The notes under the pieces were generated by a model. It ran no database searches, was not told where the DNA came from, and saw only the letters and a program-made list of their open reading frames with translations. DNA of 64,000 nt from Sinorhizobium chiapasense (lineage in GTDB: Bacteria; Pseudomonadota; Alphaproteobacteria; Rhizobiales; Rhizobiaceae). The stretch covers positions 1,674,001 through 1,738,000 of the forward strand of contig NZ_CP133148.1 of NCBI RefSeq assembly GCF_036488675.1, written 5' to 3'. Of the stretch, positions 1 to 64,000 are shown in pieces (the stretch's first letter is position 1; the number at the start of each line of letters is the position of its first letter). The translations under genes and the position numbers were made by a program.

Positions 1-1
1 A

Positions 2-2023
2 CTGGCGGACGACGCGGAGGTCGACGGCACGCTCCACAAGTGGATCGAAAACGTCCATCCGGACGACCGCGCGCACGTGCTCGCGTGCATTGAGCGGCAG
101 GACTCCGGTGAAGTCCAGTTCAACACATTCCAATACCGGGAGCGCCATGCGGACGGACGCTGGGTCTGGATCGAGAGCCGCGGCGCATCGGTCGCTTACG
201 GCCCCGACGGCAAGCCATGCCGCATCATCGGCACCGACACCGATATAACCGCGCGCAAGGAAGCGGAGGCCCGGCTCGCCGAAGTTTCGCGCCGCCTGCA
301 ATTGGCACTCGACATTTCAAGGATCGGCGTCTTCGAGCACAATCTCGACACGGGCGTTTCGCACTGGGACGAGGCCATGTTCCGGATGTACGGCCTGGAC
401 CCTGCCGGCCAAGCGCCCTCGTCTGCCGGTTGGGAGAGCGTTTTGCATCCGGATGACAAGGCCGCCGCGATCAGACGCGTCAACGACGCGATTGTCAGCG
501 GCACGCCTTTCAACAATGCGTTCCGCATTATCAGGCCCGATGGAGCCGTCCGTCACATTCGCTCCAATGCCGCTTTCCACACCGACCTGGACGGTGCAAC
601 GAGGCTCGTTGGCGCCAATTGGGACGTGACGGATGATATCGCGCTGCAGGAGGAATTGAGGCGGGCAAAGTCCTTTGCCGAGGCGCGCAACTGTGAACTT
701 GAGGCGGCGCGTGTCAGCATCGAGTACAACGCGCTCCACGACCATCTGACGGATCTGCCGAACCGCCGCTATCTCGATCGGGTCCTGACGGAAGCGCGTG
801 TCGTCAACGCCATTCTTCATATCGACCTGGATCGCTTCAAGCAGATCAACGATACGCTCGGTCACCAGGCCGGCGATGCCATGCTCGTTCACGCGGCGAG
901 CGTGCTGAGTTCACACGCCGGGAGCGACGATTTCATTGCCCGCATCGGTGGCGACGAATTCGTCATCGTGTGCCGCAGCGGCCGGGATTCGACGGAGCTC
1001 GCAGAGCTTGCCGGGCGCATCATCCAGGCATTTCGCCGTCCCGTCCCCTACGCCGGTCAATTGTGCCGCCTCGGCGCGAGCATCGGCGTTGCCCTGGACG
1101 GAGGCAGGCTCACCCATCCCCGGCAGCTCCTGATGGATGCCGACATCGCGCTTTATCGCGCCAAGAGCCTTGGCCGGGACCGGTTTGAACTCTTTTCCGA
1201 CGAGATGCAGAACCAGATTCTGACCGCAAAGCGGATCGGCGACGAGCTGCGCGAGGCGCTCGAAAGAAGGCAGTTCATTCCCTATTACCAACCTCAGTTC
1301 GACGCCCGAACTCTGGAGATCACGGGCGTTGAGACCCTGGTGCGTTGGAACCATCCGCACCGCGGCGTGCTGGCGCCCATGCAATTCCTGAAAGTCGCCG
1401 AAGACATCAATCTTCTCGCAGCAATAGACCGGATGGTGGTCGAAATGGCTCATGCCGACTTTGGTGTCTGGCAGCGCCGGGGGCTCGCCGTCCCCAAGAT
1501 TTCGGTCAACATATCCTCACGCCGCCTGCGCGACCCTCAACTGGTGTCGGACCTGCGGGAGATGAAGATCCCGCATGGCGTCATGTCGTTCGAGCTGCTC
1601 GAATCGATCTTTCTCGACGAGTTCGAGGATGAAGTTGCGGAAACGATCGCGGCCTTGAACGACCTCGGCATAGACATCGAGATCGATGATTTTGGCACCG
1701 GTCACGCGTCGATCATCGGGCTCCTCAAGCTCAACCCGGCGCGGCTCAAGATCGATCGCGCACTGGTAGGGCCGGTCACGCAAAACAGCAAACAGCAAAA
1801 GCTGGTGCGCGCCATCATCGACATCGGCCATTCGCTGAACATCAAGGTGGTCGCCGAAGGGGTCGAAACCTGGGCCCACGCCGCGCTTCTCGCCGATATC
1901 GGCTGCGACGTCCTGCAAGGCTATGCACTGGCGAAGCCAATGAGCCGGCAGGATTTCGAGAAATTTGCCCAGGGCGGGTTCAGCGTTCCGCGCAGCCTTT
2001 CAGAAGCGCGCCGGATGCGGTGA
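2..2023 (+). CDS. PAS-GGDEF-EAL cyclic-di-GMP turnover protein (5' end outside window)
   Basis: The frame is open from base 2, so the real start lies upstream. The order is the tail of a PAS/PAC domain, a complete PAS_3-type domain, then GGDEF, then EAL. The GGDEF active site is intact (RIGGDEF), so diguanylate cyclase activity is plausible. The inhibitory I-site (RxxD, five residues before GGDEF) reads GSDD, so product inhibition is probably lost. The EAL signature reads ETLVRW, with the catalytic Glu kept; DDFGTG, KIDR, VAEGVET and QGYALAKPM are also present, so phosphodiesterase activity is plausible too. The sensory input is unknown, and any upstream membrane region cannot be seen. Confidence 0.93.
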   Translation: MADDAEVDGTLHKWIENVHPDDRAHVLACIERQDSGEVQFNTFQYRERHADGRWVWIESRGASVAYGPDGKPCRIIGTDTDITARKEAEARLAEVSRRLQLALDISRIGVFEHNLDTGVSHWDEAMFRMYGLDPAGQAPSSAGWESVLHPDDKAAAIRRVNDAIVSGTPFNNAFRIIRPDGAVRHIRSNAAFHTDLDGATRLVGANWDVTDDIALQEELRRAKSFAEARNCELEAARVSIEYNALHDHLTDLPNRRYLDRVLTEARVVNAILHIDLDRFKQINDTLGHQAGDAMLVHAASVLSSHAGSDDFIARIGGDEFVIVCRSGRDSTELAELAGRIIQAFRRPVPYAGQLCRLGASIGVALDGGRLTHPRQLLMDADIALYRAKSLGRDRFELFSDEMQNQILTAKRIGDELREALERRQFIPYYQPQFDARTLEITGVETLVRWNHPHRGVLAPMQFLKVAEDINLLAAIDRMVVEMAHADFGVWQRRGLAVPKISVNISSRRLRDPQLVSDLREMKIPHGVMSFELLESIFLDEFEDEVAETIAALNDLGIDIEIDDFGTGHASIIGLLKLNPARLKIDRALVGPVTQNSKQQKLVRAIIDIGHSLNIKVVAEGVETWAHAALLADIGCDVLQGYALAKPMSRQDFEKFAQGGFSVPRSLSEARRMR

Positions 2024-2121
2024 CGTATCGGCGTACCGCAATTCCAGCGTCGCGCCTGGCACAAAAAAGCCGCCCGACTGTGCTAGTGGGCGGCGCGGTG
2101 TCCCTCTCGCGGACTGCGATC

Positions 2122-2436
2122 TCAGTCGTTCTGAATCTGCTCCATCGCCTGAGCGAGAAACTCCATCATCCGAAAGCGGATTTCGTCTTCCGACTGTGCG
2201 ACGCCGGCGGCATCGAAGTCGGCCTTGATCTTGCGTACCACGTCCTCGTGACCGGTCGCTGCGAGGTCCATGGTGATGATCTCCGTTGCATAGGCTTCCG
2301 GATCGGCCTTGTTCAAGAGACCAGCGGCCCAAAGACCGAGCAGCCTGTTGCGGCGTGCTTCCGCCTTGAACTTCAGCTCTGCGTCCAGAGCAAACTTCGC
2401 CTCGAAGCCCTTTTCGCGATCCTGCATCGTGGTCAT
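2122..2436 (-). CDS. DUF1476 family protein, zeta-type F1-ATPase inhibitor
   Basis: This 104-residue, mostly helical, charged protein starts MTTMQDREKGFEAKFALD, the typical opening of the alphaproteobacterial DUF1476 family. The Paracoccus denitrificans member is the zeta subunit, which binds F1-ATPase and blocks ATP hydrolysis. In other species the inhibitory role is weaker or unproven. It is a single gene between the c-di-GMP protein and purC, on the opposite strand to both. The family call is firm; inhibition in this organism is inferred. Confidence 0.85.
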   Translation of the reverse strand: MTTMQDREKGFEAKFALDAELKFKAEARRNRLLGLWAAGLLNKADPEAYATEIITMDLAATGHEDVVRKIKADFDAAGVAQSEDEIRFRMMEFLAQAMEQIQND

Positions 2437-2668
2437 AGACTAATCTCCCTCAGAATTCCTTGCCGGAACCAGTTATCGCCATAAACCAAAACACCGCTGA
2501 AAGTGCAATGCGAAGTTTTCGCCTTTGGTGACTTTCATGATACCCTAATCTAAATCGGGGGATGCGAAGATACGCCGATTGTGAAATGCGTTCTTTTCAG
2601 ATATGCACCCGCTGAGAAAATTCCAATTGCGCGACCCAAGAGCGCCACCAACCACAGAGATAAAATCC

Positions 2669-3433
2669 ATGAATCGTCGCCGCCGTATCTACGAGGGCAA
2701 GGCCAAGATCCTTTACGAGGGTCCGGAACCGGGCACGCTTATCCAGTTTTTCAAGGATGACGCGACCGCTTTCAACAAGAAGAAGCACGATGTCATCGAC
2801 GGTAAGGGTGTGCTGAACAACCGGATCTCCGAGTACATATTCACCCATCTGAACAAGATCGGCATTCCGACGCATTTTATCCGCCGTTTGAACATGCGCG
2901 AGCAGTTGATCAAGGAAGTGGAAATCATTCCGCTCGAGATCGTCGTGCGCAATGTCGCCGCCGGTTCGCTCGCGAAGCGCCTCGGCATCGAGGAAGGCAC
3001 CGTGCTGCCACGCTCGATCATCGAATTCTACTACAAGGCCGACGCGCTCGACGACCCGATGGTGTCTGAAGAGCACATCACCGCCTTTGGCTGGGCAAGC
3101 CCGCAGGAACTTGATGACATCATGGCGCTCGCCATCCGCATCAACGATTTCCTGTCCGGTCTTTTCCTCGGCGTCGGCATCCAGCTCGTCGATTTCAAGA
3201 TCGAATGCGGACGCCTGTTTGAAGGCGATATGATGCGCATCGTCCTTGCCGACGAGATTTCTCCGGATAGCTGCCGCCTCTGGGATGTCGAAACCAAGGA
3301 AAAGATGGACAAAGACCGGTTCCGCCGCGACATGGGCGGCCTCGTCGAAGCCTATCAGGAGGTGGCGCGCCGCCTCGGCATCATCAACGAGAACGAGCCG
3401 CCGCGCGGCTCCGGCCCGGTGTTGGTCAAGTAA
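2669..3433 (+). CDS. purC: Phosphoribosylaminoimidazole-succinocarboxamide synthase
   Basis: SAICAR synthase joins CAIR and aspartate with ATP in purine synthesis. The 254-residue protein has the expected start [18 protein letters not shown] and the family segments VVRNVAAGS and DFKIECG. The frame is open further upstream, to an ATG 66 bases earlier, but the conserved N-terminus begins at the chosen ATG. It is followed by purS after 20 bases and then purQ, so it probably heads a purCSQ transcript. Confidence 0.95.
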
Positions 3434-3453
3434 TTTCGGGGATATTAAGCAAA

Positions 3454-3696
3454 GTGATCAAAGCACGTGTAACCGTGACGCTCAAAAACGGCGTTCTCGA
3501 CCCTCAGGGCAAGGCAATCGAGGGTGCGCTCGGTGCGCTCGGTTTTGACGGCATCGGCCAGGTTCGCCAGGGCAAGGTCTTCGATCTGCAGATCGAAACA
3601 GGCGACAAGGCCAAGGCGGAAGCCGACCTCAAGGCCATGTGCGAGAAGCTGCTGGCCAATACTGTCATTGAGAACTACACCATCTCCCTCGCCTGA
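3454..3696 (+). CDS. purS: Phosphoribosylformylglycinamidine synthase subunit PurS
   Basis: This 80-residue protein is the small bridging subunit of the three-part FGAM synthase. It holds PurQ and PurL together so that ammonia can pass between them. The sequence starts IKARVTVTLKNGVLDPQGKA, typical of PurS. The start codon is GTG, 20 bases after purC, with a weak GGGGA ribosome site. Its partners are purQ, directly downstream, and purL, 4.4 kb further on. Confidence 0.95.
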   Translation: MIKARVTVTLKNGVLDPQGKAIEGALGALGFDGIGQVRQGKVFDLQIETGDKAKAEADLKAMCEKLLANTVIENYTISLA

Positions 3697-3850
3697 CGGC
3701 GGGGGAATGGCCTTCGCTGGTGATCGGCCGGTCGCCTGCCTAAAGTCCTTTTGGCGGCTCAGCCGGATTGACTGACCAGCGATCCCACTGCGCATTAAAA
3801 CCGCCTCGAACTGCTCAGGCGCCGAGGCCAAGGCAAGGTATGAACGTCCC

Positions 3851-4522
3851 ATGAAGTCTGCCGTCGTCCAGCTCCCCGGTCTCAACCGCGATCGCGATAT
3901 GATCGCGGCGCTCACCAAGATCTCCGGCCATAAGCCTGTGACCGTTTGGCAGACGGAAACGGAAATTCCGGACGTCGACCTGATCGTCATACCGGGCGGC
4001 TTTTCCTATGGCGACTACCTGCGCTGCGGTGCGATCGCCGCGCGCATGCCGGTGATGCAGGCGATCAAGGCCAGGGCCGATCAGGGCGTCAAGGTTCTCG
4101 GCGTTTGCAACGGCTTCCAGATCCTGCTTGAAGCAGGCCTCCTGCCCGGCGCCCTGATGCGCAATGCCTCGTTGAAGTTCGTCTGCCGCGAGGTCAAGCT
4201 CGAAGTCGTCAACGCCGACACGGATTTCACGCGCGCCTATTCGAAGGGACAGGTCATCCGCAGCCCCGTTGCCCATCATGACGGCAACTATTTCGCCGAT
4301 GCAGAAACGCTGAAGGCAATCGAGGGCAGCGGTCAGGTTGTGTTCCGTTACGCTGACGGCACCAATCCGAACGGATCGATCAACGACATTGCCGGCGTCA
4401 TGAATGCGAAAGGCAACGTGCTTGGGATGATGCCGCATCCGGAAAACCTGATCGAGGCGGCACATGGCGGTTCAGACGGACGCGGGATCTTCGCCTCCGC
4501 CCTCGATGTAATCGCTGCTTAA
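3851..4522 (+). CDS. purQ: Phosphoribosylformylglycinamidine synthase subunit PurQ (glutaminase)
   Basis: This is the class I glutamine amidotransferase subunit of FGAM synthase; it releases ammonia from glutamine for PurL. The 223-residue length is normal. The nucleophile motif GVCNGFQIL (Cys) and the His-Glu part of the triad in MMPHPENL are present, as is the early PGGFSYGDY segment. It follows purS by 154 bases and ends the purCSQ group. A lipoprotein gene follows in the same direction. Confidence 0.96.
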
Positions 4523-4577
4523 CCATCGCGCTGATAGAAGACGGCCTCCCGCCACCCACCGACGATCGAGACCGCCG

Positions 4578-4985
4578 ATGCCTTCATTTTCCTCCGCACG
4601 CCTCTCCGTGCTTGCCTGCGCCGTCGCGAGCTTCACGCTTGTCGCCGGTTGCCAATCGAATCGTCCGGCCACGCCGCCTGCGAGTTCCGCCGCATTGCCG
4701 ACGATGGAGCGCGTGGCGCTCGGCGCCAATGGTTGCTGGTTCAAATCTGGCGACCCGGCCTTCAAGGCCTATCGCCTCGCGCCGGAGCTCAACTCCTTCT
4801 CGGGCCGTCCGCGCATTCTGATCGTACCGCGGAGATCGCCCGAGGCGCGTCCGCTTGCTGTCATCCAGGCTGAGGGCCACCCTGCCCGCCTGCAGGCGTT
4901 CGGTCCGCTCCTCAGCGAGCCGGTGGGCACACGCATGACGACGGATGTCCGCCGCTGGGCGGCCGGCGACGAGGGCTGCAATTGA
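4578..4985 (+). CDS. Small lipoprotein of unknown function
   Basis: The 135-residue product begins with a hydrophobic signal sequence and a lipobox (LVAGC), which puts the lipidated Cys at residue 25. The mature part is about 110 residues with two further cysteines, one in GCWF and one in the C-terminal GCN, that could pair. I recognise no enzymatic motif. It starts 55 bases after purQ and may be read from the same transcript, but a link to purine synthesis is not evident. Confidence 0.75.
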   Translation: MPSFSSARLSVLACAVASFTLVAGCQSNRPATPPASSAALPTMERVALGANGCWFKSGDPAFKAYRLAPELNSFSGRPRILIVPRRSPEARPLAVIQAEGHPARLQAFGPLLSEPVGTRMTTDVRRWAAGDEGCN

Positions 4986-5010
4986 TCACGCGCCGCTGGA
5001 ATCCCACGGC

Positions 5011-5322
5011 TCAAGACGCTGACGGCTGCGGGCTGTCGTAACCTTCGACGATTGCCAGATCCATCACCGACTTGCCCAGTCTCAGCGCCATGGCTTTCGC
5101 GTATTCCGGCGAACGATAGCACTCCAGCGCCGCGCTGTAGGTGGGGAACTCGATCACAACAACGCGCGAGCGCAGCTTTCCCTCGGGCATCTCGCACTGA
5201 CCGCCGCGGGCGAGAAAGCGTGCACCGTACTTTCGAAAAGCATTCGCATTCTCGGCAATGTATGCTTTGTACCCCTCTGGATCGGTAACATCGACCGAGG
5301 CCACCCAGTATCCTTTCGCCAT
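5011..5322 (-). CDS. DUF1330 domain protein
   Basis: The 103-residue protein starts MAKGYWVASVDVTDPEGYKA and has the ferredoxin-like alpha-beta layout of the DUF1330 family (VVVIEFPTYSAALECYRSPEY, shown here split for reading: VVVIEFPTY then ECYRSPEY). Family members resemble dimeric alpha-beta barrel proteins, and their function is unknown. The frame runs 69 bases further upstream, but the internal ATG matches where the family domain begins. It converges with the lipoprotein gene. Confidence 0.85.
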   Translation of the reverse strand: MAKGYWVASVDVTDPEGYKAYIAENANAFRKYGARFLARGGQCEMPEGKLRSRVVVIEFPTYSAALECYRSPEYAKAMALRLGKSVMDLAIVEGYDSPQPSAS

Positions 5323-5431
5323 CGCTCTTCTCCCATTCCCCCAAAGGAAACATGCAATGGAACGATACCATTGCGGCGGCCTCAGCGACATATGCCGACC
5401 GGAGAGCGAGAACCGGGTATGGGCGGGAATC

Positions 5432-5698
5432 TCAGAGCCGCGAGCGCCAGAAAGGAATGGCCGCCTCTCGCCGTGCTTCCTCCTCCGTCACGCCGATATC
5501 GTTGAGCTGGTACCTGCTCAATTCTTCAAGCGCCAGGCGACTGCGCCTCTTCGCGGCCAGTGCGCAATAGTGGTGCCAGAGCCGTGAGAACACATTCCGT
5601 GCCGGGCTCTGATGCTCGTAAACGAAGCGCGCCTTGCGGGGCGCCAACGCCCGCGGCCGCACGGATTGAATCGCAACAATTGTATTCGTTGTATACAT
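5432..5698 (-). CDS. DUF1127 domain protein
   Basis: This 88-residue basic protein ends with the DUF1127 pattern LSRYQLNDIGVTEEEARREA. Small DUF1127 proteins are common in alphaproteobacteria and have been linked to stress, phosphate and RNA metabolism, often under small-RNA or regulator control. The N-terminal half is arginine-rich and not conserved. It is divergent from the MocR-type regulator, with only 83 bases between start codons, so it is an obvious candidate target of that regulator. Confidence 0.85.
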   Translation of the reverse strand: MYTTNTIVAIQSVRPRALAPRKARFVYEHQSPARNVFSRLWHHYCALAAKRRSRLALEELSRYQLNDIGVTEEEARREAAIPFWRSRL

Positions 5699-5778
5699 TG
5701 TTAATCACCATTGCACCCATCTCAGCTATTGATTCAGAGATAATTGACATGGCTGGTGATGCAATATAGACAATTGTC
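5676..5778. promoter_or_regulatory. Divergent control region with AT-rich palindromes (DUF1127 / MocR)
   Basis: This AT-rich stretch stands out from its GC-rich surroundings. It holds acaattgt (5676-5683), tgtataca (5690-5697, overlapping the DUF1127 start codon) and gacaattgtc (5769-5778, just before the MocR start). The attgtat and gttgtat units also form a direct repeat. GntR/MocR proteins bind direct or inverted repeats of this kind, so this is a likely operator and autoregulation site. Binding is inferred. Confidence 0.5.
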
Positions 5779-5781
5779 ACT

Positions 5782-7200
5782 ATGACAACTTGGCTGCCCG
5801 ATATACAGCAGGGCCAAGGCCCCCTCTACGCCCGGATCGCCGATCAAATCGAGCAGGCGATCGGCAGCGGGACCTTGCCTGTGGGAAGGAAGCTGCCGCC
5901 ACAGCGCAATCTTGCCTTCGACATCGGCGTGACGATCGGCACGATCGGTCGGGCCTACAACATTGTCCGCGAACGAGGACTCGTCAGCGGTGAAGTCGGC
6001 CGCGGCACCTATGTCCTCGATCACCCGGAAAGCCGCCCGCCCGAGCAGGCCGATCCTTTGACAACGTCACTGGCTGGAACGCGGCCGATCAACGCGCCGG
6101 CGGGCAAGTTGCGTTTCGACAGCACGGCGGCGCCGGACGTCGGCCAGGGTGACGTTCTGGCGAAACTGCTGGGTGACATCAGCCGCGAGCACCATGCGGA
6201 TATCGCGAGCTACGCCCGCAATTTCCCGGACGACTGGTTCGAGGCGGGCTGCCAGTGGCTCGCGCGCGGCAATTTCCGGCCCGCCCGCGAGACCATCGTG
6301 CCGACGCTCGGTGCCCATGCCGCCGTCATTGCAGTGATCTCAGCTGTCACCTCCCCCGGCGACCGGATTGCCTTCGAAACATTGACCTATTCACAGGTCA
6401 GCCGCAGTACGGGCCTGATCGGTCGTCGGACGGCACTGGTGGAAAGCGACGAATTCGGCCTCGTTCCGGACGACTTCGAACGCGTCTGCGCCCAGCAACA
6501 TCCGAAACTCGCCTTCCTCATGCCGAGCGCCCAGAACCCGACCGTTGCCGTCATGCCGCTGGACAGGCGCGTGGCGGTGGCCGAGATCGCGCGAAAGTAC
6601 GGCGTTTGGCTGGTCGAGGATGAAGTTTATGGTTCGATGACGGGTGATCGCGTGCCGTTGGTCGCAGAACTGGCACCGGAACGGACCTTCCTCGTTGGAG
6701 GCCTGTCGAAGTCCGTTGCGGCCGGCGTTCGCGGCGGCTGGGTCGCCTGTCCGCCGCATTTCAGCCAACGGGTCCGCATCGCGCACAAGATGGTGAGCGG
6801 CGGGCTTCCCTTCATTCTTGCCGAGCTTTGCGCGCGCTTGGTTCTATCAGGCGCCGCATCCGCCTTGCGTAACCGCGCCGTTGAGGAAATCACTGCGCGT
6901 GAAACGATGGCGCGCGAAGTCTTTTCCGGACTCGAGTTCAATTCCCACCCGAAGGTGCCCTTCCTCTGGCTGAAGTTGCCGGATCCCTGGCTTTCGGGGA
7001 CCTTCAAGCAGGCGGCGCTGCAGGAAGGCGTGCTGGTCGACGACGAGGACGAGTTCAAGGCTGGGCGCGCGGAGCGTGCCTTCCATCGCATCCGCGTCGG
7101 CTTTTCTTCGCCGCCCGAGCGGTCCGAAGTGCGTAGAGGATTTCAAGTCCTACGGCGACTGCTCGACAGCGGCCGCACCGGCTACGACAGCTTTGATTGA
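5782..7200 (+). CDS. MocR/PdxR-type transcriptional regulator (GntR DNA-binding domain fused to aminotransferase domain)
   Basis: The 472-residue protein has an N-terminal winged helix of the GntR family (about residues 12-80; the pattern KLPPQRNLAFDIGVTIGTI is the recognition region) and a class I aminotransferase fold to the end. The PLP-binding lysine is K310 in GGLSKSVAAGVRGGW, and the MPSAQNPTV and EDEVYG segments that hold the cofactor are present. Such proteins use PLP or an amino-compound adduct as effector. The effector here is unknown. The divergent DUF1127 gene is the nearest candidate target. Confidence 0.92.
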   Translation: MTTWLPDIQQGQGPLYARIADQIEQAIGSGTLPVGRKLPPQRNLAFDIGVTIGTIGRAYNIVRERGLVSGEVGRGTYVLDHPESRPPEQADPLTTSLAGTRPINAPAGKLRFDSTAAPDVGQGDVLAKLLGDISREHHADIASYARNFPDDWFEAGCQWLARGNFRPARETIVPTLGAHAAVIAVISAVTSPGDRIAFETLTYSQVSRSTGLIGRRTALVESDEFGLVPDDFERVCAQQHPKLAFLMPSAQNPTVAVMPLDRRVAVAEIARKYGVWLVEDEVYGSMTGDRVPLVAELAPERTFLVGGLSKSVAAGVRGGWVACPPHFSQRVRIAHKMVSGGLPFILAELCARLVLSGAASALRNRAVEEITARETMAREVFSGLEFNSHPKVPFLWLKLPDPWLSGTFKQAALQEGVLVDDEDEFKAGRAERAFHRIRVGFSSPPERSEVRRGFQVLRRLLDSGRTGYDSFD

Positions 7201-7286
7201 AGTCAATTTTTGGAGATGACTTTCGCGCAAGCCACGGCAATCTATTGCTGTGCTGCGTTAAAATTGATTCGGTTGAGGGATTTTGC

Positions 7287-7880
7287 ATGGCGCACCCACG
7301 CTCGTTTGCAGGTCAGGGCAAGTTTTCGCATTTCGCGGTCGCCCTGTTCTTTTCGACCGGGCTCGCGGCGCACGCATCTCAAGCGAAGGCGGCAGAAGGC
7401 ATCTTCGATGAAATACGCTTCGGCGCCACCACATCGATTGGGGACGGAGACAATCACGAGAGCGGCGTCTTCCCGTCCTTCACGATCTTCTTCGATCCTC
7501 TCGGAGCCGACAGCGCGACTGGTATTGCCGAAAAGATCCTGCGGCCGCGTATTCACGCCGGTGCGTCGATCGCAACGTCTTCCAGCGGCGTGAACGAGGT
7601 CTATGGTGGTTTCAGCTGGGATGCCGATCTCACTGAACGGCTTTTCGTCGAACTTGGCGTCGGTGCCACCGTTCACGACGGCGACTTGAACGATGACGGT
7701 ACGAGCGGGCCGAAGCTTGGCTGTCGCTTGCTGTTTCGCGAATACGCGGCCGCCGGCTATCGCTTCGACGATCATTGGAATCTCTCGGCCACGCTAGAAC
7801 ATGCGTCGAATGCCGATGTTTGCAACGGCCCCAATGACGGCCTGACGCGTGCGGGCCTGATGCTCGGCTACAAGTTTTGA
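7287..7880 (+). CDS. PagL-like outer-membrane lipid A 3-O-deacylase family protein
   Basis: The 197-residue protein has an N-terminal signal peptide that ends near AKAAEG, then alternating strands typical of a small outer-membrane beta barrel, ending in GLMLGYKF with a terminal Phe. The PagL active-site motif HxSNA is present as EHASNADVC. By my hand alignment to Pseudomonas PagL, the third catalytic residue (Glu) falls on Leu or Thr in NDGLTRAGL, so the activity is uncertain. The start was chosen for the GAGGGA ribosome site just upstream and the signal peptide. An ATG 90 bases earlier is less likely. Confidence 0.72.
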   Translation: MAHPRSFAGQGKFSHFAVALFFSTGLAAHASQAKAAEGIFDEIRFGATTSIGDGDNHESGVFPSFTIFFDPLGADSATGIAEKILRPRIHAGASIATSSSGVNEVYGGFSWDADLTERLFVELGVGATVHDGDLNDDGTSGPKLGCRLLFREYAAAGYRFDDHWNLSATLEHASNADVCNGPNDGLTRAGLMLGYKF

Positions 7881-7999
7881 CGCCTCGCTTTTTTCCTGCC
7901 GTTGCCCTCGGATGTACGCTCTGGCGCCCTGTTGATTGACCTTATTTTTCTGTCGCGCCGCGTCGCAGCATAGGCTAAAGAAGCCGCAAAGCGCCCCCT

Positions 8000-8041
8000 G
8001 CAGTGCCGCGCGTTGTACCAGACGTGCAAAGGTCACTGTAG
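8000..8041 (+). repeat. Degenerate RIME-like half element
   Basis: The segment resembles the first palindrome of the longer repeats elsewhere in the window (for example the one starting at 27680): gccgcgcg, a short loop, agacgtgcaaaggt, with cagtg and cactg as outer arms. The second palindrome is missing. It lies between the PagL-like gene and purL. Confidence 0.5.
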
Positions 8042-8120
8042 CAGTTGTGTCTGTTGCGGTTCGCACGCGCCGTATCCCTTTAGAAGGGTTGCGCGCCGCC
8101 CGAAGGATTGACGGTCGACG

Positions 8121-10352
8121 ATGACGATTTCCAACACCCGCCCCATCACCCCGGATCTTATCGCCTCGCACGGGCTGAAGCCCGATGAATACGAGCGCAT
8201 TCTGAGCCTGATCGGGCGCGAGCCGACCTTTACCGAACTCGGTATTTTCTCGGCGATGTGGAATGAACACTGCTCCTACAAGTCGTCGAAGAAGTGGCTG
8301 CGGACACTCCCGACCAAGGGGCCGCGAGTCATTCAGGGACCGGGTGAAAACGCCGGCGTCGTCGATATCGATGATGGCGACTGTGTCGTCTTCAAGATGG
8401 AGAGTCATAACCATCCCTCCTATATCGAACCATACCAGGGGGCTGCGACCGGCGTCGGCGGCATCCTGCGCGACGTCTTCACCATGGGCGCACGTCCGAT
8501 CGCCGCGATGAACGCGCTGCGCTTCGGCTCGCCGGATCACCCCAAGACCCGCCATCTGGTGTCCGGCGTTGTGGCTGGTGTCGGCGGTTACGGCAACTCC
8601 TTCGGCGTCCCGACGGTCGGCGGCGAGGTTGAGTTCGATGCGCGTTACAATGGCAACATTCTCGTCAACGCCTTCGCCGCCGGTCTGGCGAAGAGCGATG
8701 CGATCTTCTATTCGAAGGCCGAAGGCGTCGGTCTGCCCGTTGTTTATCTCGGTGCCAAGACCGGCCGCGACGGCGTCGGCGGCGCGACCATGGCCTCGGC
8801 CGAATTCGATGAGTCGATCGAGGAGAAACGCCCGACCGTGCAGGTCGGCGATCCTTTCACCGAGAAATGCCTGCTCGAAGCCTGCCTCGAACTGATGCAG
8901 ACGGGCGCTGTGATCGCGATCCAGGACATGGGCGCGGCAGGCCTTACCTGCTCGGCGGTCGAGATGGGCGCCAAGGGTGACCTTGGCATCGAACTCGATC
9001 TCGACAAGGTGCCGGTGCGTGAAGAACGCATGACGGCGTACGAGATGATGCTTTCCGAAAGCCAGGAGCGCATGCTCATGGTGCTGCGCCCCGAAAAGGA
9101 AGGGCAAGCCAAGGCGATCTTCGTCAAGTGGGGCCTCGATTTTGCAATCGTCGGCAAGACCACGGACGACCTGCGCTTCCGCATCCTGCACCAGGGCGAG
9201 GAAGTGGCGAACCTGCCGATCAAGGAACTCGGCGACCAGGCGCCGGAATACGATCGTCCCTGGACGCCGGCAACGACCGCCTCGCCACTCGCCACCAACG
9301 ACGTCCCGCAGGCCGATGTGGCCGAGGCGCTTCTGAAGCTGGTAGGCTCGGCCAACAATTCCTCGCGCCGCTGGGTGTATGAGCAATATGATACGCTGAT
9401 CCAGGGCAATTCGCTGCAATTGCCGGGCGGTGACGCCGGTGTGGTCCGCGTCGAGGGCCATGAGACCAAGGCGCTTGCCTTCTCCTCGGACGTCACCCCG
9501 CGCTATGTCGAAGCCGATCCGTTCGAGGGCGGCAAGCAGGCCGTGGCCGAGTGCTGGCGCAACCTGACAGCGACCGGCGCCCTGCCGCTCGCCGCGACCG
9601 ACAACCTGAATTTCGGCAACCCCGAGCGCCCTGAGATCATGAGCCAGCTCGTCCATGCGATCAAAGGCATCGGCGAAGCCTGCCGCGCGCTCGACTTCCC
9701 GATCGTTTCGGGCAACGTGTCGCTCTATAACGAGACCAATGGCCAGGCGATCCTGCCGACCCCGACGATCGGCGGCGTCGGTCTCATCAAGGACTGGTCG
9801 AAGATGGCGCGCATCGCCTTTGCCGCGGCGGACGAGACCATCGTGCTCGCCGGCGCTACGGAAGGCTGGGGTACGCATATCGCCCAATCGGTCTACATGC
9901 GCGACGTCCATGGCCGCACCGACGGTCCGGCGCCGCATGTCGATCTCACGCATGAACGCAAGGTGGGCGATTTCGTCCGCACCCTGATCGAGGACGGATT
10001 GGTCACGGCCGTGCACGACTGCTCCTCGGGCGGCCTGGCGCTTGCCGTTGCGGAAATGGCGATCGCCTCGGGCATCGGCGCGACGGTCGAGGCACCCGCG
10101 GGACGCGATCCCATCCCGGTGTTCTACGGCGAGGACCAGGGCCGCTACGTCCTGACCGTCGCTGCAGACAAGGCCGACGTGGTTGCGGCGCGGGCAGATG
10201 CCGCCGGCGTTTCCTCGCCGGTCATCGGCAGGACAGGAGGCACTGCGGTGAAGCTCGGTGACGCGCGAGCGGTTGCCATCAAGGACCTGCGCTCGGCGCA
10301 CGAAGCATGGTTCCCGGAATACATGGGCGGCGATCTCGCGCCGGACAACTAA
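8121..10352 (+). CDS. purL: Phosphoribosylformylglycinamidine synthase subunit PurL (small type)
   Basis: PurL catalyses the ATP-dependent amidation of FGAR with ammonia from PurQ. At 743 residues it is the small PurL that needs separate PurS and PurQ, both encoded upstream. Typical motifs are [30 protein letters not shown] and the second-half PurM-like repeat with [13 protein letters not shown]. It is parted from purSQ by 3.6 kb of unrelated genes, so it needs its own promoter. bolA follows in the same direction after 126 bases. Confidence 0.97.
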
Positions 10353-10478
10353 GGCGCGGAGACTTCGGGAACAGGCAGATTCACCATTTGCTTTCCGCAC
10401 CTGAATCGTGGTTCCCTGAAGACATGAAAGGCGCCGGCAGCGCTGTCGGCGCAGAATAAAAAAGGGAGTTGGCGTACC

Positions 10479-10712
10479 ATGCCCATGACACCAGGCGACA
10501 TCGAAGACATGATCAAGGCCGGGATCCCCGGCGCAAAGGTCACGATCCGCGATTTGGCCGGTGACGGCGACCACTATGCCGCCGAAGTCGTGGCCGAAGC
10601 GTTTCGCGGCAAGACCCGAGTGCAGCAGCACCAGATGGTCTACAACGCATTGAAGGGCAATATGGGCGGCGTGCTTCACGCGCTCGCCCTCCAGACCAGC
10701 GCGCCGGAGTGA
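10479..10712 (+). CDS. BolA family protein
   Basis: The 77-residue protein has the BolA fold, with conserved GDGDHYAAEVVAEAFRGK and the C-terminal helix QHQMVYNALKG. BolA proteins pair with monothiol glutaredoxins to hold a [2Fe-2S] cluster that signals or delivers iron-sulphur. A CGFS glutaredoxin gene lies 390 bases downstream, which supports that role. It belongs to the short BolA2/YrbA-like class rather than the longer BolA1. A GGGA ribosome site precedes the ATG. Confidence 0.9.
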   Translation: MPMTPGDIEDMIKAGIPGAKVTIRDLAGDGDHYAAEVVAEAFRGKTRVQQHQMVYNALKGNMGGVLHALALQTSAPE

Positions 10713-10718
10713 GCCGGA

Positions 10719-10964
10719 ATGGCGGATCTGATCAAGGAGCTCGTCAGCGGTGTCGTTGACAGCGCGCTGAAGGAGATCCTGAAGAAGACCGGCGCGAGGC
10801 GTACTGCGACGAAGCGGACGAAGCGCCGGACCAGGAAAGCCGGTTCGGGTGGCGGTCTGCTCGCGGAGATCATCGAAGCTGCGACGCGCAAACCCGCGAA
10901 AAAACAGGTAAGCCGTCGCCGCACGGCGGCCGCGAGGAGCAAGCTGCGCCGCCGTTCCTCGTAA
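10719..10964 (+). CDS. Small, very basic protein of unknown function between bolA and grxD
   Basis: The 81-residue product starts six bases after the bolA stop. It has a mixed hydrophobic/charged helix near the N-terminus (ADLIKELVSGVVDSALKEIL), a Lys/Arg/Thr-rich linker, a second helix (LLAEIIEAATRK) and a basic tail. The predicted charge is strongly positive and there are no cysteines, so it is not itself a cluster ligand. It could bind nucleic acid or membranes. I recognise no family. Its tight placement between the BolA and Grx genes suggests co-expression. Confidence 0.62.
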   Translation: MADLIKELVSGVVDSALKEILKKTGARRTATKRTKRRTRKAGSGGGLLAEIIEAATRKPAKKQVSRRRTAAARSKLRRRSS

Positions 10965-11098
10965 CGAGTGGTATCAAAGCCACATTTTGAGGACCATCAA
11001 TATTTGTTGCGATTGGGTGGTGAAAATCACGCGCACGCATGCTATCTAAGCCTCAATCGACATCCGGTCCTTGAAGCCGGCGCAGGAAGGAAGACAAA

Positions 11099-11434
11099 AT
11101 GAGCGGAATTCACGATTTCATCGATAACGAAGTCAAGACGAACGACGTCGTTCTCTTCATGAAGGGCACGCCGCAGTTTCCGCAGTGTGGCTTCTCCGGC
11201 CAGGTTGTCCAGATCCTCGATTATATCGGCGTCGACTACAAGGGCATCAATGTGCTTGCCGATGCGGATCTTCGCCAGGGCATCAAGGACTATTCCAATT
11301 GGCCGACCATTCCGCAGCTTTATGTGAAGGGAGAATTTGTCGGCGGCTGTGACATCGTCCGCGAGATGTTCCAGGCCGGCGAATTGCAGTCGCATCTTCA
11401 GGGACAGGGTATTTCTGTGAAGGGTGCCGCCTGA
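11099..11434 (+). CDS. grxD: Monothiol glutaredoxin (Grx4/GrxD type)
   Basis: The 111-residue protein has the CGFS active site (PQCGFSGQ), the FMKGTP start segment and the [19 protein letters not shown] glutathione-binding region. Monothiol glutaredoxins carry and transfer [2Fe-2S] clusters, usually with BolA partners. A strong ribosome site (AGGAAGGAAG) precedes the start. A rho-independent terminator follows within about 30 bases, closing the bolA-grxD group. Confidence 0.95.
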
Positions 11435-11462
11435 CCCGGAAGGCATCCTTCCAAATATCGGG

Positions 11463-11486
11463 AAAGGCGGGCGACCGCCTTTTTTG
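11463..11486 (+). terminator. Rho-independent terminator after grxD
   Basis: A GGCGG stem pairs with CCGCC around a four-base loop and is followed by six T residues on the plus strand. Confidence 0.8.
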
Positions 11487-11846
11487 ATTCTGAAGCTATA
11501 TTTCGACTGTCTAATTTCTAATGTGCTTCTTGAGCGACTGGCAATTTCCGGTTGCGAGGGAGCCTTCTCGATAGCCTGATAAGCTGCCCGCGAGGGGCAC
11601 CTATTCAAGGGCACAAGAAAGCGGGTACCGCTTCGCCCGGACCTCCGCTCGCCGCCCGTTTTGACGAGCGAGCGCGTCCTACCTTCACACCTGATGTGAC
11701 GACCGGCCTTCGCCGGTCGCCAGTCCGTTCGGAACCTCCGACCGTATCGTTCGGGCCAGACACGGCCCGTTCCAGATGCGGAAATTCAACGCGTTGCAGT
11801 TTCAAGACCCGATTGCCTTACCCCGGCCATCAGCAGGACAAGTGAC
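11487..11846 (+). other. Long non-coding leader region before the first MFS gene
   Basis: No convincing gene is seen. The first 60 bases are AT-rich and may hold the promoter. A perfect 8-bp hairpin (cgaccggc, loop cttc, gccggtcg) lies at 11700-11719 without a following T run. It could be a leader structure or a processing site. A 97-codon frame here is low-complexity and I do not call it. Confidence 0.4.
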
Positions 11847-13085
11847 ATGACGAGGCCCATTGATCAGACCGCCACTCTCTCGGGACTGACGAAGTTCCAG
11901 TTCATCGCGCTGATGGCAATGCTGATGTCAATCAACGCGATTTCGATCGATATCATGCTGCCCGGCCTGCAGGAGATTGGCGCGAGCCTCGGCGTTGCCG
12001 ACGAAAACGACCGGCAGTTTGTCATCACCGCCTACCTCATCGGCATGGGCTTTGCGCAACTGTTCTTCGGCCCACTTTCCGACCGCTTCGGGCGAAAGGG
12101 CCCGCTGTTGGGTGGGCTCGCCCTGTACGGCCTCTGCGCGCTTGCGATCGCGTTCGTGCCGACGTTCACCGCGCTCCTTTTCTTTCGGTTTGTGCAGGGT
12201 GTGGGCGCGGCCGCAACCCGCGTCATCACTGTTTCGGTCGTACGTGACGTATATGGCGGCCGCCAGATGGCGGAGATCATGTCGCTGGTCATGATGGTGT
12301 TCATGATCGTTCCGATCGTCGCGCCGAGCATCGGTCAGTTGATCATGCTCTTTTCGGAATGGCACATGATCTTCGTCGTGATCGCGCTGTTCGCAGTGAC
12401 GATCGCCGTACCGGTAGCCCTTCGGCTTCGGGAGACGTTGGCACCTGCCAATCGGCGCGCCTTCACGGCTTCATCGATACTGGACGGCTTCCGCATCGTG
12501 CTGACAAACCGGCTCGCTCTTTGCTACACGCTGGCGACGTCCGTGTTGCTTGGAGCTCTTTTCGGCTTCGTCAATTCGGCGCAACAAATCCTCGTCGGCA
12601 TCTACGAACTCGGTGTCTGGTTTCCCGCCGTCTTCGCAGCCTTCGCCGGGATGATGGCGGTTGCCTCCTTTACCAACTCGCGCCTCGTCCAGCGGTTCGG
12701 CATGCGGGCGCTCTCCCATGCCGCGCTTCTCGGTTTCACGCTCGCGAGCTTCGTCCTGATGTTCGTCTCGCTGACGGGGCCGTTGCCGCTGCCGCTCTTC
12801 ATGATCCTCTATGCGGGAGTGATGTTTCAGTTCGGCCTGATCGCCGCGAATTTCAATGCGATGGCGATGGAACCGCTCGGTCATGTGGCCGGAACCGCGT
12901 CTTCCGTGCTGGGCTTCACCCAGACGATCGGCGGCGGGGTCATTGGTGCGCTCATCGGCCAGGCCTTCGACGATACCGTGACGCCGCTTGCTATCGGATG
13001 CTTCACCGTCGCCATTTTCGCCCTCGCATTCGTTCTGATTGCCGAAGGTGGCAAGCTTTTCAGACCGCACAACCCGGCGGGTTAG
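11847..13085 (+). CDS. MFS transporter, Bcr/CflA drug-resistance type (first of a tandem pair)
   Basis: The 412-residue protein has twelve predicted membrane segments of the major facilitator superfamily. The DHA1-type signatures are clear: the segment-1 acidic motif (SIDIMLPGLQEIG), GPLSDRFGRKGPLL between segments 2 and 3, and RFVQGVGAAATRV with VRDVYGG further on. Bcr/CflA members export drugs and small metabolites with proton antiport. The substrate is unknown. The next gene is a clear paralog 93 bases downstream in the same direction. Confidence 0.9.
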   Translation: MTRPIDQTATLSGLTKFQFIALMAMLMSINAISIDIMLPGLQEIGASLGVADENDRQFVITAYLIGMGFAQLFFGPLSDRFGRKGPLLGGLALYGLCALAIAFVPTFTALLFFRFVQGVGAAATRVITVSVVRDVYGGRQMAEIMSLVMMVFMIVPIVAPSIGQLIMLFSEWHMIFVVIALFAVTIAVPVALRLRETLAPANRRAFTASSILDGFRIVLTNRLALCYTLATSVLLGALFGFVNSAQQILVGIYELGVWFPAVFAAFAGMMAVASFTNSRLVQRFGMRALSHAALLGFTLASFVLMFVSLTGPLPLPLFMILYAGVMFQFGLIAANFNAMAMEPLGHVAGTASSVLGFTQTIGGGVIGALIGQAFDDTVTPLAIGCFTVAIFALAFVLIAEGGKLFRPHNPAG

Positions 13086-13178
13086 CCCGAAACACGGCAT
13101 AGAGGTGCAACCGCTTCACCCGCCGCGGATCCGCCGGTCCGATTTCTCCTCCCAAGCTCTTTTTATGGATATCCGACA

Positions 13179-14486
13179 ATGTCCTCCGTCTCAGAACGAT
13201 CCTCCATTCGCCAACAATCCGAGCATGTCGATGGGGTTTCTGGCGCAGCACGCATCCGTATGGGCCTCGCCGAGTTCATCGTGACGATCGCCCTCATGAC
13301 CGCCAGCGTCGCGCTTGCGATCGACAGCATGCTGCCCGCCCTTCAGAGCATCGGGCAGTCGTTCGGCGTCGCAAATGCGAACGACGCGCAGCTTGTCATC
13401 GGCATCTTCCTGCTCGGATTCGGCCTCTCACAGATCTTCTTCGGCAGCCTTTCCGATGCCTTCGGTCGGCGGATTGTCCTGCTCGGCGGCCTGGCCTTCT
13501 TCACGCTCACCTCATTCACGGCGTCGCAGGCCTCGAGTTTCGAAGCCTTGCTTGTCATGCGCTTCGTCCAAGGGATCGGTGCAGCCGCCATCCGCATCAC
13601 GACGATGGCAATCGTGCGCGATTGTTTCGGTGGCCGCGAGATGGCACGGGTCATGTCTTACGTGATGATCGTCTTCATGATAATTCCGATCGTCGCTCCG
13701 TCTCTCGGTCAACTTGTGGTCGTCTCTGCGAGCTGGCACTGGATCTTTATCCTGATTGGCGGCATTGGTGCCGTCCTGTTTATCTGGGCGCTTACCCGGA
13801 TGAAGGAGTCCCTGCCGCCAGAGGAGCGTCTGCCGCTTTCGGTCGGCGCCGTCCTCTCTGGATTCCGCACGGTGCTGACGAACCGCATAACCTGCGGCTA
13901 TATGATCGGGCTTACGCTCTTCTCCGCCGTGATCTGTGCCTATATCGTCAGCGTTCAGCAGGTCTTCGGAGAGGTCTACGGTCTTGGCGATTGGCTGCCG
14001 ATCGCCTTTGCAGGGACCGCGGGCGGCATCGCAGTTGCCAATTTCGCCAACGGCTTCTTCGTCCGCAGCTTCGGTATGCGCCGCATCTCACATGCGGCGA
14101 TGATCCTCTTCACGTCGCTGGCGTCGATCGGTTTCTTGCTGTCGCTCGCCGGCACGCTCCCCTTCGTCATCAGCTATCTGCTGTTTTCGATACTGCTGAT
14201 GTTCTTCGCCGTCATCGCGACGAACTTCACCGCCATCAGCCTTGAGCCGATGGGGCACCTCGCAGGGACGGCAACCGCAGTCACCGGCTTCGTATCGACG
14301 ACGGGCGGGACACTGCTCGGCGCCGCCGTTGGCCAGCTCTTCAATGGCACGCTGCAGCCACTATTCGGTGGCTTCGCTCTGTTCGGCCTGCTCACCATTC
14401 TCGCCACGCTCTGGGCGGAGAACGGCAAGCTCTTCACCCATCCCGGCGACAAGGACATGGCGCACGACCACGGCGGTCACATCTAA
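13179..14486 (+). CDS. MFS transporter, Bcr/CflA type (second of a tandem pair)
   Basis: The 435-residue protein matches its neighbour along its length (AIDSMLPALQSIGQSFGV, GSLSDAFGRRIVLLGG, RFVQGIGAAAIRI, RDCFGGREMA). It differs by a longer N-terminus of about 28 residues and a histidine-rich tail, DHGGHI. The pair probably arose by duplication. The ribosome site is weak, so the exact start is less sure; the conserved region would also allow the internal ATG at residue 28. Confidence 0.9.
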   Translation: MSSVSERSSIRQQSEHVDGVSGAARIRMGLAEFIVTIALMTASVALAIDSMLPALQSIGQSFGVANANDAQLVIGIFLLGFGLSQIFFGSLSDAFGRRIVLLGGLAFFTLTSFTASQASSFEALLVMRFVQGIGAAAIRITTMAIVRDCFGGREMARVMSYVMIVFMIIPIVAPSLGQLVVVSASWHWIFILIGGIGAVLFIWALTRMKESLPPEERLPLSVGAVLSGFRTVLTNRITCGYMIGLTLFSAVICAYIVSVQQVFGEVYGLGDWLPIAFAGTAGGIAVANFANGFFVRSFGMRRISHAAMILFTSLASIGFLLSLAGTLPFVISYLLFSILLMFFAVIATNFTAISLEPMGHLAGTATAVTGFVSTTGGTLLGAAVGQLFNGTLQPLFGGFALFGLLTILATLWAENGKLFTHPGDKDMAHDHGGHI

Positions 14487-14514
14487 AGCATTTCACCTAA
14501 AAAGCGGCAGAGGT

Positions 14515-14558
14515 CTGAAGCGCGTCGCTGAATCCCAGTGGACACGGGCGCGCTTCAG
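14515..14558. repeat. 10-bp perfect inverted repeat after the MFS pair
   Basis: ctgaagcgcg and cgcgcttcag face each other across 24 bases. No T run follows, so this is either a weak terminator for the MFS genes or an mRNA end structure. Confidence 0.45.
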
Positions 14559-14629
14559 GCGCGAGGACCGCGCGAGTCTGACGGCCGGCCGCTAACAAGG
14601 GGCGTGCCGGCCTGTTCAACGCCATACCC

Positions 14630-15079
14630 TCAGTTTATATCCAGCGGCGGTCCGGTGAAACGAAGATTATGCCGGCCCGCGGCCGCAAGGATGGCCGGCA
14701 TGTCGTCGGGAATGGAGAACTCGCCCGCTGCCATTTCCGCGAAAAAGTCTTCGAAGCCGCCGGGTGTCAGAATCACGAGATGGCGGCAAGGAATGTTTCC
14801 CAAGATCTGGAACGTATGTTCCGATCCGCGGGGGATAAACGCCGTCTCACCCGGTCCTCTCATGAACTCTTTGCCCTCTATCCAGAATTTGCACTGGCCC
14901 CCGAGGATCACGAAAATCTCGTCTTCGGCTTCGTGAACGTGACGGGGAGGCCCGCTTCCGACCGGCGAAAGGCTATCGACTATCGACATCTTGCCGCCGG
15001 TCGCTCGGGTGGACAGAATTGTCCTGTATTTAACCCCATTCCAGTCGATGGCATCGCCGTAGAGAAATTCGCTTTCCAT
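14630..15079 (-). CDS. Cupin domain protein
   Basis: The 149-residue protein holds one cupin barrel. The first motif has the metal ligands in PRHVHEAEDEIFVI (two His and a Glu) and the second in PRGSEHTFQ. Small single-domain cupins include dioxygenases, isomerases and storage or sensor proteins, so the reaction cannot be given. A clear GGGAGA ribosome site precedes the start. It is divergent from a LysR gene across 90 bases, so it is probably that regulator's target. Confidence 0.88.
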   Translation of the reverse strand: MESEFLYGDAIDWNGVKYRTILSTRATGGKMSIVDSLSPVGSGPPRHVHEAEDEIFVILGGQCKFWIEGKEFMRGPGETAFIPRGSEHTFQILGNIPCRHLVILTPGGFEDFFAEMAAGEFSIPDDMPAILAAAGRHNLRFTGPPLDIN

Positions 15080-15130
15080 TTTTTTCTCCCTTAATTCGTT
15101 CTTATTGACTCGAGCTTATGCGCCAGCGCA

Positions 15131-15158
15131 GTATCGGTCCAACCGATTGTTCCGATAC
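15131..15158. promoter_or_regulatory. Candidate LysR operator between the cupin and LysR genes
   Basis: Two nested inverted repeats are seen: gtatcgg with ccgatac as outer arms (14 bases apart), and atcggt-cca-accgat inside (15133-15147). The site sits just upstream of the LysR start and in the path of the cupin promoter. The T-N11-A character is typical of LysR sites. Binding is inferred. Confidence 0.55.
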
Positions 15159-15169
15159 AGGTTATCGCC

Positions 15170-16126
15170 ATGGTCAATTTCGCAACCTTCGATCTGAACC
15201 TGATGCGCGTGCTCGACGCCATTCTGCGCGAGGGGTCAACTGTTCACGCGGGCAAGCGGCTGAACATGTCCCAATCGGCAGTGTCGGGCGCGCTGGCAAG
15301 GCTGCGGCACGCGCTGAAAGACGAACTGTTCGTGCGCCACGGCAACCGTTTGGTTCCAACCGATTATGCTAAGTCCATCGAACTGCCGCTCAGGGAGGAA
15401 TTGGATCGAATTGCGGCCCTTCTTGCCCCGGCGCGCACGTTCGACCCTGCAGCCGCCGAGGGAACCTTTCGGATCACGGCAAGCGACTTCTTCGCCGAGA
15501 TGCTAATGCCGGCGCTCGCTGACCTGCTACGCAAGCAGGCGCCTAACATCAGGGCGCAACTCGTCGATCTCGTTCCGAACAGCTATATCGATAGCATCGA
15601 GAAATATCACGCCGATCTTGCTTTGATCCCGAACCAGCCCATTCCGGATTGGGCCAGCAGCCTGCCGCTCTTCTATTCGACCTTTGTCGTGATCACACGA
15701 CGAAGTCATCCTCAACTGGCAACGGCGGGGGTGCGACCAGGCGAGATCGTTCCGATGGACCTGTTCTGCGAGATTGGACACGTGCTTTTTTCGCCCGAGG
15801 GAAATTTCTCGGCCATGGGAGACGCCGCCCTGGCCCGGGTGGGCCGGCGGCGGAAGGTCATGATGACCTTACCAGTGTTCTCGGGCGTTTGCCGTGCTGT
15901 CGCGGAAAGCGACCTAATCGCGCTGGTGCCGCGTCAGCTGGCCGAGCGGATCGGTCCACAGATCGGCTTGGAAACCTACCGCTCGCCAGTGCCGATGGAT
16001 CCGCCATTGATCATTGCGGTCTGGCACCGACGTTCGGCGTCCAGCCCGTTGCACAGATGGATGAGGGAGAAGATCATCGAATTGATGCGCATCCTCAACG
16101 AAGGCGAGCGGACCGCCATCGGCTAG
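15170..16126 (+). CDS. LysR family transcriptional regulator
   Basis: The 318-residue protein has the N-terminal winged helix (FDLNLMRVLDAILREGSTVH and MSQSAVSGALARLR) and a periplasmic-binding-like effector domain from about residue 90 to the end. The opening resembles the NodD/NahR branch of LysR proteins. The effector is unknown. Its start is 90 bases from the divergent cupin gene, whose expression it most likely controls, together with its own. Confidence 0.92.
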   Translation: MVNFATFDLNLMRVLDAILREGSTVHAGKRLNMSQSAVSGALARLRHALKDELFVRHGNRLVPTDYAKSIELPLREELDRIAALLAPARTFDPAAAEGTFRITASDFFAEMLMPALADLLRKQAPNIRAQLVDLVPNSYIDSIEKYHADLALIPNQPIPDWASSLPLFYSTFVVITRRSHPQLATAGVRPGEIVPMDLFCEIGHVLFSPEGNFSAMGDAALARVGRRRKVMMTLPVFSGVCRAVAESDLIALVPRQLAERIGPQIGLETYRSPVPMDPPLIIAVWHRRSASSPLHRWMREKIIELMRILNEGERTAIG

Positions 16127-16228
16127 ATCATTTCATCGTTTCTTTGAGACAGTGAATGGGCCTAACAGCCTGCACCACGCAGTTCGGGAACGAAAACCAT
16201 TGCACCCTGGAATTGCTTCGGATGCTTG

Positions 16229-17053
16229 TCAGACGATGAAAACCTCGCGGCGCAACACGTCCCAGCTTTCCTTGTCGGTCGCCAGAAGCAGGCCGCCGTT
16301 CGTATGGGCGGGCCGATAGCGCGAGCCATCGAAGCGCGCCGCATAGGCGCCCGCCTCTTCCGCGATCAAGGTGCCAGCCAGGTGGTCCCACGGCATCAGC
16401 TTCTGGTACATCAGGAAGTGCAGATGGCCGCCAGCAAAGATCCGATATTCATGCGCAGCGCAACGGTAACTGGTCGCGATTCTGACCCTGGCCAAATTGC
16501 CCATGACGATCCGGCGGTCTTCTTCCTTGTAGAAGCCCGTCGAAGCACCGCCGACCATGTTCTCGAGCGGCACGCCGGCAGTCACCGCCAATTTCTCCTG
16601 CGATCCGTCCGGCCGGCACAGCCAGGCGCCCGCCCCCTTCTCGGCAACGACCCAATCGTTGCCGAGCGGATCATAGATGATCCCGGCGACGGTCTCGCCT
16701 TTGGCAACCACGCTTGCCATCACGCCAAAGAGCGGCAAGCCGGCCGCGAAATTAAACGTTCCGTCGATCGGATCGACAACAATTGCCAGATCGGCACCGG
16801 CGAGCTTGTCGAGAAGCGCCGGGTCAGCGGCGACAGACTCTTCACCGATGAAGACGGCGCCGGGCGCGATCGCGTCGATCCTGGCCTTGATGAGCCTTTC
16901 CGCCGCTTCATCTCCCTCGGTGACGAGATCGATCGCCTCCGACTTCATACGTACATCACCTGAGCCAAGATTGCGGAAGCGCGGCAGGATCTCCTTGACC
17001 GCCGCCTCCTGCAGAAGGTTGGCAAGCGCGGCGATGTCGACGGAATGACTCAT
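16229..17053 (-). CDS. Inositol monophosphatase family protein
   Basis: The 274-residue protein has the metal and phosphate motifs of the family: [16 protein letters not shown] and the later [17 protein letters not shown]. Members hydrolyse inositol-1-phosphate, histidinol phosphate or 3'-phosphoadenosine nucleotides, and these cannot be told apart by eye. The start overlaps the stop of the upstream TtcA-like gene by four bases (ATGA), so translation is likely coupled. Confidence 0.88.
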
Positions 17054-17934
17054 TCTTTGGGCTCCGGAGCAAGGGATTGGAAATCGAAAAGATTTGGATC
17101 AAGCAGGTGCGACGGGTTCACGTGGCCAAGCGCACGCAACATCGTGTCCTTGCGGCCAGGCATGCGCCGCTCGATGTCGGCAAGCATCGCCTTCATCGCA
17201 TTGCGTTCGAGACCGTCCTGCGAACCGCAGAGATCGCAAGGGATGATCGGAAATTCCATGGCTGCCGCGAACTTTGCGAGATCGTCTTCCGCCGCATAGG
17301 CAAGCGGCCGCAGCACCATGAGATCGCCTTCGTCGTTGAGAAGCTTGGCCGGCATCGATGCGAGCCGTCCACCATGGAAGAGGTTCATGAAGAAGGTTTC
17401 AAGAATGTCCTCGCGATGATGACCGAGGACCAGGGCATCACACCCCTCCTCTCGCGCGATGCGATAGAGATTGCCGCGCCTCAGCCGAGAACAGAGCGAG
17501 CAGTAAGTCGCGCCGGTCGGCACCTTTTCCTTCACGACGGAATAGGTGTCGCGGTACTCGATGCGGTGCTTCACGCCTATCGAAGTCAGGTATTCCGGCA
17601 GGATATGCTTCGGGAAGTTCGGCTGGCCCTGATCGAGATTGCCGGCGATGAGCTCGACCGGCAGTAACCCACGCCATTTGAGGTCCATCAGCAGAGCGAG
17701 CAGGCTGTAGCTGTCCTTGCCGCCGGAAAGACCGATCAGCCAGCGCTTCGCGCCCTTCAACATGCCGAAATCGTCGAGCGCCTGACGCGTCTGCCGCAGG
17801 AGGCGCTTGCGAAGCTTGTTGAAGGAAACAGACGATGGCATCCGGGCAAAAAGCGGATGGGCCGCCTCAAACCGGGTATCGTCGTCAACGGCGATATCCA
17901 TCGTGTCGTGCAGGGACGATGCTGAAAGTTCCAT
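17050..17934 (-). CDS. ttcA: TtcA-like tRNA 2-thiocytidine synthetase
   Basis: This is a PP-loop ATPase with the [10 protein letters not shown] nucleotide motif. It has a CSLC pair in [12 protein letters not shown] and a second CDLC pair in IPCDLCGSQ. TtcA uses a [4Fe-4S] cluster held by such cysteines to thiolate cytidine 32 of tRNA. The protein is 294 residues from the ATG chosen; another ATG lies 33 bases further in. The downstream inositol-phosphatase gene overlaps it by four bases. Confidence 0.87.
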
Positions 17935-18042
17935 GGCAATGGTCTCGGAATGTGTAGGCGAAAACAAGGCGCCCGAAGCCAGAACCAGCACTTGCCCTGT
18001 CCGGCGCCGGAGATCAAGGGGAAACGGTCCGGAACGGGAAAA

Positions 18043-18990
18043 TCAAGGGCCGAAGACGGACCAGCCGGTGCGCGCCGCAAGCATTTCGAGCGCCAGTGAA
18101 CCGAGCAGCGAATTGCCGTTCTGGTTGAGCCCCGGCGACCAGACGGCGATGGAAGCCCTGCCCGGCGCGACCGCCATAATCCCTCCGCCGACACCACTCT
18201 TGCCTGGCAGGCCGACGCGATAGGCGAAATCGCCGGAGCCGTCATAGTGGCCGCAGGTCAGCATCAGAGCGTTGATGCGGCGCGCACGTTGACGCGAGAC
18301 GACCGAATGCCCTGTCAGAGGGTTGGCCCCACCGGCTGCCAGGAACAAGCCGGCCTTTGCGAGCTGCACACAGGTCATCGCCAGCGCGCAATGATGGAAA
18401 TAGACGCCGAGGACGTGTTCGGCCGGATGATCGAGCCGGCCATAGGAACGCATGAAGTTGGCAAGAGCGACATTGCGGAAACCGGTCGCCGTCTCCGAGC
18501 GCGCCACCTCGTGGTCGATCACGATAGTGTCGTCGTCGGCAAGATAGCGCACGAACTGCACGATTTCACCGATCAGCTCCTTCGGCGTGTGGCCTGCGAG
18601 GATGAGGTCGCTGATGGTGATTGCGCCGGCATTGATGAATGGATTGCGCGGCTTGCCGCCTTCGTGCTCCAGCTGCACAATCGAATTGAAGGCCGAGCCC
18701 GAGGGTTCGCGCCCGACCCGGTGCCAGATGTTCTCGCCATGCTTGCCGAGTGCCAGTGTCAGCGTGAACACCTTGGAAACGCTCTGGATCGAAAACGGCA
18801 TCTCGGCATCGCCAACCCGGTGTATCTGACCGCTCGTCGTCACGATTGCCATGCCGAAACGGCGAGAGTCGACGCGCGCGAGTTGCGGGATGTAGTCGGC
18901 TACCTTGCCCTCGCCGAGCCGCGGCGTCAGTTCACGGTAAATGTCATCGATGATCGCCTGCAGATCTTGCGGCGCTTGCTGCTCCGGCAT
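18043..18990 (-). CDS. glsA: Glutaminase (serine-dependent, GlsA type)
   Basis: Glutaminase hydrolyses glutamine to glutamate and ammonia. The 315-residue protein has the beta-lactamase-like Ser-x-x-Lys site in [10 protein letters not shown] and the family segments [18 protein letters not shown] and [12 protein letters not shown]. The start at [11 protein letters not shown] was preferred to an ATG 33 bases upstream, because it matches the usual 305-315 residue length. It is downstream of rpsD but behind a terminator, so it is transcribed separately. Confidence 0.95.
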
Positions 18991-19027
18991 GCGGCATCCC
19001 TCGATACGGATTGATCGGCACATCGTA

Positions 19028-19059
19028 CAAAAAAACCGCCCGTCGCCGGGCGGTTTTTC
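19028..19059 (-). terminator. Rho-independent terminator after rpsD
   Basis: A GC-rich stem (accgcccg with cgggcggt) carries A and T runs on both sides. In the minus direction it ends rpsD before glsA begins. Confidence 0.8.
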
Positions 19060-19086
19060 GAAAGCTCACAAGGCCGGAGCCTCGGA

Positions 19087-19704
19087 TTAACGCGAATAGA
19101 ACTCGACGACCAGGTGCGGTTCCATGACGACCGGGTACGGAACGTCGGTGAGAACCGGAACGCGGACGTAGGTCGCGACCATCTTGTTGTGGTCGGCGTC
19201 GATGTAGTCCGGAACGTCGCGCTCAGCGAGCTGTACGGATTCGAGAACCGAAACGAGCTGCTTGGACTTTTCCTTGACTTCGATGACGTCGCCCGGCTTG
19301 CAACGGTAGGAACCGATGTTGACGCGGACGCCGTTGACCTTGACGTGGCCATGGTTGACGAACTGGCGCGCAGCGAAGACGGTCGGAACGAACTTGGCGC
19401 GGTAGACGATCGCGTCGAGGCGCGATTCGAGCAGGCCGATCAGGTTTTCCGGAGTGTCACCCTTGCGACGCGAAGCTTCGGCGAAGATTGCACGGAACTG
19501 CTTTTCACGGATGTCGCCGTAGTAGCCCTTCAGCTTCTGCTTGGCGCGCAGCTGCACGCCGAAGTCGGAGAGCTTGGACTTGCGGCGCTGGCCGTGCTGG
19601 CCCGGGCCGTATTCACGACGGTTTACCGGGGACTTCGGACGGCCCCAGATGTTTTCGCCCATACGGCGGTCAATTTTGTACTTGGACGATTCGCGCTTGC
19701 TCAT
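19087..19704 (-). CDS. rpsD: 30S ribosomal protein S4
   Basis: S4 binds 16S rRNA early in small-subunit assembly and can act in translational control. The 205-residue protein has the start [20 protein letters not shown], the [13 protein letters not shown] segment and an S4 RNA-binding domain ([25 protein letters not shown]). A GAAAGGAAA ribosome site precedes it. The frame runs 39 bases further upstream but the family start is clear. It is a single-gene unit here. Confidence 0.98.
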
Positions 19705-20046
19705 CGTATTTCCTTTCAAACGGTTACACCGGCCTGTTGCCAAGCCGGATCAAGGAAACACGCCCTCCTCTGAACCTATTTTCTTGAGTTCTGACAGGCC
19801 TCTCACGATCACGCGGACGCAAGAAACCACGGGACATGTCAAATGAAACACCGGACATTGCTGCCCGGCGTTGGGCGGGTCTTTACGCACCGGTCGCTGA
19901 TTTGTCAACGGAATATGACAGGAATATAGCGATTTCCGCAACTGCATGTATCCTCAAATCGAGCCGATTTAAGGAAACATGCAGCAACTCAGTGTTCTAC
20001 AGCGACCTTTGCGCGTCTGATCAGGCGCGGGCGCCGTAGGTTGCCG
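19705..20046. other. Intergenic region between the HerA-like gene and rpsD
   Basis: This holds the rpsD promoter region (AT-rich, next to the gene) and an inverted RIME-like element at 19942-20039. I see no gene in it, and I could not place a convincing promoter pair. Confidence 0.5.
19942..20039 (-). repeat. RIME-like intergenic element (inverted copy)
   Basis: This has two adjacent palindromes: ctgcatgtatcctcaaatcg with its mirror cgatttaaggaaacatgcag (in 18- to 20-base arms), then ctacagcg with a GC-rich stem-loop. The order is reversed relative to the copies at 27680, 44819 and 55679. It matches the two-palindrome design of rhizobial RIME1. Confidence 0.8.
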
Positions 20047-21561
20047 TCACTCGGCGGCTGCCCGTTCGCCGTTACCGATGTCCGGACCGTTTGCGTCGCC
20101 CGGCGCGGTCTCGCTCCCGAGATCGGGGAAGGCCACGATACGCTTGCCGGAGAAATCCGCATGTACGACGACCAGCCCGTGCTCTTCGAAGTAGCCGAGC
20201 AGCCGCCGAGCGCGGCGGGCGGAATGGGTTCCGTAAGCGCGCGCGATCATCGCGTCCGAAGGACATGGCAGGCCGCGCACAGCCGCCTGCGCCATCATCA
20301 GAAACACCGCTTGCAAGTCCTCGCTCACGCGGTCGGCAAGCCGGAGCGCCGATGCCCATGTCTCGGTCGCAGCCGTCTCGCCATCGACGCCGGACCGGGC
20401 GGCGGCCATCTTGCGGCGGAATGCACTCAGCGAGAGCGCAGGCCCGGGCACGCGGCGGATACGGCAACGAACGAGAAAATCCTGGAAGAGTTCGGCATCA
20501 GGCCGAAAGGCCGCGTCCGGATTGGCGAGGATCTCGGCGAACAGGCTGTCGAGCAGCGCGTCGCGCTCCTCCGCCGACATTTCCGGCGGAGCAGGTTTGA
20601 TTTCCACCGGCGCTAAGGGCTCGGGACGCGGCCGCGACAGCTCGGCGAGGATGTCGGTCGCCGGGCGTGGCTGGGGGGTCGGGCGACGCATGATCGGCCG
20701 CGTCAACTCTTCCGGGTCCGGCGTGAAGATCAGGTCCTCGACATCCTGCGGCGCTTCCGGGAGCGGCATCAGCTTCGGGCTGGTAGAGCGGGCGGAGGTC
20801 TCGACGGAGCCGATCGTCACCTTCATTGGCCGGCGTGACAGCGCCGGCCCGAGCGCAACGAATGAGCCGCGCTTCAGGTCGCGGAACATCTCGGCGGTGC
20901 GCCGGTCCATACCCAGGAGATCGGCGGCGCGCAGCATATCGATGTCGAGAAAGGTGCGCCCCATCAGGAAATTCGAGGCTTCGGCCGCGACATTCTTCGC
21001 GAGCTTCGCCAGGCGCTGTGTGGCGATGACGCCGGCAAGCCCCCGCTTGCGGCCGCGGCACATGAGATTGGTCATCGCACCCAGAGAAACCTTGCGCGCT
21101 TCCTCCGATACATCGCCACCTACGGAAGGCGCGAACATCTGCGCCTCGTCGACGACGACCAGAACGGGGTACCAGTATTCGCGGTCCGCATCGAACATGG
21201 CATTGAGGAAGACGCCGGCACTACGCATCTGCTGCTCGATATCGAGACCTTCCAGCGAAAGGACGCAGGAGACGCGGTGCTGGCGGATGCGCGTCGCGAT
21301 GCCGATCAGCTCGGCGTCCGTGCGTTCGCCGTCGATGACGACATGGCCGAACTTGTCGGCGAGTGTGACGAAGTCACCTTCGGGATCGACGATGCACTGC
21401 TGCACCCATGGTGCGGACTGTTCCAGCAGGCGGCGCAAGAGGTGCGACTTGCCGGAGCCGGAATTACCCTGCACCAGAAGGCGCGTCGCCAAGAGCTCCT
21501 CGATATCGAGCGAGGCCGAAGTCCCTTCGGACGTCGTTCCCATGTCGATGCCGACTTTCAT
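20047..21561 (-). CDS. HerA/DUF87-like ATPase of unknown role
   Basis: The 504-residue protein has an N-terminal P-loop ATPase domain of the HerA/FtsK-related type: Walker A GNSGSGKSHLL and Walker B PVLVVVDEAQMF, then the arginine-rich RGRKRGLAGVIATQRLAKL. A proline-rich linker (about residues 295-355) leads to a helical C-terminal domain that may include a winged-helix fold. HerA proteins usually pump DNA or dsRNA with a nuclease partner; none is adjacent here. The role is unknown. Confidence 0.8.
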   Translation of the reverse strand: MKVGIDMGTTSEGTSASLDIEELLATRLLVQGNSGSGKSHLLRRLLEQSAPWVQQCIVDPEGDFVTLADKFGHVVIDGERTDAELIGIATRIRQHRVSCVLSLEGLDIEQQMRSAGVFLNAMFDADREYWYPVLVVVDEAQMFAPSVGGDVSEEARKVSLGAMTNLMCRGRKRGLAGVIATQRLAKLAKNVAAEASNFLMGRTFLDIDMLRAADLLGMDRRTAEMFRDLKRGSFVALGPALSRRPMKVTIGSVETSARSTSPKLMPLPEAPQDVEDLIFTPDPEELTRPIMRRPTPQPRPATDILAELSRPRPEPLAPVEIKPAPPEMSAEERDALLDSLFAEILANPDAAFRPDAELFQDFLVRCRIRRVPGPALSLSAFRRKMAAARSGVDGETAATETWASALRLADRVSEDLQAVFLMMAQAAVRGLPCPSDAMIARAYGTHSARRARRLLGYFEEHGLVVVHADFSGKRIVAFPDLGSETAPGDANGPDIGNGERAAAE

Positions 21562-21684
21562 CCGTACCTCGTCAAGAAATGTGTATACGCTCCAACGGGA
21601 CAACCGCGGGCACGTATCAGCGTCTAGCACCCTTCCCGACGCTTTGCTCGACGCAATGGGCAAAACCCACAGATAAGAGTTTGT

Positions 21685-22482
21685 TTACCTTACCGTCAGG
21701 CCAAAGCCCTGCATCAGCCGGCGCGTGGCGAAATCGGGTTTGCCGGAAGTGAAAATGGCGGGATCCTCGCCGTTAAGCGGCTCGAAGCCGTTCGGCAGCG
21801 GCACCAGCGAGCGGGCGCGCCGCGCAATCGCCTCTGCCGGATCGAGCCAGTCGACAGGCCAGGGCGCGAGCCGCCGGAAAACGTTCGCCATTAAGGGGTA
21901 ATGCGTGCAGGCGAGCACCACAATGTCGGTTTTTCGCCCGTCCATCTCGACGAAACAGGGGGCGATCTCTGCCGAGACCGCCTCGTCATCGAGTTTCTCG
22001 CCGCGAATATACGTTTCCGCCATGCGCGCCAGATTTTCCGAGCCGACGAGCCGGACATGGCACTGCGATGCAAACGATTGGATCAGATCGCGCGTATAGG
22101 CGCGTTTGACCGTGCCCGGAGTCGCGAGCACCGAGACCAGCCCGGAACGCGTGCGCTCCGCCGCCGGTTTGATCGCCGGCACCGTGCCGACGAAGGTCAT
22201 CTGCGGATAGGCGGCGCGAAGATCGGCGCCGACGAGCGTAAAGGCGGTGTTGCAGGCGATGATGCAGATTTCCGGGTCGTGCGCGGTGAGCAGTTTGCCG
22301 AAGAGCGCGATCACGCGCTCCTTCAATGCGCCCTCCTCCCAGCCGCCATAGGGAAAGCCGGCATCATCGGCGACATAGATGAAATGCCGCTCCGGCATCA
22401 GCACGCGCGCCTCGCGCAGTACCGTCAGCCCCCCGATCCCGCTGTCGAAAACGAGTATGGGTTTCAGTTCACTCGTTGTCAC
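21685..22482 (-). CDS. murI: Glutamate racemase
   Basis: MurI makes D-glutamate for peptidoglycan. The 265-residue protein has the conserved [13 protein letters not shown] start, the catalytic Cys pair in IACNTAF and LACTHYPL, and the PYGGW segment. The start codon is GTG and overlaps the upstream methylase gene by 14 bases, so the two are probably translated together. Confidence 0.95.
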
Positions 22483-23299
22483 CGCCGCCTTGCACTTTCC
22501 TGTTGCGGCCCGCCGGCGCGCCGGAGCCGCGCGGATTTTCGCGCGTGAACCGGTCGAGCGAAGAGATGACGCCGCGCAACACCTGGATTTCGGATTCGGT
22601 AAAGGATGGTCTCGTCAGAACAGCGCGGAGATTTTCGACCAATTTCGGCTTTTTGTCGGCGGAGCGGAAGTAGTTGCGTGCTTCCAGGGCATCTTCCAGA
22701 TGATCGAACAGGCCTTGCAGATGTTCCTTGGTCGCCGGACGCTGTGCGATCGCCTGGAACGACGTTTCGTCTTCCGATTCCATGCCGGTCTTCATCCACT
22801 CATAGGACATGAGCAGTACGGCCTGCGCGAGGTTCAGCGAGGCGAAGGCCGGGTTGACCGGGAATGTCACGATCTCGTCGGCCAGCGCCACTTCCTCGTT
22901 GGTGAGGCCTGTGCGTTCGCGGCCGAAGATGATGCCGACCGCCTCCCCGCCTTTAAACCGTCGGCGCAGCGTCCGTGCCGCGACGATCGGCGAGCGGACG
23001 GGCTTGTAACCGTCACGGTCACGCGCCGTGGTCGCGTAGACGAAGTTCAAATCCGCGATCGCGTCCTCAAGCGAGCCGTAGAGCTTGGCGCCATCGATGA
23101 CATGGTCGGCGCGACTTGCGGCGGAGCGCGCCTTTTCACTCGGCCAGCCGTCGCGCGGATTGACGAGGCGCAGTTCCGACAGTCCGAAATTGGCCATGGC
23201 CCGCGCCACCATGCCGATGTTCTCGCCGAGTTGGGGGTAAGCGAGGATAATCGCCGGACCTTCCGTCAAGAGTTCGCGCTCGCTGTTCGTACCTGCCAT
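22469..23299 (-). CDS. TrmJ-like SPOUT RNA 2'-O-methyltransferase
   Basis: The 276-residue protein has the SPOUT (TrmH group 1) motifs: [27 protein letters not shown] and the knot motif [13 protein letters not shown]. TrmJ methylates the ribose at position 32 of some tRNAs. The C-terminal extension of about 110 residues is typical of TrmJ. It overlaps murI by 14 bases. The start chosen is the ATG 36 bases inside the longest frame. Confidence 0.85.
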
Positions 23300-23571
23300 T
23301 GCCGTCGCCTTCTGTTCGGCGCTTCCCTCGCACAATTGCTCGCGAATTTAAAGCCTGCCGTCCATCGGCCTTGAGGACGATTACCCTCTGTGGCGTGAAG
23401 GCGCTCCAGCGATATGGATGCTCGCGGACGGGGTGAAGCAATGGCCCCCAACCCATCCAAAGTTTCACCTAAGCATGCTTTGCCTTGCCAGTTCACAATG
23501 CTATAGGGCTCTGGATTTCTCCCACCGGGGGGCATCGCGTCCGATGCTCCGCAAAGCTACGAGGCATATCC

Positions 23572-24786
23572 ATGGCAAAGATCAAGGTCGCCAATCCGGT
23601 CGTCGAACTCGACGGCGACGAGATGACCCGCATTATCTGGCAGTTCATCAAGGACAAGCTGATCCATCCTTATCTCGACCTCGATCTCGAATATTATGAC
23701 CTCAGCGTCGAAAACCGCGACGCGACCGAAGACCGGGTTACAATCGACGCGGCCAACGCCATCAAGAAGCATGGCGTCGGCGTCAAGTGCGCGACGATCA
23801 CGCCGGACGAGGCCCGCGTAGAGGAGTTCAAGCTGAAGAAGATGTGGAAGTCGCCGAACGGCACGATCCGCAACATCCTGGGCGGCGTCATCTTCCGCGA
23901 GCCGATCATCTGCAAGAACGTGCCGCGCCTCGTTCCCGGCTGGACCAAGCCGATCATCGTCGGCCGTCACGCCTTCGGCGATCAGTATCGCGCGACGGAC
24001 TTCAAGTTCCCGGGTAAGGGCAAGCTTTCGATCAAGTTTGTCGGCGAAGACGGACAGACGATCGAGCACGACGTCTATGACGCCCCCGGCGCCGGCGTCG
24101 CAATGGCCATGTACAACCTCGACGAGTCGATCACCGAATTCGCCCGCGCTTCGTTCAACTACGGCCTGCAGCGCAAGGTTCCGGTCTACCTCTCGACCAA
24201 GAACACCATCCTGAAAGCCTACGACGGCCGCTTCAAGGACATCTTCCAGAAGGTGTTCGAAGAGGAATTCGCCGAACAATTCAAGGCGGAAAAGCTCTGG
24301 TATGAACATCGCCTGATCGACGACATGGTGGCCTCGGCCCTCAAGTGGTCCGGCGGTTATGTCTGGGCGTGCAAGAACTACGACGGTGACGTCCAGTCCG
24401 ATATCGTAGCCCAGGGTTTCGGCTCGCTCGGCCTGATGACCTCCGTGCTGATGACGCCGGACGGCAAGACGGTCGAAGCCGAAGCCGCGCACGGCACGGT
24501 GACCCGCCACTACCGCCAGCACCAGAAGGGCGAGGAAACCTCGACCAACTCGATCGCCTCGATCTTCGCCTGGACCCGTGGCCTTGCACACCGCGCCAAG
24601 CTCGACGGCAACGCCGAACTCGCGAAGTTCGCCGAGACGCTTGAGCGCGTCTGCGTCGAAACGGTCGAAGCCGGCTTCATGACCAAGGACTTGGCTCTGC
24701 TGATCGGCCCTGATCAGCCGTGGCTTTCGACCACCGGCTTCCTCGACAAGATCGACGAGAACCTCAAGAAGGCAATGGCTGCGTAA
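23572..24786 (+). CDS. icd: NADP-dependent isocitrate dehydrogenase
   Basis: This TCA-cycle enzyme converts isocitrate to 2-oxoglutarate, making NADPH. The 404-residue protein is of the dimeric type found in eukaryotes and alphaproteobacteria ([51 protein letters not shown] for NADP binding). It is monocistronic with a GAGG ribosome site and a terminator just after the stop. A longer frame by 87 bases is rejected because the family start is clear. Confidence 0.97.
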
Positions 24787-24813
24787 GCCTGCCAACCTGA
24801 TAGCAAGTCTTGG

Positions 24814-24838
24814 AACCCGGCCATGCGCCGGGTTTCTT
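24814..24838 (+). terminator. Rho-independent terminator after icd
   Basis: An 8-bp stem (aacccggc with gccgggtt) around a five-base loop is followed by a short T-rich run. Confidence 0.75.
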
Positions 24839-25018
24839 GCATTTATCGGTTCCTTTAGGGCGGACTGCCAACGGGGGAGCGAGTGTCCGACACACCCATC
24901 ATAATGCCCTCACCCGCCTCTGTGCCTGCGCGCCGCAGCGGGGACGGCAAGCGGCCGATGGAACGCTTACGGCACTCGATCATTTCCCGATGGTCGTATC
25001 CAACCATGGCATGAGCGG

Positions 25019-25777
25019 ATGGACCAAGCGGGACCAAAGCCGGTAAGGCTCGTCGCCTTCGATATAGACGGCACGCTTCTTGGCGATGATGGAGCGGCGG
25101 ATCGCTTTCGTTCGGCCTGGCAGGCGCTCGCCGAGAGCAAAAGGCCGCTGCTTATCTACAATAGCGGCCGACCGATCAACGACATATTGGCGCTCGTGGA
25201 CGTCGACCAGTTGCCGCCGCCTGACTACGTGATTGGCGGCGTCGGTACGATGATAGCCGACGGGCGTAAAAGGAAACGGTTGCAGGCGTTCACCGAGGAG
25301 CTTGGCCCTCCGATCGACGTCACGGCCGTCACGGCGATCATGGAGACGGTAGAAGGCGCAGTTCCGCAGGCGGCAGTCGACCAACATGCTCACAAGGCGA
25401 GTTGGCGTTTGCCAGAGGCACGCGACGAGGAAATCGGTGCCATCGGGCAACGGCTGGCGTCCGCCGGATTGGACGTGAAGCTCATCTATTCCAGCAGTCG
25501 GGATCTCGACATATTGCCGCGCGCCGGCGGCAAGGGCAGCGCGCTGGCCTGGATCTGCCGCGAGCTTACGGTCGATCTCGACGAGGTGGTCGTCGCCGGC
25601 GACACCGGCAACGACCGCGAAATGTTCGATATGCCACGTGTGCGCGGCGTGGTGGTCGCCAATGCGCTTGCCGAACTACGCCAGGCCATCGCGCACGAGA
25701 AGCGGCATTTTCTCGCGCGGAATTCCCATGCGGACGGCGTGCTCGAAGGTCTGCGCCATTGGGGCGTTATCGGATAG
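25019..25777 (+). CDS. HAD hydrolase, sucrose-phosphatase / mannosylfructose-phosphatase-like
   Basis: The 252-residue HAD-IIB protein has motif I FDIDGTLL, motif II YNSGRP and motif IV VVAGDTGNDREMF. The TGND variant is typical of sucrose-6-phosphate and mannosylfructose-phosphate phosphatases. In related rhizobia such a phosphatase normally sits beside a glycosyltransferase (mfpA); none is next to it here. The substrate is therefore open, and a general sugar-phosphatase is also possible. Confidence 0.82.
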   Translation: MDQAGPKPVRLVAFDIDGTLLGDDGAADRFRSAWQALAESKRPLLIYNSGRPINDILALVDVDQLPPPDYVIGGVGTMIADGRKRKRLQAFTEELGPPIDVTAVTAIMETVEGAVPQAAVDQHAHKASWRLPEARDEEIGAIGQRLASAGLDVKLIYSSSRDLDILPRAGGKGSALAWICRELTVDLDEVVVAGDTGNDREMFDMPRVRGVVVANALAELRQAIAHEKRHFLARNSHADGVLEGLRHWGVIG

Positions 25778-25979
25778 GTCCGGTCCTTCGGCCCACCCCG
25801 GCATCGCCAGTCATTTCAGCGGAAGAAAGATTTCCGTGAAGAGTTAAGCCAATAAAGCATAGATGGAATCCGTGACATCAAGCGCTCGATTGCAGCTGCT
25901 TGTTCGGCGTAGCGACTCATATAGTCTGGCGGTGTCCAGTACGCGTTGCCCGCCATAGTGGTTCCCGAAAGTCTCGTAG

Positions 25980-27638
25980 ATGCCCGATTCTCTCGTCCCC
26001 AAAACGGTAAGCGTCTTTAGAGAAGGATATGGTGGCGCTCGCCTGAAGGTGGACGCTTTTGCCGGGCTTACCGTCGCCATCGTCGCCCTGCCGCTGTCCA
26101 TGGCCGTCGCGATCGCCTCGGGTGTTACGCCTGATCGCGGGCTCTACACTGCGATTGTCGGCGGTTTTCTGGTCTCGCTCCTCGGCGGCAGCCGCGTGCA
26201 GATTGGGGGGCCCGCTGGTGCGTTCATCGTACTCGTGGCTGCCACCGGTGCCAGGCACGGCCTCGATGGCCTGCTGCTGGCTACGGCGATGTCCGGCGTC
26301 ATGCTCGTTGCCGCAGGCTACTTGCGACTTGGCAACTACATCAAGTTCATCCCCTACCCGGTGACCGTGGGCTTTACTGCCGGGATCGCGGTGATCATCT
26401 TCGCCAGCCAATTGCGCGACCTCTTCGGCCTGACTCTGAGCGGCCGCGAGCCCGGGCCCATCATCGGGAAAGTCGCGACCCTTGGACTTGCCGCCGGTAC
26501 GGTCAACTGGGCAGCAGTTCTGACAGCGGCGCTAACGATCGGCGCCATTCTCACGCTGCGCAGGCTGCGACCGCACTGGCCCGGCATGCTGATTGCCGTT
26601 GCCGCCGCTTCTGCCTTCGTCGCTCTGCTGCAATTGCCGGCGGAAACGATCGGCACCCGCTTTGGCGGCATTCCGCGTGGCCTGCCTTCACCGACACTTC
26701 CGCCTTTCTCGCTCGAGAAGGCGGCTGCCGTCTTTCCGGATGCCGTCTCCTTTGCGCTCCTCGGTGCAATCGAGTCCTTGCTGTCGGCCGTCGTCGCCGA
26801 CGGCATGACCGGCCGCCGCCACCGTTCGAGCATGGAATTGATTGCGCAAGGAATCGCGAACTTCTGTTCAGCGCTCTTCGGCGGCATCTGCGTTACCGGG
26901 ACGATCGCCCGCACGGCGACGAATGTGCGTGCAGGCGGAACCAGTCCGGTTTCCGGCATGCTGCATTCCATCTTTCTGCTTCTATTCATGGTTCTCGCCG
27001 CTCCGCTCGCGAGCTACATCCCGCTCGCCTCGCTGGCCGGCGTGCTCGCTATCGTTGCCTGGAACATGATCGAGAAGCCGGCGTTCATGGCGCTGCTGCG
27101 ATCCTCCTACGGCGATGCGGTCGTGCTTCTGGCGACCTTTATCATCGTCGTCTTCCGCGAGTTGACGGAAGGCATCGTGATCGGCTTCGCCCTTGGCGCG
27201 GTTCTTTTCATCGACCGCATGGCAAAGAGCATCTCGGTCGGAGAAACAAAACCGCTGGAGGCCCTAAAAGACGGGAATGGAGAGGAAGAACATCCGGTCG
27301 TCGCGGACGATCCGGATACGGTCATCTATCGAATTTCGGGCATCTTCTTCTTCGGCTCGGCCGCAACCGTCGGCACTGTTCTCGACCGCATCGCCGACCA
27401 GCGTCGGAATTTCATCCTCGATTGCTCGGAAGTACCCTTCATGGACTCGACCGCAGCCAATGTCATCGAGGGAACGCTGCGGAAGGCCGAAAGGACGGGC
27501 GTCCGTTTCTTCATCACCGGCGCCAGGTCACAGGTGCGCCGCGCGCTCCGCCAGCATGACGTTCGCCCGCCGCGTGTCGTGATGCGTGCCTCGGTTCAGG
27601 CGGCGCTCGCCAGTATCCGCAGCGAAAAGAGCGCATGA
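25980..27638 (+). CDS. SulP family anion transporter with C-terminal STAS domain
   Basis: The 552-residue protein has ten or more membrane segments from about residue 25 to 405, with the SulP signature (YTAIVGGFLVSLLGGSRVQI, GPAGAF). A STAS domain follows (about 430-545; RISGIFFFGSAATV, ILDCSEVPFMDSTAA). The Asp-Ser in EVPFMDSTA is the phosphorylation-type site of STAS domains. The substrate may be sulfate, bicarbonate or a dicarboxylate and cannot be told by eye. The ribosome site is weak. Confidence 0.92.
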   Translation: MPDSLVPKTVSVFREGYGGARLKVDAFAGLTVAIVALPLSMAVAIASGVTPDRGLYTAIVGGFLVSLLGGSRVQIGGPAGAFIVLVAATGARHGLDGLLLATAMSGVMLVAAGYLRLGNYIKFIPYPVTVGFTAGIAVIIFASQLRDLFGLTLSGREPGPIIGKVATLGLAAGTVNWAAVLTAALTIGAILTLRRLRPHWPGMLIAVAAASAFVALLQLPAETIGTRFGGIPRGLPSPTLPPFSLEKAAAVFPDAVSFALLGAIESLLSAVVADGMTGRRHRSSMELIAQGIANFCSALFGGICVTGTIARTATNVRAGGTSPVSGMLHSIFLLLFMVLAAPLASYIPLASLAGVLAIVAWNMIEKPAFMALLRSSYGDAVVLLATFIIVVFRELTEGIVIGFALGAVLFIDRMAKSISVGETKPLEALKDGNGEEEHPVVADDPDTVIYRISGIFFFGSAATVGTVLDRIADQRRNFILDCSEVPFMDSTAANVIEGTLRKAERTGVRFFITGARSQVRRALRQHDVRPPRVVMRASVQAALASIRSEKSA

Positions 27639-27664
27639 AAAGGGGCGCCGCGGCGCCCTTTCCT
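27638..27664 (+). terminator. Terminator-like hairpin after the SulP gene
   Basis: A long palindrome (agggcgccgcggcgccct as core) is followed by a T-rich run. It lies right at the end of the SulP coding frame. Confidence 0.7.
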
Positions 27665-27679
27665 TCGGTTGCCTGGGCT

Positions 27680-27783
27680 TACAGCGCCGCGCGTCTTATC
27701 AGACGCGCAAAGGACGCTGTAGCACTTTGAATTGCTGCATGTTTTTATCCTTAAATCGGCTACGATTTAAGGAAACATGCAGT
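27680..27783 (+). repeat. RIME-like intergenic element
   Basis: Palindrome one has acagcg/cgctgt outer arms and gcgcgtct/agacgcgc inner arms. Palindrome two has ctgcatg ... catgcag with ccttaaatcg/cgatttaagg. It lies just after the SulP terminator and before the alaS stop. It is almost identical in design to the copies at 44819 and 55679. Confidence 0.85.
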
Positions 27784-27786
27784 AAG

Positions 27787-30450
<2,664 letters not shown>

Positions 30451-30612
30451 CTTGCGTCCTATCTGTGCCATTCCCGGTCGCGACCGCACTTTGCCGGGCC
30501 GCGCACCGCTCTCTTCAATCCCGCGTCTATCGGCAATAGACACGCCCCCCAGCAACGTCGGTCGCCGGAACCACAGGCTTTTATCTTCCGTGTCTCACGC
30601 TGTCCAGACGGC

Positions 30613-30652
30613 AGCAAAAAACCGGCCGTCTGGAAAAACGACCGGCTTTATC
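30613..30652 (-). terminator. Rho-independent terminator after recA
   Basis: On the minus strand a stem gccggtcgt with acggccggt (one wobble pair) leads into six T residues. Confidence 0.7.
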
Positions 30653-30674
30653 CAAAACTTGCCCGCCTCAGATC

Positions 30675-31766
30675 TTACATTTCGGCGGCTGCATCGCCGT
30701 CGTCATCGCTCTCCGGTCCGCCGTTCTCCAGGAACTTATCAGCGATCAGGCCGGCATTCTGCCGCAGAGCCATCTCGATTTCACGCAGAAGATCGGGATT
30801 GTCGCGTAGGAAAAGTTTCGCATTCTCCCGGCCCTGGCCGAGGCGCTGGCTATTGTAGGAAAACCAGGCGCCGGATTTTTCGACGATGCCGGCCTTGACG
30901 CCGAGATCGATGAGTTCACCGGTCTTGGAAACGCCCTCGCCATACATGATGTCGAATTCCACCTGCTTGAAGGGCGGCGCCATCTTGTTCTTGACGACCT
31001 TGACGCGGGTCTGGTTGCCGACGACCTCTTCGCGCTCCTTGACCGAGCCGATGCGACGAATATCGAGGCGCACCGACGCATAGAACTTCAGCGCGTTGCC
31101 GCCCGTCGTCGTTTCCGGCGAACCGAACATGACGCCGATCTTCATGCGGATCTGGTTGATGAAGATCACCATGCAGTTGGACTTGGAGATCGACGCGGTG
31201 AGTTTGCGCAGTGCCTGGCTCATCAGGCGGGCCTGCATGCCCGGCAGACTGTCGCCCATTTCGCCTTCGATTTCAGCGCGCGGCACGAGAGCTGCAACCG
31301 AATCGACGACGAGGACGTCGATCGCGCCTGAACGGACCAGCGTGTCGGTGATTTCCAGCGCCTGTTCGCCGGTGTCCGGCTGCGAGATCAAGAGGTTTTC
31401 GAGATCGACGCCGAGCTTGCGCGCATAGACCGGATCGAGCGCATGTTCGGCGTCGACGAAGCCGCAAATGCCACCTTTCTTCTGCGCCTCGGCGATGGTC
31501 TGCAGCGCCAGCGTTGTCTTGCCCGAGCTTTCCGGGCCGTAGATTTCAATGATGCGCCCTTTCGGCAGGCCGCCAATGCCGAGTGCGATATCGAGGCCGA
31601 GCGAGCCGGTCGAAACAGTTTCGATCTCGATTACGCTGTCCTTCGAGCCGAGCTTCATGATCGATCCCTTGCCGAACGACCGTTCGATCTGGGAGAGAGC
31701 CGCTTCAAGTGCCTTGCTTTTATCCACCGATTTGTCCTCTACGAGCCGCAAAGAGTTTTGTGCCAT
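30675..31766 (-). CDS. recA: Recombinase A
   Basis: RecA drives homologous strand exchange and triggers LexA cleavage. The 363-residue protein has the Walker [13 protein letters not shown], Walker B-type [15 protein letters not shown], the L1/L2 regions including [19 protein letters not shown], and an acidic tail. A promoter with an overlapping SOS-like box lies about 60 bases upstream. Confidence 0.98.
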
Positions 31767-31823
31767 TTGGTCCCACCTTTAGGTTATTGAAGCTACCGAG
31801 GCAATGAAGCCGCCGCAGGAGTT

Positions 31824-31852
31824 TTTGTACATGTTTTGTTCTGCTTTGGCAA
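31824..31852 (-). promoter_or_regulatory. recA promoter with overlapping LexA (SOS) box
   Basis: On the minus strand a -35 TTGCCA and a -10 TACAAA are 17 bases apart. Within the spacer and -10 (31827-31841) is GAAC-N7-GTAC, one base from the alphaproteobacterial SOS box GAAC-N7-GAAC (GTTC-N7-GTTC read on the other strand). LexA binding here would block the promoter. The match is by eye. Confidence 0.65.
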
Positions 31853-32035
31853 TAGAGTGGCAACCAATTGAATGATAACGGTTATTCTCGTTGCGTTCGA
31901 TTCTTGTTCACGGGCATTGTACCACGTTTCCGCGAAGCCCATGCCGAAGCTCGGCCAGGCTTGGCGACACCAGCGCGATTCGCGACCGTGCCGCCTCTGT
32001 GATTTTGGATTGAAGCAGTCCAAAGAGGAGCTTTT

Positions 32036-32983
32036 ATGAAGAAACGGGAAATCGCCGTGTTCGGCGGCGCCCACATCGACCGTCGCGGCCGCATCAGCGG
32101 CGTGACCGCTCCTGGCGCAAGCAATCCCGGTTCGTGGTTCGAGGAAGCGGGAGGCGGCGGCTTCAACGCGGCGAGAAACCTCGCGCGCCTGGGTCACAGC
32201 GTGCGAATGATCAGCCCGCGTGGCGGCGACGCCGCAGGCGAGATGGTGGCGGCAGCCGCGGTCGCAGCGGGAGTGATCGATTGCCCCTTTACCTTTCTCG
32301 ACCGGAAAACGCCGAGCTACACCGCCATTCTCGAATGCGACGGCAACCTTGTCGTCGCACTTGCCGACATGGAGCTCTACCAGTTGTTTTCGCCGCGCCG
32401 GCTGCAGCAGCGCGCGATACGCGAAGTGTTGGCGGCGAGCGATCTGGTGCTGATGGATGCGAACCTGCCCGAGGAGACGCTCGCCGCTCTGGTCAGCGTG
32501 GCGTCCAGAGACGATCGAATTGTTGCCGGTATTGCCGTGTCGCCGGCAAAGGTGGTGCGTTTCAGGAAATGCCTCGGCGGCCTCAGTTTCCTGTTCATGA
32601 ACGAGGCGGAAGCGCGTGCCCTGACCGGGATTGACGCCAGCAAGGCCGCAAACTGGCCATCGCTGTTGCGGGAGGCCGGTCTTACGGGTGGCGTCGTAAC
32701 ACGCGGCGGCGCCGCTGCGGTCGCCTTCGATCGCAGCGGGGCAAGCCTCATTGTCCCGCCGGCTCTCCCGGCGCTTGCGGATGTCACCGGCGCCGGCGAC
32801 GCATTGGCCTCGGGGTTCCTCATGGCGCGGCTTTCGGGTCTCGATCTTGCCGGATGCCTGCGCCATGGCGTTGCCGCGGCGGGGATAGCGCTTCGCTCGC
32901 CTTTTGCCGTTTCGGAAGAAATGTCCGCAGGCAATCTCGAACAGGCGATTGCCCTTGTGCCGGCGCCGCAAATGCTGTCATGA
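32036..32983 (+). CDS. psuK: PfkB-family kinase, probable pseudouridine kinase
   Basis: The 315-residue protein has PfkB motifs: the N-terminal glycine pattern GGGGFNAARNLARLG and the C-terminal DVTGAGDALASGF with its catalytic Asp. PfkB kinases act on many sugars and nucleosides. Adjacency to psuG, 134 bases downstream, makes pseudouridine the likely substrate. A GAGGAG-type ribosome site precedes the ATG. Confidence 0.85.
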   Translation: MKKREIAVFGGAHIDRRGRISGVTAPGASNPGSWFEEAGGGGFNAARNLARLGHSVRMISPRGGDAAGEMVAAAAVAAGVIDCPFTFLDRKTPSYTAILECDGNLVVALADMELYQLFSPRRLQQRAIREVLAASDLVLMDANLPEETLAALVSVASRDDRIVAGIAVSPAKVVRFRKCLGGLSFLFMNEAEARALTGIDASKAANWPSLLREAGLTGGVVTRGGAAAVAFDRSGASLIVPPALPALADVTGAGDALASGFLMARLSGLDLAGCLRHGVAAAGIALRSPFAVSEEMSAGNLEQAIALVPAPQMLS

Positions 32984-33117
32984 GAGCTGACGTTGAACGC
33001 GGGACGAAAGTGTGCGCAGCTTTCCACCCCACATCTCGCCTCGAACATTTTTAGAAACGATCTCGATGACCTTTGGTTGATTTAAGCCAGACATGATCGC
33101 GATTTAAGGATAGATTC

Positions 33118-34047
33118 ATGACCAGATCCTCCTCCCCGTCCCTGCCGATCGAATACTCCGATGAAGTCTCGGCCGCCAAGGCACGCGGTGCGCCGATCGT
33201 CGCGCTGGAATCGACGATCATCACCCATGGCATGCCATACCCCGGCAACCTCAACATGGCCCGAAGCGTCGAGGCGATCATCCGTGAACAGGGCGCCGTG
33301 CCCGCAACGATTGCGGTCATTCACGGTGTCCTTCACATTGGCCTCGACGACGCGAAGCTGGAAGCACTTTCGAAAACGGAAGGCGCGATGAAGCTGTCGC
33401 GTGCCGATCTTGCCTTCGCGATCGCCGAACGCCGCACGGGCGCCACGACCGTGGCTGCGACGATGATCGCCGCGGCGCGCGCCGGCATCAGCGTCTTTGC
33501 CACCGGCGGCATCGGCGGCGTCCACCGCGGCGCGGAAGAGAGCTTCGATATTTCCGCCGATCTCGATGAACTCGCCCGCACCGGCGTCATCGTTGTCTGC
33601 GCCGGCGCCAAGGCCATTCTCGACATTCCGAAGACGCTCGAGGTGCTGGAGACTCGCGGCGTTCCGGTCGTCACCTATGACAGCGAAGCCTTCCCGGCCT
33701 TCTGGTCGCGGGATTCCGGCATCAAGAGTCCACTGATGCTCAACAGCCCCGCCGCGATCGCCAATTTCCAGAAGATGCGCGATCTGCTCGACATCGACGG
33801 CGGTATGCTTGTTGCCAATCCGGTTCCCGAAGAGAGCGAAATTCCGCGCGAGGAGATGGAAATCTACATCACCCGTGCGCTCGACAATGCGGCGAGCGAC
33901 GAGATCTCCGGCAAGGCCGTCACGCCTTATCTGCTCGATAACCTTTTCCACATGACCGACGGTCGCAGCCTCGAAACCAATATCGCGCTCGTGGAGAATA
34001 ATGCTCGTCTCGCCGCCGAAATCGCGGTTGCACTGACGGCGAAGTAA
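33118..34047 (+). CDS. psuG: Pseudouridine-5'-phosphate glycosidase
   Basis: PsuG splits pseudouridine 5'-phosphate into uracil and ribose 5-phosphate, the second step of pseudouridine breakdown. The 309-residue length and the motifs APIVALESTIITHGMPYP, TVAATMIAAARAGI and FATGGIGGVHRGAE are typical. It is preceded by AAGGA. It converges with cckA, with a hairpin between them. Confidence 0.95.
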   Translation: MTRSSSPSLPIEYSDEVSAAKARGAPIVALESTIITHGMPYPGNLNMARSVEAIIREQGAVPATIAVIHGVLHIGLDDAKLEALSKTEGAMKLSRADLAFAIAERRTGATTVAATMIAAARAGISVFATGGIGGVHRGAEESFDISADLDELARTGVIVVCAGAKAILDIPKTLEVLETRGVPVVTYDSEAFPAFWSRDSGIKSPLMLNSPAAIANFQKMRDLLDIDGGMLVANPVPEESEIPREEMEIYITRALDNAASDEISGKAVTPYLLDNLFHMTDGRSLETNIALVENNARLAAEIAVALTAK

Positions 34048-34067
34048 GTGAAGCAAGCTGGCTGACA

Positions 34068-34098
34068 GGAGGGCCCCGGCGCTGGACCGGGCCTTCTT
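34068..34098 (+). terminator. Hairpin between psuG and cckA
   Basis: A GC-rich imperfect stem (ggccccgg with ccgggcc) precedes ttctt on the plus strand, between the convergent stops. Confidence 0.5.
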
Positions 34099-34121
34099 CC
34101 GCGTCAGGTATCAATCCGCGC

Positions 34122-36725
34122 TCAGGAATCCAGCATCTCGCGAACGGCCACGGCCAGTTGTTTCAGCGAGAATGGCTTCGGCAGGAAACCGAATTTCGCA
34201 TCGGCCGGCAGGTTGCGCGCGAAAGCGTCTTCCGCGTAACCCGACACGAAAATGAACTTCAAGTCCGGATATTTCTTGCGCAGTTCGCGCAGCAGCGTCG
34301 GTCCGTCCATTTCCGGCATCACGACGTCCGATACGACGATGTCGACCGCGCCGTTGAGCTCGTCCATGATGTCGAGCGCTTCAACGCCCGATCCGGCCTC
34401 GTGAACGGTGTAGCCGCGCGTTTCGAGCATGCGCTTGCCGCCGCGGCGCACCGCTTCCTCGTCCTCGACAAGGAGAACGACGGCGGAATCGCCGGTGAGG
34501 TCCGCAGGCTCCGATTCTGCCTTGGGCGCGGGCGTCACGACCAAATCGCTGGCCGCCGGCATCGGGACTTCGGTTGCGACTTCCTCGCGGATTTCCTCGA
34601 CGTGGCGCGGCAGCAGAATGCGGAAAGTGGTGCCCTTTCCGACTTCCGACTCCGGATAGATGTAGCCGCCGGACTGCTTGACGATGCCGTAGACCATCGA
34701 AAGGCCGAGGCCGGTACCCTTGCCGACCTCCTTCGTCGTGAAGAAGGGCTCGAAGATCTTGTCCATGATCTCCTGCGGAATGCCGGTGCCCTGGTCGGCG
34801 ACCTCGACCATGACGAAGTCGTCCTCCGGCAATTCCCGTCGTCCGAGTGCCGCCACCTCGCTTGCTGGCAGATTTCGCGTCCGCAGCGTGATCGTTCCGC
34901 CTTCAGGCATGGCATCGCGCGCATTGACGGCGAGATTGAGCAGGACCTGCTCGAACTGGCCGAGATCGGTCTTCACCGGCCAGAGGTCTCGGCCGTAGTC
35001 AACCTCGACCTTGACATTGGTACCGGTCATCCGGTCGACCAGCATGCGCAGGTCGCCGATGACATCGGTAAGGTTGAGCACGGTCGGGCGCATCGTCTGC
35101 TTGCGCGAGAAGGCAAGCAGTTGCCGCACGAGCACGGCGGCCCGATTGGCGTTGCGCTTGATTTCCATCAGGTCGGCGAAGGTCGCATCCGCGGGCCGCG
35201 CCGAGAGCAAGAGGTGGTCGGAGGAAAGCAGGATCGCGGTCAGCACATTGTTGAAATCGTGTGCGATGCCGCCCGCAAGCGTCCCCACGGCATTCATCTT
35301 CTGCGTCTGCGCCATCTGAGTCTCGAGCGCCTTCTGCTCGGTGATCTCCAGCGCATAGATGATTGCTGCCTCCTCGGGCGCCTGATCGCTCTGGTCGATC
35401 ACGGCGTTGACGTAGAAGCGGAAATGCCGTGCCTCGTCGCTCGGATGCAAGGCGTCGATCGGGGCGATGTCGCTCTGCCGGTCTTTCGCCGCGGCAAGAG
35501 CTTCCTGAAGGCGGTCTTTTTCGGATTCGTGCACGACCGTTTCGATCAGTGCACCGCGCTCGACGTCGTCCTGAGAAACAAGACCAGCAAACAGCTTCAG
35601 GAAAGGAGCGTTGGTCCTCAGGATCCGCCCGTCGCCGTCGACGGAGGCGATCGCCATCGGGGTGTTGTTGAAGAAGCGCGTGAAGCGCATGGCGGCATTC
35701 GAGGCCGACTGATCGCCATCGTCGCCCTCACGCGACATGACGATCGTCCGGCTTTCGCCGGGCGCACCGTCACGGGTCGACGAAACGCGATGGATCAGAC
35801 GTACCGGCAGGCTCTGGCCGCTGGCCTTGCGCAGGTCGAGATCGAGCACCTTCGTCTTCTTGAAGCCTGGTTCCGCCTGGACCGACTGGACGAGCGCGAG
35901 GCCCTCGCCCGCGACCACATCGGCAATACTGACCGATCCCGGTTGAAACTTGGTGAGATCGATGCCGAGCCAATCGGCAAGGGTGGCGTTGATATAGAAG
36001 ATCTCGCCCTTGCGGCCGGCCGAGAAGAAGCCTGCCGGGGCGTGGTCGAGATAGTCGATCGCGTTCTGCAGTTCCTTGAAGAAGCGCTCCTGGTCGTCAC
36101 GTTCGGCCGTGATGTCGGCGATCTGCCAGAGATAGAGGGGGTTCCTGTCGCTGTCCTCCAGGGGCAGCACGCGAGCCTTCAGGCGGAACCAGTGGGCGCC
36201 TGAGGCGATTGACGCACCGTTTGCGAGCGGCTTCAGCAGCCGGAATTCCTCGTGTCCCTTCTTGCCTTCGTGGAGGCCGTTGGTGAGCCGATAGATCGCT
36301 TCGGTCGCCTCGCGGTTCCTGGAGAGAATGGTCTCGAGCGACTGGATGCCGGCGGCGCTCTTGGCGCCGGTCAGAGCGCCGTAGGCGGCATTGGCATAGA
36401 TGATGCGCCCCCTGCGGTCGGTGACGATCGTGCCATCTTCGTGGGCATCGAGAAAGGCACGCGCGAGCTCGTCGGGACGCGTCTGCGGCATGACCTCGAT
36501 GAAACCGATCACCGACGAGACCAGGAAGAATATGCCGACCATCGCCAGCACGCCGAGGATGCCGAGGACGATTTCGTTTTCGAGCTGGTTCTTGAAGACG
36601 ACGAAGGCGGCCGCCGACGCGGTGAGGACGATCGCCAGCAGGATGATCCGCAGGACCGTGCCCGGCCGGACGCCGCGGTCAACGACCGGCATCTGGTAGT
36701 CACCTGATTGCCGCAATTTCGTCAT
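34122..36725 (-). CDS. cckA: Cell-cycle hybrid histidine kinase CckA
   Basis: CckA feeds phosphate to ChpT and then CtrA and CpdR in alphaproteobacteria. The 867-residue protein has two membrane segments (about 21-42 and 52-75), PAS regions, a HisKA domain with phospho-acceptor H489 in [11 protein letters not shown], an ATPase domain ([32 protein letters not shown]) and a C-terminal receiver with D800 in [12 protein letters not shown]. The start with GAGGA upstream was preferred to an ATG 45 bases earlier. A RIME-like element lies just upstream. Confidence 0.94.
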
Positions 36726-37098
36726 CGGGTCCTCACCTGCGGCTGCGGCCGCGCGCGACCACCACTGCATATCTTAGACAGCGCCGTGCTCCTTGTTCAG
36801 GCGTGCAAGGCTCGCTGCAATCCTTTGCGTTGCTGCATAATCTATCCTCAAATCGATCCCGGCTTAAGGAATCATGCAGTGGCCGGCGTCCGACCACCGT
36901 TTCGCGAAATCCGCAGTTGCCTTTCCCGCGTTCGGATCATCGAACTGGAATCATCTTTAACAATCAGAGATAACAGCAAAAAGCGTCTCTGCGGAAGCAT
37001 CGCGGTCAATTCACAGGGAATGTCGGGCGCGAGCTTGTACCGGCCTGAAAAAAGCCGTCAAATATTGACATGCGGGGGAGGCAGAAGGAGTTCAGCCT
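36726..37098. other. Divergent control region of cckA and the FliO-like gene
   Basis: This stretch holds a RIME-like element (36778-36879) only about 50 bases from the cckA start, then AT-rich DNA that probably carries the promoters. I could not place clear -35/-10 boxes. Any cckA promoter either lies in the 52 bases next to the gene or beyond the element, in which case the leader mRNA would contain it. Confidence 0.5.
36778..36879 (+). repeat. RIME-like intergenic element (divergent copy)
   Basis: This has acagcgccgtgc ... ggcgtgcaaggctcgctg as palindrome one (arms degraded) and tgctgcat ... tcatgcagt with cctcaaatcg/ggcttaagg as palindrome two. It is more diverged than the copies at 27680 and 44819. 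Confidence 0.65.
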
Positions 37099-38103
37099 AT
37101 GATCGAAACCATTGTCGGGGACAACGGCAGCCGATTCATCATCGCCGCTGCGGCCGTTGCCGTCGGGCTCTTGTGCCTTGTAGCCGTGCTCTGGATCATG
37201 CGCCACAGACCCTCCTCCCCCTTTGTGCGCGGCGGCAAGAACAGACAGCCGAGACTCGCCGTCCTCGATGCCGCTGCCGTCGATGCGCGCCGCCGCCTGG
37301 TGCTTGTTCGCCGCGATGACGTCGAACATCTCATCATGATCGGCGGCCCAACGGACATTGTCATCGAAAGCCGAATCGCACCGGAAGGGACCTCACCGGC
37401 AGAGACGAGCGCCGCCGTCGCCGCTGAGCAAGAGGCCGTTGAGGCGCCCAAGGCCGCCCCGAGACCTGAACCGAGACCTGCTCCGGCTCCGATTCCGGCG
37501 GAACCCGCAGCCGCTGTCCAGGTGCGCCCAGCAGCGCGCACGGAAGAGCAGGCGCAACCAGCGGCTCCCCGCGTGGAGCCGGCACCGCCGATCCGCATTG
37601 CTGCGGAGCAAAGACCCGCGACGGCGGCGCAACCACCGCAGCAACAGCCGTCCGCCAGGGTTCCGACGCCGGTGTCCCCGATTCCCAGCGCCTCCGCCAT
37701 AGAACGTGCGGAAGATGTTTTCGACGTCGCCCGCGAACGGGTGCTGCCAATCGCGCCGCGGCGCGAGCCGACGCCAATACAGCAGGGCTCATTACAAGCG
37801 ACTTTCGTGCCGGCGGCGCAGACACAGGGGATGCCGGTTCAACCGGTGACGCCGGACAGGGTTTCGGAATTCGAGCGGATTCTCGACGCGGAGATCAGCG
37901 GCGATCTCCAGCGCCTGGCGCCCACTGGCGATCTCCAGCGGCTAGCGCCCACTGTTGGGCCTCAGGCCGAGAGCCGGCCGATTGCGGGTGGCCGCCAGGA
38001 ACCCCTGCTCGGTGGGACCCCGGACAATGTCCGCAGGGAGCCGACGATCGAAGACGAAATGACGCGCATGCTCGCCGACATTTCCGCCGGGCGTAAGCCC
38101 TGA
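37099..38103 (+). CDS. FliO-like membrane protein with proline/alanine-rich tail
   Basis: The 334-residue protein has one membrane segment (about 12-34), then a domain (RLAVLDAAAVDARRRLVLV, MIGGPTDIVIES) that resembles the cytoplasmic FliO domain of the flagellar export apparatus. The rest is low-complexity Pro/Ala/Gln and holds a perfect 9-residue tandem repeat, GDLQRLAPT (37900-37953). No flagellar genes are adjacent, so a flagellar role is not certain. A strong AAGGAG site precedes the ATG. Confidence 0.65.
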   Translation: MIETIVGDNGSRFIIAAAAVAVGLLCLVAVLWIMRHRPSSPFVRGGKNRQPRLAVLDAAAVDARRRLVLVRRDDVEHLIMIGGPTDIVIESRIAPEGTSPAETSAAVAAEQEAVEAPKAAPRPEPRPAPAPIPAEPAAAVQVRPAARTEEQAQPAAPRVEPAPPIRIAAEQRPATAAQPPQQQPSARVPTPVSPIPSASAIERAEDVFDVARERVLPIAPRREPTPIQQGSLQATFVPAAQTQGMPVQPVTPDRVSEFERILDAEISGDLQRLAPTGDLQRLAPTVGPQAESRPIAGGRQEPLLGGTPDNVRREPTIEDEMTRMLADISAGRKP

Positions 38104-38157
38104 GCGCGAACGATCAGGATAATACTGAAGGTTGTTGGCCCAAGTGACACTATAAAG

Positions 38158-38189
38158 AAAAACGGCGCGGTTAACCGCGCCGTTTTTTC
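38158..38189. terminator. Bidirectional terminator between the FliO-like gene and dksA
   Basis: A perfect palindrome (aacggcgcggtt with aaccgcgccgtt) has A and T runs on both sides. It can end both convergent genes. Confidence 0.85.
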
Positions 38190-38212
38190 AGATCAGGAAG
38201 AACCTGTATCCG

Positions 38213-38632
38213 TTATTCGTCCCGATAGACTTTCTCGCGACGTTCGTGACGTTCCTGCGCCTCGATCGAGAGGGTTGCAATCGGCCGGGCGTCCAGACGC
38301 TTCAAACCGATCGGTTCACCCGTTTCCTCGCAGTAACCGTAAGTGCCTTCGTCAAGCCGCTGCAACGCAGCATCAATCTTGGCGATCAGTTTCCGTTGCC
38401 GGTCCCGGGCCCGCAATTCGATGGCTCGGTCAGTTTCGGAGGAAGCTCGGTCCGCGAGGTCCGGATGGTTGGCGCTCTCCTCTGCCAAGTGGTCCAGTGT
38501 CTCGCGGGCTTCGCGAAGGATATCATTTTTCCAGGCGTTCAGCTTTGCACGAAAATACGCCCGGTGGTTGGCATTCATGAATTCCTCGTCCTCGGAGAGG
38601 ACAAAGGTACTAAGATCGATCTTCTCACTCAA
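38213..38632 (-). CDS. dksA: DksA-like RNA polymerase-binding regulator with reduced zinc-finger cysteines
   Basis: DksA enters the RNA polymerase secondary channel and works with ppGpp. The 139-residue protein keeps the coiled coil and the tip pattern DxxDxA (DLADRA). The four-cysteine zinc finger is mostly lost: the positions read Cys and Thr in YCEET, then Ser and Ala in SIEA. The start is placed at a TTG six bases after a clear AGGAGA site. An upstream ATG in the same frame lacks such a site. Confidence 0.88.
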   Translation of the reverse strand: MSEKIDLSTFVLSEDEEFMNANHRAYFRAKLNAWKNDILREARETLDHLAEESANHPDLADRASSETDRAIELRARDRQRKLIAKIDAALQRLDEGTYGYCEETGEPIGLKRLDARPIATLSIEAQERHERREKVYRDE

Positions 38633-38644
38633 CGCGATTCTCCT
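38630..38644 (-). promoter_or_regulatory. Ribosome site that sets a TTG start for dksA
   Basis: On the minus strand aggaga is followed by six bases and then TTG AGT GAG AAG, giving the usual DksA N-terminus (SEKIDLS). No ATG gives the same start. Confidence 0.65.
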
Positions 38645-39034
38645 GAAGAACATCTCATTGCGGCGGTGTATAGACCTATGGAAGCTCTGATTCAAGCCTT
38701 GTGCCAGACACTCAACCGCATTTTAACAATGCTTGCATTTCAGGCTAACTGGCGAATATTTCATCAAAATTACACACGAAGTCTTGATCGCCGATTAAGG
38801 TCGGCCGCTCTACCTGCAAACCGCCGGTCAATGCCGGTGAGATTTCAGATTGCGACATCTGGTGTGCCGCGGGCGCCAATTCAATAGGCTTGGGTTCCAC
38901 GGAAAACGTAAGCCGACGGCTTGATCTTTGCTGCGGCAGCGGGACAAGGTACCCATCCTGCCGGACTCGCGACTGGATCCGGCCACAAGAGATACCTCCA
39001 ACCCTCGGGCGACCTGATCGCCCCCGGACGATAT
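38633..39034. other. Intergenic region between dksA and the SixA-like gene
   Basis: AT-rich DNA next to dksA probably holds its promoter. A small palindrome (aagccg-a-cggctt) lies at 38910-38922. I see no gene or clear promoter boxes. Confidence 0.4.
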
Positions 39035-39571
39035 ATGCAAGACAGCGTCGCCCCGGCATTTCGCCTCTTCCTTCTCCGCCACGCCCGTTCGGGCTGGGCG
39101 CTGCCAGGTCAGCGGGATTTCGACCGCACGCTTGACGATACCGGCTATGCCGAGGCGGAACTGATCGCCCAGAGCGCCGCCGACCATGGCATTCGACCGG
39201 AACTGATCCTGTGCTCGACCGCGGTGCGGTGTCGCCAGACCGCCGAACCCCTCTACCGAACGCTCGGCGAAGACATCGATCTTCGTTATATCGATGGGCT
39301 CTATACTGGATCGATGAACGTCTACGCCGAGCTTCTCGAAGCAAATTCCAGCCTGGCCTCGCTGATGCTCATCGGTCACAATCCGATGATCGAGGAACTG
39401 TTTCGGCGACTCCTCGGCGACGACGCTGCGGACAGGGTCCTCGCGGACGGCTACCCTCCGGCCGGGTTGGCCATCATCGATTTTTCGGCACCCCCAAGCG
39501 CCGGCGCCAGATGGTTGGCGAGGCTTTCGACGCTGTTGCTGCCCGTACCGGAGGAGCCGGGAAGATCGTGA
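39035..39571 (+). CDS. SixA-like histidine phosphatase
   Basis: The 178-residue protein belongs to the histidine phosphatase (phosphoglycerate-mutase-like) family, with the catalytic RHARS at the start and a second His in LIGHNPMIEEL. SixA removes phosphate from HPt domains such as ArcB in Escherichia coli, but many relatives act on small molecules. The start chosen leads directly into the domain; the frame is open 114 bases further upstream. An orphan HPt gene lies 9 kb to the right. Confidence 0.82.
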   Translation: MQDSVAPAFRLFLLRHARSGWALPGQRDFDRTLDDTGYAEAELIAQSAADHGIRPELILCSTAVRCRQTAEPLYRTLGEDIDLRYIDGLYTGSMNVYAELLEANSSLASLMLIGHNPMIEELFRRLLGDDAADRVLADGYPPAGLAIIDFSAPPSAGARWLARLSTLLLPVPEEPGRS

Positions 39572-39733
39572 CGAAAACCTGCCCGCCAACTGAAAATCCG
39601 GCTATCTCGTTGCAGTGGCGGAAAGATTTCCTATATCGCACCACGGCCAAAGCATGTGCGCGGCGTCTTTAATGGCTGCAGGTGAGCAGAAGATTCTCAT
39701 AGCGACGGAATCAATCCCGAGGAACGGAAAGAC

Positions 39734-41230
39734 TTGGCGCCCATTTTGAGCAGCTTCAAAGATGATGCCCTGATTGCGCTGGACAATCTTGCCGATCGCG
39801 CATCCGGGCTCGTCAATCCCGCAGTCCGGCTCGGAGTGACCGGCCTGTCACGTGCGGGCAAGACAGTCTTCATTTCGTCGCTCGTCCATAATTTGTTGAA
39901 TGGCGGTCGCCTGCCCGTGTTCGAAGCCATCCGATCCGGGCGGGTCTCGAAGGTCCGGCTGGAGCCGCAGCCTGACGATGCGGTGCCGCGCTTCCAATAC
40001 GAGGATCATATCGCCGCCCTGGTCAGGGATCGGGTCTGGCCGGATTCGACGAGGGCGATTTCGCAGCTGCGCATCACGCTCGACTATGAAAGTGCCAGCG
40101 GCTGGAACCGGATGTTCTCGCCCGGGCGGCTCTCTATCGACATCGTCGACTATCCGGGGGAATGGCTGCTCGACCTGCCCCTGCTGGCGCAGGATTTCCG
40201 GCAGTTCAGCGAGAGCACGGTGCGGCGGGCGCGCGCCGGCATGCGCGCAGGCCTGTCGCGCGAGTGGCTGGCGCTTGCGTCGGTGAGAGGTGCCACTGCG
40301 GCAGCCGACGAGGGCGGCGCCCGGCGCCTTGCCGAAAGCTTCACCGCCTATCTGCAAGCCTGCAAGGCAGACGATCGGTCCCTCTCGACGCTGCCGCCGG
40401 GCCGTTTCTTGATGCCCGGAGATCTCGAGGGTTCGCCGGCGCTGACCTTTTCGCCGCTTCCGGATCTGCCTGCGGGTCGCGCCCCGAAAGGATCGCTCTG
40501 GGCGATGATGGAGCGTCGGTACGAGGCCTACAAGACCCACGTCGTAAGCCCATTCTTCCGCGAACACTTCGCCCGTCTCGACCGCCAGATCGTCCTCGTC
40601 GACGCCTTGCAGGCGATCAACCGGGGGCCGGAAGCGCTGAGTGATCTGGAACAGGCACTTGCCGACGTGCTTGCCTGCTTCCGGCCCGGCGCCAATTCGT
40701 GGCTTTCGGCCCTGTTCACGCGCCGGATCGATCGGGTGCTGATCGCCGCGACCAAGGCCGACCACCTGCACCACGAAAGCCACGACCGGCTCGAACGCAT
40801 CACCGCGCGGCTCGTCAGCCGCGCGGCCGAGCGGATCGGCATGAGCGGCGCAGGTCTTGAAGTGATGGCGCTTGCATCCGTCCGCGCGACGCGCGAGGCG
40901 ACGGTGAACCACGACGGCCACACGCTGCCGGTGATCGTCGGCACCCCGATCGCCGGAGAGAGGATAAACGGCGACGTATTCGACGGAGAAAGAAAGACAG
41001 CGATATTTCCCGGTGATTTACCGGAAGATCCTGAAGTTCTTTTTGAGCCAGTGGACGGGCATCCTAAGGCCTCGAAACCCAAGGAAGCGGAGCGCGCGAT
41101 GCCTGAGCTGAACTTCGTGCGCTTCCGCCCACCGCATCTGGAAGAGACGCGCGGCGGGTTGAAACTCTCGGTACCGCATATCCGGCTTGACCGTGCGATG
41201 CAGTTCCTGCTCGGAGATCGCCTGGCATGA
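39734..41230 (+). CDS. YcjX family P-loop protein
   Basis: The 498-residue protein has a Walker A-type motif (GLSRAGKTVFISS), a DxxG-like DYPGEW segment and an AATKADHLH motif that resembles the GTPase base-recognition motif. YcjX proteins bind GTP-like nucleotides and are stress-associated; their function is not settled. The start is a TTG with GAGGA about ten bases upstream. The next gene, a YcjF-type membrane protein, overlaps it by four bases. Confidence 0.85.
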   Translation: MAPILSSFKDDALIALDNLADRASGLVNPAVRLGVTGLSRAGKTVFISSLVHNLLNGGRLPVFEAIRSGRVSKVRLEPQPDDAVPRFQYEDHIAALVRDRVWPDSTRAISQLRITLDYESASGWNRMFSPGRLSIDIVDYPGEWLLDLPLLAQDFRQFSESTVRRARAGMRAGLSREWLALASVRGATAAADEGGARRLAESFTAYLQACKADDRSLSTLPPGRFLMPGDLEGSPALTFSPLPDLPAGRAPKGSLWAMMERRYEAYKTHVVSPFFREHFARLDRQIVLVDALQAINRGPEALSDLEQALADVLACFRPGANSWLSALFTRRIDRVLIAATKADHLHHESHDRLERITARLVSRAAERIGMSGAGLEVMALASVRATREATVNHDGHTLPVIVGTPIAGERINGDVFDGERKTAIFPGDLPEDPEVLFEPVDGHPKASKPKEAERAMPELNFVRFRPPHLEETRGGLKLSVPHIRLDRAMQFLLGDRLA

Positions 41231-42303
41231 GCGACGATTTCAAGAACCATGGGCGCAAGCCGGCCGCATTCTCCGTCGAGCCTGACGAGCAGGCCAAAGG
41301 CGCGGAGCGACAACCACAACGGCGTGCGCCGGCAAGCTACAGCGACCGGGTCGTCATGACGCCTGATGCAGACGATCCCTTCATCGAGACGACTGCAGCG
41401 ATCGAGGGACTCAACCTGCCGGAAGCAACGCCGCGTCGACGACGGCTGTCCTTCGGCAAGGTGGCGGCGGGCGCGCTGGGAATACTGCTTTCGCTTGCCT
41501 TGGGATTGTGGGTAGATCACCTGGTTCGCGACCTCTTTTCCCGTGCCGATTGGCTTGGCTACGGCGCGATCGCCGTCGTCGCGATCGGCGCCCTCGCCTT
41601 CCTGGTCGTCATTGTGCGCGAACTGTCCGGCATGATGCAGCTGACGGCGATACAGCAGTTGAAAAAGGATGTCGGTGAAGCTGCAGCCAGCACCAGGACC
41701 GCGCGTGGCGCAACGGCAAGGCTCGTTCACCTGCTGGCCGCCAATCCCCGCACGGCGAAAGGTCGGGCGCGGCTTGCGGAAACAGAGGGCGAGATCATCG
41801 ACGGCCCTCATCTCATCGAGTTGACCGAGCGGGAATTGCTGACGCCGCTCGACCGCGAGGCGCGCCGGATCATTCTGGCCGCCTCGAAACGCGTGTCGAT
41901 CGTGACCGCCGTAAGTCCGCGCGCGCTCGTCGATTTAGGCTATGTTCTCTACGAATCGGCTCGGATGATCCGTGCGATGGCGGAACTCTACGGCGGTCGC
42001 CCAGGCACGCTTGGCATGCTGCGGCTCATGCGCGACGTCATCGCACATCTCGCTGTCACCGGTTCGATCGCCGCCGGCGACAGCCTCATCCAACAGGTCT
42101 TGGGCCACGGCCTCGCATCCAAACTCTCCGCGCGGCTTGGCGAAGGGGTGATCAACGGGCTGATGACCGCGCGCATCGGGATAGCGGCGATGGATCTATG
42201 CCGCCCCATGCCGTTCCGCGCGCTGAAGCGACCGGGGATCGGGGACTTCCTTTCCGATCTCGCGCCCGGCGCATCCCGTTCGGAAAATCGATCCGGGAAC
42301 TGA
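41227..42303 (+). CDS. YcjF-like membrane protein (TIGR01620/DUF697)
   Basis: The 358-residue protein has two membrane segments in the middle (about residues 75-95 and 102-125), a charged N-terminus and a C-terminal DUF697-like domain with Gly/Ala-rich helices (GLMTARIGIAAMDLCRPMPF). YcjX and YcjF are a conserved pair; here the ATGA overlap shows tight coupling. The function is unknown beyond envelope association. Confidence 0.85.
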   Translation: MSDDFKNHGRKPAAFSVEPDEQAKGAERQPQRRAPASYSDRVVMTPDADDPFIETTAAIEGLNLPEATPRRRRLSFGKVAAGALGILLSLALGLWVDHLVRDLFSRADWLGYGAIAVVAIGALAFLVVIVRELSGMMQLTAIQQLKKDVGEAAASTRTARGATARLVHLLAANPRTAKGRARLAETEGEIIDGPHLIELTERELLTPLDREARRIILAASKRVSIVTAVSPRALVDLGYVLYESARMIRAMAELYGGRPGTLGMLRLMRDVIAHLAVTGSIAAGDSLIQQVLGHGLASKLSARLGEGVINGLMTARIGIAAMDLCRPMPFRALKRPGIGDFLSDLAPGASRSENRSGN

Positions 42304-42366
42304 TTGCCGGCAGTGGTGACGGCGTCAATCGTGCCTGTTCACGGAGGTATTGCGATCCTGGCGGCG

Positions 42367-43158
42367 CTATATGCCGGCATACCAGTCGTAGCCGAGGTCC
42401 TCCCAGAAACCGCCGTTTCCCTGACCGTAGGGTGCGAGGTCTGAGGCGAGCTCGATCGAGCGAACGTATTTCGCCATCTTGTATCCGAGCTGACGCTCTA
42501 CCCGCACACGCAACGGAGCGCCGTTCGCGACCGGGAGCGGCGCGCCGTTCAATCCATAGGCCAGGATCGTCTGCGGATGGCGGGCATCCAGCATATCGAT
42601 CGATTCGTAATAGGCGACCTCCCCGGATAGGCCGAGATTCATCGTGTCGAAGCATCGAAAGACGACGTAGCGCGCGTCCGACTTCGCCCCGGCCTCGTCC
42701 AGCACGGCGGCGAGCGGAACACCGGTCCACTTGGCGATGCAGCTCCATCCTTCGACGCAATCGTGCCGGGTGATTTGCGTGCGTGACGGCATATTGCGCA
42801 ACTCATCGAGCGATAGGCTCAGAGGCCGGTCGACAAGGCCGCCGACCTCCAGCCGGTAGCCGGCGAAACTTGCGTCCCGAAGAGCGGCGTAGATGGAGTC
42901 CGTGGGGTCGGTTGAGCCGTTCGGCTTTTGGCCCTGACGGATCTCGCTCTCCGAAAATTCCTTCGCCAGACTGTCGGCACCGACCAGGAATCGCTGGACG
43001 CGATAGGTCAGGCCATTCGCCCTAGCCATTGCGTTGCGCACGGTCGCATCGCTCGACAGCATGCCGTCCAGCGCGTCGCACTCAACCAGGGGCATCGTCG
43101 AGACGGCAACACCCGCGGCGGTCAGAAAGCGTCTGCGGTTGATGATGATCCGGCTCAT
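42367..43158 (-). CDS. Molybdopterin-dependent oxidoreductase (sulfite-oxidase family), Tat-exported
   Basis: The 263-residue protein starts with a twin-arginine signal (NRRRFLTAAGVAVST) and contains the Oxidored_molyb domain, with the cofactor Cys in HDCVEGWSCIAKWTG. It is close in type to MsrP/YedY but shorter. The adjoining cytochrome b gene overlaps by four bases and should pass electrons to or from it. The substrate is unknown. It follows the YcjF-like gene convergently. Confidence 0.88.
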   Translation of the reverse strand: MSRIIINRRRFLTAAGVAVSTMPLVECDALDGMLSSDATVRNAMARANGLTYRVQRFLVGADSLAKEFSESEIRQGQKPNGSTDPTDSIYAALRDASFAGYRLEVGGLVDRPLSLSLDELRNMPSRTQITRHDCVEGWSCIAKWTGVPLAAVLDEAGAKSDARYVVFRCFDTMNLGLSGEVAYYESIDMLDARHPQTILAYGLNGAPLPVANGAPLRVRVERQLGYKMAKYVRSIELASDLAPYGQGNGGFWEDLGYDWYAGI

Positions 43159-44015
43159 CGTTCGGGTTCTCCTTCGGTCGCCTCCCCGTCGATCCGGTAC
43201 CGTCCGGTCACCATGGAGCGCATCTCGTTGATCGGTCCGGCCGCAAAGACCATGAAGATGTGGATGGCGAAGAAGCCGACGAGCAGCATCATGACAACAA
43301 AATGGATGGTGCGTGCCGTCTGGCGGCCGCCGAAGATCTCCGTGAGCCAGGGCACGGCGGCGTTCATTGCCGGCGACATCGTCAGTCCCGTCAGGAACAT
43401 GAGCGGGAAAAGGCCCAGAAGAACAACCGCATAGGAGATTTTCTGAAGACCGTTGTAAGAGCGGCCATGATGAAAACGGAACCGTAAATGCTCGACGACA
43501 CTGCCCGGCAAGCCGCGAATATCCGAAAGGGTCGGCAGAATATCGCGCCGCAGATGGCCGGTGATCAGGCTTGCAGCAAACCACGAGGCGAACGTGGCCG
43601 CGAACAGCCAGGCGAAGAAGAAGTGGACGACCCTGCCAGTCGCGAGATCATGATAGGAGGGCACAGTCAGCCAGGCCGGAAATGCCTGGTACGCCCGGCT
43701 GTCCTCCGGGCCGCTGACACCGAGCAGGCCGGTTGTGTCGATGGGCCGACCGAACAGGGTCGTCAGACCCTCGGCATTACCGTCGGCTCCTCTGACTGCG
43801 CGGATCGACAGCACACTGTTGTCGAATGCGAAACCGGATTGCTCGCCGATATAAAGCGATGGGTGGGCATTGAAGATCTGCAATCCGCTGAGGAGCAGGA
43901 AGAACAGCGCGACCGCCCATATCCAGTGCGTGATCCGCGTCGCGAGGCCGTGCCGACGAATCGTCGTCCGCTGCATGTCAATGTCGTGCTTTTGCTTGTC
44001 TATCGCCGTTGCCAT
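43155..44015 (-). CDS. Cytochrome b/b561 membrane subunit
   Basis: The 286-residue protein has four membrane segments with paired histidines (HGLATRITHWIW, VVHFFFAWLFAA, HFVVMMLLVGFFAIHIF), as in the b-type cytochromes of hydrogenases, formate and thiosulfate reductases. It is larger than MsrQ and of another family. The ATGA overlap with the molybdoenzyme gene supports a two-protein redox complex at the cytoplasmic membrane. Confidence 0.88.
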   Translation of the reverse strand: MATAIDKQKHDIDMQRTTIRRHGLATRITHWIWAVALFFLLLSGLQIFNAHPSLYIGEQSGFAFDNSVLSIRAVRGADGNAEGLTTLFGRPIDTTGLLGVSGPEDSRAYQAFPAWLTVPSYHDLATGRVVHFFFAWLFAATFASWFAASLITGHLRRDILPTLSDIRGLPGSVVEHLRFRFHHGRSYNGLQKISYAVVLLGLFPLMFLTGLTMSPAMNAAVPWLTEIFGGRQTARTIHFVVMMLLVGFFAIHIFMVFAAGPINEMRSMVTGRYRIDGEATEGEPER

Positions 44016-44254
44016 GTCCGAGACCTCCCGCGATATGACGATGACGTAGCAGGCGGCAATAGAGTTTCAAAAACACGTCTGCCCCGACCGACGCAATTCC
44101 CGGTGAGGCCCGCGTGAGCCGCGTAAACGGCGCTTTTGACAGGCCGCTTTCCAGGTGGATTGGCATGTATATGAGCAACAAAGAAACCGTCCATTAACCA
44201 TTTGAGCGCAAATGTGGTTACCAGTTTCGGACGTTGACCCATCAAGGATCGATT

Positions 44255-44806
44255 ATGTTCTCGCGCCCTTCTTTGATCGTTCGCGGCGTTGCCGCTTTTG
44301 CGCTTGCTGCCACTGTCGGCCTTGCGTCGCCGGCGTCTTCCGGCGCCCGCGACAAGGCGTTTTTCGAGAAGGTGGCCGGCCAGTGGAAAGGTCCCGGCGA
44401 GATCGTCGCCGGCAAATACAAAGGCACGAAATTTACCTGCGACCTCATCGGCGAACCGACATCGGGTGCAGACGCCGGGATCAAGCTTGACGGCTTCTGC
44501 CGGGTCGGCGTCTTCAAGCAGGCGATGTCTGCCATGATTACGCAGAAGGGCAGCAGCTATACGGGCAAGTTCCTCGATGGCGCCGACGGCAAGGGGCTCG
44601 ACGTGGTCTCCGGTAATGTCGCCAAGGACAAGGTCGTCGTCGGGATCAACCGCAAGCAGCTCAATGGCGCAATGATCGCCCGGCTGCAGGATGCGGAGAC
44701 GATGAACATCACGATCTCCGTCAAGGTCGAGGAGACCATGATCCCGGTTATCGGCGTCAACCTCAACCGGCAAATGGACAAGATCGCCGTCGGCTCGATC
44801 AAGTAG
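44255..44806 (+). CDS. Secreted hypothetical protein
   Basis: The 183-residue protein has a signal peptide (ending near SPASSGA) and then a mostly beta-stranded region with two cysteines (FTCDLI, DGFCRVG). I recognise no known family. The start is placed at the ATG six bases after AAGGA; a further ATG 21 bases upstream lacks one. A CtrA-like half site (TTAACCAT) lies at 44194-44201. Confidence 0.72.
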   Translation: MFSRPSLIVRGVAAFALAATVGLASPASSGARDKAFFEKVAGQWKGPGEIVAGKYKGTKFTCDLIGEPTSGADAGIKLDGFCRVGVFKQAMSAMITQKGSSYTGKFLDGADGKGLDVVSGNVAKDKVVVGINRKQLNGAMIARLQDAETMNITISVKVEETMIPVIGVNLNRQMDKIAVGSIK

Positions 44807-44818
44807 CGACGGAAGCCT

Positions 44819-44913
44819 ACAGCGCCGCGCGTCTTATCAGACGCGTAAAGGTCGCTGCGCTTTGAATTGCTGCATGTTTCCTTAGATCGGCTACGATTTA
44901 AGGAAACATGCAG
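44819..44913 (+). repeat. RIME-like intergenic element
   Basis: Both palindromes are present: agcgccgcgcgtcttatcag and its mirror, then gctgcatgtttcctta and its mirror ending catgcag. It is followed by a gcccggc/gccgggc terminator at 44924-44950. Confidence 0.85.
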
Positions 44914-44923
44914 TAGGCAAACG

Positions 44924-44950
44924 GCCCGGCCTCAGCGCCGGGCTTTTATT
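44924..44950 (+). terminator. Terminator after the secreted protein gene
   Basis: The stem gcccggc with gccgggc is followed by a T-rich run on the plus strand. It lies after the RIME-like element. Confidence 0.65.
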
Positions 44951-44972
44951 TTCCGGAAGGAGCTTCCCGCGT

Positions 44973-45497
44973 TCAGGTGCGCCTGCGCCACCAATCGGCG
45001 TCGCCATCCGCCACCTCAATTCCGGTGATATCGGCATCGTTCAGCCATTCGCGGACCATTCGCCCCTCTATGCAAAGGTCGGCTGCGAAGTCGGCAAGCG
45101 GCATCAGCACGAAACCGCGCATCGTCATGCGCGGATGCGGCAGTTCCAGCTTTTCGCTCGCTGAGATCACTTTGTCAAAGGTCAGCAAGTCGATGTCGAT
45201 CGTGCGCGGCCCCCAGCGCTCCTTGCGGATCCGCTTCATCGCCCGCTCGATATCAAGACAGGTATCGAGCAGCGCCTCGGGATCGAGCACCGTCTCCACC
45301 TCGGCGCAGGCGTTGAAGAACCAGGCTTGATCGGTCTTGCCCCAAGGGGGGGTTCGGTAGAGCCGCGACACGGCGGCAATCTTGCAGTCCGGTCTTTTAT
45401 CGAGTGCGCGCAATGCCTCCGCCATAGCCCGCGGCGGATTACCGAGATTGCCGCCGAGACCGAGCGTAGCGTGCCGCCAGGTCCTATTCTGCGACAT
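44973..45497 (-). CDS. folK: 2-amino-4-hydroxy-6-hydroxymethyldihydropteridine pyrophosphokinase
   Basis: FolK phosphorylates the pterin before FolP joins it to p-aminobenzoate. The 174-residue protein has the typical GGNLGNPPRAMAEALRAL start, SRLYRTPPWG, FFNACAEV and the signature RWGPRTIDIDLL. It overlaps folB by 14 bases. The start is the ATG closest to the conserved domain. Confidence 0.96.
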   Translation of the reverse strand: MSQNRTWRHATLGLGGNLGNPPRAMAEALRALDKRPDCKIAAVSRLYRTPPWGKTDQAWFFNACAEVETVLDPEALLDTCLDIERAMKRIRKERWGPRTIDIDLLTFDKVISASEKLELPHPRMTMRGFVLMPLADFAADLCIEGRMVREWLNDADITGIEVADGDADWWRRRT

Positions 45498-45855
45498 GCT
45501 CGACCGTGACTTCCACATAGTCCAGCACGCCCGGGACCGGCGCGTTCGGCTTGCGGATGGAAACCTTCGCGCGCCGGATTTGCCGGAAGCGTGCGCAAAG
45601 GGTCTTTGCAACCTCAAGCGCCAGCGCCTCGATCAGATAGCGCCGGCGCCCGGTGACGATTCTCTCGATTTCCGCAAAGGCGATACCGTAATGCACGGTG
45701 TCGTCGATGCAATCCTCCGCGAGTGCGGTGCCCTGCTCCACCTCGAGCTCGGCATCAACGAAGAAACGCTGTCCGAGAAACTCCTCCTCGTCGAGCACGC
45801 CGTGGCGGGCGAAGAAAGCACAATTCTTCAAGGTGATGATGTAGGTCCCGGTCAT
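45484..45855 (-). CDS. folB: Dihydroneopterin aldolase
   Basis: FolB releases glycolaldehyde from dihydroneopterin. The 123-residue protein has the expected opening (YIITLKNCAFFARHGVLDEE) and RRYLIEALA. The start overlaps the folP stop by four bases (ATGA), and the stop overlaps folK. The order folP-folB-folK is the usual folate operon. Confidence 0.95.
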   Translation of the reverse strand: MTGTYIITLKNCAFFARHGVLDEEEFLGQRFFVDAELEVEQGTALAEDCIDDTVHYGIAFAEIERIVTGRRRYLIEALALEVAKTLCARFRQIRRAKVSIRKPNAPVPGVLDYVEVTVEHVAE

Positions 45856-46721
45856 GGCTTCGTATCCCGTCGGCTGTTCTTTGCGGCCAGCATAGCATCT
45901 GCCAATACCAGTGCATCCCTGTTGATTGCGACATCATGCACTCGAAATATCGCAGCGCCCGCAGCCCTAAGCAGCGCGGTCGTCGCCGCCGTTCCGACGT
46001 CACGCGCCGGTGCATCTCGTCCTGTGACGGCGCCGATGAAGCGCTTGCGCGAAGTTCCGACCAGAATCGGCAAGCCGAAGCGATGCAACTCGCCGAAACG
46101 TGCCATCAGTTCCAGATTTTCGTCGGTGTCCTTGGCAAAGCCGAAACCCGGATCGAGTACGATTCTTTCCCGGGCGATGCCGGCCCCGGCTGCGATCGCA
46201 AGCGATCGGTCGAGAAAATGAAACTGATCATCGACGACATCATCGAGTTTCTGCCGGTCACGGCCCGTATGCATGATACAGAGCCCTGCGCCCGTCGCTG
46301 CCGCGACATCCGCGATCGCCGCTTCACGCTGCAGCCCGTACACGTCATTGGCGATGTGGGCGCCCGCTTCTACGGCGAGCCGCGCCGTTTCGGCACGGTA
46401 GGTGTCAACGGAAATGATCGCGTCGGTTTCGCGAGCCAGCCCGGCGATCACCGGAAGGATGCGCGCTTGCTCCTCCACGGCGGTCACCGGCGCTGCGTCC
46501 GGACGGGTGGATTCACCACCGATATCGAGGATTTCCGCGCCCTGCTCCACCGCACGCAGGCCCGCGCTTACGGCCGCAGCGGCATCGATGAAACGCCCGC
46601 CGTCGGAGAACGAATCCGGGGTAATGTTGATGATCGCCATCAAAACGCCACGCGGCCCTAGTTCGAGACTGCGCCCGTGCGCCAATTTCCAGCGAGACGC
46701 CTGAAATGGAGTGTTCGTCAT
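45852..46721 (-). CDS. folP: Dihydropteroate synthase
   Basis: FolP condenses the pterin pyrophosphate with p-aminobenzoate and is the sulfonamide target. The 289-residue protein has MAIINITPDSFSDGGRF, DIGGESTRPDA, DPGFGFAKD and GTSRKRFIG. Another in-frame ATG lies 36 bases upstream; the start chosen is nearer the domain. It leads the folP-folB-folK operon. Confidence 0.96.
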   Translation of the reverse strand: MTNTPFQASRWKLAHGRSLELGPRGVLMAIINITPDSFSDGGRFIDAAAAVSAGLRAVEQGAEILDIGGESTRPDAAPVTAVEEQARILPVIAGLARETDAIISVDTYRAETARLAVEAGAHIANDVYGLQREAAIADVAAATGAGLCIMHTGRDRQKLDDVVDDQFHFLDRSLAIAAGAGIARERIVLDPGFGFAKDTDENLELMARFGELHRFGLPILVGTSRKRFIGAVTGRDAPARDVGTAATTALLRAAGAAIFRVHDVAINRDALVLADAMLAAKNSRRDTKP

Positions 46722-46925
46722 GGTCCCATGATCCCGCGATGCCGAGAAGTGCGCCATATTCCATGGCCCACCAATCAAATTCAGCCTGTTGAATATCAAA
46801 GAGTTGCGAAGTTTTCTTCAAGCCACTCCGAGGTTCCGAGCGCCCTCCGCAGTCGATTTGTGTTGCGCTCGCGCTGGCTATGCCCCAAGCTTCAACGAAC
46901 TTCAACTAAAGAGAACCACGTATTG

Positions 46926-47552
46926 ATGTACCGAGTACGCGTTTCGCTGAAAGCCGCTCTCGTCGCGCTCCTCGTCGGCCTTCCGCTGGGGAGTGCTGCG
47001 GCAGAGACTGTGTTCAGCAAGAGCTTCACCTATTTCTCGATCGGCGGTCGCACGGCTGCCGAACTCGACAAGGCACTTGCTGCGGCCGGCCCTGTGATGA
47101 CAAGCACGGGCGCGCGCCATCCCGGAGCGACGCGGATCAAGTTCGGCGGCACGATCACCTATGTCAGCCGTGGCGGGCGCTGCGCCATCGGCACGGCGCG
47201 TGTAACGCTCAGCACGCGTATCATCCTGCCGCGTTGGAAATATCGCAAACAGGCGGGGCGCGATCTGGCATTGGTTTGGGACACGCTCGCGAGCGACATA
47301 AAGCGCCATGAGGAACGGCATGCGGAGATCGCCCGCAATCATGCGCGCCAGATGGAAAAGGCGTTTCTAGCCCTGAAGCCTGAAGCGGATTGCGAGCGTA
47401 TGCAAGCCAAAGTGGCTCGAACAAGTGCGACCGAAGTCGAAAACCACGACAAGGATCAGGCACGCTTTGACCGCACTGAGGCCGCAAACTTCGATCGCCG
47501 CATGATCCGATTGTTGCAATACCGGCTGGAAGGCCTCAAGGACGGGCGCTGA
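46926..47552 (+). CDS. DUF922 family protein, putative secreted zinc-dependent protease
   Basis: The 208-residue protein has a signal peptide (LLVGLPLGSAAAETVF), and the metal motif HEERH (HExxH type) in DIKRHEERHAEIARNHARQM. The C-terminal half is charged and helical. DUF922 proteins are annotated as predicted secreted zinc proteases; no substrate is known. The start is the ATG before MYRVRVSL. The frame is open further upstream but that part is shadow coding opposite folP. Confidence 0.82.
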   Translation: MYRVRVSLKAALVALLVGLPLGSAAAETVFSKSFTYFSIGGRTAAELDKALAAAGPVMTSTGARHPGATRIKFGGTITYVSRGGRCAIGTARVTLSTRIILPRWKYRKQAGRDLALVWDTLASDIKRHEERHAEIARNHARQMEKAFLALKPEADCERMQAKVARTSATEVENHDKDQARFDRTEAANFDRRMIRLLQYRLEGLKDGR

Positions 47553-47889
47553 GGTTATCGCCTCCTGCCCTTCGCGCACGATGCACTGCGATCCACAGTG
47601 CGACTCCTTGGCTTTGTTTTAGAAGCAAAAAATCGCCCCCCAAGAACAGGGTGACTATAATCCGGCAGCGCGCAAGGCGACTGCTCAAAACCCACGGTAT
47701 TTTATTGGCGAATTCTAACGATGGCAGTGAGAGGCCGACTCAGCTATATCGATACTATGAAGTGAGCGGTAGAATTGAAGTTCAACCTCTCGACGAGATG
47801 AGCGTTTAGCTATGAGTCGATAGTAAGACGCTTTGCTCGGATGGGACTTTATTTTGGTTTCGCGTCGTTGCTTCAGGCCTTTAATACAG

Positions 47890-48018
47890 CGCCGAAGCAA
47901 TGAAGCAAAAACAGGTTCTCCTGGCGTGTCCTGGTGCAGCAGATGCTCCCTCCCTCATCTGTTTGCGATACGCCCTCCTTGCCTCGCTCGTCGACGCGAC
48001 CAGCGAGGCATTTTTTTG
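47890..48018 (+). ncRNA. Candidate small regulatory RNA with C/U-rich loops
   Basis: Between two minus-strand-facing gene ends and on the plus strand, a strong rho-independent terminator (tgcctcgct, loop, agcgaggca, seven T) follows a chain of small hairpins: cagg-ttct-cctg and cagatg-ctccctccct-catctg, closed by ggcgt/acgcc. The loops carry CUCCCUCCC-like sequence, complementary to Shine-Dalgarno sites, as in several rhizobial trans-acting small RNAs. The 5' end is a guess. No protein gene explains the terminator. Confidence 0.5.
47980..48017 (+). terminator. Rho-independent terminator of the candidate small RNA
   Basis: The nine-base stem tgcctcgct with agcgaggca, and an inner gtcg/cgac pair, is followed by seven T residues. 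Confidence 0.8.
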
Positions 48019-48054
48019 TGTGCTGTGTTGGAGTAGCCGAGAACGGCCCCGGGG

Positions 48055-48375
48055 TCAGGCCTGGCGCTCCGGAACATGGACGACCAGCCCGTCCAGAGCC
48101 TCACTCATCTTGATCTGACAGGAAAGCCGCGACGTCGGACGTACGTCGTAGGCGAAGTCCAGCATGTCTTCTTCCATTGCCTCCGGCGCGCCGACGGCTG
48201 CCGCCCATGCGTCGTCGACATAGACATGACAGGTCGCGCAGGCGCAGGCGCCGCCGCATTCGGCTTCGATGCCCGGCACAGAATTACGAACCGCATTCTC
48301 CATGACCGTGGAGCCGTTCTCGACGTCGAGTTCGTGGCGCGTGCCGTCAAAGGCTACGATCGTAAGTTTTGTCAT
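48055..48375 (-). CDS. [2Fe-2S] ferredoxin, adrenodoxin type
   Basis: The 106-residue protein has the ligand pattern C-x5-C-x2-C in [15 protein letters not shown] and the fourth Cys in RLSCQI. Adrenodoxin-type ferredoxins give electrons to P450s or to iron-sulphur assembly. Its start overlaps the stop of the small upstream gene by four bases (ATGA). Confidence 0.93.
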
Positions 48376-48566
48376 TTCACTTTCCGGAATGGATTGGTAG
48401 GAGTGGCCGCCAGCGCAAGTTCCTGCTGCAGCAGGCGGCGACGGCGCGGATTCAGCGCACGTTCTTCCAACAAATTGGCCAGCCAGTCAACAACGGCCGG
48501 TCGCGCCCCGTGGGACACGCCCGTCAGCGCGGCCGCGAACGGCTTCTGATACACGAGGCCCCGCAA
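48372..48566 (-). CDS. Small hypothetical protein between HPt and ferredoxin genes
   Basis: The 64-residue product has a helical, arginine-rich centre ([20 protein letters not shown]). The start is a TTG 10 bases after the HPt stop with no clear ribosome site; a GTG four codons in is an alternative. Its stop overlaps the ferredoxin start (ATGA), which argues for a real gene in the operon. I recognise no family. Confidence 0.5.
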
Positions 48567-48576
48567 GGGATTGAAG

Positions 48577-48942
48577 TCAGCGGCAAAGCTTCAGAATAAA
48601 AAGCTCGGTCACGAGCACAGCCGCGCCGAGCGCGCCGGCAAGGATCGCGTTCCCTGGTTCGCGCTCGATCGCGGCCGCCGCCTCCGCAACGTCAACGGCG
48701 CCGACGGCAAGCGCGGAACCCTTCAGCCGATGCGCAGCCTGGACGCGCCGATCCGCGTCACCGGCAGCGATCTCGCCGACCGCTTGCCGCGACTGCCGCG
48801 CGAAAAGCTGCAGGACCTCAATCTCCAGTTCCTTGTCCCCCATCGTCTGCTGGCCGAGTTGGGCGAAGTCGATGGGCTTTCTGCCGAGGGAGGAGCTTCC
48901 CGGGTTATCCGGTGCCTCGAAGGCTATCTTGAGTGCCGCCAT
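48577..48942 (-). CDS. HPt domain phosphotransfer protein
   Basis: The 121-residue protein is a four-helix HPt module with the phospho-acceptor H71 in AAHRLKGSALAVGA. Such proteins pass phosphate between hybrid kinases and response regulators. An AGGAAA ribosome site precedes the ATG. It leads the small-protein/ferredoxin group. Its kinase partner is not adjacent. Confidence 0.85.
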   Translation of the reverse strand: MAALKIAFEAPDNPGSSSLGRKPIDFAQLGQQTMGDKELEIEVLQLFARQSRQAVGEIAAGDADRRVQAAHRLKGSALAVGAVDVAEAAAAIEREPGNAILAGALGAAVLVTELFILKLCR

Positions 48943-49458
48943 GGGCCAGTTTCCTGTCGAAAGGTGTCACGTTCGCCGGCGTTGTCGCATCGCGAGTGCA
49001 TGCGTTGATTATCAACCGCCGCCCGCTGCCATCGGCTTAAAGCGCGATGCAGTCGACGCAGGAATCTGAGGAAATGGTTAACGCATGTTAAACGGGCTGA
49101 TTTCCTTGGCTTTTCCCGCCGGAAGGCCGTCATTCTGTTAAGAAATCATTAGGATTTTAATGAATGCGGATTGCGCTTAATTGTAAGAACCTGGCTAATG
49201 TGTCACTACGATACGGTTAGGAACGTGTTTGCGTACGAAAGTGGCAACTGTTCCGGTGGATAAGCTCTGTGCTCGGTGCCGAGAGGCCTTAGTTCCGGCT
49301 ATCCATCGAGGCAATGGAATGGGTGATCAGGCAGGGTATGGCGCAGATGTGGTGCGTAGTGCCCTGGCGTCACCGCCCTGTTTCGGATGTCTTCGGGATT
49401 GCCTGTGCGGCGCCGCGGAGATGGCCATCGGCGGGCAATAGTAGTGAGGCGTATCCCT
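48943..49458 (+). other. Upstream region of the giant rgsE/gpr gene with CtrA-like sites
   Basis: AT-rich DNA after a short GC-rich stretch. It holds two CtrA-like sites: TTAA-N6-TTAA with an ATGGTTAA half (49074-49091) and TTAA-N7-TTAG (49138-49152). CtrA consensus is TTAA-N7-TTAA, so both are imperfect. A short open frame at 49229-49441 is not convincing. Confidence 0.45.
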
Positions 49459-52400
49459 ATGGCGACGAAAAAGAGCAGTGAGTCGATCGACGAAAAGGCG
49501 TTCCAGGCACTGGAAGCGGCCCTGAAAATCGACTTTGACGACCTTAAGTCGGCTCTGGATGACAAGACTTCCTTGGATGAACCGGAGGAAACCGTGTCTG
49601 AGCCCAGCAAGCAGGCGGCGGCATCTGATCAGGCGCAGGCTCCAAAGGCGCAGCCGGAAGCGCCGAAGACGGTGCGCAGCCTCGCGCCCGAGCCCGCTCC
49701 GAAGCAACCGCCGCTTTCGCCGGCAAATGACGATACACGGCGATCGCCGGCCGCGATGCTGCGCTCCCTCGAAGTCCGCACCAGCCGCGCGGCAATCCGT
49801 ACCGCTGCGCTGGTGTCGCTGCTTTGGGCCTTCGCTGGTCTCGCCGTCGCCCATCTTCTCTACGCACCGCAGATCTGGCAGATCCGCTCGCTCGCCGATC
49901 TCGCCGCCACGCCGGGTGCAATCGGTGTTCTTATCGGCATCGCCCTGCCCGTGATGCTGTTTTTCTCCTTTGCCACCATGCTTGCGAGAGCGCAGGATCT
50001 GCGTAATGCGGCGCGCTCGATGGCGGAGGTCGCCCTCCGTCTTGCCGAGCCGGAAACAACCGCCGCGGACCGCGTAATGACCGTTGGCCAGGCCGTCCGT
50101 CGCGAAGTGTCGGCGATGAACGAAGGCATCGAGCGTACCATCGCACGTGCGACGGAGCTCGAAACGCTGGTTCACTCCGAGGTCAATGCGCTTGAACGCA
50201 GCTACAGCGAAAACGAACTTCGCGTTCGCACCCTCGTGCAGGAACTGGGACTGGAGCGGGAAGCGATCATCGGGCACGCCGACCGTATCCGCACCTCGAT
50301 CGCCGGTGCGCACACCAAGCTGAAAGACGATCTGGAACTGGCGAGCGAGGATATAGCTTCGCGCATCGCTGTGTCCGGCGAAGCCTTTGCCTCTTTGATC
50401 GATACGCGCTCGGCCGCACTCACGGAAAGGTCGGAAAACGCGCTGCAGACCATCAGCACGATGCTGTCGACCCGCACCGATGCGCTCCTTTCCGGACTGA
50501 CGACGGCGGGGGTTGCGCTCAGCAATGAGTTCGATGCGCGGCTCGATGCCCTCAGCGAAACCCTGGAAAAACGCGGCGAGCAATTGCTCGGCCAGTTCGA
50601 GACCCGCGCTTCGAGCCTGGATGCCAACACCGAGAAGCTGAACGCCGCCCTCAACGAGCGTGCACGCCAGCTCAATGAAACGCTGATCGCACGGACCCGC
50701 GACCTCAACGAGAGCCTGAGTGTCGGCCAACAGGCAATCGCTGGCGGGCTCGACGACATGCTTGCCACGCTCAACGCCGCCCTCGACGAAAAGGGCGCAA
50801 GCTTCAGGCAGAGCCTGAAGTCGAGCGCCGACGATGCAATCATGGATCTCGATCTTCGCGGCGGTTTCTTCGAAGAGAAGCTGCAGACAACGGTCGGCCA
50901 GTTGGCGACGGCCTTCGACGAACGCTTCCACGAGTTCGCAAGTGCTTTCGACAAGCGCGCGAGCCTGCTCGACACCAAGCTGATGGAAAGCCTTCACCGC
51001 ATCAACGAGACCGTTTCCGGTGGCTCTGAGGCGATCGGCAGCGCTCTCGATAGCGGCGTCGAGAAGATCGGTTCGGCCCTCTCCGACCAGTCGCTGACGC
51101 TTGCCACGGCACTCGGCGCGACACAGGATTTCATCGAGGAAAGCATCGGCGGCCGTACGTCAGAGCTCAGCAATCTCATCGGCAGTGCGCAGAACCGGAT
51201 CGAGAGCGTGCTTTCCGACAAGACCGGATCGCTGATGGGGGCGCTCACCGAGGCACAGGAACGGATCGAGAGTGGCTTCGGCCGGCGTGCCGATGCGCTT
51301 GCCGATGCGCTCACGACCAGCGAGCAGCGCCTGACCGAAGGGCTCGATTCGCGCACGGCTGCCTTCATCGACGGCTTGCAATCCGCGCATGCGCGGATCG
51401 AACAGACCCTCACGGGCACGACCGACGAAATCACCAGCGCAATCGCGGCAAGCCAACATCGCCTGGACAACACGCTTTCGGAGCGCACTGCCGCCATCTC
51501 GACCGCCCTCACCTCCGGCGCGAGCCTCGTCGAGGGTGCTGTCGCCGGTACCGCTGATCGGCTGGAGCGCGTCCTGTCCGAGCGCGGAGAGGCGATCTCC
51601 GAAGCGCTTGGCAGCCAAACCAAAACGCTCGAAGGCGTGCTGTCGCAACGTGGGGACGCGATCACCGACGCGCTCACCAACCAGACGACGGCGCTCGATG
51701 GGATCCTTTCGGAGCGCGCGACGCAGATCAACTCGACGATGTCGGCCCGCGCCAATGAAATGGCGGACACGCTCAGCCGCCACGCCGAGGACGTTGCCGA
51801 CAACCTGACGTTCCGCGCAATGGCCGTTGCCGAGACGATGACGGACCGGGTGGGCGAGATCGAGAACAAGCTTTCACAAAGCGTATCCGAGGTAGCCGAG
51901 AACCTCGGCAGCCGCGTCAGCCAGATCGCCGGCACGCTCACCGAAACAAGTGCCCGTATCGCCGAAGATCTGAGCGGCCGCGTCGGCAAGATTTCGGACG
52001 CCTTGACCGGCACCAGCGCCGAGATCGCGGAAGCGCTCACTGCCCGCACGTCCGAGGCGACCGCCTCGCTCGCCGGCAAGGCTGCGGAAATCGAGCAGGC
52101 GCTTTCCGGCAAGACCGAGCATCTGCGCGACACCCTCACGACAACGCATGATCAGATACGGGCGACGCTCGACGATCGGATCCACGCGATCAATCTGGCG
52201 GTCGGCCAGGGCCGCGAGCAGCTTGATGATCTGCTGTCCGATCAGTCCTTGGCGATTGCAACGACGCTCGCAACCAGCGCCAGCATGTTGGAAATGTCGC
52301 TCGAGGAGCGACAGACGTCGATTGCCGGCGTCATCGACCGCAGCGCCGAAGCGCTTGACGCGCGCATGCGTTCCACCACGGGCAATATCGCAGAGCGGCT

Positions 52401-55400
52401 TGCCGAGACGGCCGACCAGATCAGCCTTGCGGCCGACACGCTCACCAATCGCGTAGACATTTCGATCAACGGCATCAATAACCGTCTCGACGACACCGGC
52501 GCCCGCATCGAGGCGAGCCTCGGCTCGCTCGAAGATCGCGTTCAGGGCAGCGTTGGTAGCGTCAACGCATTCGTCGATGAAACCGGCGCGCGTATCGAAA
52601 CGAGCCTCGGTTCGCTTGAGGAGCGTATTCGCGGCACCGTCGGTACCGTCGGCGGCATCGTCGACGATACGGGTATCCGCATCGAGAACCGCCTCGGCGC
52701 CGTGGAAGAGCGCATCCGCGGCAGCGTCGGCAATGTCAACGCGATCGTTGACGACACCGGCGCGCGCATCGAGACGAGTCTCGGCTCGCTCGAAGAGCGA
52801 ATTCGCGACAGTGTCGGCAGTGTCAACGCCATCGTCGACAGTGCCGGACAACGGATCGCCGATAGCCTTGGCGAGCGCGCCGGGGAGATTGATCGGGTCA
52901 GCGAGATGGCGGCAGCCCGCATCTCGACGGCAATCGAAACCGGTACGGGCCGTATCGAAGAGCGGCTCGGTACGATGGACCGTGCACTCAACATCGGTCT
53001 CGAAAACGTCAACCGGACGATCGAAGGCAAGGCAGCCGCCCTCGTCACGAGCCTGCGCGGCGCGGTAAGCAGCGCGGCGCAGGAGCTCGACGCAGAAGCT
53101 GCCCGTTCGGCCGATCTGTTGTCCAAGGCTGGCGTGGATTTCGCCGACGCGCTTGCCGCCCGCAACGCCGAATTCGCGAACTCGATCGAGCAGACCGCAT
53201 CGACGACTGCCGCCCGCCATGCCGACCTCGTCCGCTCGGTTACGGACGCCGCGGATACGGCAACGGCCCGGCTTGCCTCCACCCATAACCAGGTTGCAAG
53301 CCACGCTCTGGGCATCCAGCAGAGCCTCTCGGATGCGGAAAAGGCTCTTGATGCCCGGGGCCAGGCCATCCGCAGCACGCTTGACGAACGCACCCGCGAA
53401 CTCAATTCGATGCTTGCCGGCCGTTCGCTCGAGTTGTCCCGCCTTCTCGACGAGCAGGCACGGCCCGTGATCGAGCAGTATGCGGCTACCGGCAAGGAGG
53501 CCGCCGAACGGATCGCCGCCCTCACCCAGGAAAGCGCGGATCGCCTGCGGGCCGAAAACGCGGCGCTCATCAATGCCATTACCGAGCGGACCGACGAAAC
53601 GCTCAACGCCATCACGCTGCGTGCGGAGGAGACGGCCAAGGCCATGAAAATGGTCGAGAACCGCCTTCAGTCGACGGCGATGGGCCTTATCGACCAGCTT
53701 GCCGCCAACAATTCGGCGATCTCGACCGTTATCGACCAGGCGAACGACAATCTCGGCGACATGGATCAGCGTCTCGAGGCAACGGCATCGAAGTTCTCGG
53801 AAACGACGCGGCAGGCGTCCGACATGCTGTCGAGTTCCACCCGCCTCATCGAAGGCCGGGTCGACAAGCTGTCCGACATCGCAGGCTCGACGCTTTCTCA
53901 GATCGGCGGGATCGTCGGGCGTTTTGAGGACCATTCGAAGGTTCTCGGCCAGGCGTCCGATTTGCTGGCAGCCGCCCAGTCGAACCTGGTCAGCACGCTC
54001 GAAGAGCGTCAGGGCGCATTGCGGACCCTTTCCGTCGGCCTGGTGCAGCGCTCGGAGGAAATCGAACGCACGATGCGGGCACTGGAAGGCTTCGTCGATG
54101 GTGCCTTCCAGCGGGCCGAAGAACGCTCCGGCCAGGTGGCCGGCAATCTTCGCAGCGGCATCCAGTCTTCCTTCACGGACGTCGGCCGGTTGCTGTCGAG
54201 CACCGAACAGCGTGCGAACGAGGCTGCCGAAGCTATGCGCAACGCGCTGGCGCAAGCCGGCGAGGAAGCCGGGGCGTCGGTCGAAGGCGTCTTCGCGCAG
54301 GCCGAGGAACGGACCCGCCAGATCGCCGATACGTTGCGCTCGGGCGTAGAGACCTCGTTCGCCGACGTCAACAAGACCCTGTCGCAGGTGGAGGGCCGCG
54401 CGCTCAGCGCCTCCGAAGCACTTCGCCGCGCGATCGCCAAGGCTGGCGAGGATGCCGGTCAATCGATCGAAGGCGCCTTCGCGAATGCCGAGGAGCGTTC
54501 GAAGGAAGTTGCGTCCCGCCTGCGCGGCAGTGTCGGGGCCTCGGTGTCCGACATCGAGCGCATGCTGGCCGAAAGCGGCAAGAAGTCTGACGGCGTCGCC
54601 GCCCAACTGCGCGAGGCCGTCCGTCAGGCAATCGATGAGGCGATCAACCGCTTCAGCGGTGCGACCGACGATATCCGCCGCTCCGCCAACGAGATCCGCA
54701 AGGAACTCGACATGACCCGCGAAGAGTTGAAGCGTGGCGCTTTCGATCTGCCCGAAGAGGCAAAGGAGAACGCATCGATGATGCGGCGCGCCGTCTCCGA
54801 ACAAATCAAAGCGCTGCAGGAGCTTTCCGAAATCATCGGCAAGTCCTCCACGCAGCTCGAGGTCGCGCAGCCGGTTCGCCAGCAGGCCGTTTCGAATTCA
54901 CGGGCCCCTGCTGCCCCTCGCCCCGCCGTCCAGCAACCGGTCGCGGAGGAGCGGCGTGAGCAGCCGGCCCCCGCTCCAGCGCCGGCTCCCGCGTTGCGTG
55001 GAAGCCTTGGCCTGGAGCAAGCCACGCGCCCGCAACCGCCTGGCCGCCAGGATGTCGCCGAGGACCGCGCGGAAGAAGGTGGCGGCTGGATGCGTGATCT
55101 GCTTCGCGCCGCCTCGCGTGAAGAAGCTCCCGCCACCGCGCGCCAGCGGCCGGCGGAAAGCCAGCCTTCGGTGCGCCCCGGCGACAGCCGCAATCCACGC
55201 CATGTGGTCGAATCGTTGAATTCGCTCTCGGTCGACATCGCCCGGGCGATCGACCACGACGCATCGGTGGATCTCTGGCGGCGTTATCAACGTGGTGAAC
55301 GCGATGTGTTCACGCGCCGGCTCTACACGCTCAAGGGCCAGCAGACGTTCGACGAGATCAAGCGCAAGTATGATCGCGAGCCGGAATTCCGGACGGCGGT

Positions 55401-55545
55401 GGACCGTTACATCGCCGATTTCGAAAAGCTCCTCGCCGATGTCGCGCGGAACGATCCCGACAAGCGCATTACGCAGACCTATCTGACGTCCGATACGGGC
55501 AAGGTCTATACGATGCTCGCCCACGCGGCCGGTCGCTTCAACTGA
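49459..55545 (+). CDS. rgsE: Growth-pole-ring protein GPR/RgsE (giant apolipoprotein-like repeat protein)
   Basis: The 2028-residue protein has an N-terminal acidic/proline-rich region (residues 1-110), two membrane segments (about 115-135 and 153-175) as a hairpin, then a very long helical repeat region and a C-terminal domain. The Agrobacterium relative (GPR) forms a ring at the growing pole and is needed for unipolar growth; the Sinorhizobium name is RgsE. Residues 559-899 are fifteen 22-residue units plus one 11-residue unit, as in apolipoprotein A helices; residues 1013-1128 are four 29-residue units. The start follows GAGG. Confidence 0.88.
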   Translation: MATKKSSESIDEKAFQALEAALKIDFDDLKSALDDKTSLDEPEETVSEPSKQAAASDQAQAPKAQPEAPKTVRSLAPEPAPKQPPLSPANDDTRRSPAAMLRSLEVRTSRAAIRTAALVSLLWAFAGLAVAHLLYAPQIWQIRSLADLAATPGAIGVLIGIALPVMLFFSFATMLARAQDLRNAARSMAEVALRLAEPETTAADRVMTVGQAVRREVSAMNEGIERTIARATELETLVHSEVNALERSYSENELRVRTLVQELGLEREAIIGHADRIRTSIAGAHTKLKDDLELASEDIASRIAVSGEAFASLIDTRSAALTERSENALQTISTMLSTRTDALLSGLTTAGVALSNEFDARLDALSETLEKRGEQLLGQFETRASSLDANTEKLNAALNERARQLNETLIARTRDLNESLSVGQQAIAGGLDDMLATLNAALDEKGASFRQSLKSSADDAIMDLDLRGGFFEEKLQTTVGQLATAFDERFHEFASAFDKRASLLDTKLMESLHRINETVSGGSEAIGSALDSGVEKIGSALSDQSLTLATALGATQDFIEESIGGRTSELSNLIGSAQNRIESVLSDKTGSLMGALTEAQERIESGFGRRADALADALTTSEQRLTEGLDSRTAAFIDGLQSAHARIEQTLTGTTDEITSAIAASQHRLDNTLSERTAAISTALTSGASLVEGAVAGTADRLERVLSERGEAISEALGSQTKTLEGVLSQRGDAITDALTNQTTALDGILSERATQINSTMSARANEMADTLSRHAEDVADNLTFRAMAVAETMTDRVGEIENKLSQSVSEVAENLGSRVSQIAGTLTETSARIAEDLSGRVGKISDALTGTSAEIAEALTARTSEATASLAGKAAEIEQALSGKTEHLRDTLTTTHDQIRATLDDRIHAINLAVGQGREQLDDLLSDQSLAIATTLATSASMLEMSLEERQTSIAGVIDRSAEALDARMRSTTGNIAERLAETADQISLAADTLTNRVDISINGINNRLDDTGARIEASLGSLEDRVQGSVGSVNAFVDETGARIETSLGSLEERIRGTVGTVGGIVDDTGIRIENRLGAVEERIRGSVGNVNAIVDDTGARIETSLGSLEERIRDSVGSVNAIVDSAGQRIADSLGERAGEIDRVSEMAAARISTAIETGTGRIEERLGTMDRALNIGLENVNRTIEGKAAALVTSLRGAVSSAAQELDAEAARSADLLSKAGVDFADALAARNAEFANSIEQTASTTAARHADLVRSVTDAADTATARLASTHNQVASHALGIQQSLSDAEKALDARGQAIRSTLDERTRELNSMLAGRSLELSRLLDEQARPVIEQYAATGKEAAERIAALTQESADRLRAENAALINAITERTDETLNAITLRAEETAKAMKMVENRLQSTAMGLIDQLAANNSAISTVIDQANDNLGDMDQRLEATASKFSETTRQASDMLSSSTRLIEGRVDKLSDIAGSTLSQIGGIVGRFEDHSKVLGQASDLLAAAQSNLVSTLEERQGALRTLSVGLVQRSEEIERTMRALEGFVDGAFQRAEERSGQVAGNLRSGIQSSFTDVGRLLSSTEQRANEAAEAMRNALAQAGEEAGASVEGVFAQAEERTRQIADTLRSGVETSFADVNKTLSQVEGRALSASEALRRAIAKAGEDAGQSIEGAFANAEERSKEVASRLRGSVGASVSDIERMLAESGKKSDGVAAQLREAVRQAIDEAINRFSGATDDIRRSANEIRKELDMTREELKRGAFDLPEEAKENASMMRRAVSEQIKALQELSEIIGKSSTQLEVAQPVRQQAVSNSRAPAAPRPAVQQPVAEERREQPAPAPAPAPALRGSLGLEQATRPQPPGRQDVAEDRAEEGGGWMRDLLRAASREEAPATARQRPAESQPSVRPGDSRNPRHVVESLNSLSVDIARAIDHDASVDLWRRYQRGERDVFTRRLYTLKGQQTFDEIKRKYDREPEFRTAVDRYIADFEKLLADVARNDPDKRITQTYLTSDTGKVYTMLAHAAGRFN
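51133..52155 (+). repeat. Degenerate 66-bp (22-residue) repeat array in rgsE
   Basis: Fifteen protein units of 22 residues, with one 11-residue half unit after the sixth (residues 691-701). Each unit starts with Ile, Leu, Val or Met and carries the pattern of a hydrophobic residue, x, x, x, Leu/Val, two residues, Arg/Lys. The frame never slips, so the repeat is selected at the protein level. Confidence 0.85.
52495..52842 (+). repeat. Four 87-bp tandem repeats in rgsE
   Basis: Four copies of 29 residues each, with openings TGARIEA, TGARIET, TGIRIEN and TGARIET, and a shared core SLGSLEERI (or close). The copies are much more alike than the 22-residue units, so they look younger. Confidence 0.9.
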
Positions 55546-55568
55546 TCCACCAGAGAGTTCCTGCAAGC

Positions 55569-55600
55569 AACGGCCCCCTCGAAAGACGGGGCCGTTTTCG
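55569..55600 (+). terminator. Rho-independent terminator after rgsE
   Basis: The stem aacggcccc with ggggccgtt around nine to ten bases is followed by ttttc. Confidence 0.8.
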
Positions 55601-55678
55601 TATCCGCCGTATCGCAAGCGGCCATACTGGTCCTCGCAGGCGAGCGATGTGGCGTCGCCAGTGTCGACCCGGTTGCCT

Positions 55679-55793
55679 ACAGCGCCGCGCGTCTTATCAG
55701 ACGCGCAAAGGAGGTCGTAGCGCTTTGAATTGCTGCATGTCTTTGTCCTTAAATCGGCTCCGATTCGGGGACAAAGTCATGCGGCAATTCGAA
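55679..55793 (+). repeat. RIME-like intergenic element
   Basis: Palindrome one (cagcgccgcgcgtcttatcag) matches the copies at 27680 and 44819; palindrome two is altered (ctttgtcctt ... cggggacaaag), but its arms still pair, a compensatory change. A long frame that reads through it from the left is not coding. Confidence 0.8.
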
Positions 55794-55847
55794 TGCTGCA
55801 ATGAGCTTCGCGCGTTGGATGCACGCGCGGCGCTCAAGGAGGCGGAA

Positions 55848-56270
55848 ATGAAACCGCGGATTAAAGTCCTTACCCTTGGCGTGAGCGATCTCGAAAAATC
55901 TCTCGCCTTTTATCGCGACGGAATGGGGCTGCCGACGGAGGGGATTGTCGGCCAGCAATTCGAAGATGGTGCGGTGGTCTTTTTCCATATGGGCGAGGAC
56001 CTGATCCTGGCGCTATTCCCGACGACTTCACTTGCCAAGGATGCGAAGATCGCCGCTACGCCAGTGCGGCTCGGTGCGGTGTCGATCGGGCACATCGTCA
56101 AATCGAAAGAAGAGGTCGATGCCGTCATGAAGCAGGCCGAGAAAGCCGGCGCAACCATCACCGATCCGGCGCATGAACGCTTCTGGGGCGGGTATTCGGG
56201 CTATTTCCACGACCCGGACGGCCATCTCTGGGAGATCGTCTGGAACCCGCAATGGACGGTCCCGGACTGA
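55848..56270 (+). CDS. VOC (glyoxalase/dioxygenase-fold) family protein
   Basis: The 140-residue protein has one vicinal-oxygen-chelate fold, with RIKVLTLGVSDLEKSLAFYR at the start and YFHDPDGHLWEIVWNPQW at the end. The metal ligands include the late Glu in LWEIV. Substrate unknown. The ATG follows a very strong AAGGAGGCG site, which shows that the long frame upstream, which reads through a repeat, is not part of the gene. Confidence 0.88.
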   Translation: MKPRIKVLTLGVSDLEKSLAFYRDGMGLPTEGIVGQQFEDGAVVFFHMGEDLILALFPTTSLAKDAKIAATPVRLGAVSIGHIVKSKEEVDAVMKQAEKAGATITDPAHERFWGGYSGYFHDPDGHLWEIVWNPQWTVPD

Positions 56271-56361
56271 AGTGCCACGCACGGAAGAGACTGTCGCCGC
56301 GCTGAGGGCTTGACGGATGAGCCATGCGCCCTGGGGTCTGGCAGAGTGAACATCATCCAAG

Positions 56362-56392
56362 AAAAGAAAAGCCCCGGCTGAAACCGGGGCCT
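56362..56392 (-). terminator. Rho-independent terminator after petC
   Basis: The minus-strand stem gccccggt with accggggc-type arms is followed by ttttctttt. Confidence 0.8.
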
Positions 56393-56435
56393 ACTAAGGT
56401 CTGCTGATGATCGAGCCGGAGCTTTCGGGATTCGA

Positions 56436-57308
56436 TCAATGCTCCTTGTTTGCGTAAACCGACTTCTTCGTCAGGTAGATGAGGCCGGTGAAGATGAGCA
56501 GGAACACCATGACCATGAAGCCGGTGCGCTTGCGGTCTTCCAGATGCGGTTCGGCCGCCCACATCAGGAATGCCGAGACGTCCCGGGCATACTGGTCGAC
56601 GGTCTGCGGCGTACCGTCGTCATAGGTGACCTGGTCGTCGGAGAGCGGTTTGGCCATGGCCAGCGCTGCCGCGTTCGCGAAGTACGGGTTGTAATGCGTT
56701 CCTTCAGCGACCTCAACGCCTTCCGGCGGCTCCTGGTAACCGGTCAGCAGCGCATGGATGTAGTCCGGTCCGCCTTCCTGATAGGGCCAGAACATGTCGA
56801 AGACGAACTGCGGAAAACCACGCTCAATCCCGCGTGCCTTGGCGATCAGCGAAAAGTCCGGCGGTGCGGCACCGTTGTTGGCGGCAGCAGCGGCTTCCTT
56901 GTTCGGGAACGGCGACGGGAAGTGATCCGACGGAACTGCCTTGCGCGCGAACATCTCACCGTCGGCGTTCGGTCCGTCCTGCACTTCGTAGTTGCCCGCG
57001 AATGCCTTCACCTGAGCCTCGGAATAGCCCAGATCTTCCAGGGTGCGGAAAGCGACGAGGTCCATCGAGTGGCAGGCAGAACAGACTTCGGTGTAGACCT
57101 TGAGGCCGCGCTGGAGCTGGCCCCTGTCGTAGTGGCCGAAGAGGCCGGCGAAGGTCCAATCCTGCTGTTCCGGCTTGTGGATCGGAAAGTGCGGCGTGCC
57201 GCTTGTGGCGTGCTCCTCCCCGCCTGCCGCTTCCTGGGCGACGGCGGCGCCCAGGCCGAGACCGGCGACGACAGCGAGTGACAGAATGCCTGTAACAAGC
57301 TTTTTCAT
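56436..57308 (-). CDS. petC: Cytochrome c1 of the bc1 complex
   Basis: The 290-residue subunit has a signal peptide, the haem site CSACH in TEVCSACHSMDLV, a Met-containing segment near residue 240 (AMAKPLSDDQ) that may hold the sixth ligand, and a C-terminal membrane anchor (GFMVMVFLLIFTGLIYLT). It takes electrons from the Rieske protein and passes them to cytochrome c. Last gene of petABC. Confidence 0.96.
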   Translation of the reverse strand: MKKLVTGILSLAVVAGLGLGAAVAQEAAGGEEHATSGTPHFPIHKPEQQDWTFAGLFGHYDRGQLQRGLKVYTEVCSACHSMDLVAFRTLEDLGYSEAQVKAFAGNYEVQDGPNADGEMFARKAVPSDHFPSPFPNKEAAAAANNGAAPPDFSLIAKARGIERGFPQFVFDMFWPYQEGGPDYIHALLTGYQEPPEGVEVAEGTHYNPYFANAAALAMAKPLSDDQVTYDDGTPQTVDQYARDVSAFLMWAAEPHLEDRKRTGFMVMVFLLIFTGLIYLTKKSVYANKEH

Positions 57309-57340
57309 TGTTGTGGGTTCCTTATCAATCACTGTTCTGA

Positions 57341-58621
57341 TCAAGCGCGTACGGTTGCCGGCTGCGCCTTTGCATTCTGCTTTTCCAGCACCGCTTCGGT
57401 GATGGAGTTCGGAATGCGCTTCGGCGTTTCGATCAGGCCGAGAACCGGCATGATGACGAGGAAGAAGGCGAAGTAGTACAGCGTGCCGAGCTGCGACATC
57501 ACGACATAGAGGCCTTCCGCAGGGCGCGAACCCAGCCAGCCGAGCATGATCGCGTTGGCGACGAAGATCCAGAAGAACAGCTTGTACCACGGGCGGTAGA
57601 CGGCCGAGCGGACCTTGGACGTGTCGAGCCAGGGCACGAAGAACAGGACGATGATCGAGCCGAACATCACCAGAACGCCGCCAAGCTTGGAGTCGATCGG
57701 TCCGATGCTGAAGGTGATGGCGCGCAGCATCGCGTAGAACGGCAGGTAGTACCATTCCGGAACGATGTGTGCCGGGGTCTTCAGCGCGTCGGCCGGGATA
57801 TAGTTGTCCGGATGGCCGAGGAAGTTCGGCATGTAGAAGACGAACCATGCGTAGACGATCAGGAACACCGATACGCCGAGCGCATCCTTCAACGTCGCAT
57901 AGGGGGTAAAGGCGACGGTGTCGGTCTTCGACTTCACTTCGACGCCGGTCGGGTTGGTCTGGCCGACGACATGCAGAGCCCAGATGTGCAGGACGACAAC
58001 GCCGGCGATCATGAAGGGCAGCAGATAGTGCAGCGAGAAGAAGCGGTTCAGCGTCGGCTGGTCGACGGCGAAGCCGCCAAGCAGGAACTGCTGGATCCAC
58101 TCGCCGACCAGCGGGAAGGCCGAGAAGAAGCCCGTGATAACGGTCGCACCCCAGAAGGACATCTGACCCCAGGGCAGAACGTAGCCCATGAAGCCGGTTG
58201 CCATCATCAGAAGATAGATGACGACGCCGAGGATCCAGAGGATTTCACGCGGCGCCTTGTAGGAGCCGTAGTAGAGACCGCGGGCGATGTGGAGGTAGAC
58301 CGCGATGAAGAAGAACGACGCGCCGTTGGCGTGCAGGTAGCGCAGCAGCCAGCCGTGGTTGACGTCGCGCATGATCTTTTCGACCGAGTTGAAGGCGACG
58401 GAAGTCTCGGCCGCATAATGCATGGCCAGCACGACACCGGTCAGGATCTGGACGATCAGCATCACGGACAGCATGGCGCCGAAGGTGTAGGCGTAGTTCA
58501 GGTTGCGCGGAACCGGATAGGAGACGAACGAGTCGTGGACAAGACGCGGCAGCGGAAGACGGGAATCAACCCACTTCTCGATGCCTGTCGTTGGCGTGTA
58601 GGTTGAATGATCAGCACTCAT
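57341..58621 (-). CDS. petB: Cytochrome b of the bc1 complex
   Basis: The 426-residue membrane protein carries two haems held by paired histidines ([19 protein letters not shown] and the [16 protein letters not shown] segment) and has the Qo-site PEWYYLPFY. It follows petA by 14 bases and precedes petC by 32. The ATG chosen gives the usual start; a longer frame of six residues is possible. Confidence 0.97.
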
Positions 58622-58635
58622 TATCAGTAGTCCCC

Positions 58636-59214
58636 TCAACCGATCTTGATAACTGTGTCGGAAACGAACGAGAAGGTCGGCACGGGGAGGTTTTCCGGTG
58701 CCGGGCCTTTGCGGATACGGCCGGCCGTATCGTAGTGCGAGCCGTGGCAGGGACAGAACCAGCCACCGAAGTCACCGGCCTGACCAAGCGGAACGCAGCC
58801 GAGGTGGGTGCAGGAGCCGATCATGACGATCCAGTTCTCCTTGCCCTCGCCGGCCGAGCGGTCGAGATCGTTGGCCTGCGCATCGGCAGCGAGATTGGCG
58901 TTGCGGGCAACCGGGTCCTTGAGGTCGTCCAGAGAAACGGCCTTGGCTTCTTCCACTTCCTTGTCCGTGCGGTTGCGGATGAAGACCGGCTTGCCGCGCC
59001 ATTTCGCCGTCAGCGACATGCCGGGCTGCAGGCTGGCAACATCGACCTCGATCGAAGCGAGCGCGAGCGTCGATGCGTCGGGACGCATCTGGTCGATGAA
59101 CGGCCAGGCGGCGGCAGTAGCGCCGACGACGCCGGCCATGCCGGTGGCCAGGTAAAGGAAATCGCGGCGAGTGGGCTCGCCCAAGGTCTCGCTTGAAGTG
59201 TCGTGTTCGCTCAC
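58636..59214 (-). CDS. petA: Rieske iron-sulphur subunit of the bc1 complex
   Basis: The 192-residue protein has a twin-arginine signal anchor ([18 protein letters not shown]) and the cluster-binding CTHLGC and CPCHGSHYD motifs. It transfers electrons from quinol to cytochrome c1. The start codon is GTG. First gene of petABC. Confidence 0.97.
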
Positions 59215-59576
59215 GGCTAAACCATCCTCTCACGCAATGTTGCGGAAACCGCATCCGCCCCGGCGAGATTCCTGTGCAGGCCTTTGCCCAAGCCAAGGAA
59301 TCACGCCCTCTCAACTCGCTGGCGCCCTGGCCGGCCTGCCAAGACAAGCACTGACCGGACACCAGTATCCGGAAATCATACGTACGCACTGCACGCAGAT
59401 TCCCCGTCAATCGGGCGCGTTCTATGCTTGATCGCAAATTATGTCCAGCCTTGACAAGGGGATGTGGGCAGATTGTCGCGGGTAAAAGCGCGACCAATTG
59501 GCACAAGGACTTGACGGGGTTGCGGGCCTTTTCCCGGGAGCTGTCGCGGACGGTCAGCGGGCGGCTTTCAAGCGCC
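59215..59576. other. Intergenic region before petABC
   Basis: The petABC promoter must lie here on the minus strand. I found no convincing -35/-10 pair by eye and no gene. Confidence 0.4.
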
Positions 59577-61442
59577 CTATTCCGCCGCTTCTTCGCGCGC
59601 CAGAAATCCGCCTGACTGACGTGACCAGAGGTCGGCGTAGAGTCCGCCGCGGGCGATCAGCTCCGCATGGCTGCCGTCCTCGACGATGTGCCCCCGGTCC
59701 ATCACGACAAGCCGGTCGAGCGCGGCAATCGTGGATAGCCGATGGGCGATCGCGAGCACCGTCTTGCCCTCCATCAGGCGCTCCAGATTCGACTGGATGG
59801 CGGCCTCCACTTCGGAATCGAGCGCGGAGGTCGCCTCGTCGAGAACGAGGATCGGTGCATCCTTCAGCATGACGCGGGCAATCGCTATTCGCTGCCGCTG
59901 GCCGCCGGAAAGCTTGACGCCGCGTTCGCCGACATGCGCATCGAACCCCCTTCGGCCACGCTGATCCTGGAGGTTCACGATGAAATCGTATGCCTCCGCC
60001 TTGCGGGCCGCTTCAATCAACTGCTCTTCAGAAGCGCCGGGCCGGCCAAAAAGGATGTTGTCGCGGATCGACCGGTGCAGAAGCGAGGTGTCCTGGCTGA
60101 CCATGCCGACATGGGCGCGCAACGATTCCTGGCGGACGGTCGCAATGTCCTGGCGGTCGATCAAGATGCGGCCGCCCTCGAGGTCGTAGAAGCGCAGCAG
60201 CACGTTGACGAGCGTCGACTTGCCGGCACCGGACCGACCGACGATTCCGACCTTCTCGCCGGGCCGAATGGTGAGCGAGAAATCGTCGATGACACCGCCA
60301 CCTTTTCCGTAGTGGAACTTCACGTGCTCGAAGCGGATCTCCGGTCGGTGCACCGTCAGGTCGGGTGCGCCGGGTCGGTCGACGAGCCCGATCGGCTGGG
60401 AGACGAGCTCGGCGGAATTCTGCATTGTGCCGATATTGCGCATGATTGCGTTGAACTGCGACATCATGCGGCCGAGCAGCATGTTGAGGCGCAGCACCAG
60501 CGCCAGCGTGAACGCAACGGCGCCGGAACTGACGGAGCCGGCGAGCCACAGATGGATCGAATAGACGGCGATTGCCGTGATCATCAGGCCTGAAAGCAGC
60601 GCCAACGACGACCGCACGGCCGTCAGCAACCGTGTGAAGGGGATCACCGCTCCCTGGAATCGGTCGAAGCCGCCGCGAATATAGCGGTCGTTCTCCTCGT
60701 TACTGCCGAAGAGCTTCAGCGTCTCTATGTTCGAATAGGCGTCGACCATGCGGCCACTGAGCATCGACGCCATCTCGGCCGTTTCGCGGGCGTGCTTGCG
60801 TACCCGGGGGACGAAATAGCGGGCAAGCGCAAGGAATACCACGATCCAGAACGCCACCATTGCCGCGAGCCGCCAGTCGAGCTGGGCTATCAACGCCATG
60901 GTCGAGGCCGTATAGATGACGATGAACCAGACGACCTGCAGCAGCGAGACGATGAGGTCGCTCGTGGCCTGCGCGCCGGACCAGACCTTCGTGACGATGC
61001 GGCCGGAAAAGTCGTTCTGGAAGAAGGTCAGCGACTGGCGCGCGACGTGGACGTAGGATTGCCAGCGCACGAGGTTGAGAAAGCCGGTGATGATCGCCTG
61101 TTCCTCGACGAGCGCGGCGAGCGCAACCGCGAGAAAACGGAACACCAGCACCGTCAACAGCATGAAGAGCAGTTCCGGTCCGTTGGTGGCAATCAGCCCG
61201 CTCCACCCGGCCTCCGGCTTCACCGTGTCGAGGACGTCGACCAGCCGGCCGACGAAATAGAAAAGCCCGGCTTCCAGCATCGCCACCAGGCCGCCGAGTG
61301 CCGCCATGGCGAGGAACGGTCCCTTTGCCTGGCTCGCATAGAACCAGGCGAAGCCCCACAACGATTTTGGCGGCTGCAGCCTCTCCCGCGGTGCGAACGG
61401 CTTGATCCAGTTCTCGAAGATGGTGACGATGGCCCGCAGCAT
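59577..61442 (-). CDS. ABC exporter, fused membrane and ATPase domains (first of a pair)
   Basis: The 621-residue protein has six membrane segments (about 40-330) and an ATPase domain with Walker A VGRSGAGKSTLVNVLL, signature LSGGQRQRIAI, Walker B ILVLDEATSALDSE and the switch AHRLST. All catalytic residues are intact. It belongs to the lipid/drug exporter branch (MsbA-like). The paralog next to it is alike along its length, so a heterodimer is plausible. Substrate unknown. Confidence 0.93.
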   Translation of the reverse strand: MLRAIVTIFENWIKPFAPRERLQPPKSLWGFAWFYASQAKGPFLAMAALGGLVAMLEAGLFYFVGRLVDVLDTVKPEAGWSGLIATNGPELLFMLLTVLVFRFLAVALAALVEEQAIITGFLNLVRWQSYVHVARQSLTFFQNDFSGRIVTKVWSGAQATSDLIVSLLQVVWFIVIYTASTMALIAQLDWRLAAMVAFWIVVFLALARYFVPRVRKHARETAEMASMLSGRMVDAYSNIETLKLFGSNEENDRYIRGGFDRFQGAVIPFTRLLTAVRSSLALLSGLMITAIAVYSIHLWLAGSVSSGAVAFTLALVLRLNMLLGRMMSQFNAIMRNIGTMQNSAELVSQPIGLVDRPGAPDLTVHRPEIRFEHVKFHYGKGGGVIDDFSLTIRPGEKVGIVGRSGAGKSTLVNVLLRFYDLEGGRILIDRQDIATVRQESLRAHVGMVSQDTSLLHRSIRDNILFGRPGASEEQLIEAARKAEAYDFIVNLQDQRGRRGFDAHVGERGVKLSGGQRQRIAIARVMLKDAPILVLDEATSALDSEVEAAIQSNLERLMEGKTVLAIAHRLSTIAALDRLVVMDRGHIVEDGSHAELIARGGLYADLWSRQSGGFLAREEAAE

Positions 61443-61594
61443 GTTTTCCGATATAGGTGGTTCTGAAACAGCGGCAAACGATTTCCGATGCCGGCGACAT
61501 TACAAAATTCGTAAGTTCCGCAGCGCACTCGCCCGAAAGAACTCGAAAAAAACGCGTTAACTGTTTGTTGCCAAAGGCCAATGGAAGCGGCGGA

Positions 61595-63448
61595 TTACTC
61601 CGCCGCTTCTTCCTTCTCCAGGTCGTCGGCAATGAAGCCGCCGGACTGGCGCGACCAGAGATCGGCATAGAGCCCGCCCTTGGCCACCAGTTCTTCATGA
61701 GAGCCGGTTTCGACGATTCGACCGGCCTCGAGGATTACCAGGCGATCCATCTCGGTCAATGTCGAGAGCCTGTGCGCAATCGCGATCACCGTCTTGCCGG
61801 CCATCAGCGCGAACAGGTTTTCCTGGATCGCGGCCTCGACTTCGGAATCGAGCGCCGACGTTGCCTCGTCGAGGATCAGGATCGGTGCATCCTTGAGGAA
61901 GACGCGGGCGATCGCGATGCGCTGGCGCTGGCCGCCGGAAAGCTTGACGCCCCGCTCGCCAACCTGCGCATCGAGGCCGCGCCTGCCAAGATTGTCCTCC
62001 AGCGTCTGGATGAAGTCCCAGGCATTCGCCTTTTTTGCCGCGGCGATGATGTCCGCATCGCTCGCTTCCGGATGCCCATAGGCGATGTTGTCGCGGATCG
62101 AGCGATGCAACAGTGAAGTGTCCTGCGTAACGACGCCGATCTGTGCGCGCAGGCTATTTTGGGTGACGGTGGAGATATCCTCGCCGTCGACCCGGATGGA
62201 ACCCGACTCCAGGTCGTAGAAGCGCAGCAGCAAGTTCATCAGCGTCGTCTTGCCGGCGCCCGACCGCCCGACGAGGCCAATCTTCTCGCCCGGGCGGATA
62301 TCGAGCGACAGCCGATCGATGACACCCTTCGCCTTGCCGTAGTGGAAGCGAACGTTGTCGAAGCTGATCGCGCCCTTGTCTGCCTTCAGCATGGTCGCAT
62401 TCGGCTGGTCGACGATGTCGTGCGCCTTGGTCATCATGCCCATGCCGTCATAGACCGTGCCGATATTCTCGAACAGTGCGGAGACCTCCCACATTATCCA
62501 CTGCGACATGCCGTTGATGCGCATCGCAAGGCCGACCGCGATGGCGATTGCGCCCACCGAGATCGCGCTCGTCAGCCACAGGTGGATGCCAAGGGCGCTG
62601 ATGGCGAAAAGCGCCAGGCTATTGTTCGCGTAAACGAACACATGGAAGAGAGTGACCTTACGCATCTGCCGGTGAACGGTATCGAGGAACTCGTCCATCG
62701 CCGTGCGGGCGTAGGTCTCCTCGCGACCTGCGTGCGAGAACAGCTTGACGGTACCGATGTTGGTATAGCTGTCGACGATACGGCCCGTCATCATCGAGCG
62801 CGCATCGGCCTGCTCCTTCGAGATCTTCTGCAGCCGCGGCACGAAGTAGGTGACAATGCAGATATAGACCACGACCCAGACAGCGAGCGGCGCAACCAGC
62901 CGCCAGTCGGCCGTCGCCACGACGATCAGCATCGTCACGAAATAGCTGACGACATAGACGAAGACGTCGAGGATCTTCATCACCGTCTCGCGCACCGCAA
63001 GCGACGTCTGCATCACTTTCGTGGCCACGCGTCCTGCGAATTCGTTGGCGAAGAAGGTCATGCTCTGGCGCAAGAGGTAACGGTGCATCTGCCAGCGCGC
63101 GATCATCGGGTAGTTGCCGAGCAGCACTTGATGCATGACGAAGGAATCGAGAGCGACCAGACCCGGCAGGCCGATGAGGACGAGCGCCGCCATCCAGAAC
63201 AGCTTGTCGCCTTCGGCCGCCAGGAAGCTCTCGCGGTTGGCACTGGAGAGCCAGTCAACCATGTTGCCGAGGAACTGAAACAGCGCCACCTCACCGATCG
63301 CGATCAGCATGGTGCAAACCGACATGATCAGAAGCCATGGAACGGCAGGCTTTGTGTAGTGCCAGCAGAAGGCAAAAAGGCCCTTCGGCGGAAGCGTCGG
63401 CTCTTCCGTCGGATAGGGATTGAGGCGGGATTCAAACCAGCCAAACAT
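61595..63448 (-). CDS. ABC exporter, fused membrane and ATPase domains (second of a pair)
   Basis: The 617-residue protein mirrors its neighbour: Walker A VGRSGAGKTTLMNLLL, signature LSGGQRQRIAI, Walker B ILILDEATSALDSE and the shared ending GGLYADLWSRQSGGF. It leads the pair and has a strong AAGGAGC ribosome site; 152 bases separate the two genes. Both ATPase sites are intact, so either homodimers or a heterodimer could work. Confidence 0.93.
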   Translation of the reverse strand: MFGWFESRLNPYPTEEPTLPPKGLFAFCWHYTKPAVPWLLIMSVCTMLIAIGEVALFQFLGNMVDWLSSANRESFLAAEGDKLFWMAALVLIGLPGLVALDSFVMHQVLLGNYPMIARWQMHRYLLRQSMTFFANEFAGRVATKVMQTSLAVRETVMKILDVFVYVVSYFVTMLIVVATADWRLVAPLAVWVVVYICIVTYFVPRLQKISKEQADARSMMTGRIVDSYTNIGTVKLFSHAGREETYARTAMDEFLDTVHRQMRKVTLFHVFVYANNSLALFAISALGIHLWLTSAISVGAIAIAVGLAMRINGMSQWIMWEVSALFENIGTVYDGMGMMTKAHDIVDQPNATMLKADKGAISFDNVRFHYGKAKGVIDRLSLDIRPGEKIGLVGRSGAGKTTLMNLLLRFYDLESGSIRVDGEDISTVTQNSLRAQIGVVTQDTSLLHRSIRDNIAYGHPEASDADIIAAAKKANAWDFIQTLEDNLGRRGLDAQVGERGVKLSGGQRQRIAIARVFLKDAPILILDEATSALDSEVEAAIQENLFALMAGKTVIAIAHRLSTLTEMDRLVILEAGRIVETGSHEELVAKGGLYADLWSRQSGGFIADDLEKEEAAE

Positions 63449-63917
63449 TATCGAGCTCCTTCAGAGTATTTTTGAAGGAAGGCGGGTCGCCCCGCATTCT
63501 TATCTGGAAAAATCGAAACCGGAAATGGACCAGTAATACAGGCTACGACCTCCGGAGAACCGGAGCGCGCGTCAATCGATCGACAGAAAGAATAGGCGCG
63601 GAACCGGTCAGACCAGGAATGACCTGGCCCAGAGGCGTGTCATCACGGGAATATGCATGCATGCCTCCATTAGTTCGCGTTGAAGATGAGCGAGCTTTAA
63701 ACCTGTTCGCGCGCCCGCGCCAGATTGTCGCGGGTATTTTATTGCCCATTTGGTAATCATCGTGCTGGCTGTTGCCGATACGGCACAAATTAGCGAGCGC
63801 AAAACCAGCGACACCAAATGTGTCCTCCGATGGCGGGGCCACGGGTGGATCGTGTGCCGATTCACTGTCATAGAAACCGTCGCTTTTGCACGCTCCGTCA
63901 CGTTCCGGTGAAGGTCC
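63449..63917. other. Divergent region between the ABC exporter and trmL
   Basis: 470 bases with no convincing gene. Small palindromes are seen (ccagg-aatga-cctgg at 63613-63627 and atgcatgcat at 63653-63662). Promoters for both divergent genes should lie here. Confidence 0.4.
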
Positions 63918-64000
63918 ATGAACAATCTCCGCATCGCGCTCTACCAGCCGGATATCCCGGGCAATACCGGCACGATCCTGCGGCTTGCCGCCTGTCTGGG
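63918..64000 (+). CDS. trmL: tRNA (cytidine(34)-2'-O)-methyltransferase, 5' end only
   Basis: The 27 residues visible (NNLRIALYQPDIPGNTGT, ILRLAACLG) match the start of the SPOUT enzyme TrmL, which methylates the wobble base of some tRNAs. The window ends within the gene. An AAGGT site precedes the ATG. Confidence 0.85.
   Translation, partial: MNNLRIALYQPDIPGNTGTILRLAACL

Follow-up and report, generated by a model that had tools for sequence, protein, structure and literature searches.

The giant protein RgsE/GPR, which marks the growing tip of the cell, is predicted to be a single, extremely long helical rod that advances in steps of 11 residues. Because relatives differ almost exclusively by whole steps, its helix pitch is preserved while its length varies. 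With a probability of about 60%, the Sinorhizobium chiapasense protein is a membrane-anchored, continuous helical rod of hendecads that acts as a growth-pole scaffold, in which the units are interchangeable and keep the helix phase; the rod would probably be a homo-oligomeric coiled coil. The N-terminal anchor would be followed by about 1,570 residues of uninterrupted alpha-helix, mostly hendecads with additional modules of 29, 62 and 106 residues. The hydrophobic stripe that runs along one side would most likely be buried at the centre of a hendecad coiled coil of identical parallel chains, which would keep the C-terminal domain at a distance from the membrane anchor and scaffold the growth-pole ring. 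Repeat units would thus be exchangeable spacers, gained and lost whole, with pitch-breaking changes almost absent between close relatives.

Layout of the protein and of its repeats

The features are listed by their positions in the window, the whole stretch of 64,000 nucleotides that was analysed; residues are numbered from the conserved MATKK start at window position 49459, although the listed open reading frame starts at 49387.

49459..55545, + strand: RgsE/GPR coding sequence, 2028 aa from the MATKK start
49804..49974, + strand: two N-terminal transmembrane segments, from hydropathy (windows of 19 residues that begin at 116 and 154)
50116..54825, + strand: predicted helical rod, residues 220-1789, 1570 aa, with two prolines (1336, 1765)
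50638..52485, + strand: unbroken 11-residue frame, residues 394-1009, 56 hendecads
51133..52155, + strand: 22-residue array of the preliminary description, residues 559-899
52486..52833, + strand: four units of 29 residues (22+7) at residues 1010-1125, neighbours sharing 72% DNA identity
54133..54504, + strand: repeat of 62 residues, clear in two copies (residues 1559-1682) and followed by a degenerate third
55126..55542, + strand: conserved C-terminal domain, predicted all-helical

The MATKK start, also assumed by the numbering of the preliminary description, is found in all 27 same-genus orthologs read. The protein had been named RgsE/GPR from the sequence, and it is indeed of the Sinorhizobium type, with the layout typical of the family: two N-terminal transmembrane segments and a predicted, very long cytoplasmic helical region. 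The C-terminal domain is present in 30/30 genomes of the genus, 119/121 of the family and 115/121 of the order; for the copy in the window, neither Pfam (E values up to 0.1) gave a match nor the PDB a clear relative. A search by sequence for a solved structure of GPR/RgsE found none besides the matches to apolipoprotein A-IV (ApoA-IV).

The repeats are real and more extensive than first reported. Residues 559-899, described as 22-residue units in exact register with one 11-residue half unit, can be parsed as 31 hendecads, with a hydrophobic residue at position 0 in 30 of them and at position 4 in all. Score autocorrelation (residues 535-875, MATKK numbering) peaks at lags of 22, 44, 11, 33 and 55, with z from 16.2 to 10.7, in agreement with both the register and the 11/22 rule; the half unit, placed by inspection near 691-701, is compatible with 22-residue stretches in phase on either side. 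The four 29-residue units were recovered as well (Tandem Repeats Finder, period 87 nt, 4.1 copies; lag 29, z 17.0). Beyond these elements, an 11-residue frame, within which the 22-residue units are nested, runs free of slips through residues 394-1009, one of the two hydrophobic positions failing in three hendecads only (460, 867 and 988), and a further type of repeat, 62 residues long, begins at residue 1559. Strictly counted, the frame's longest run comprises 36 hendecads, compared with a maximum of 5 in 2,000 shuffles.

At the DNA level, adjacent 11-residue units are just 41% identical, and third codon positions of adjacent 22-residue units agree at 0.32-0.39, against 0.33 expected from composition; the hydrophobic stripe is retained. 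This stripe consists of two strong positions per eleven, a third one (at 65 degrees) being mostly occupied by small residues (A/T/S). Basic residues cluster at just two angles, 262 and 327 degrees, and the 22-residue array is net acidic with an asymmetric charge pattern. The hydrophobic period is 3.67 in residues 559-899 and 3.585-3.67 in the ten segments of the rod tested; its median over 203 rows from the order (these include the window and some genomes twice, and one further row gave no reading) is 3.656, near the hendecad value of 3.667. Structure prediction of the array, proposed in the preliminary description, gave one uninterrupted helix: AlphaFold2 placed residues 2-569 of a 570-residue segment in it (monomer; mean pLDDT 71, pTM 0.20). 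Among the points against the coiled-coil rod are the thinness of the stripe, with two strong positions in eleven as in the ApoA-IV stretch, and the prediction of the helix for a monomer with pTM 0.20.

Unit-sized length changes among orthologs

A variable number of repeats, which had been suggested from the single sequence, is supported by the ortholog comparison (79 of 80 loci gave a reading). Over 117 ortholog pairs with identity of at least 80%, 138 gaps were counted in the rod, and 133 of them have a length of 0 or 7 mod 11 (11a or 11a+7 residues); the C-terminal tails of these pairs hold 199 gaps, of which 10 fall in these classes. The 29-, 62- and 106-residue modules are all of the 11a+7 form. 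Gaps with letters on both sides were left out of this count. Since the 117 pairs share sequences, the count was redone on 37 disjoint pairs, where no two-sided gap occurs, and 35/36 rod gaps follow the rule versus 1/54 in the tail. An alignment-free count gave a similar picture, with 76 of 92 non-zero length differences being multiples of 11 or 29. Gaps of up to 10 residues are strongly depleted from the rod, where a single one is found in 194,450 residues, compared with 186 in 28,551 residues of the tail.

Length changes were also read between conserved anchors, both scoring above 0.35 (47 to 93 orthologs, depending on the interval; three with weak C-terminal scores were excluded). The only changes seen within the genus across residues 394-957 are -22, +22, +44, +66, +88 and +132. 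The stretch between anchors 1296 and 1415 lies apart from the tandem arrays; here 29 non-zero changes were counted in 70 orthologs, each of them a multiple of 11. In the interval of the 62-residue repeat the differences include -62, -124 and +124, among other values. Over longer distances, departures from the rule are found in interval 1485-1727, where the commonest non-zero change is -153 (16/93; 10 mod 11), in interval 966-1296, with values such as -21, 15 and 19, and in interval 220-449, with -4 in 2/61 orthologs.

Unit-sized indels could arise only from recombination between old tandem repeats, with length being neutral and helix phase unselected. Inserts often resemble the neighbouring DNA (median identity 0.73 for multiples of 11 and 0.84 for multiples of 29) and therefore recombination can yield, and may explain, a part of the pattern; the 72% identity of the 29-residue units and the wide length range of the rod zones (683-2847 aa) point in the same direction. 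As the sole cause it appears doubtful, however, since short indels are nearly missing from the rod and frequent in the tail, the multiples of 11 also hold between anchors 1296-1415, and adjacent 11-residue units have so low an identity; moreover, 17 of 115 distinct inserts fall below 60% identity with each of their two neighbours, and of these 14 are multiples of 11 and 3 are rule-breakers. In the rod reading, selection for helix phase would be the main cause, and the rule suggests which deletions should be structurally neutral (11, 22, 29, 33 or 44 residues) and which rod-breaking (20 or 21).

Lipid contact and rod length

The preliminary description proposed that the array consists of apolipoprotein-like amphipathic helices lying on a curved lipid surface, which would here be that of the inner membrane, with the number of repeats setting lipid contact or curvature; a lipid role for GPR has been proposed in print as well (PMC8262873). 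The similarity to ApoA-IV holds: the Pfam family PF01442 matches over 12 stretches with 238.7 bits, against a gathering cut-off of 90, a PDB entry for ApoA-IV is matched with E 7.7e-05, the period and the two-position hydrophobic stripe are the same as in the ApoA-IV stretch, and the hydrophobic moment is similar (0.374 versus 0.416). However, the lipid-surface geometry finds no support. Exchangeable apolipoproteins are punctuated by proline and carry class A charges, with basic residues on both flanks; the ApoA-IV stretch has 35% proline at one position, whereas in 6,142 pooled hendecads no position has a proline frequency above 0.00 (rounded to two decimals) and residues 559-899 contain none, and the array is net acidic with basic residues on a single flank. 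A HeliQuest-type discriminant is -0.11, with 0% of the array windows above 0.68, compared with 0.26 and 17% for the ApoA-IV stretch, and the segment is predicted as a single unbroken helix. The lipid-curvature idea is thus weak, and we consider it unlikely. Coiled-coil rods devoid of a lipid-facing surface had been named as the outcome that would speak against it; the rod is largely what is predicted, but the ApoA-IV stretch shares the two-position stripe, and some contact with lipid may therefore occur all the same.

The helix would extend to about 232 nm if fully stretched, and the 5-95% span of the rod zones is 178-332 nm (169 distinct zones from 181 proteins, the other 12 being duplicates or under the anchor cut; 3 of the 80 named loci, with an open 5' end, were dropped). 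A length ruler, with total rod length fixed to set ring diameter or focus spacing, is very improbable: it has a precedent in HMW2, with 0.13-0.15 nm per residue (PMC8191905), a stretched length of the same order as the 200 nm ring, a weak negative correlation between the lengths of the 22- and 29-residue arrays (Spearman -0.20, P 0.04, 105 orthologs, kinship not removed) and a total length SD of 211 versus 232 if independent in the same 105, but the zones span too wide a range, and total length appears not to be held constant in 99 close pairs, where the arrays do not compensate each other (rms total change 66 versus 56 if independent; sign-flip P 0.9988).

Growth-pole proteins and relatives outside the order

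Scy and FilP of Streptomyces, which are hendecad coiled coils, work in a similar way, as long hendecad rods in polar growth (PMC9858780; Holmes 2013, by its title); these Gram-positive proteins differ in their DivIVA-like N-terminus, and the likeness implies no claim of common descent. HMW2 of Mycoplasma pneumoniae is a polar, long helical scaffold in which helix length translates into nanometres (PMC8191905); it has a demonstrated ruler function, which RgsE/GPR does not. A likeness between GPR and TipN of Caulobacter, compared here from published statements alone, is noted in PMC8546619, and TipN has been termed analogous to GPR (PMC13170164).

GPR of Agrobacterium (Atu1348) and RgsE of Sinorhizobium meliloti (SMc00190), with published sizes of 2,115 and 2,089 aa, belong to the same family and share the two transmembrane segments and the PF01442 similarity. 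Published accounts describe apolipoprotein-like domains and short coiled coils, and a link to apolipoproteins as well as a role as scaffold have already been put forward (PMC8262873 and PMC7327166); the GPR/RgsE descriptions examined mention neither the continuous 11-residue frame nor the 29- and 62-residue modules nor the indel rule. An rgsE deletion mutant of the S. meliloti laboratory strain Rm2011 is viable enough to grow (PMC7327166). Rhizobia and their relatives lack MreB (PMC8546619), and GPR/RgsE is a candidate scaffold for building their growth pole; natural length variation together with simple in-frame deletions makes the strut and ruler ideas directly testable.

Two 20-residue deletions in coiled coils of GPR, 413-433 and 1100-1120, have been reported (PMC8262873), each of which shifts the phase by roughly half a turn (5.45 to 5.52 turns, at 3.667 to 3.62 residues per turn). 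Deletion 413-433 was the most severe in an interference assay, and a deletion of the 263-residue domain around it still allowed paired foci to form (PMC8262873); this severity would make sense if helix phase matters. The 1100-1120 deletion, in domain A-IV-1, complements well and forms paired foci (PMC8262873); being also out of phase, it fits the phase model less easily. The published foci are just 50 nm wide, a poor match to straight rods of 230 nm unless these follow the circumference of the ring or cross it.

Outside the order the pitch mostly differs: of 34 relatives tested, 28 show a 25-residue period in place of the 11-residue one (35 were fetched, one being too short). A rather speculative and improbable scenario would place, at the base of the unipolar-growing order, a switch from the 25-residue pitch (about 3.57 per turn) to the 11-residue one (about 3.66 per turn), giving a near-straight strut extendable unit by unit, whose unit number would tune growth-pole ring geometry from species to species. 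The C-terminal domain is found in 55 of the 142 class genomes searched, and outside the order it recurs in transmembrane-anchored proteins.

Repeat architecture of RgsE/GPR

The protein encoded at window positions 49459-55545 is RgsE/GPR, an identity based on two transmembrane segments at the N-terminus, a PF01442 match of 238.7 bits and a conserved C-terminal domain, present in 30/30 genomes of the genus, 119/121 of the family and 115/121 of the order; its best named matches are from Sinorhizobium and Ensifer. The ORF listing begins 24 residues earlier; the MATKK start was adopted since it is common to all 27 same-genus orthologs read (27/27) and agrees with the residue numbers of the preliminary description. 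The features of the region are:

49459-55545, RgsE/GPR coding sequence, 2,028 residues from the MATKK start
Residues 1010-1125, four 29-residue units, directly after the hendecad frame
54133-54504, 62-residue repeat starting at residue 1559, a third repeat type absent from the preliminary description
55126-55542, C-terminal domain
51874-54804, minus strand, 976-residue open frame antisense to the rod, which GC-rich codons probably account for
55647-56267, downstream gene for a glyoxalase/dioxygenase-superfamily protein, whose FosA-type matches lie far under their cut-offs

Residues 559-899 had been parsed as fifteen 22-residue units plus one half-unit, followed by four units of 29. The parse is a fair one: all 31 hendecads carry I, L, V, M or F at position 4 and 30/31 at position 0, forming a hydrophobic stripe, and the autocorrelation, calculated on residue numbering shifted by 24, peaks at lags 22, 44, 11, 33 and 55; the 29-residue units were also found. 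The repeats are real, but their proposed extent covers only part of a longer frame, which runs unbroken over residues 394-1009 (56 hendecads) with three exceptions of one position each; its longest perfect run is 36 hendecads, against a maximum of 5 in 2,000 shuffles.

In 14 of the 28 genus members (including the ortholog loci L018, L021 and L029), a block that includes the terminal part of the hendecad array is repeated after residue 957. The insert measures 106 residues in five members, 95 in five, 109 in three and 201 in one; the last corresponds to 95+106. In L029 the block is duplicated twice. The unit sizes 11, 22, 29, 62, 95 and 106 all equal 11a or 11a+7, the 109-residue variant being an exception.

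Length changes in the rod and their cause

The comparison comprised 28 genus members (window included), 76 of 79 readable family and order loci and the 77 readable of 80 named loci, in total 169 distinct rods (residues 220-1789 in the window protein). Alignment of each to its two nearest neighbours gave 249 pairs, 117 with at least 80% identity. These 117 pairs contain 138 rod gaps: 96 are multiples of 11 and 37 are 7 mod 11, including 31 with a length of exactly 29 residues, leaving five, of lengths 4, 15, 69, 69 and 138. In the same pairs the tail, C-terminal to the rod, has 199 gaps, of which 162 are 1-5 residues long and 10 equal 11a or 11a+7. BLAST-like gap costs left the gap list nearly unchanged and, by alignment-free rod length, 92 pairs differ; the difference is a multiple of 11 in 59, 29 residues in 17 and some other value in 16. 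In 37 disjoint pairs the rule is kept by 35/36 rod gaps vs 1/54 tail gaps, and gaps of up to 10 residues are absent from 61,370 residues of rod and number 51 over 9,054 residues of tail. Gaps no longer than 60 residues cluster on multiples of 3.665 above 80% identity (R 0.96, n=110); at 50-80% identity the multiples are of 3.635 (R 0.87, n=297). Within the genus, length is constant in 28/28 over residues 220-394, changes only by -22, 0, +22, +44, +66, +88 or +132 over 394-957, by combinations of 29 with the inserted block over 957-1156, and by 0 or +11 over 1156-1789.

At longer evolutionary distance the rule is looser. Pairs below 80% identity also show rule-breaking gaps, mainly near-multiples of the helix turn (4, 15, 25, 36, 40). 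Between anchors, in intervals that add up several events, residues 220-449 are unchanged in 59/61 orthologs, with -4 in two; over 449-917, 23/27 distinct non-zero values leave a remainder of 0 or 7 when divided by 11; over 1296-1415, outside tandem arrays, only -11, 0, +11 and +22 occur among 70 orthologs. Several changes over 966-1296 are not simple multiples and, in the 62-residue repeat interval (1485-1727), the commonest non-zero change, -153 (16/93), falls outside the rule; others are -124 (15), -62 (14) and -154 (6), 153 or 154 together accounting for 22/93.

A phase-preserving hendecad rod is the best explanation, with a probability of about 0.6. Recombination between repeat units, which would yield unit-sized indels, is unlikely to be the whole account; it is plausible because inserts resemble the neighbouring DNA (median identity 0.73 for multiples of 11, 0.84 for multiples of 29), although 17/115 fall below 0.6. 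However, short indels are nearly absent from a rod that tolerates large ones, 11-residue changes occur outside tandem arrays, and the stripe persists although third codon positions of adjacent 22-residue units agree at 0.32-0.39 vs 0.33 expected from composition; these observations suggest selection on helix phase. Probably both causes act; selection is given more weight, though the two are not separable here. The anchor-interval exceptions, together with a 20-residue deletion reported to complement well (PMC8262873), take some weight from the phase-preserving rod and add it to recombination.

Lipid surface, coiled coil and rod length

The preliminary description had proposed amphipathic helices on a curved lipid surface, as in apolipoproteins. 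On a helical wheel the stripe of the array lies at 0 and 33 degrees; small residues predominate at 65 and 295, arginine is at 327 and acidic residues are on the opposite side. The pattern recurs in 6,142 pooled hendecads, which were chosen for being hydrophobic at the two stripe positions. The two-position stripe also occurs in an ApoA-IV stretch, a resemblance that may explain the PF01442 match. Unlike the array, that stretch is basic on both flanks, and one of its positions is proline in 35% of cases. A lipid-binding discriminant puts 17% of ApoA-IV windows above threshold, 0% of those in the 22-residue array and 3-9% in four other rod segments. Structure prediction gave for a 570-residue segment (AlphaFold2, 25 aligned sequences) a single helix over residues 2-569, as a monomer only, with mean pLDDT 71 and pTM 0.20. 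The charge and proline contrast, the discriminant and the unbroken predicted helix thus favour a hendecad coiled-coil rod over the lipid-surface proposal, though the array may still contact lipid.

PMC8262873, whose main text lacks the words repeat, heptad and amphipathic, already reports the apolipoprotein similarity and a hexameric ring of 200 nm and puts forward the scaffold hypothesis. PMC7327166 describes RgsE as repeat-containing, with as many as ten apolipoprotein domains and with similarity to coiled coils; the word "hendecad" is in neither paper.

At 0.148 nm per residue the window rod would span ~232 nm, and ortholog rods 178-332 nm (5-95% range). A fixed total length is disfavoured, since in 99 close pairs the changes in the arrays do not offset one another (sign-flip P 0.9988 for a total variance no larger than the one observed); all 105 orthologs give a weak negative array correlation (-0.20, P 0.04, uncorrected for kinship). 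The 600 nm extension given in PMC8262873 for 1,700 helical residues implies ~0.35 nm per residue; an alpha-helical rise of 0.15 nm gives ~255 nm, so that folding back would be less obligatory than argued there.

Relatives outside the order

The C-terminal domain is conserved beyond the order; its window copy has no Pfam match and no clear solved relative. Its profile matches 55/142 class genomes; among the 55 are the window's own genome and another from the same order. Beyond the order, open frames with this domain are mostly 700-1,400 aa, and 14 of the first 15 relatives read have a transmembrane segment near the N-terminus, the fifteenth being cut by a contig end. Among outside-order rods (loci L197-L211 and L232-L251), a 25-residue period is stronger than the 11-residue one in 28/34 rods analysed (exceptions L211, L232, L233, L243, L244 and L247), with a median hydrophobic period of 3.574; within the order, the 11-residue period is favoured in 203/203 rows, median 3.656. 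A turn of helix free of distortion holds 3.63 residues (PMC9858780), so the two groups lie on opposite sides of straight.

The 25/11 contrast in period is a lineage difference, which does not in itself prove a cause. It was not found, nor were the repeat frame and the indel rule, in the literature titles and abstract beginnings searched; subscription literature, including the first GPR paper, lies mostly outside that scope. On a C-terminal domain tree of 74 rows the order forms one side of a branch with 13% support, and the period label needs five changes. PF28217 was not returned by our own Pfam scans; a database assigns it to 13 of the 26 relatives listed.
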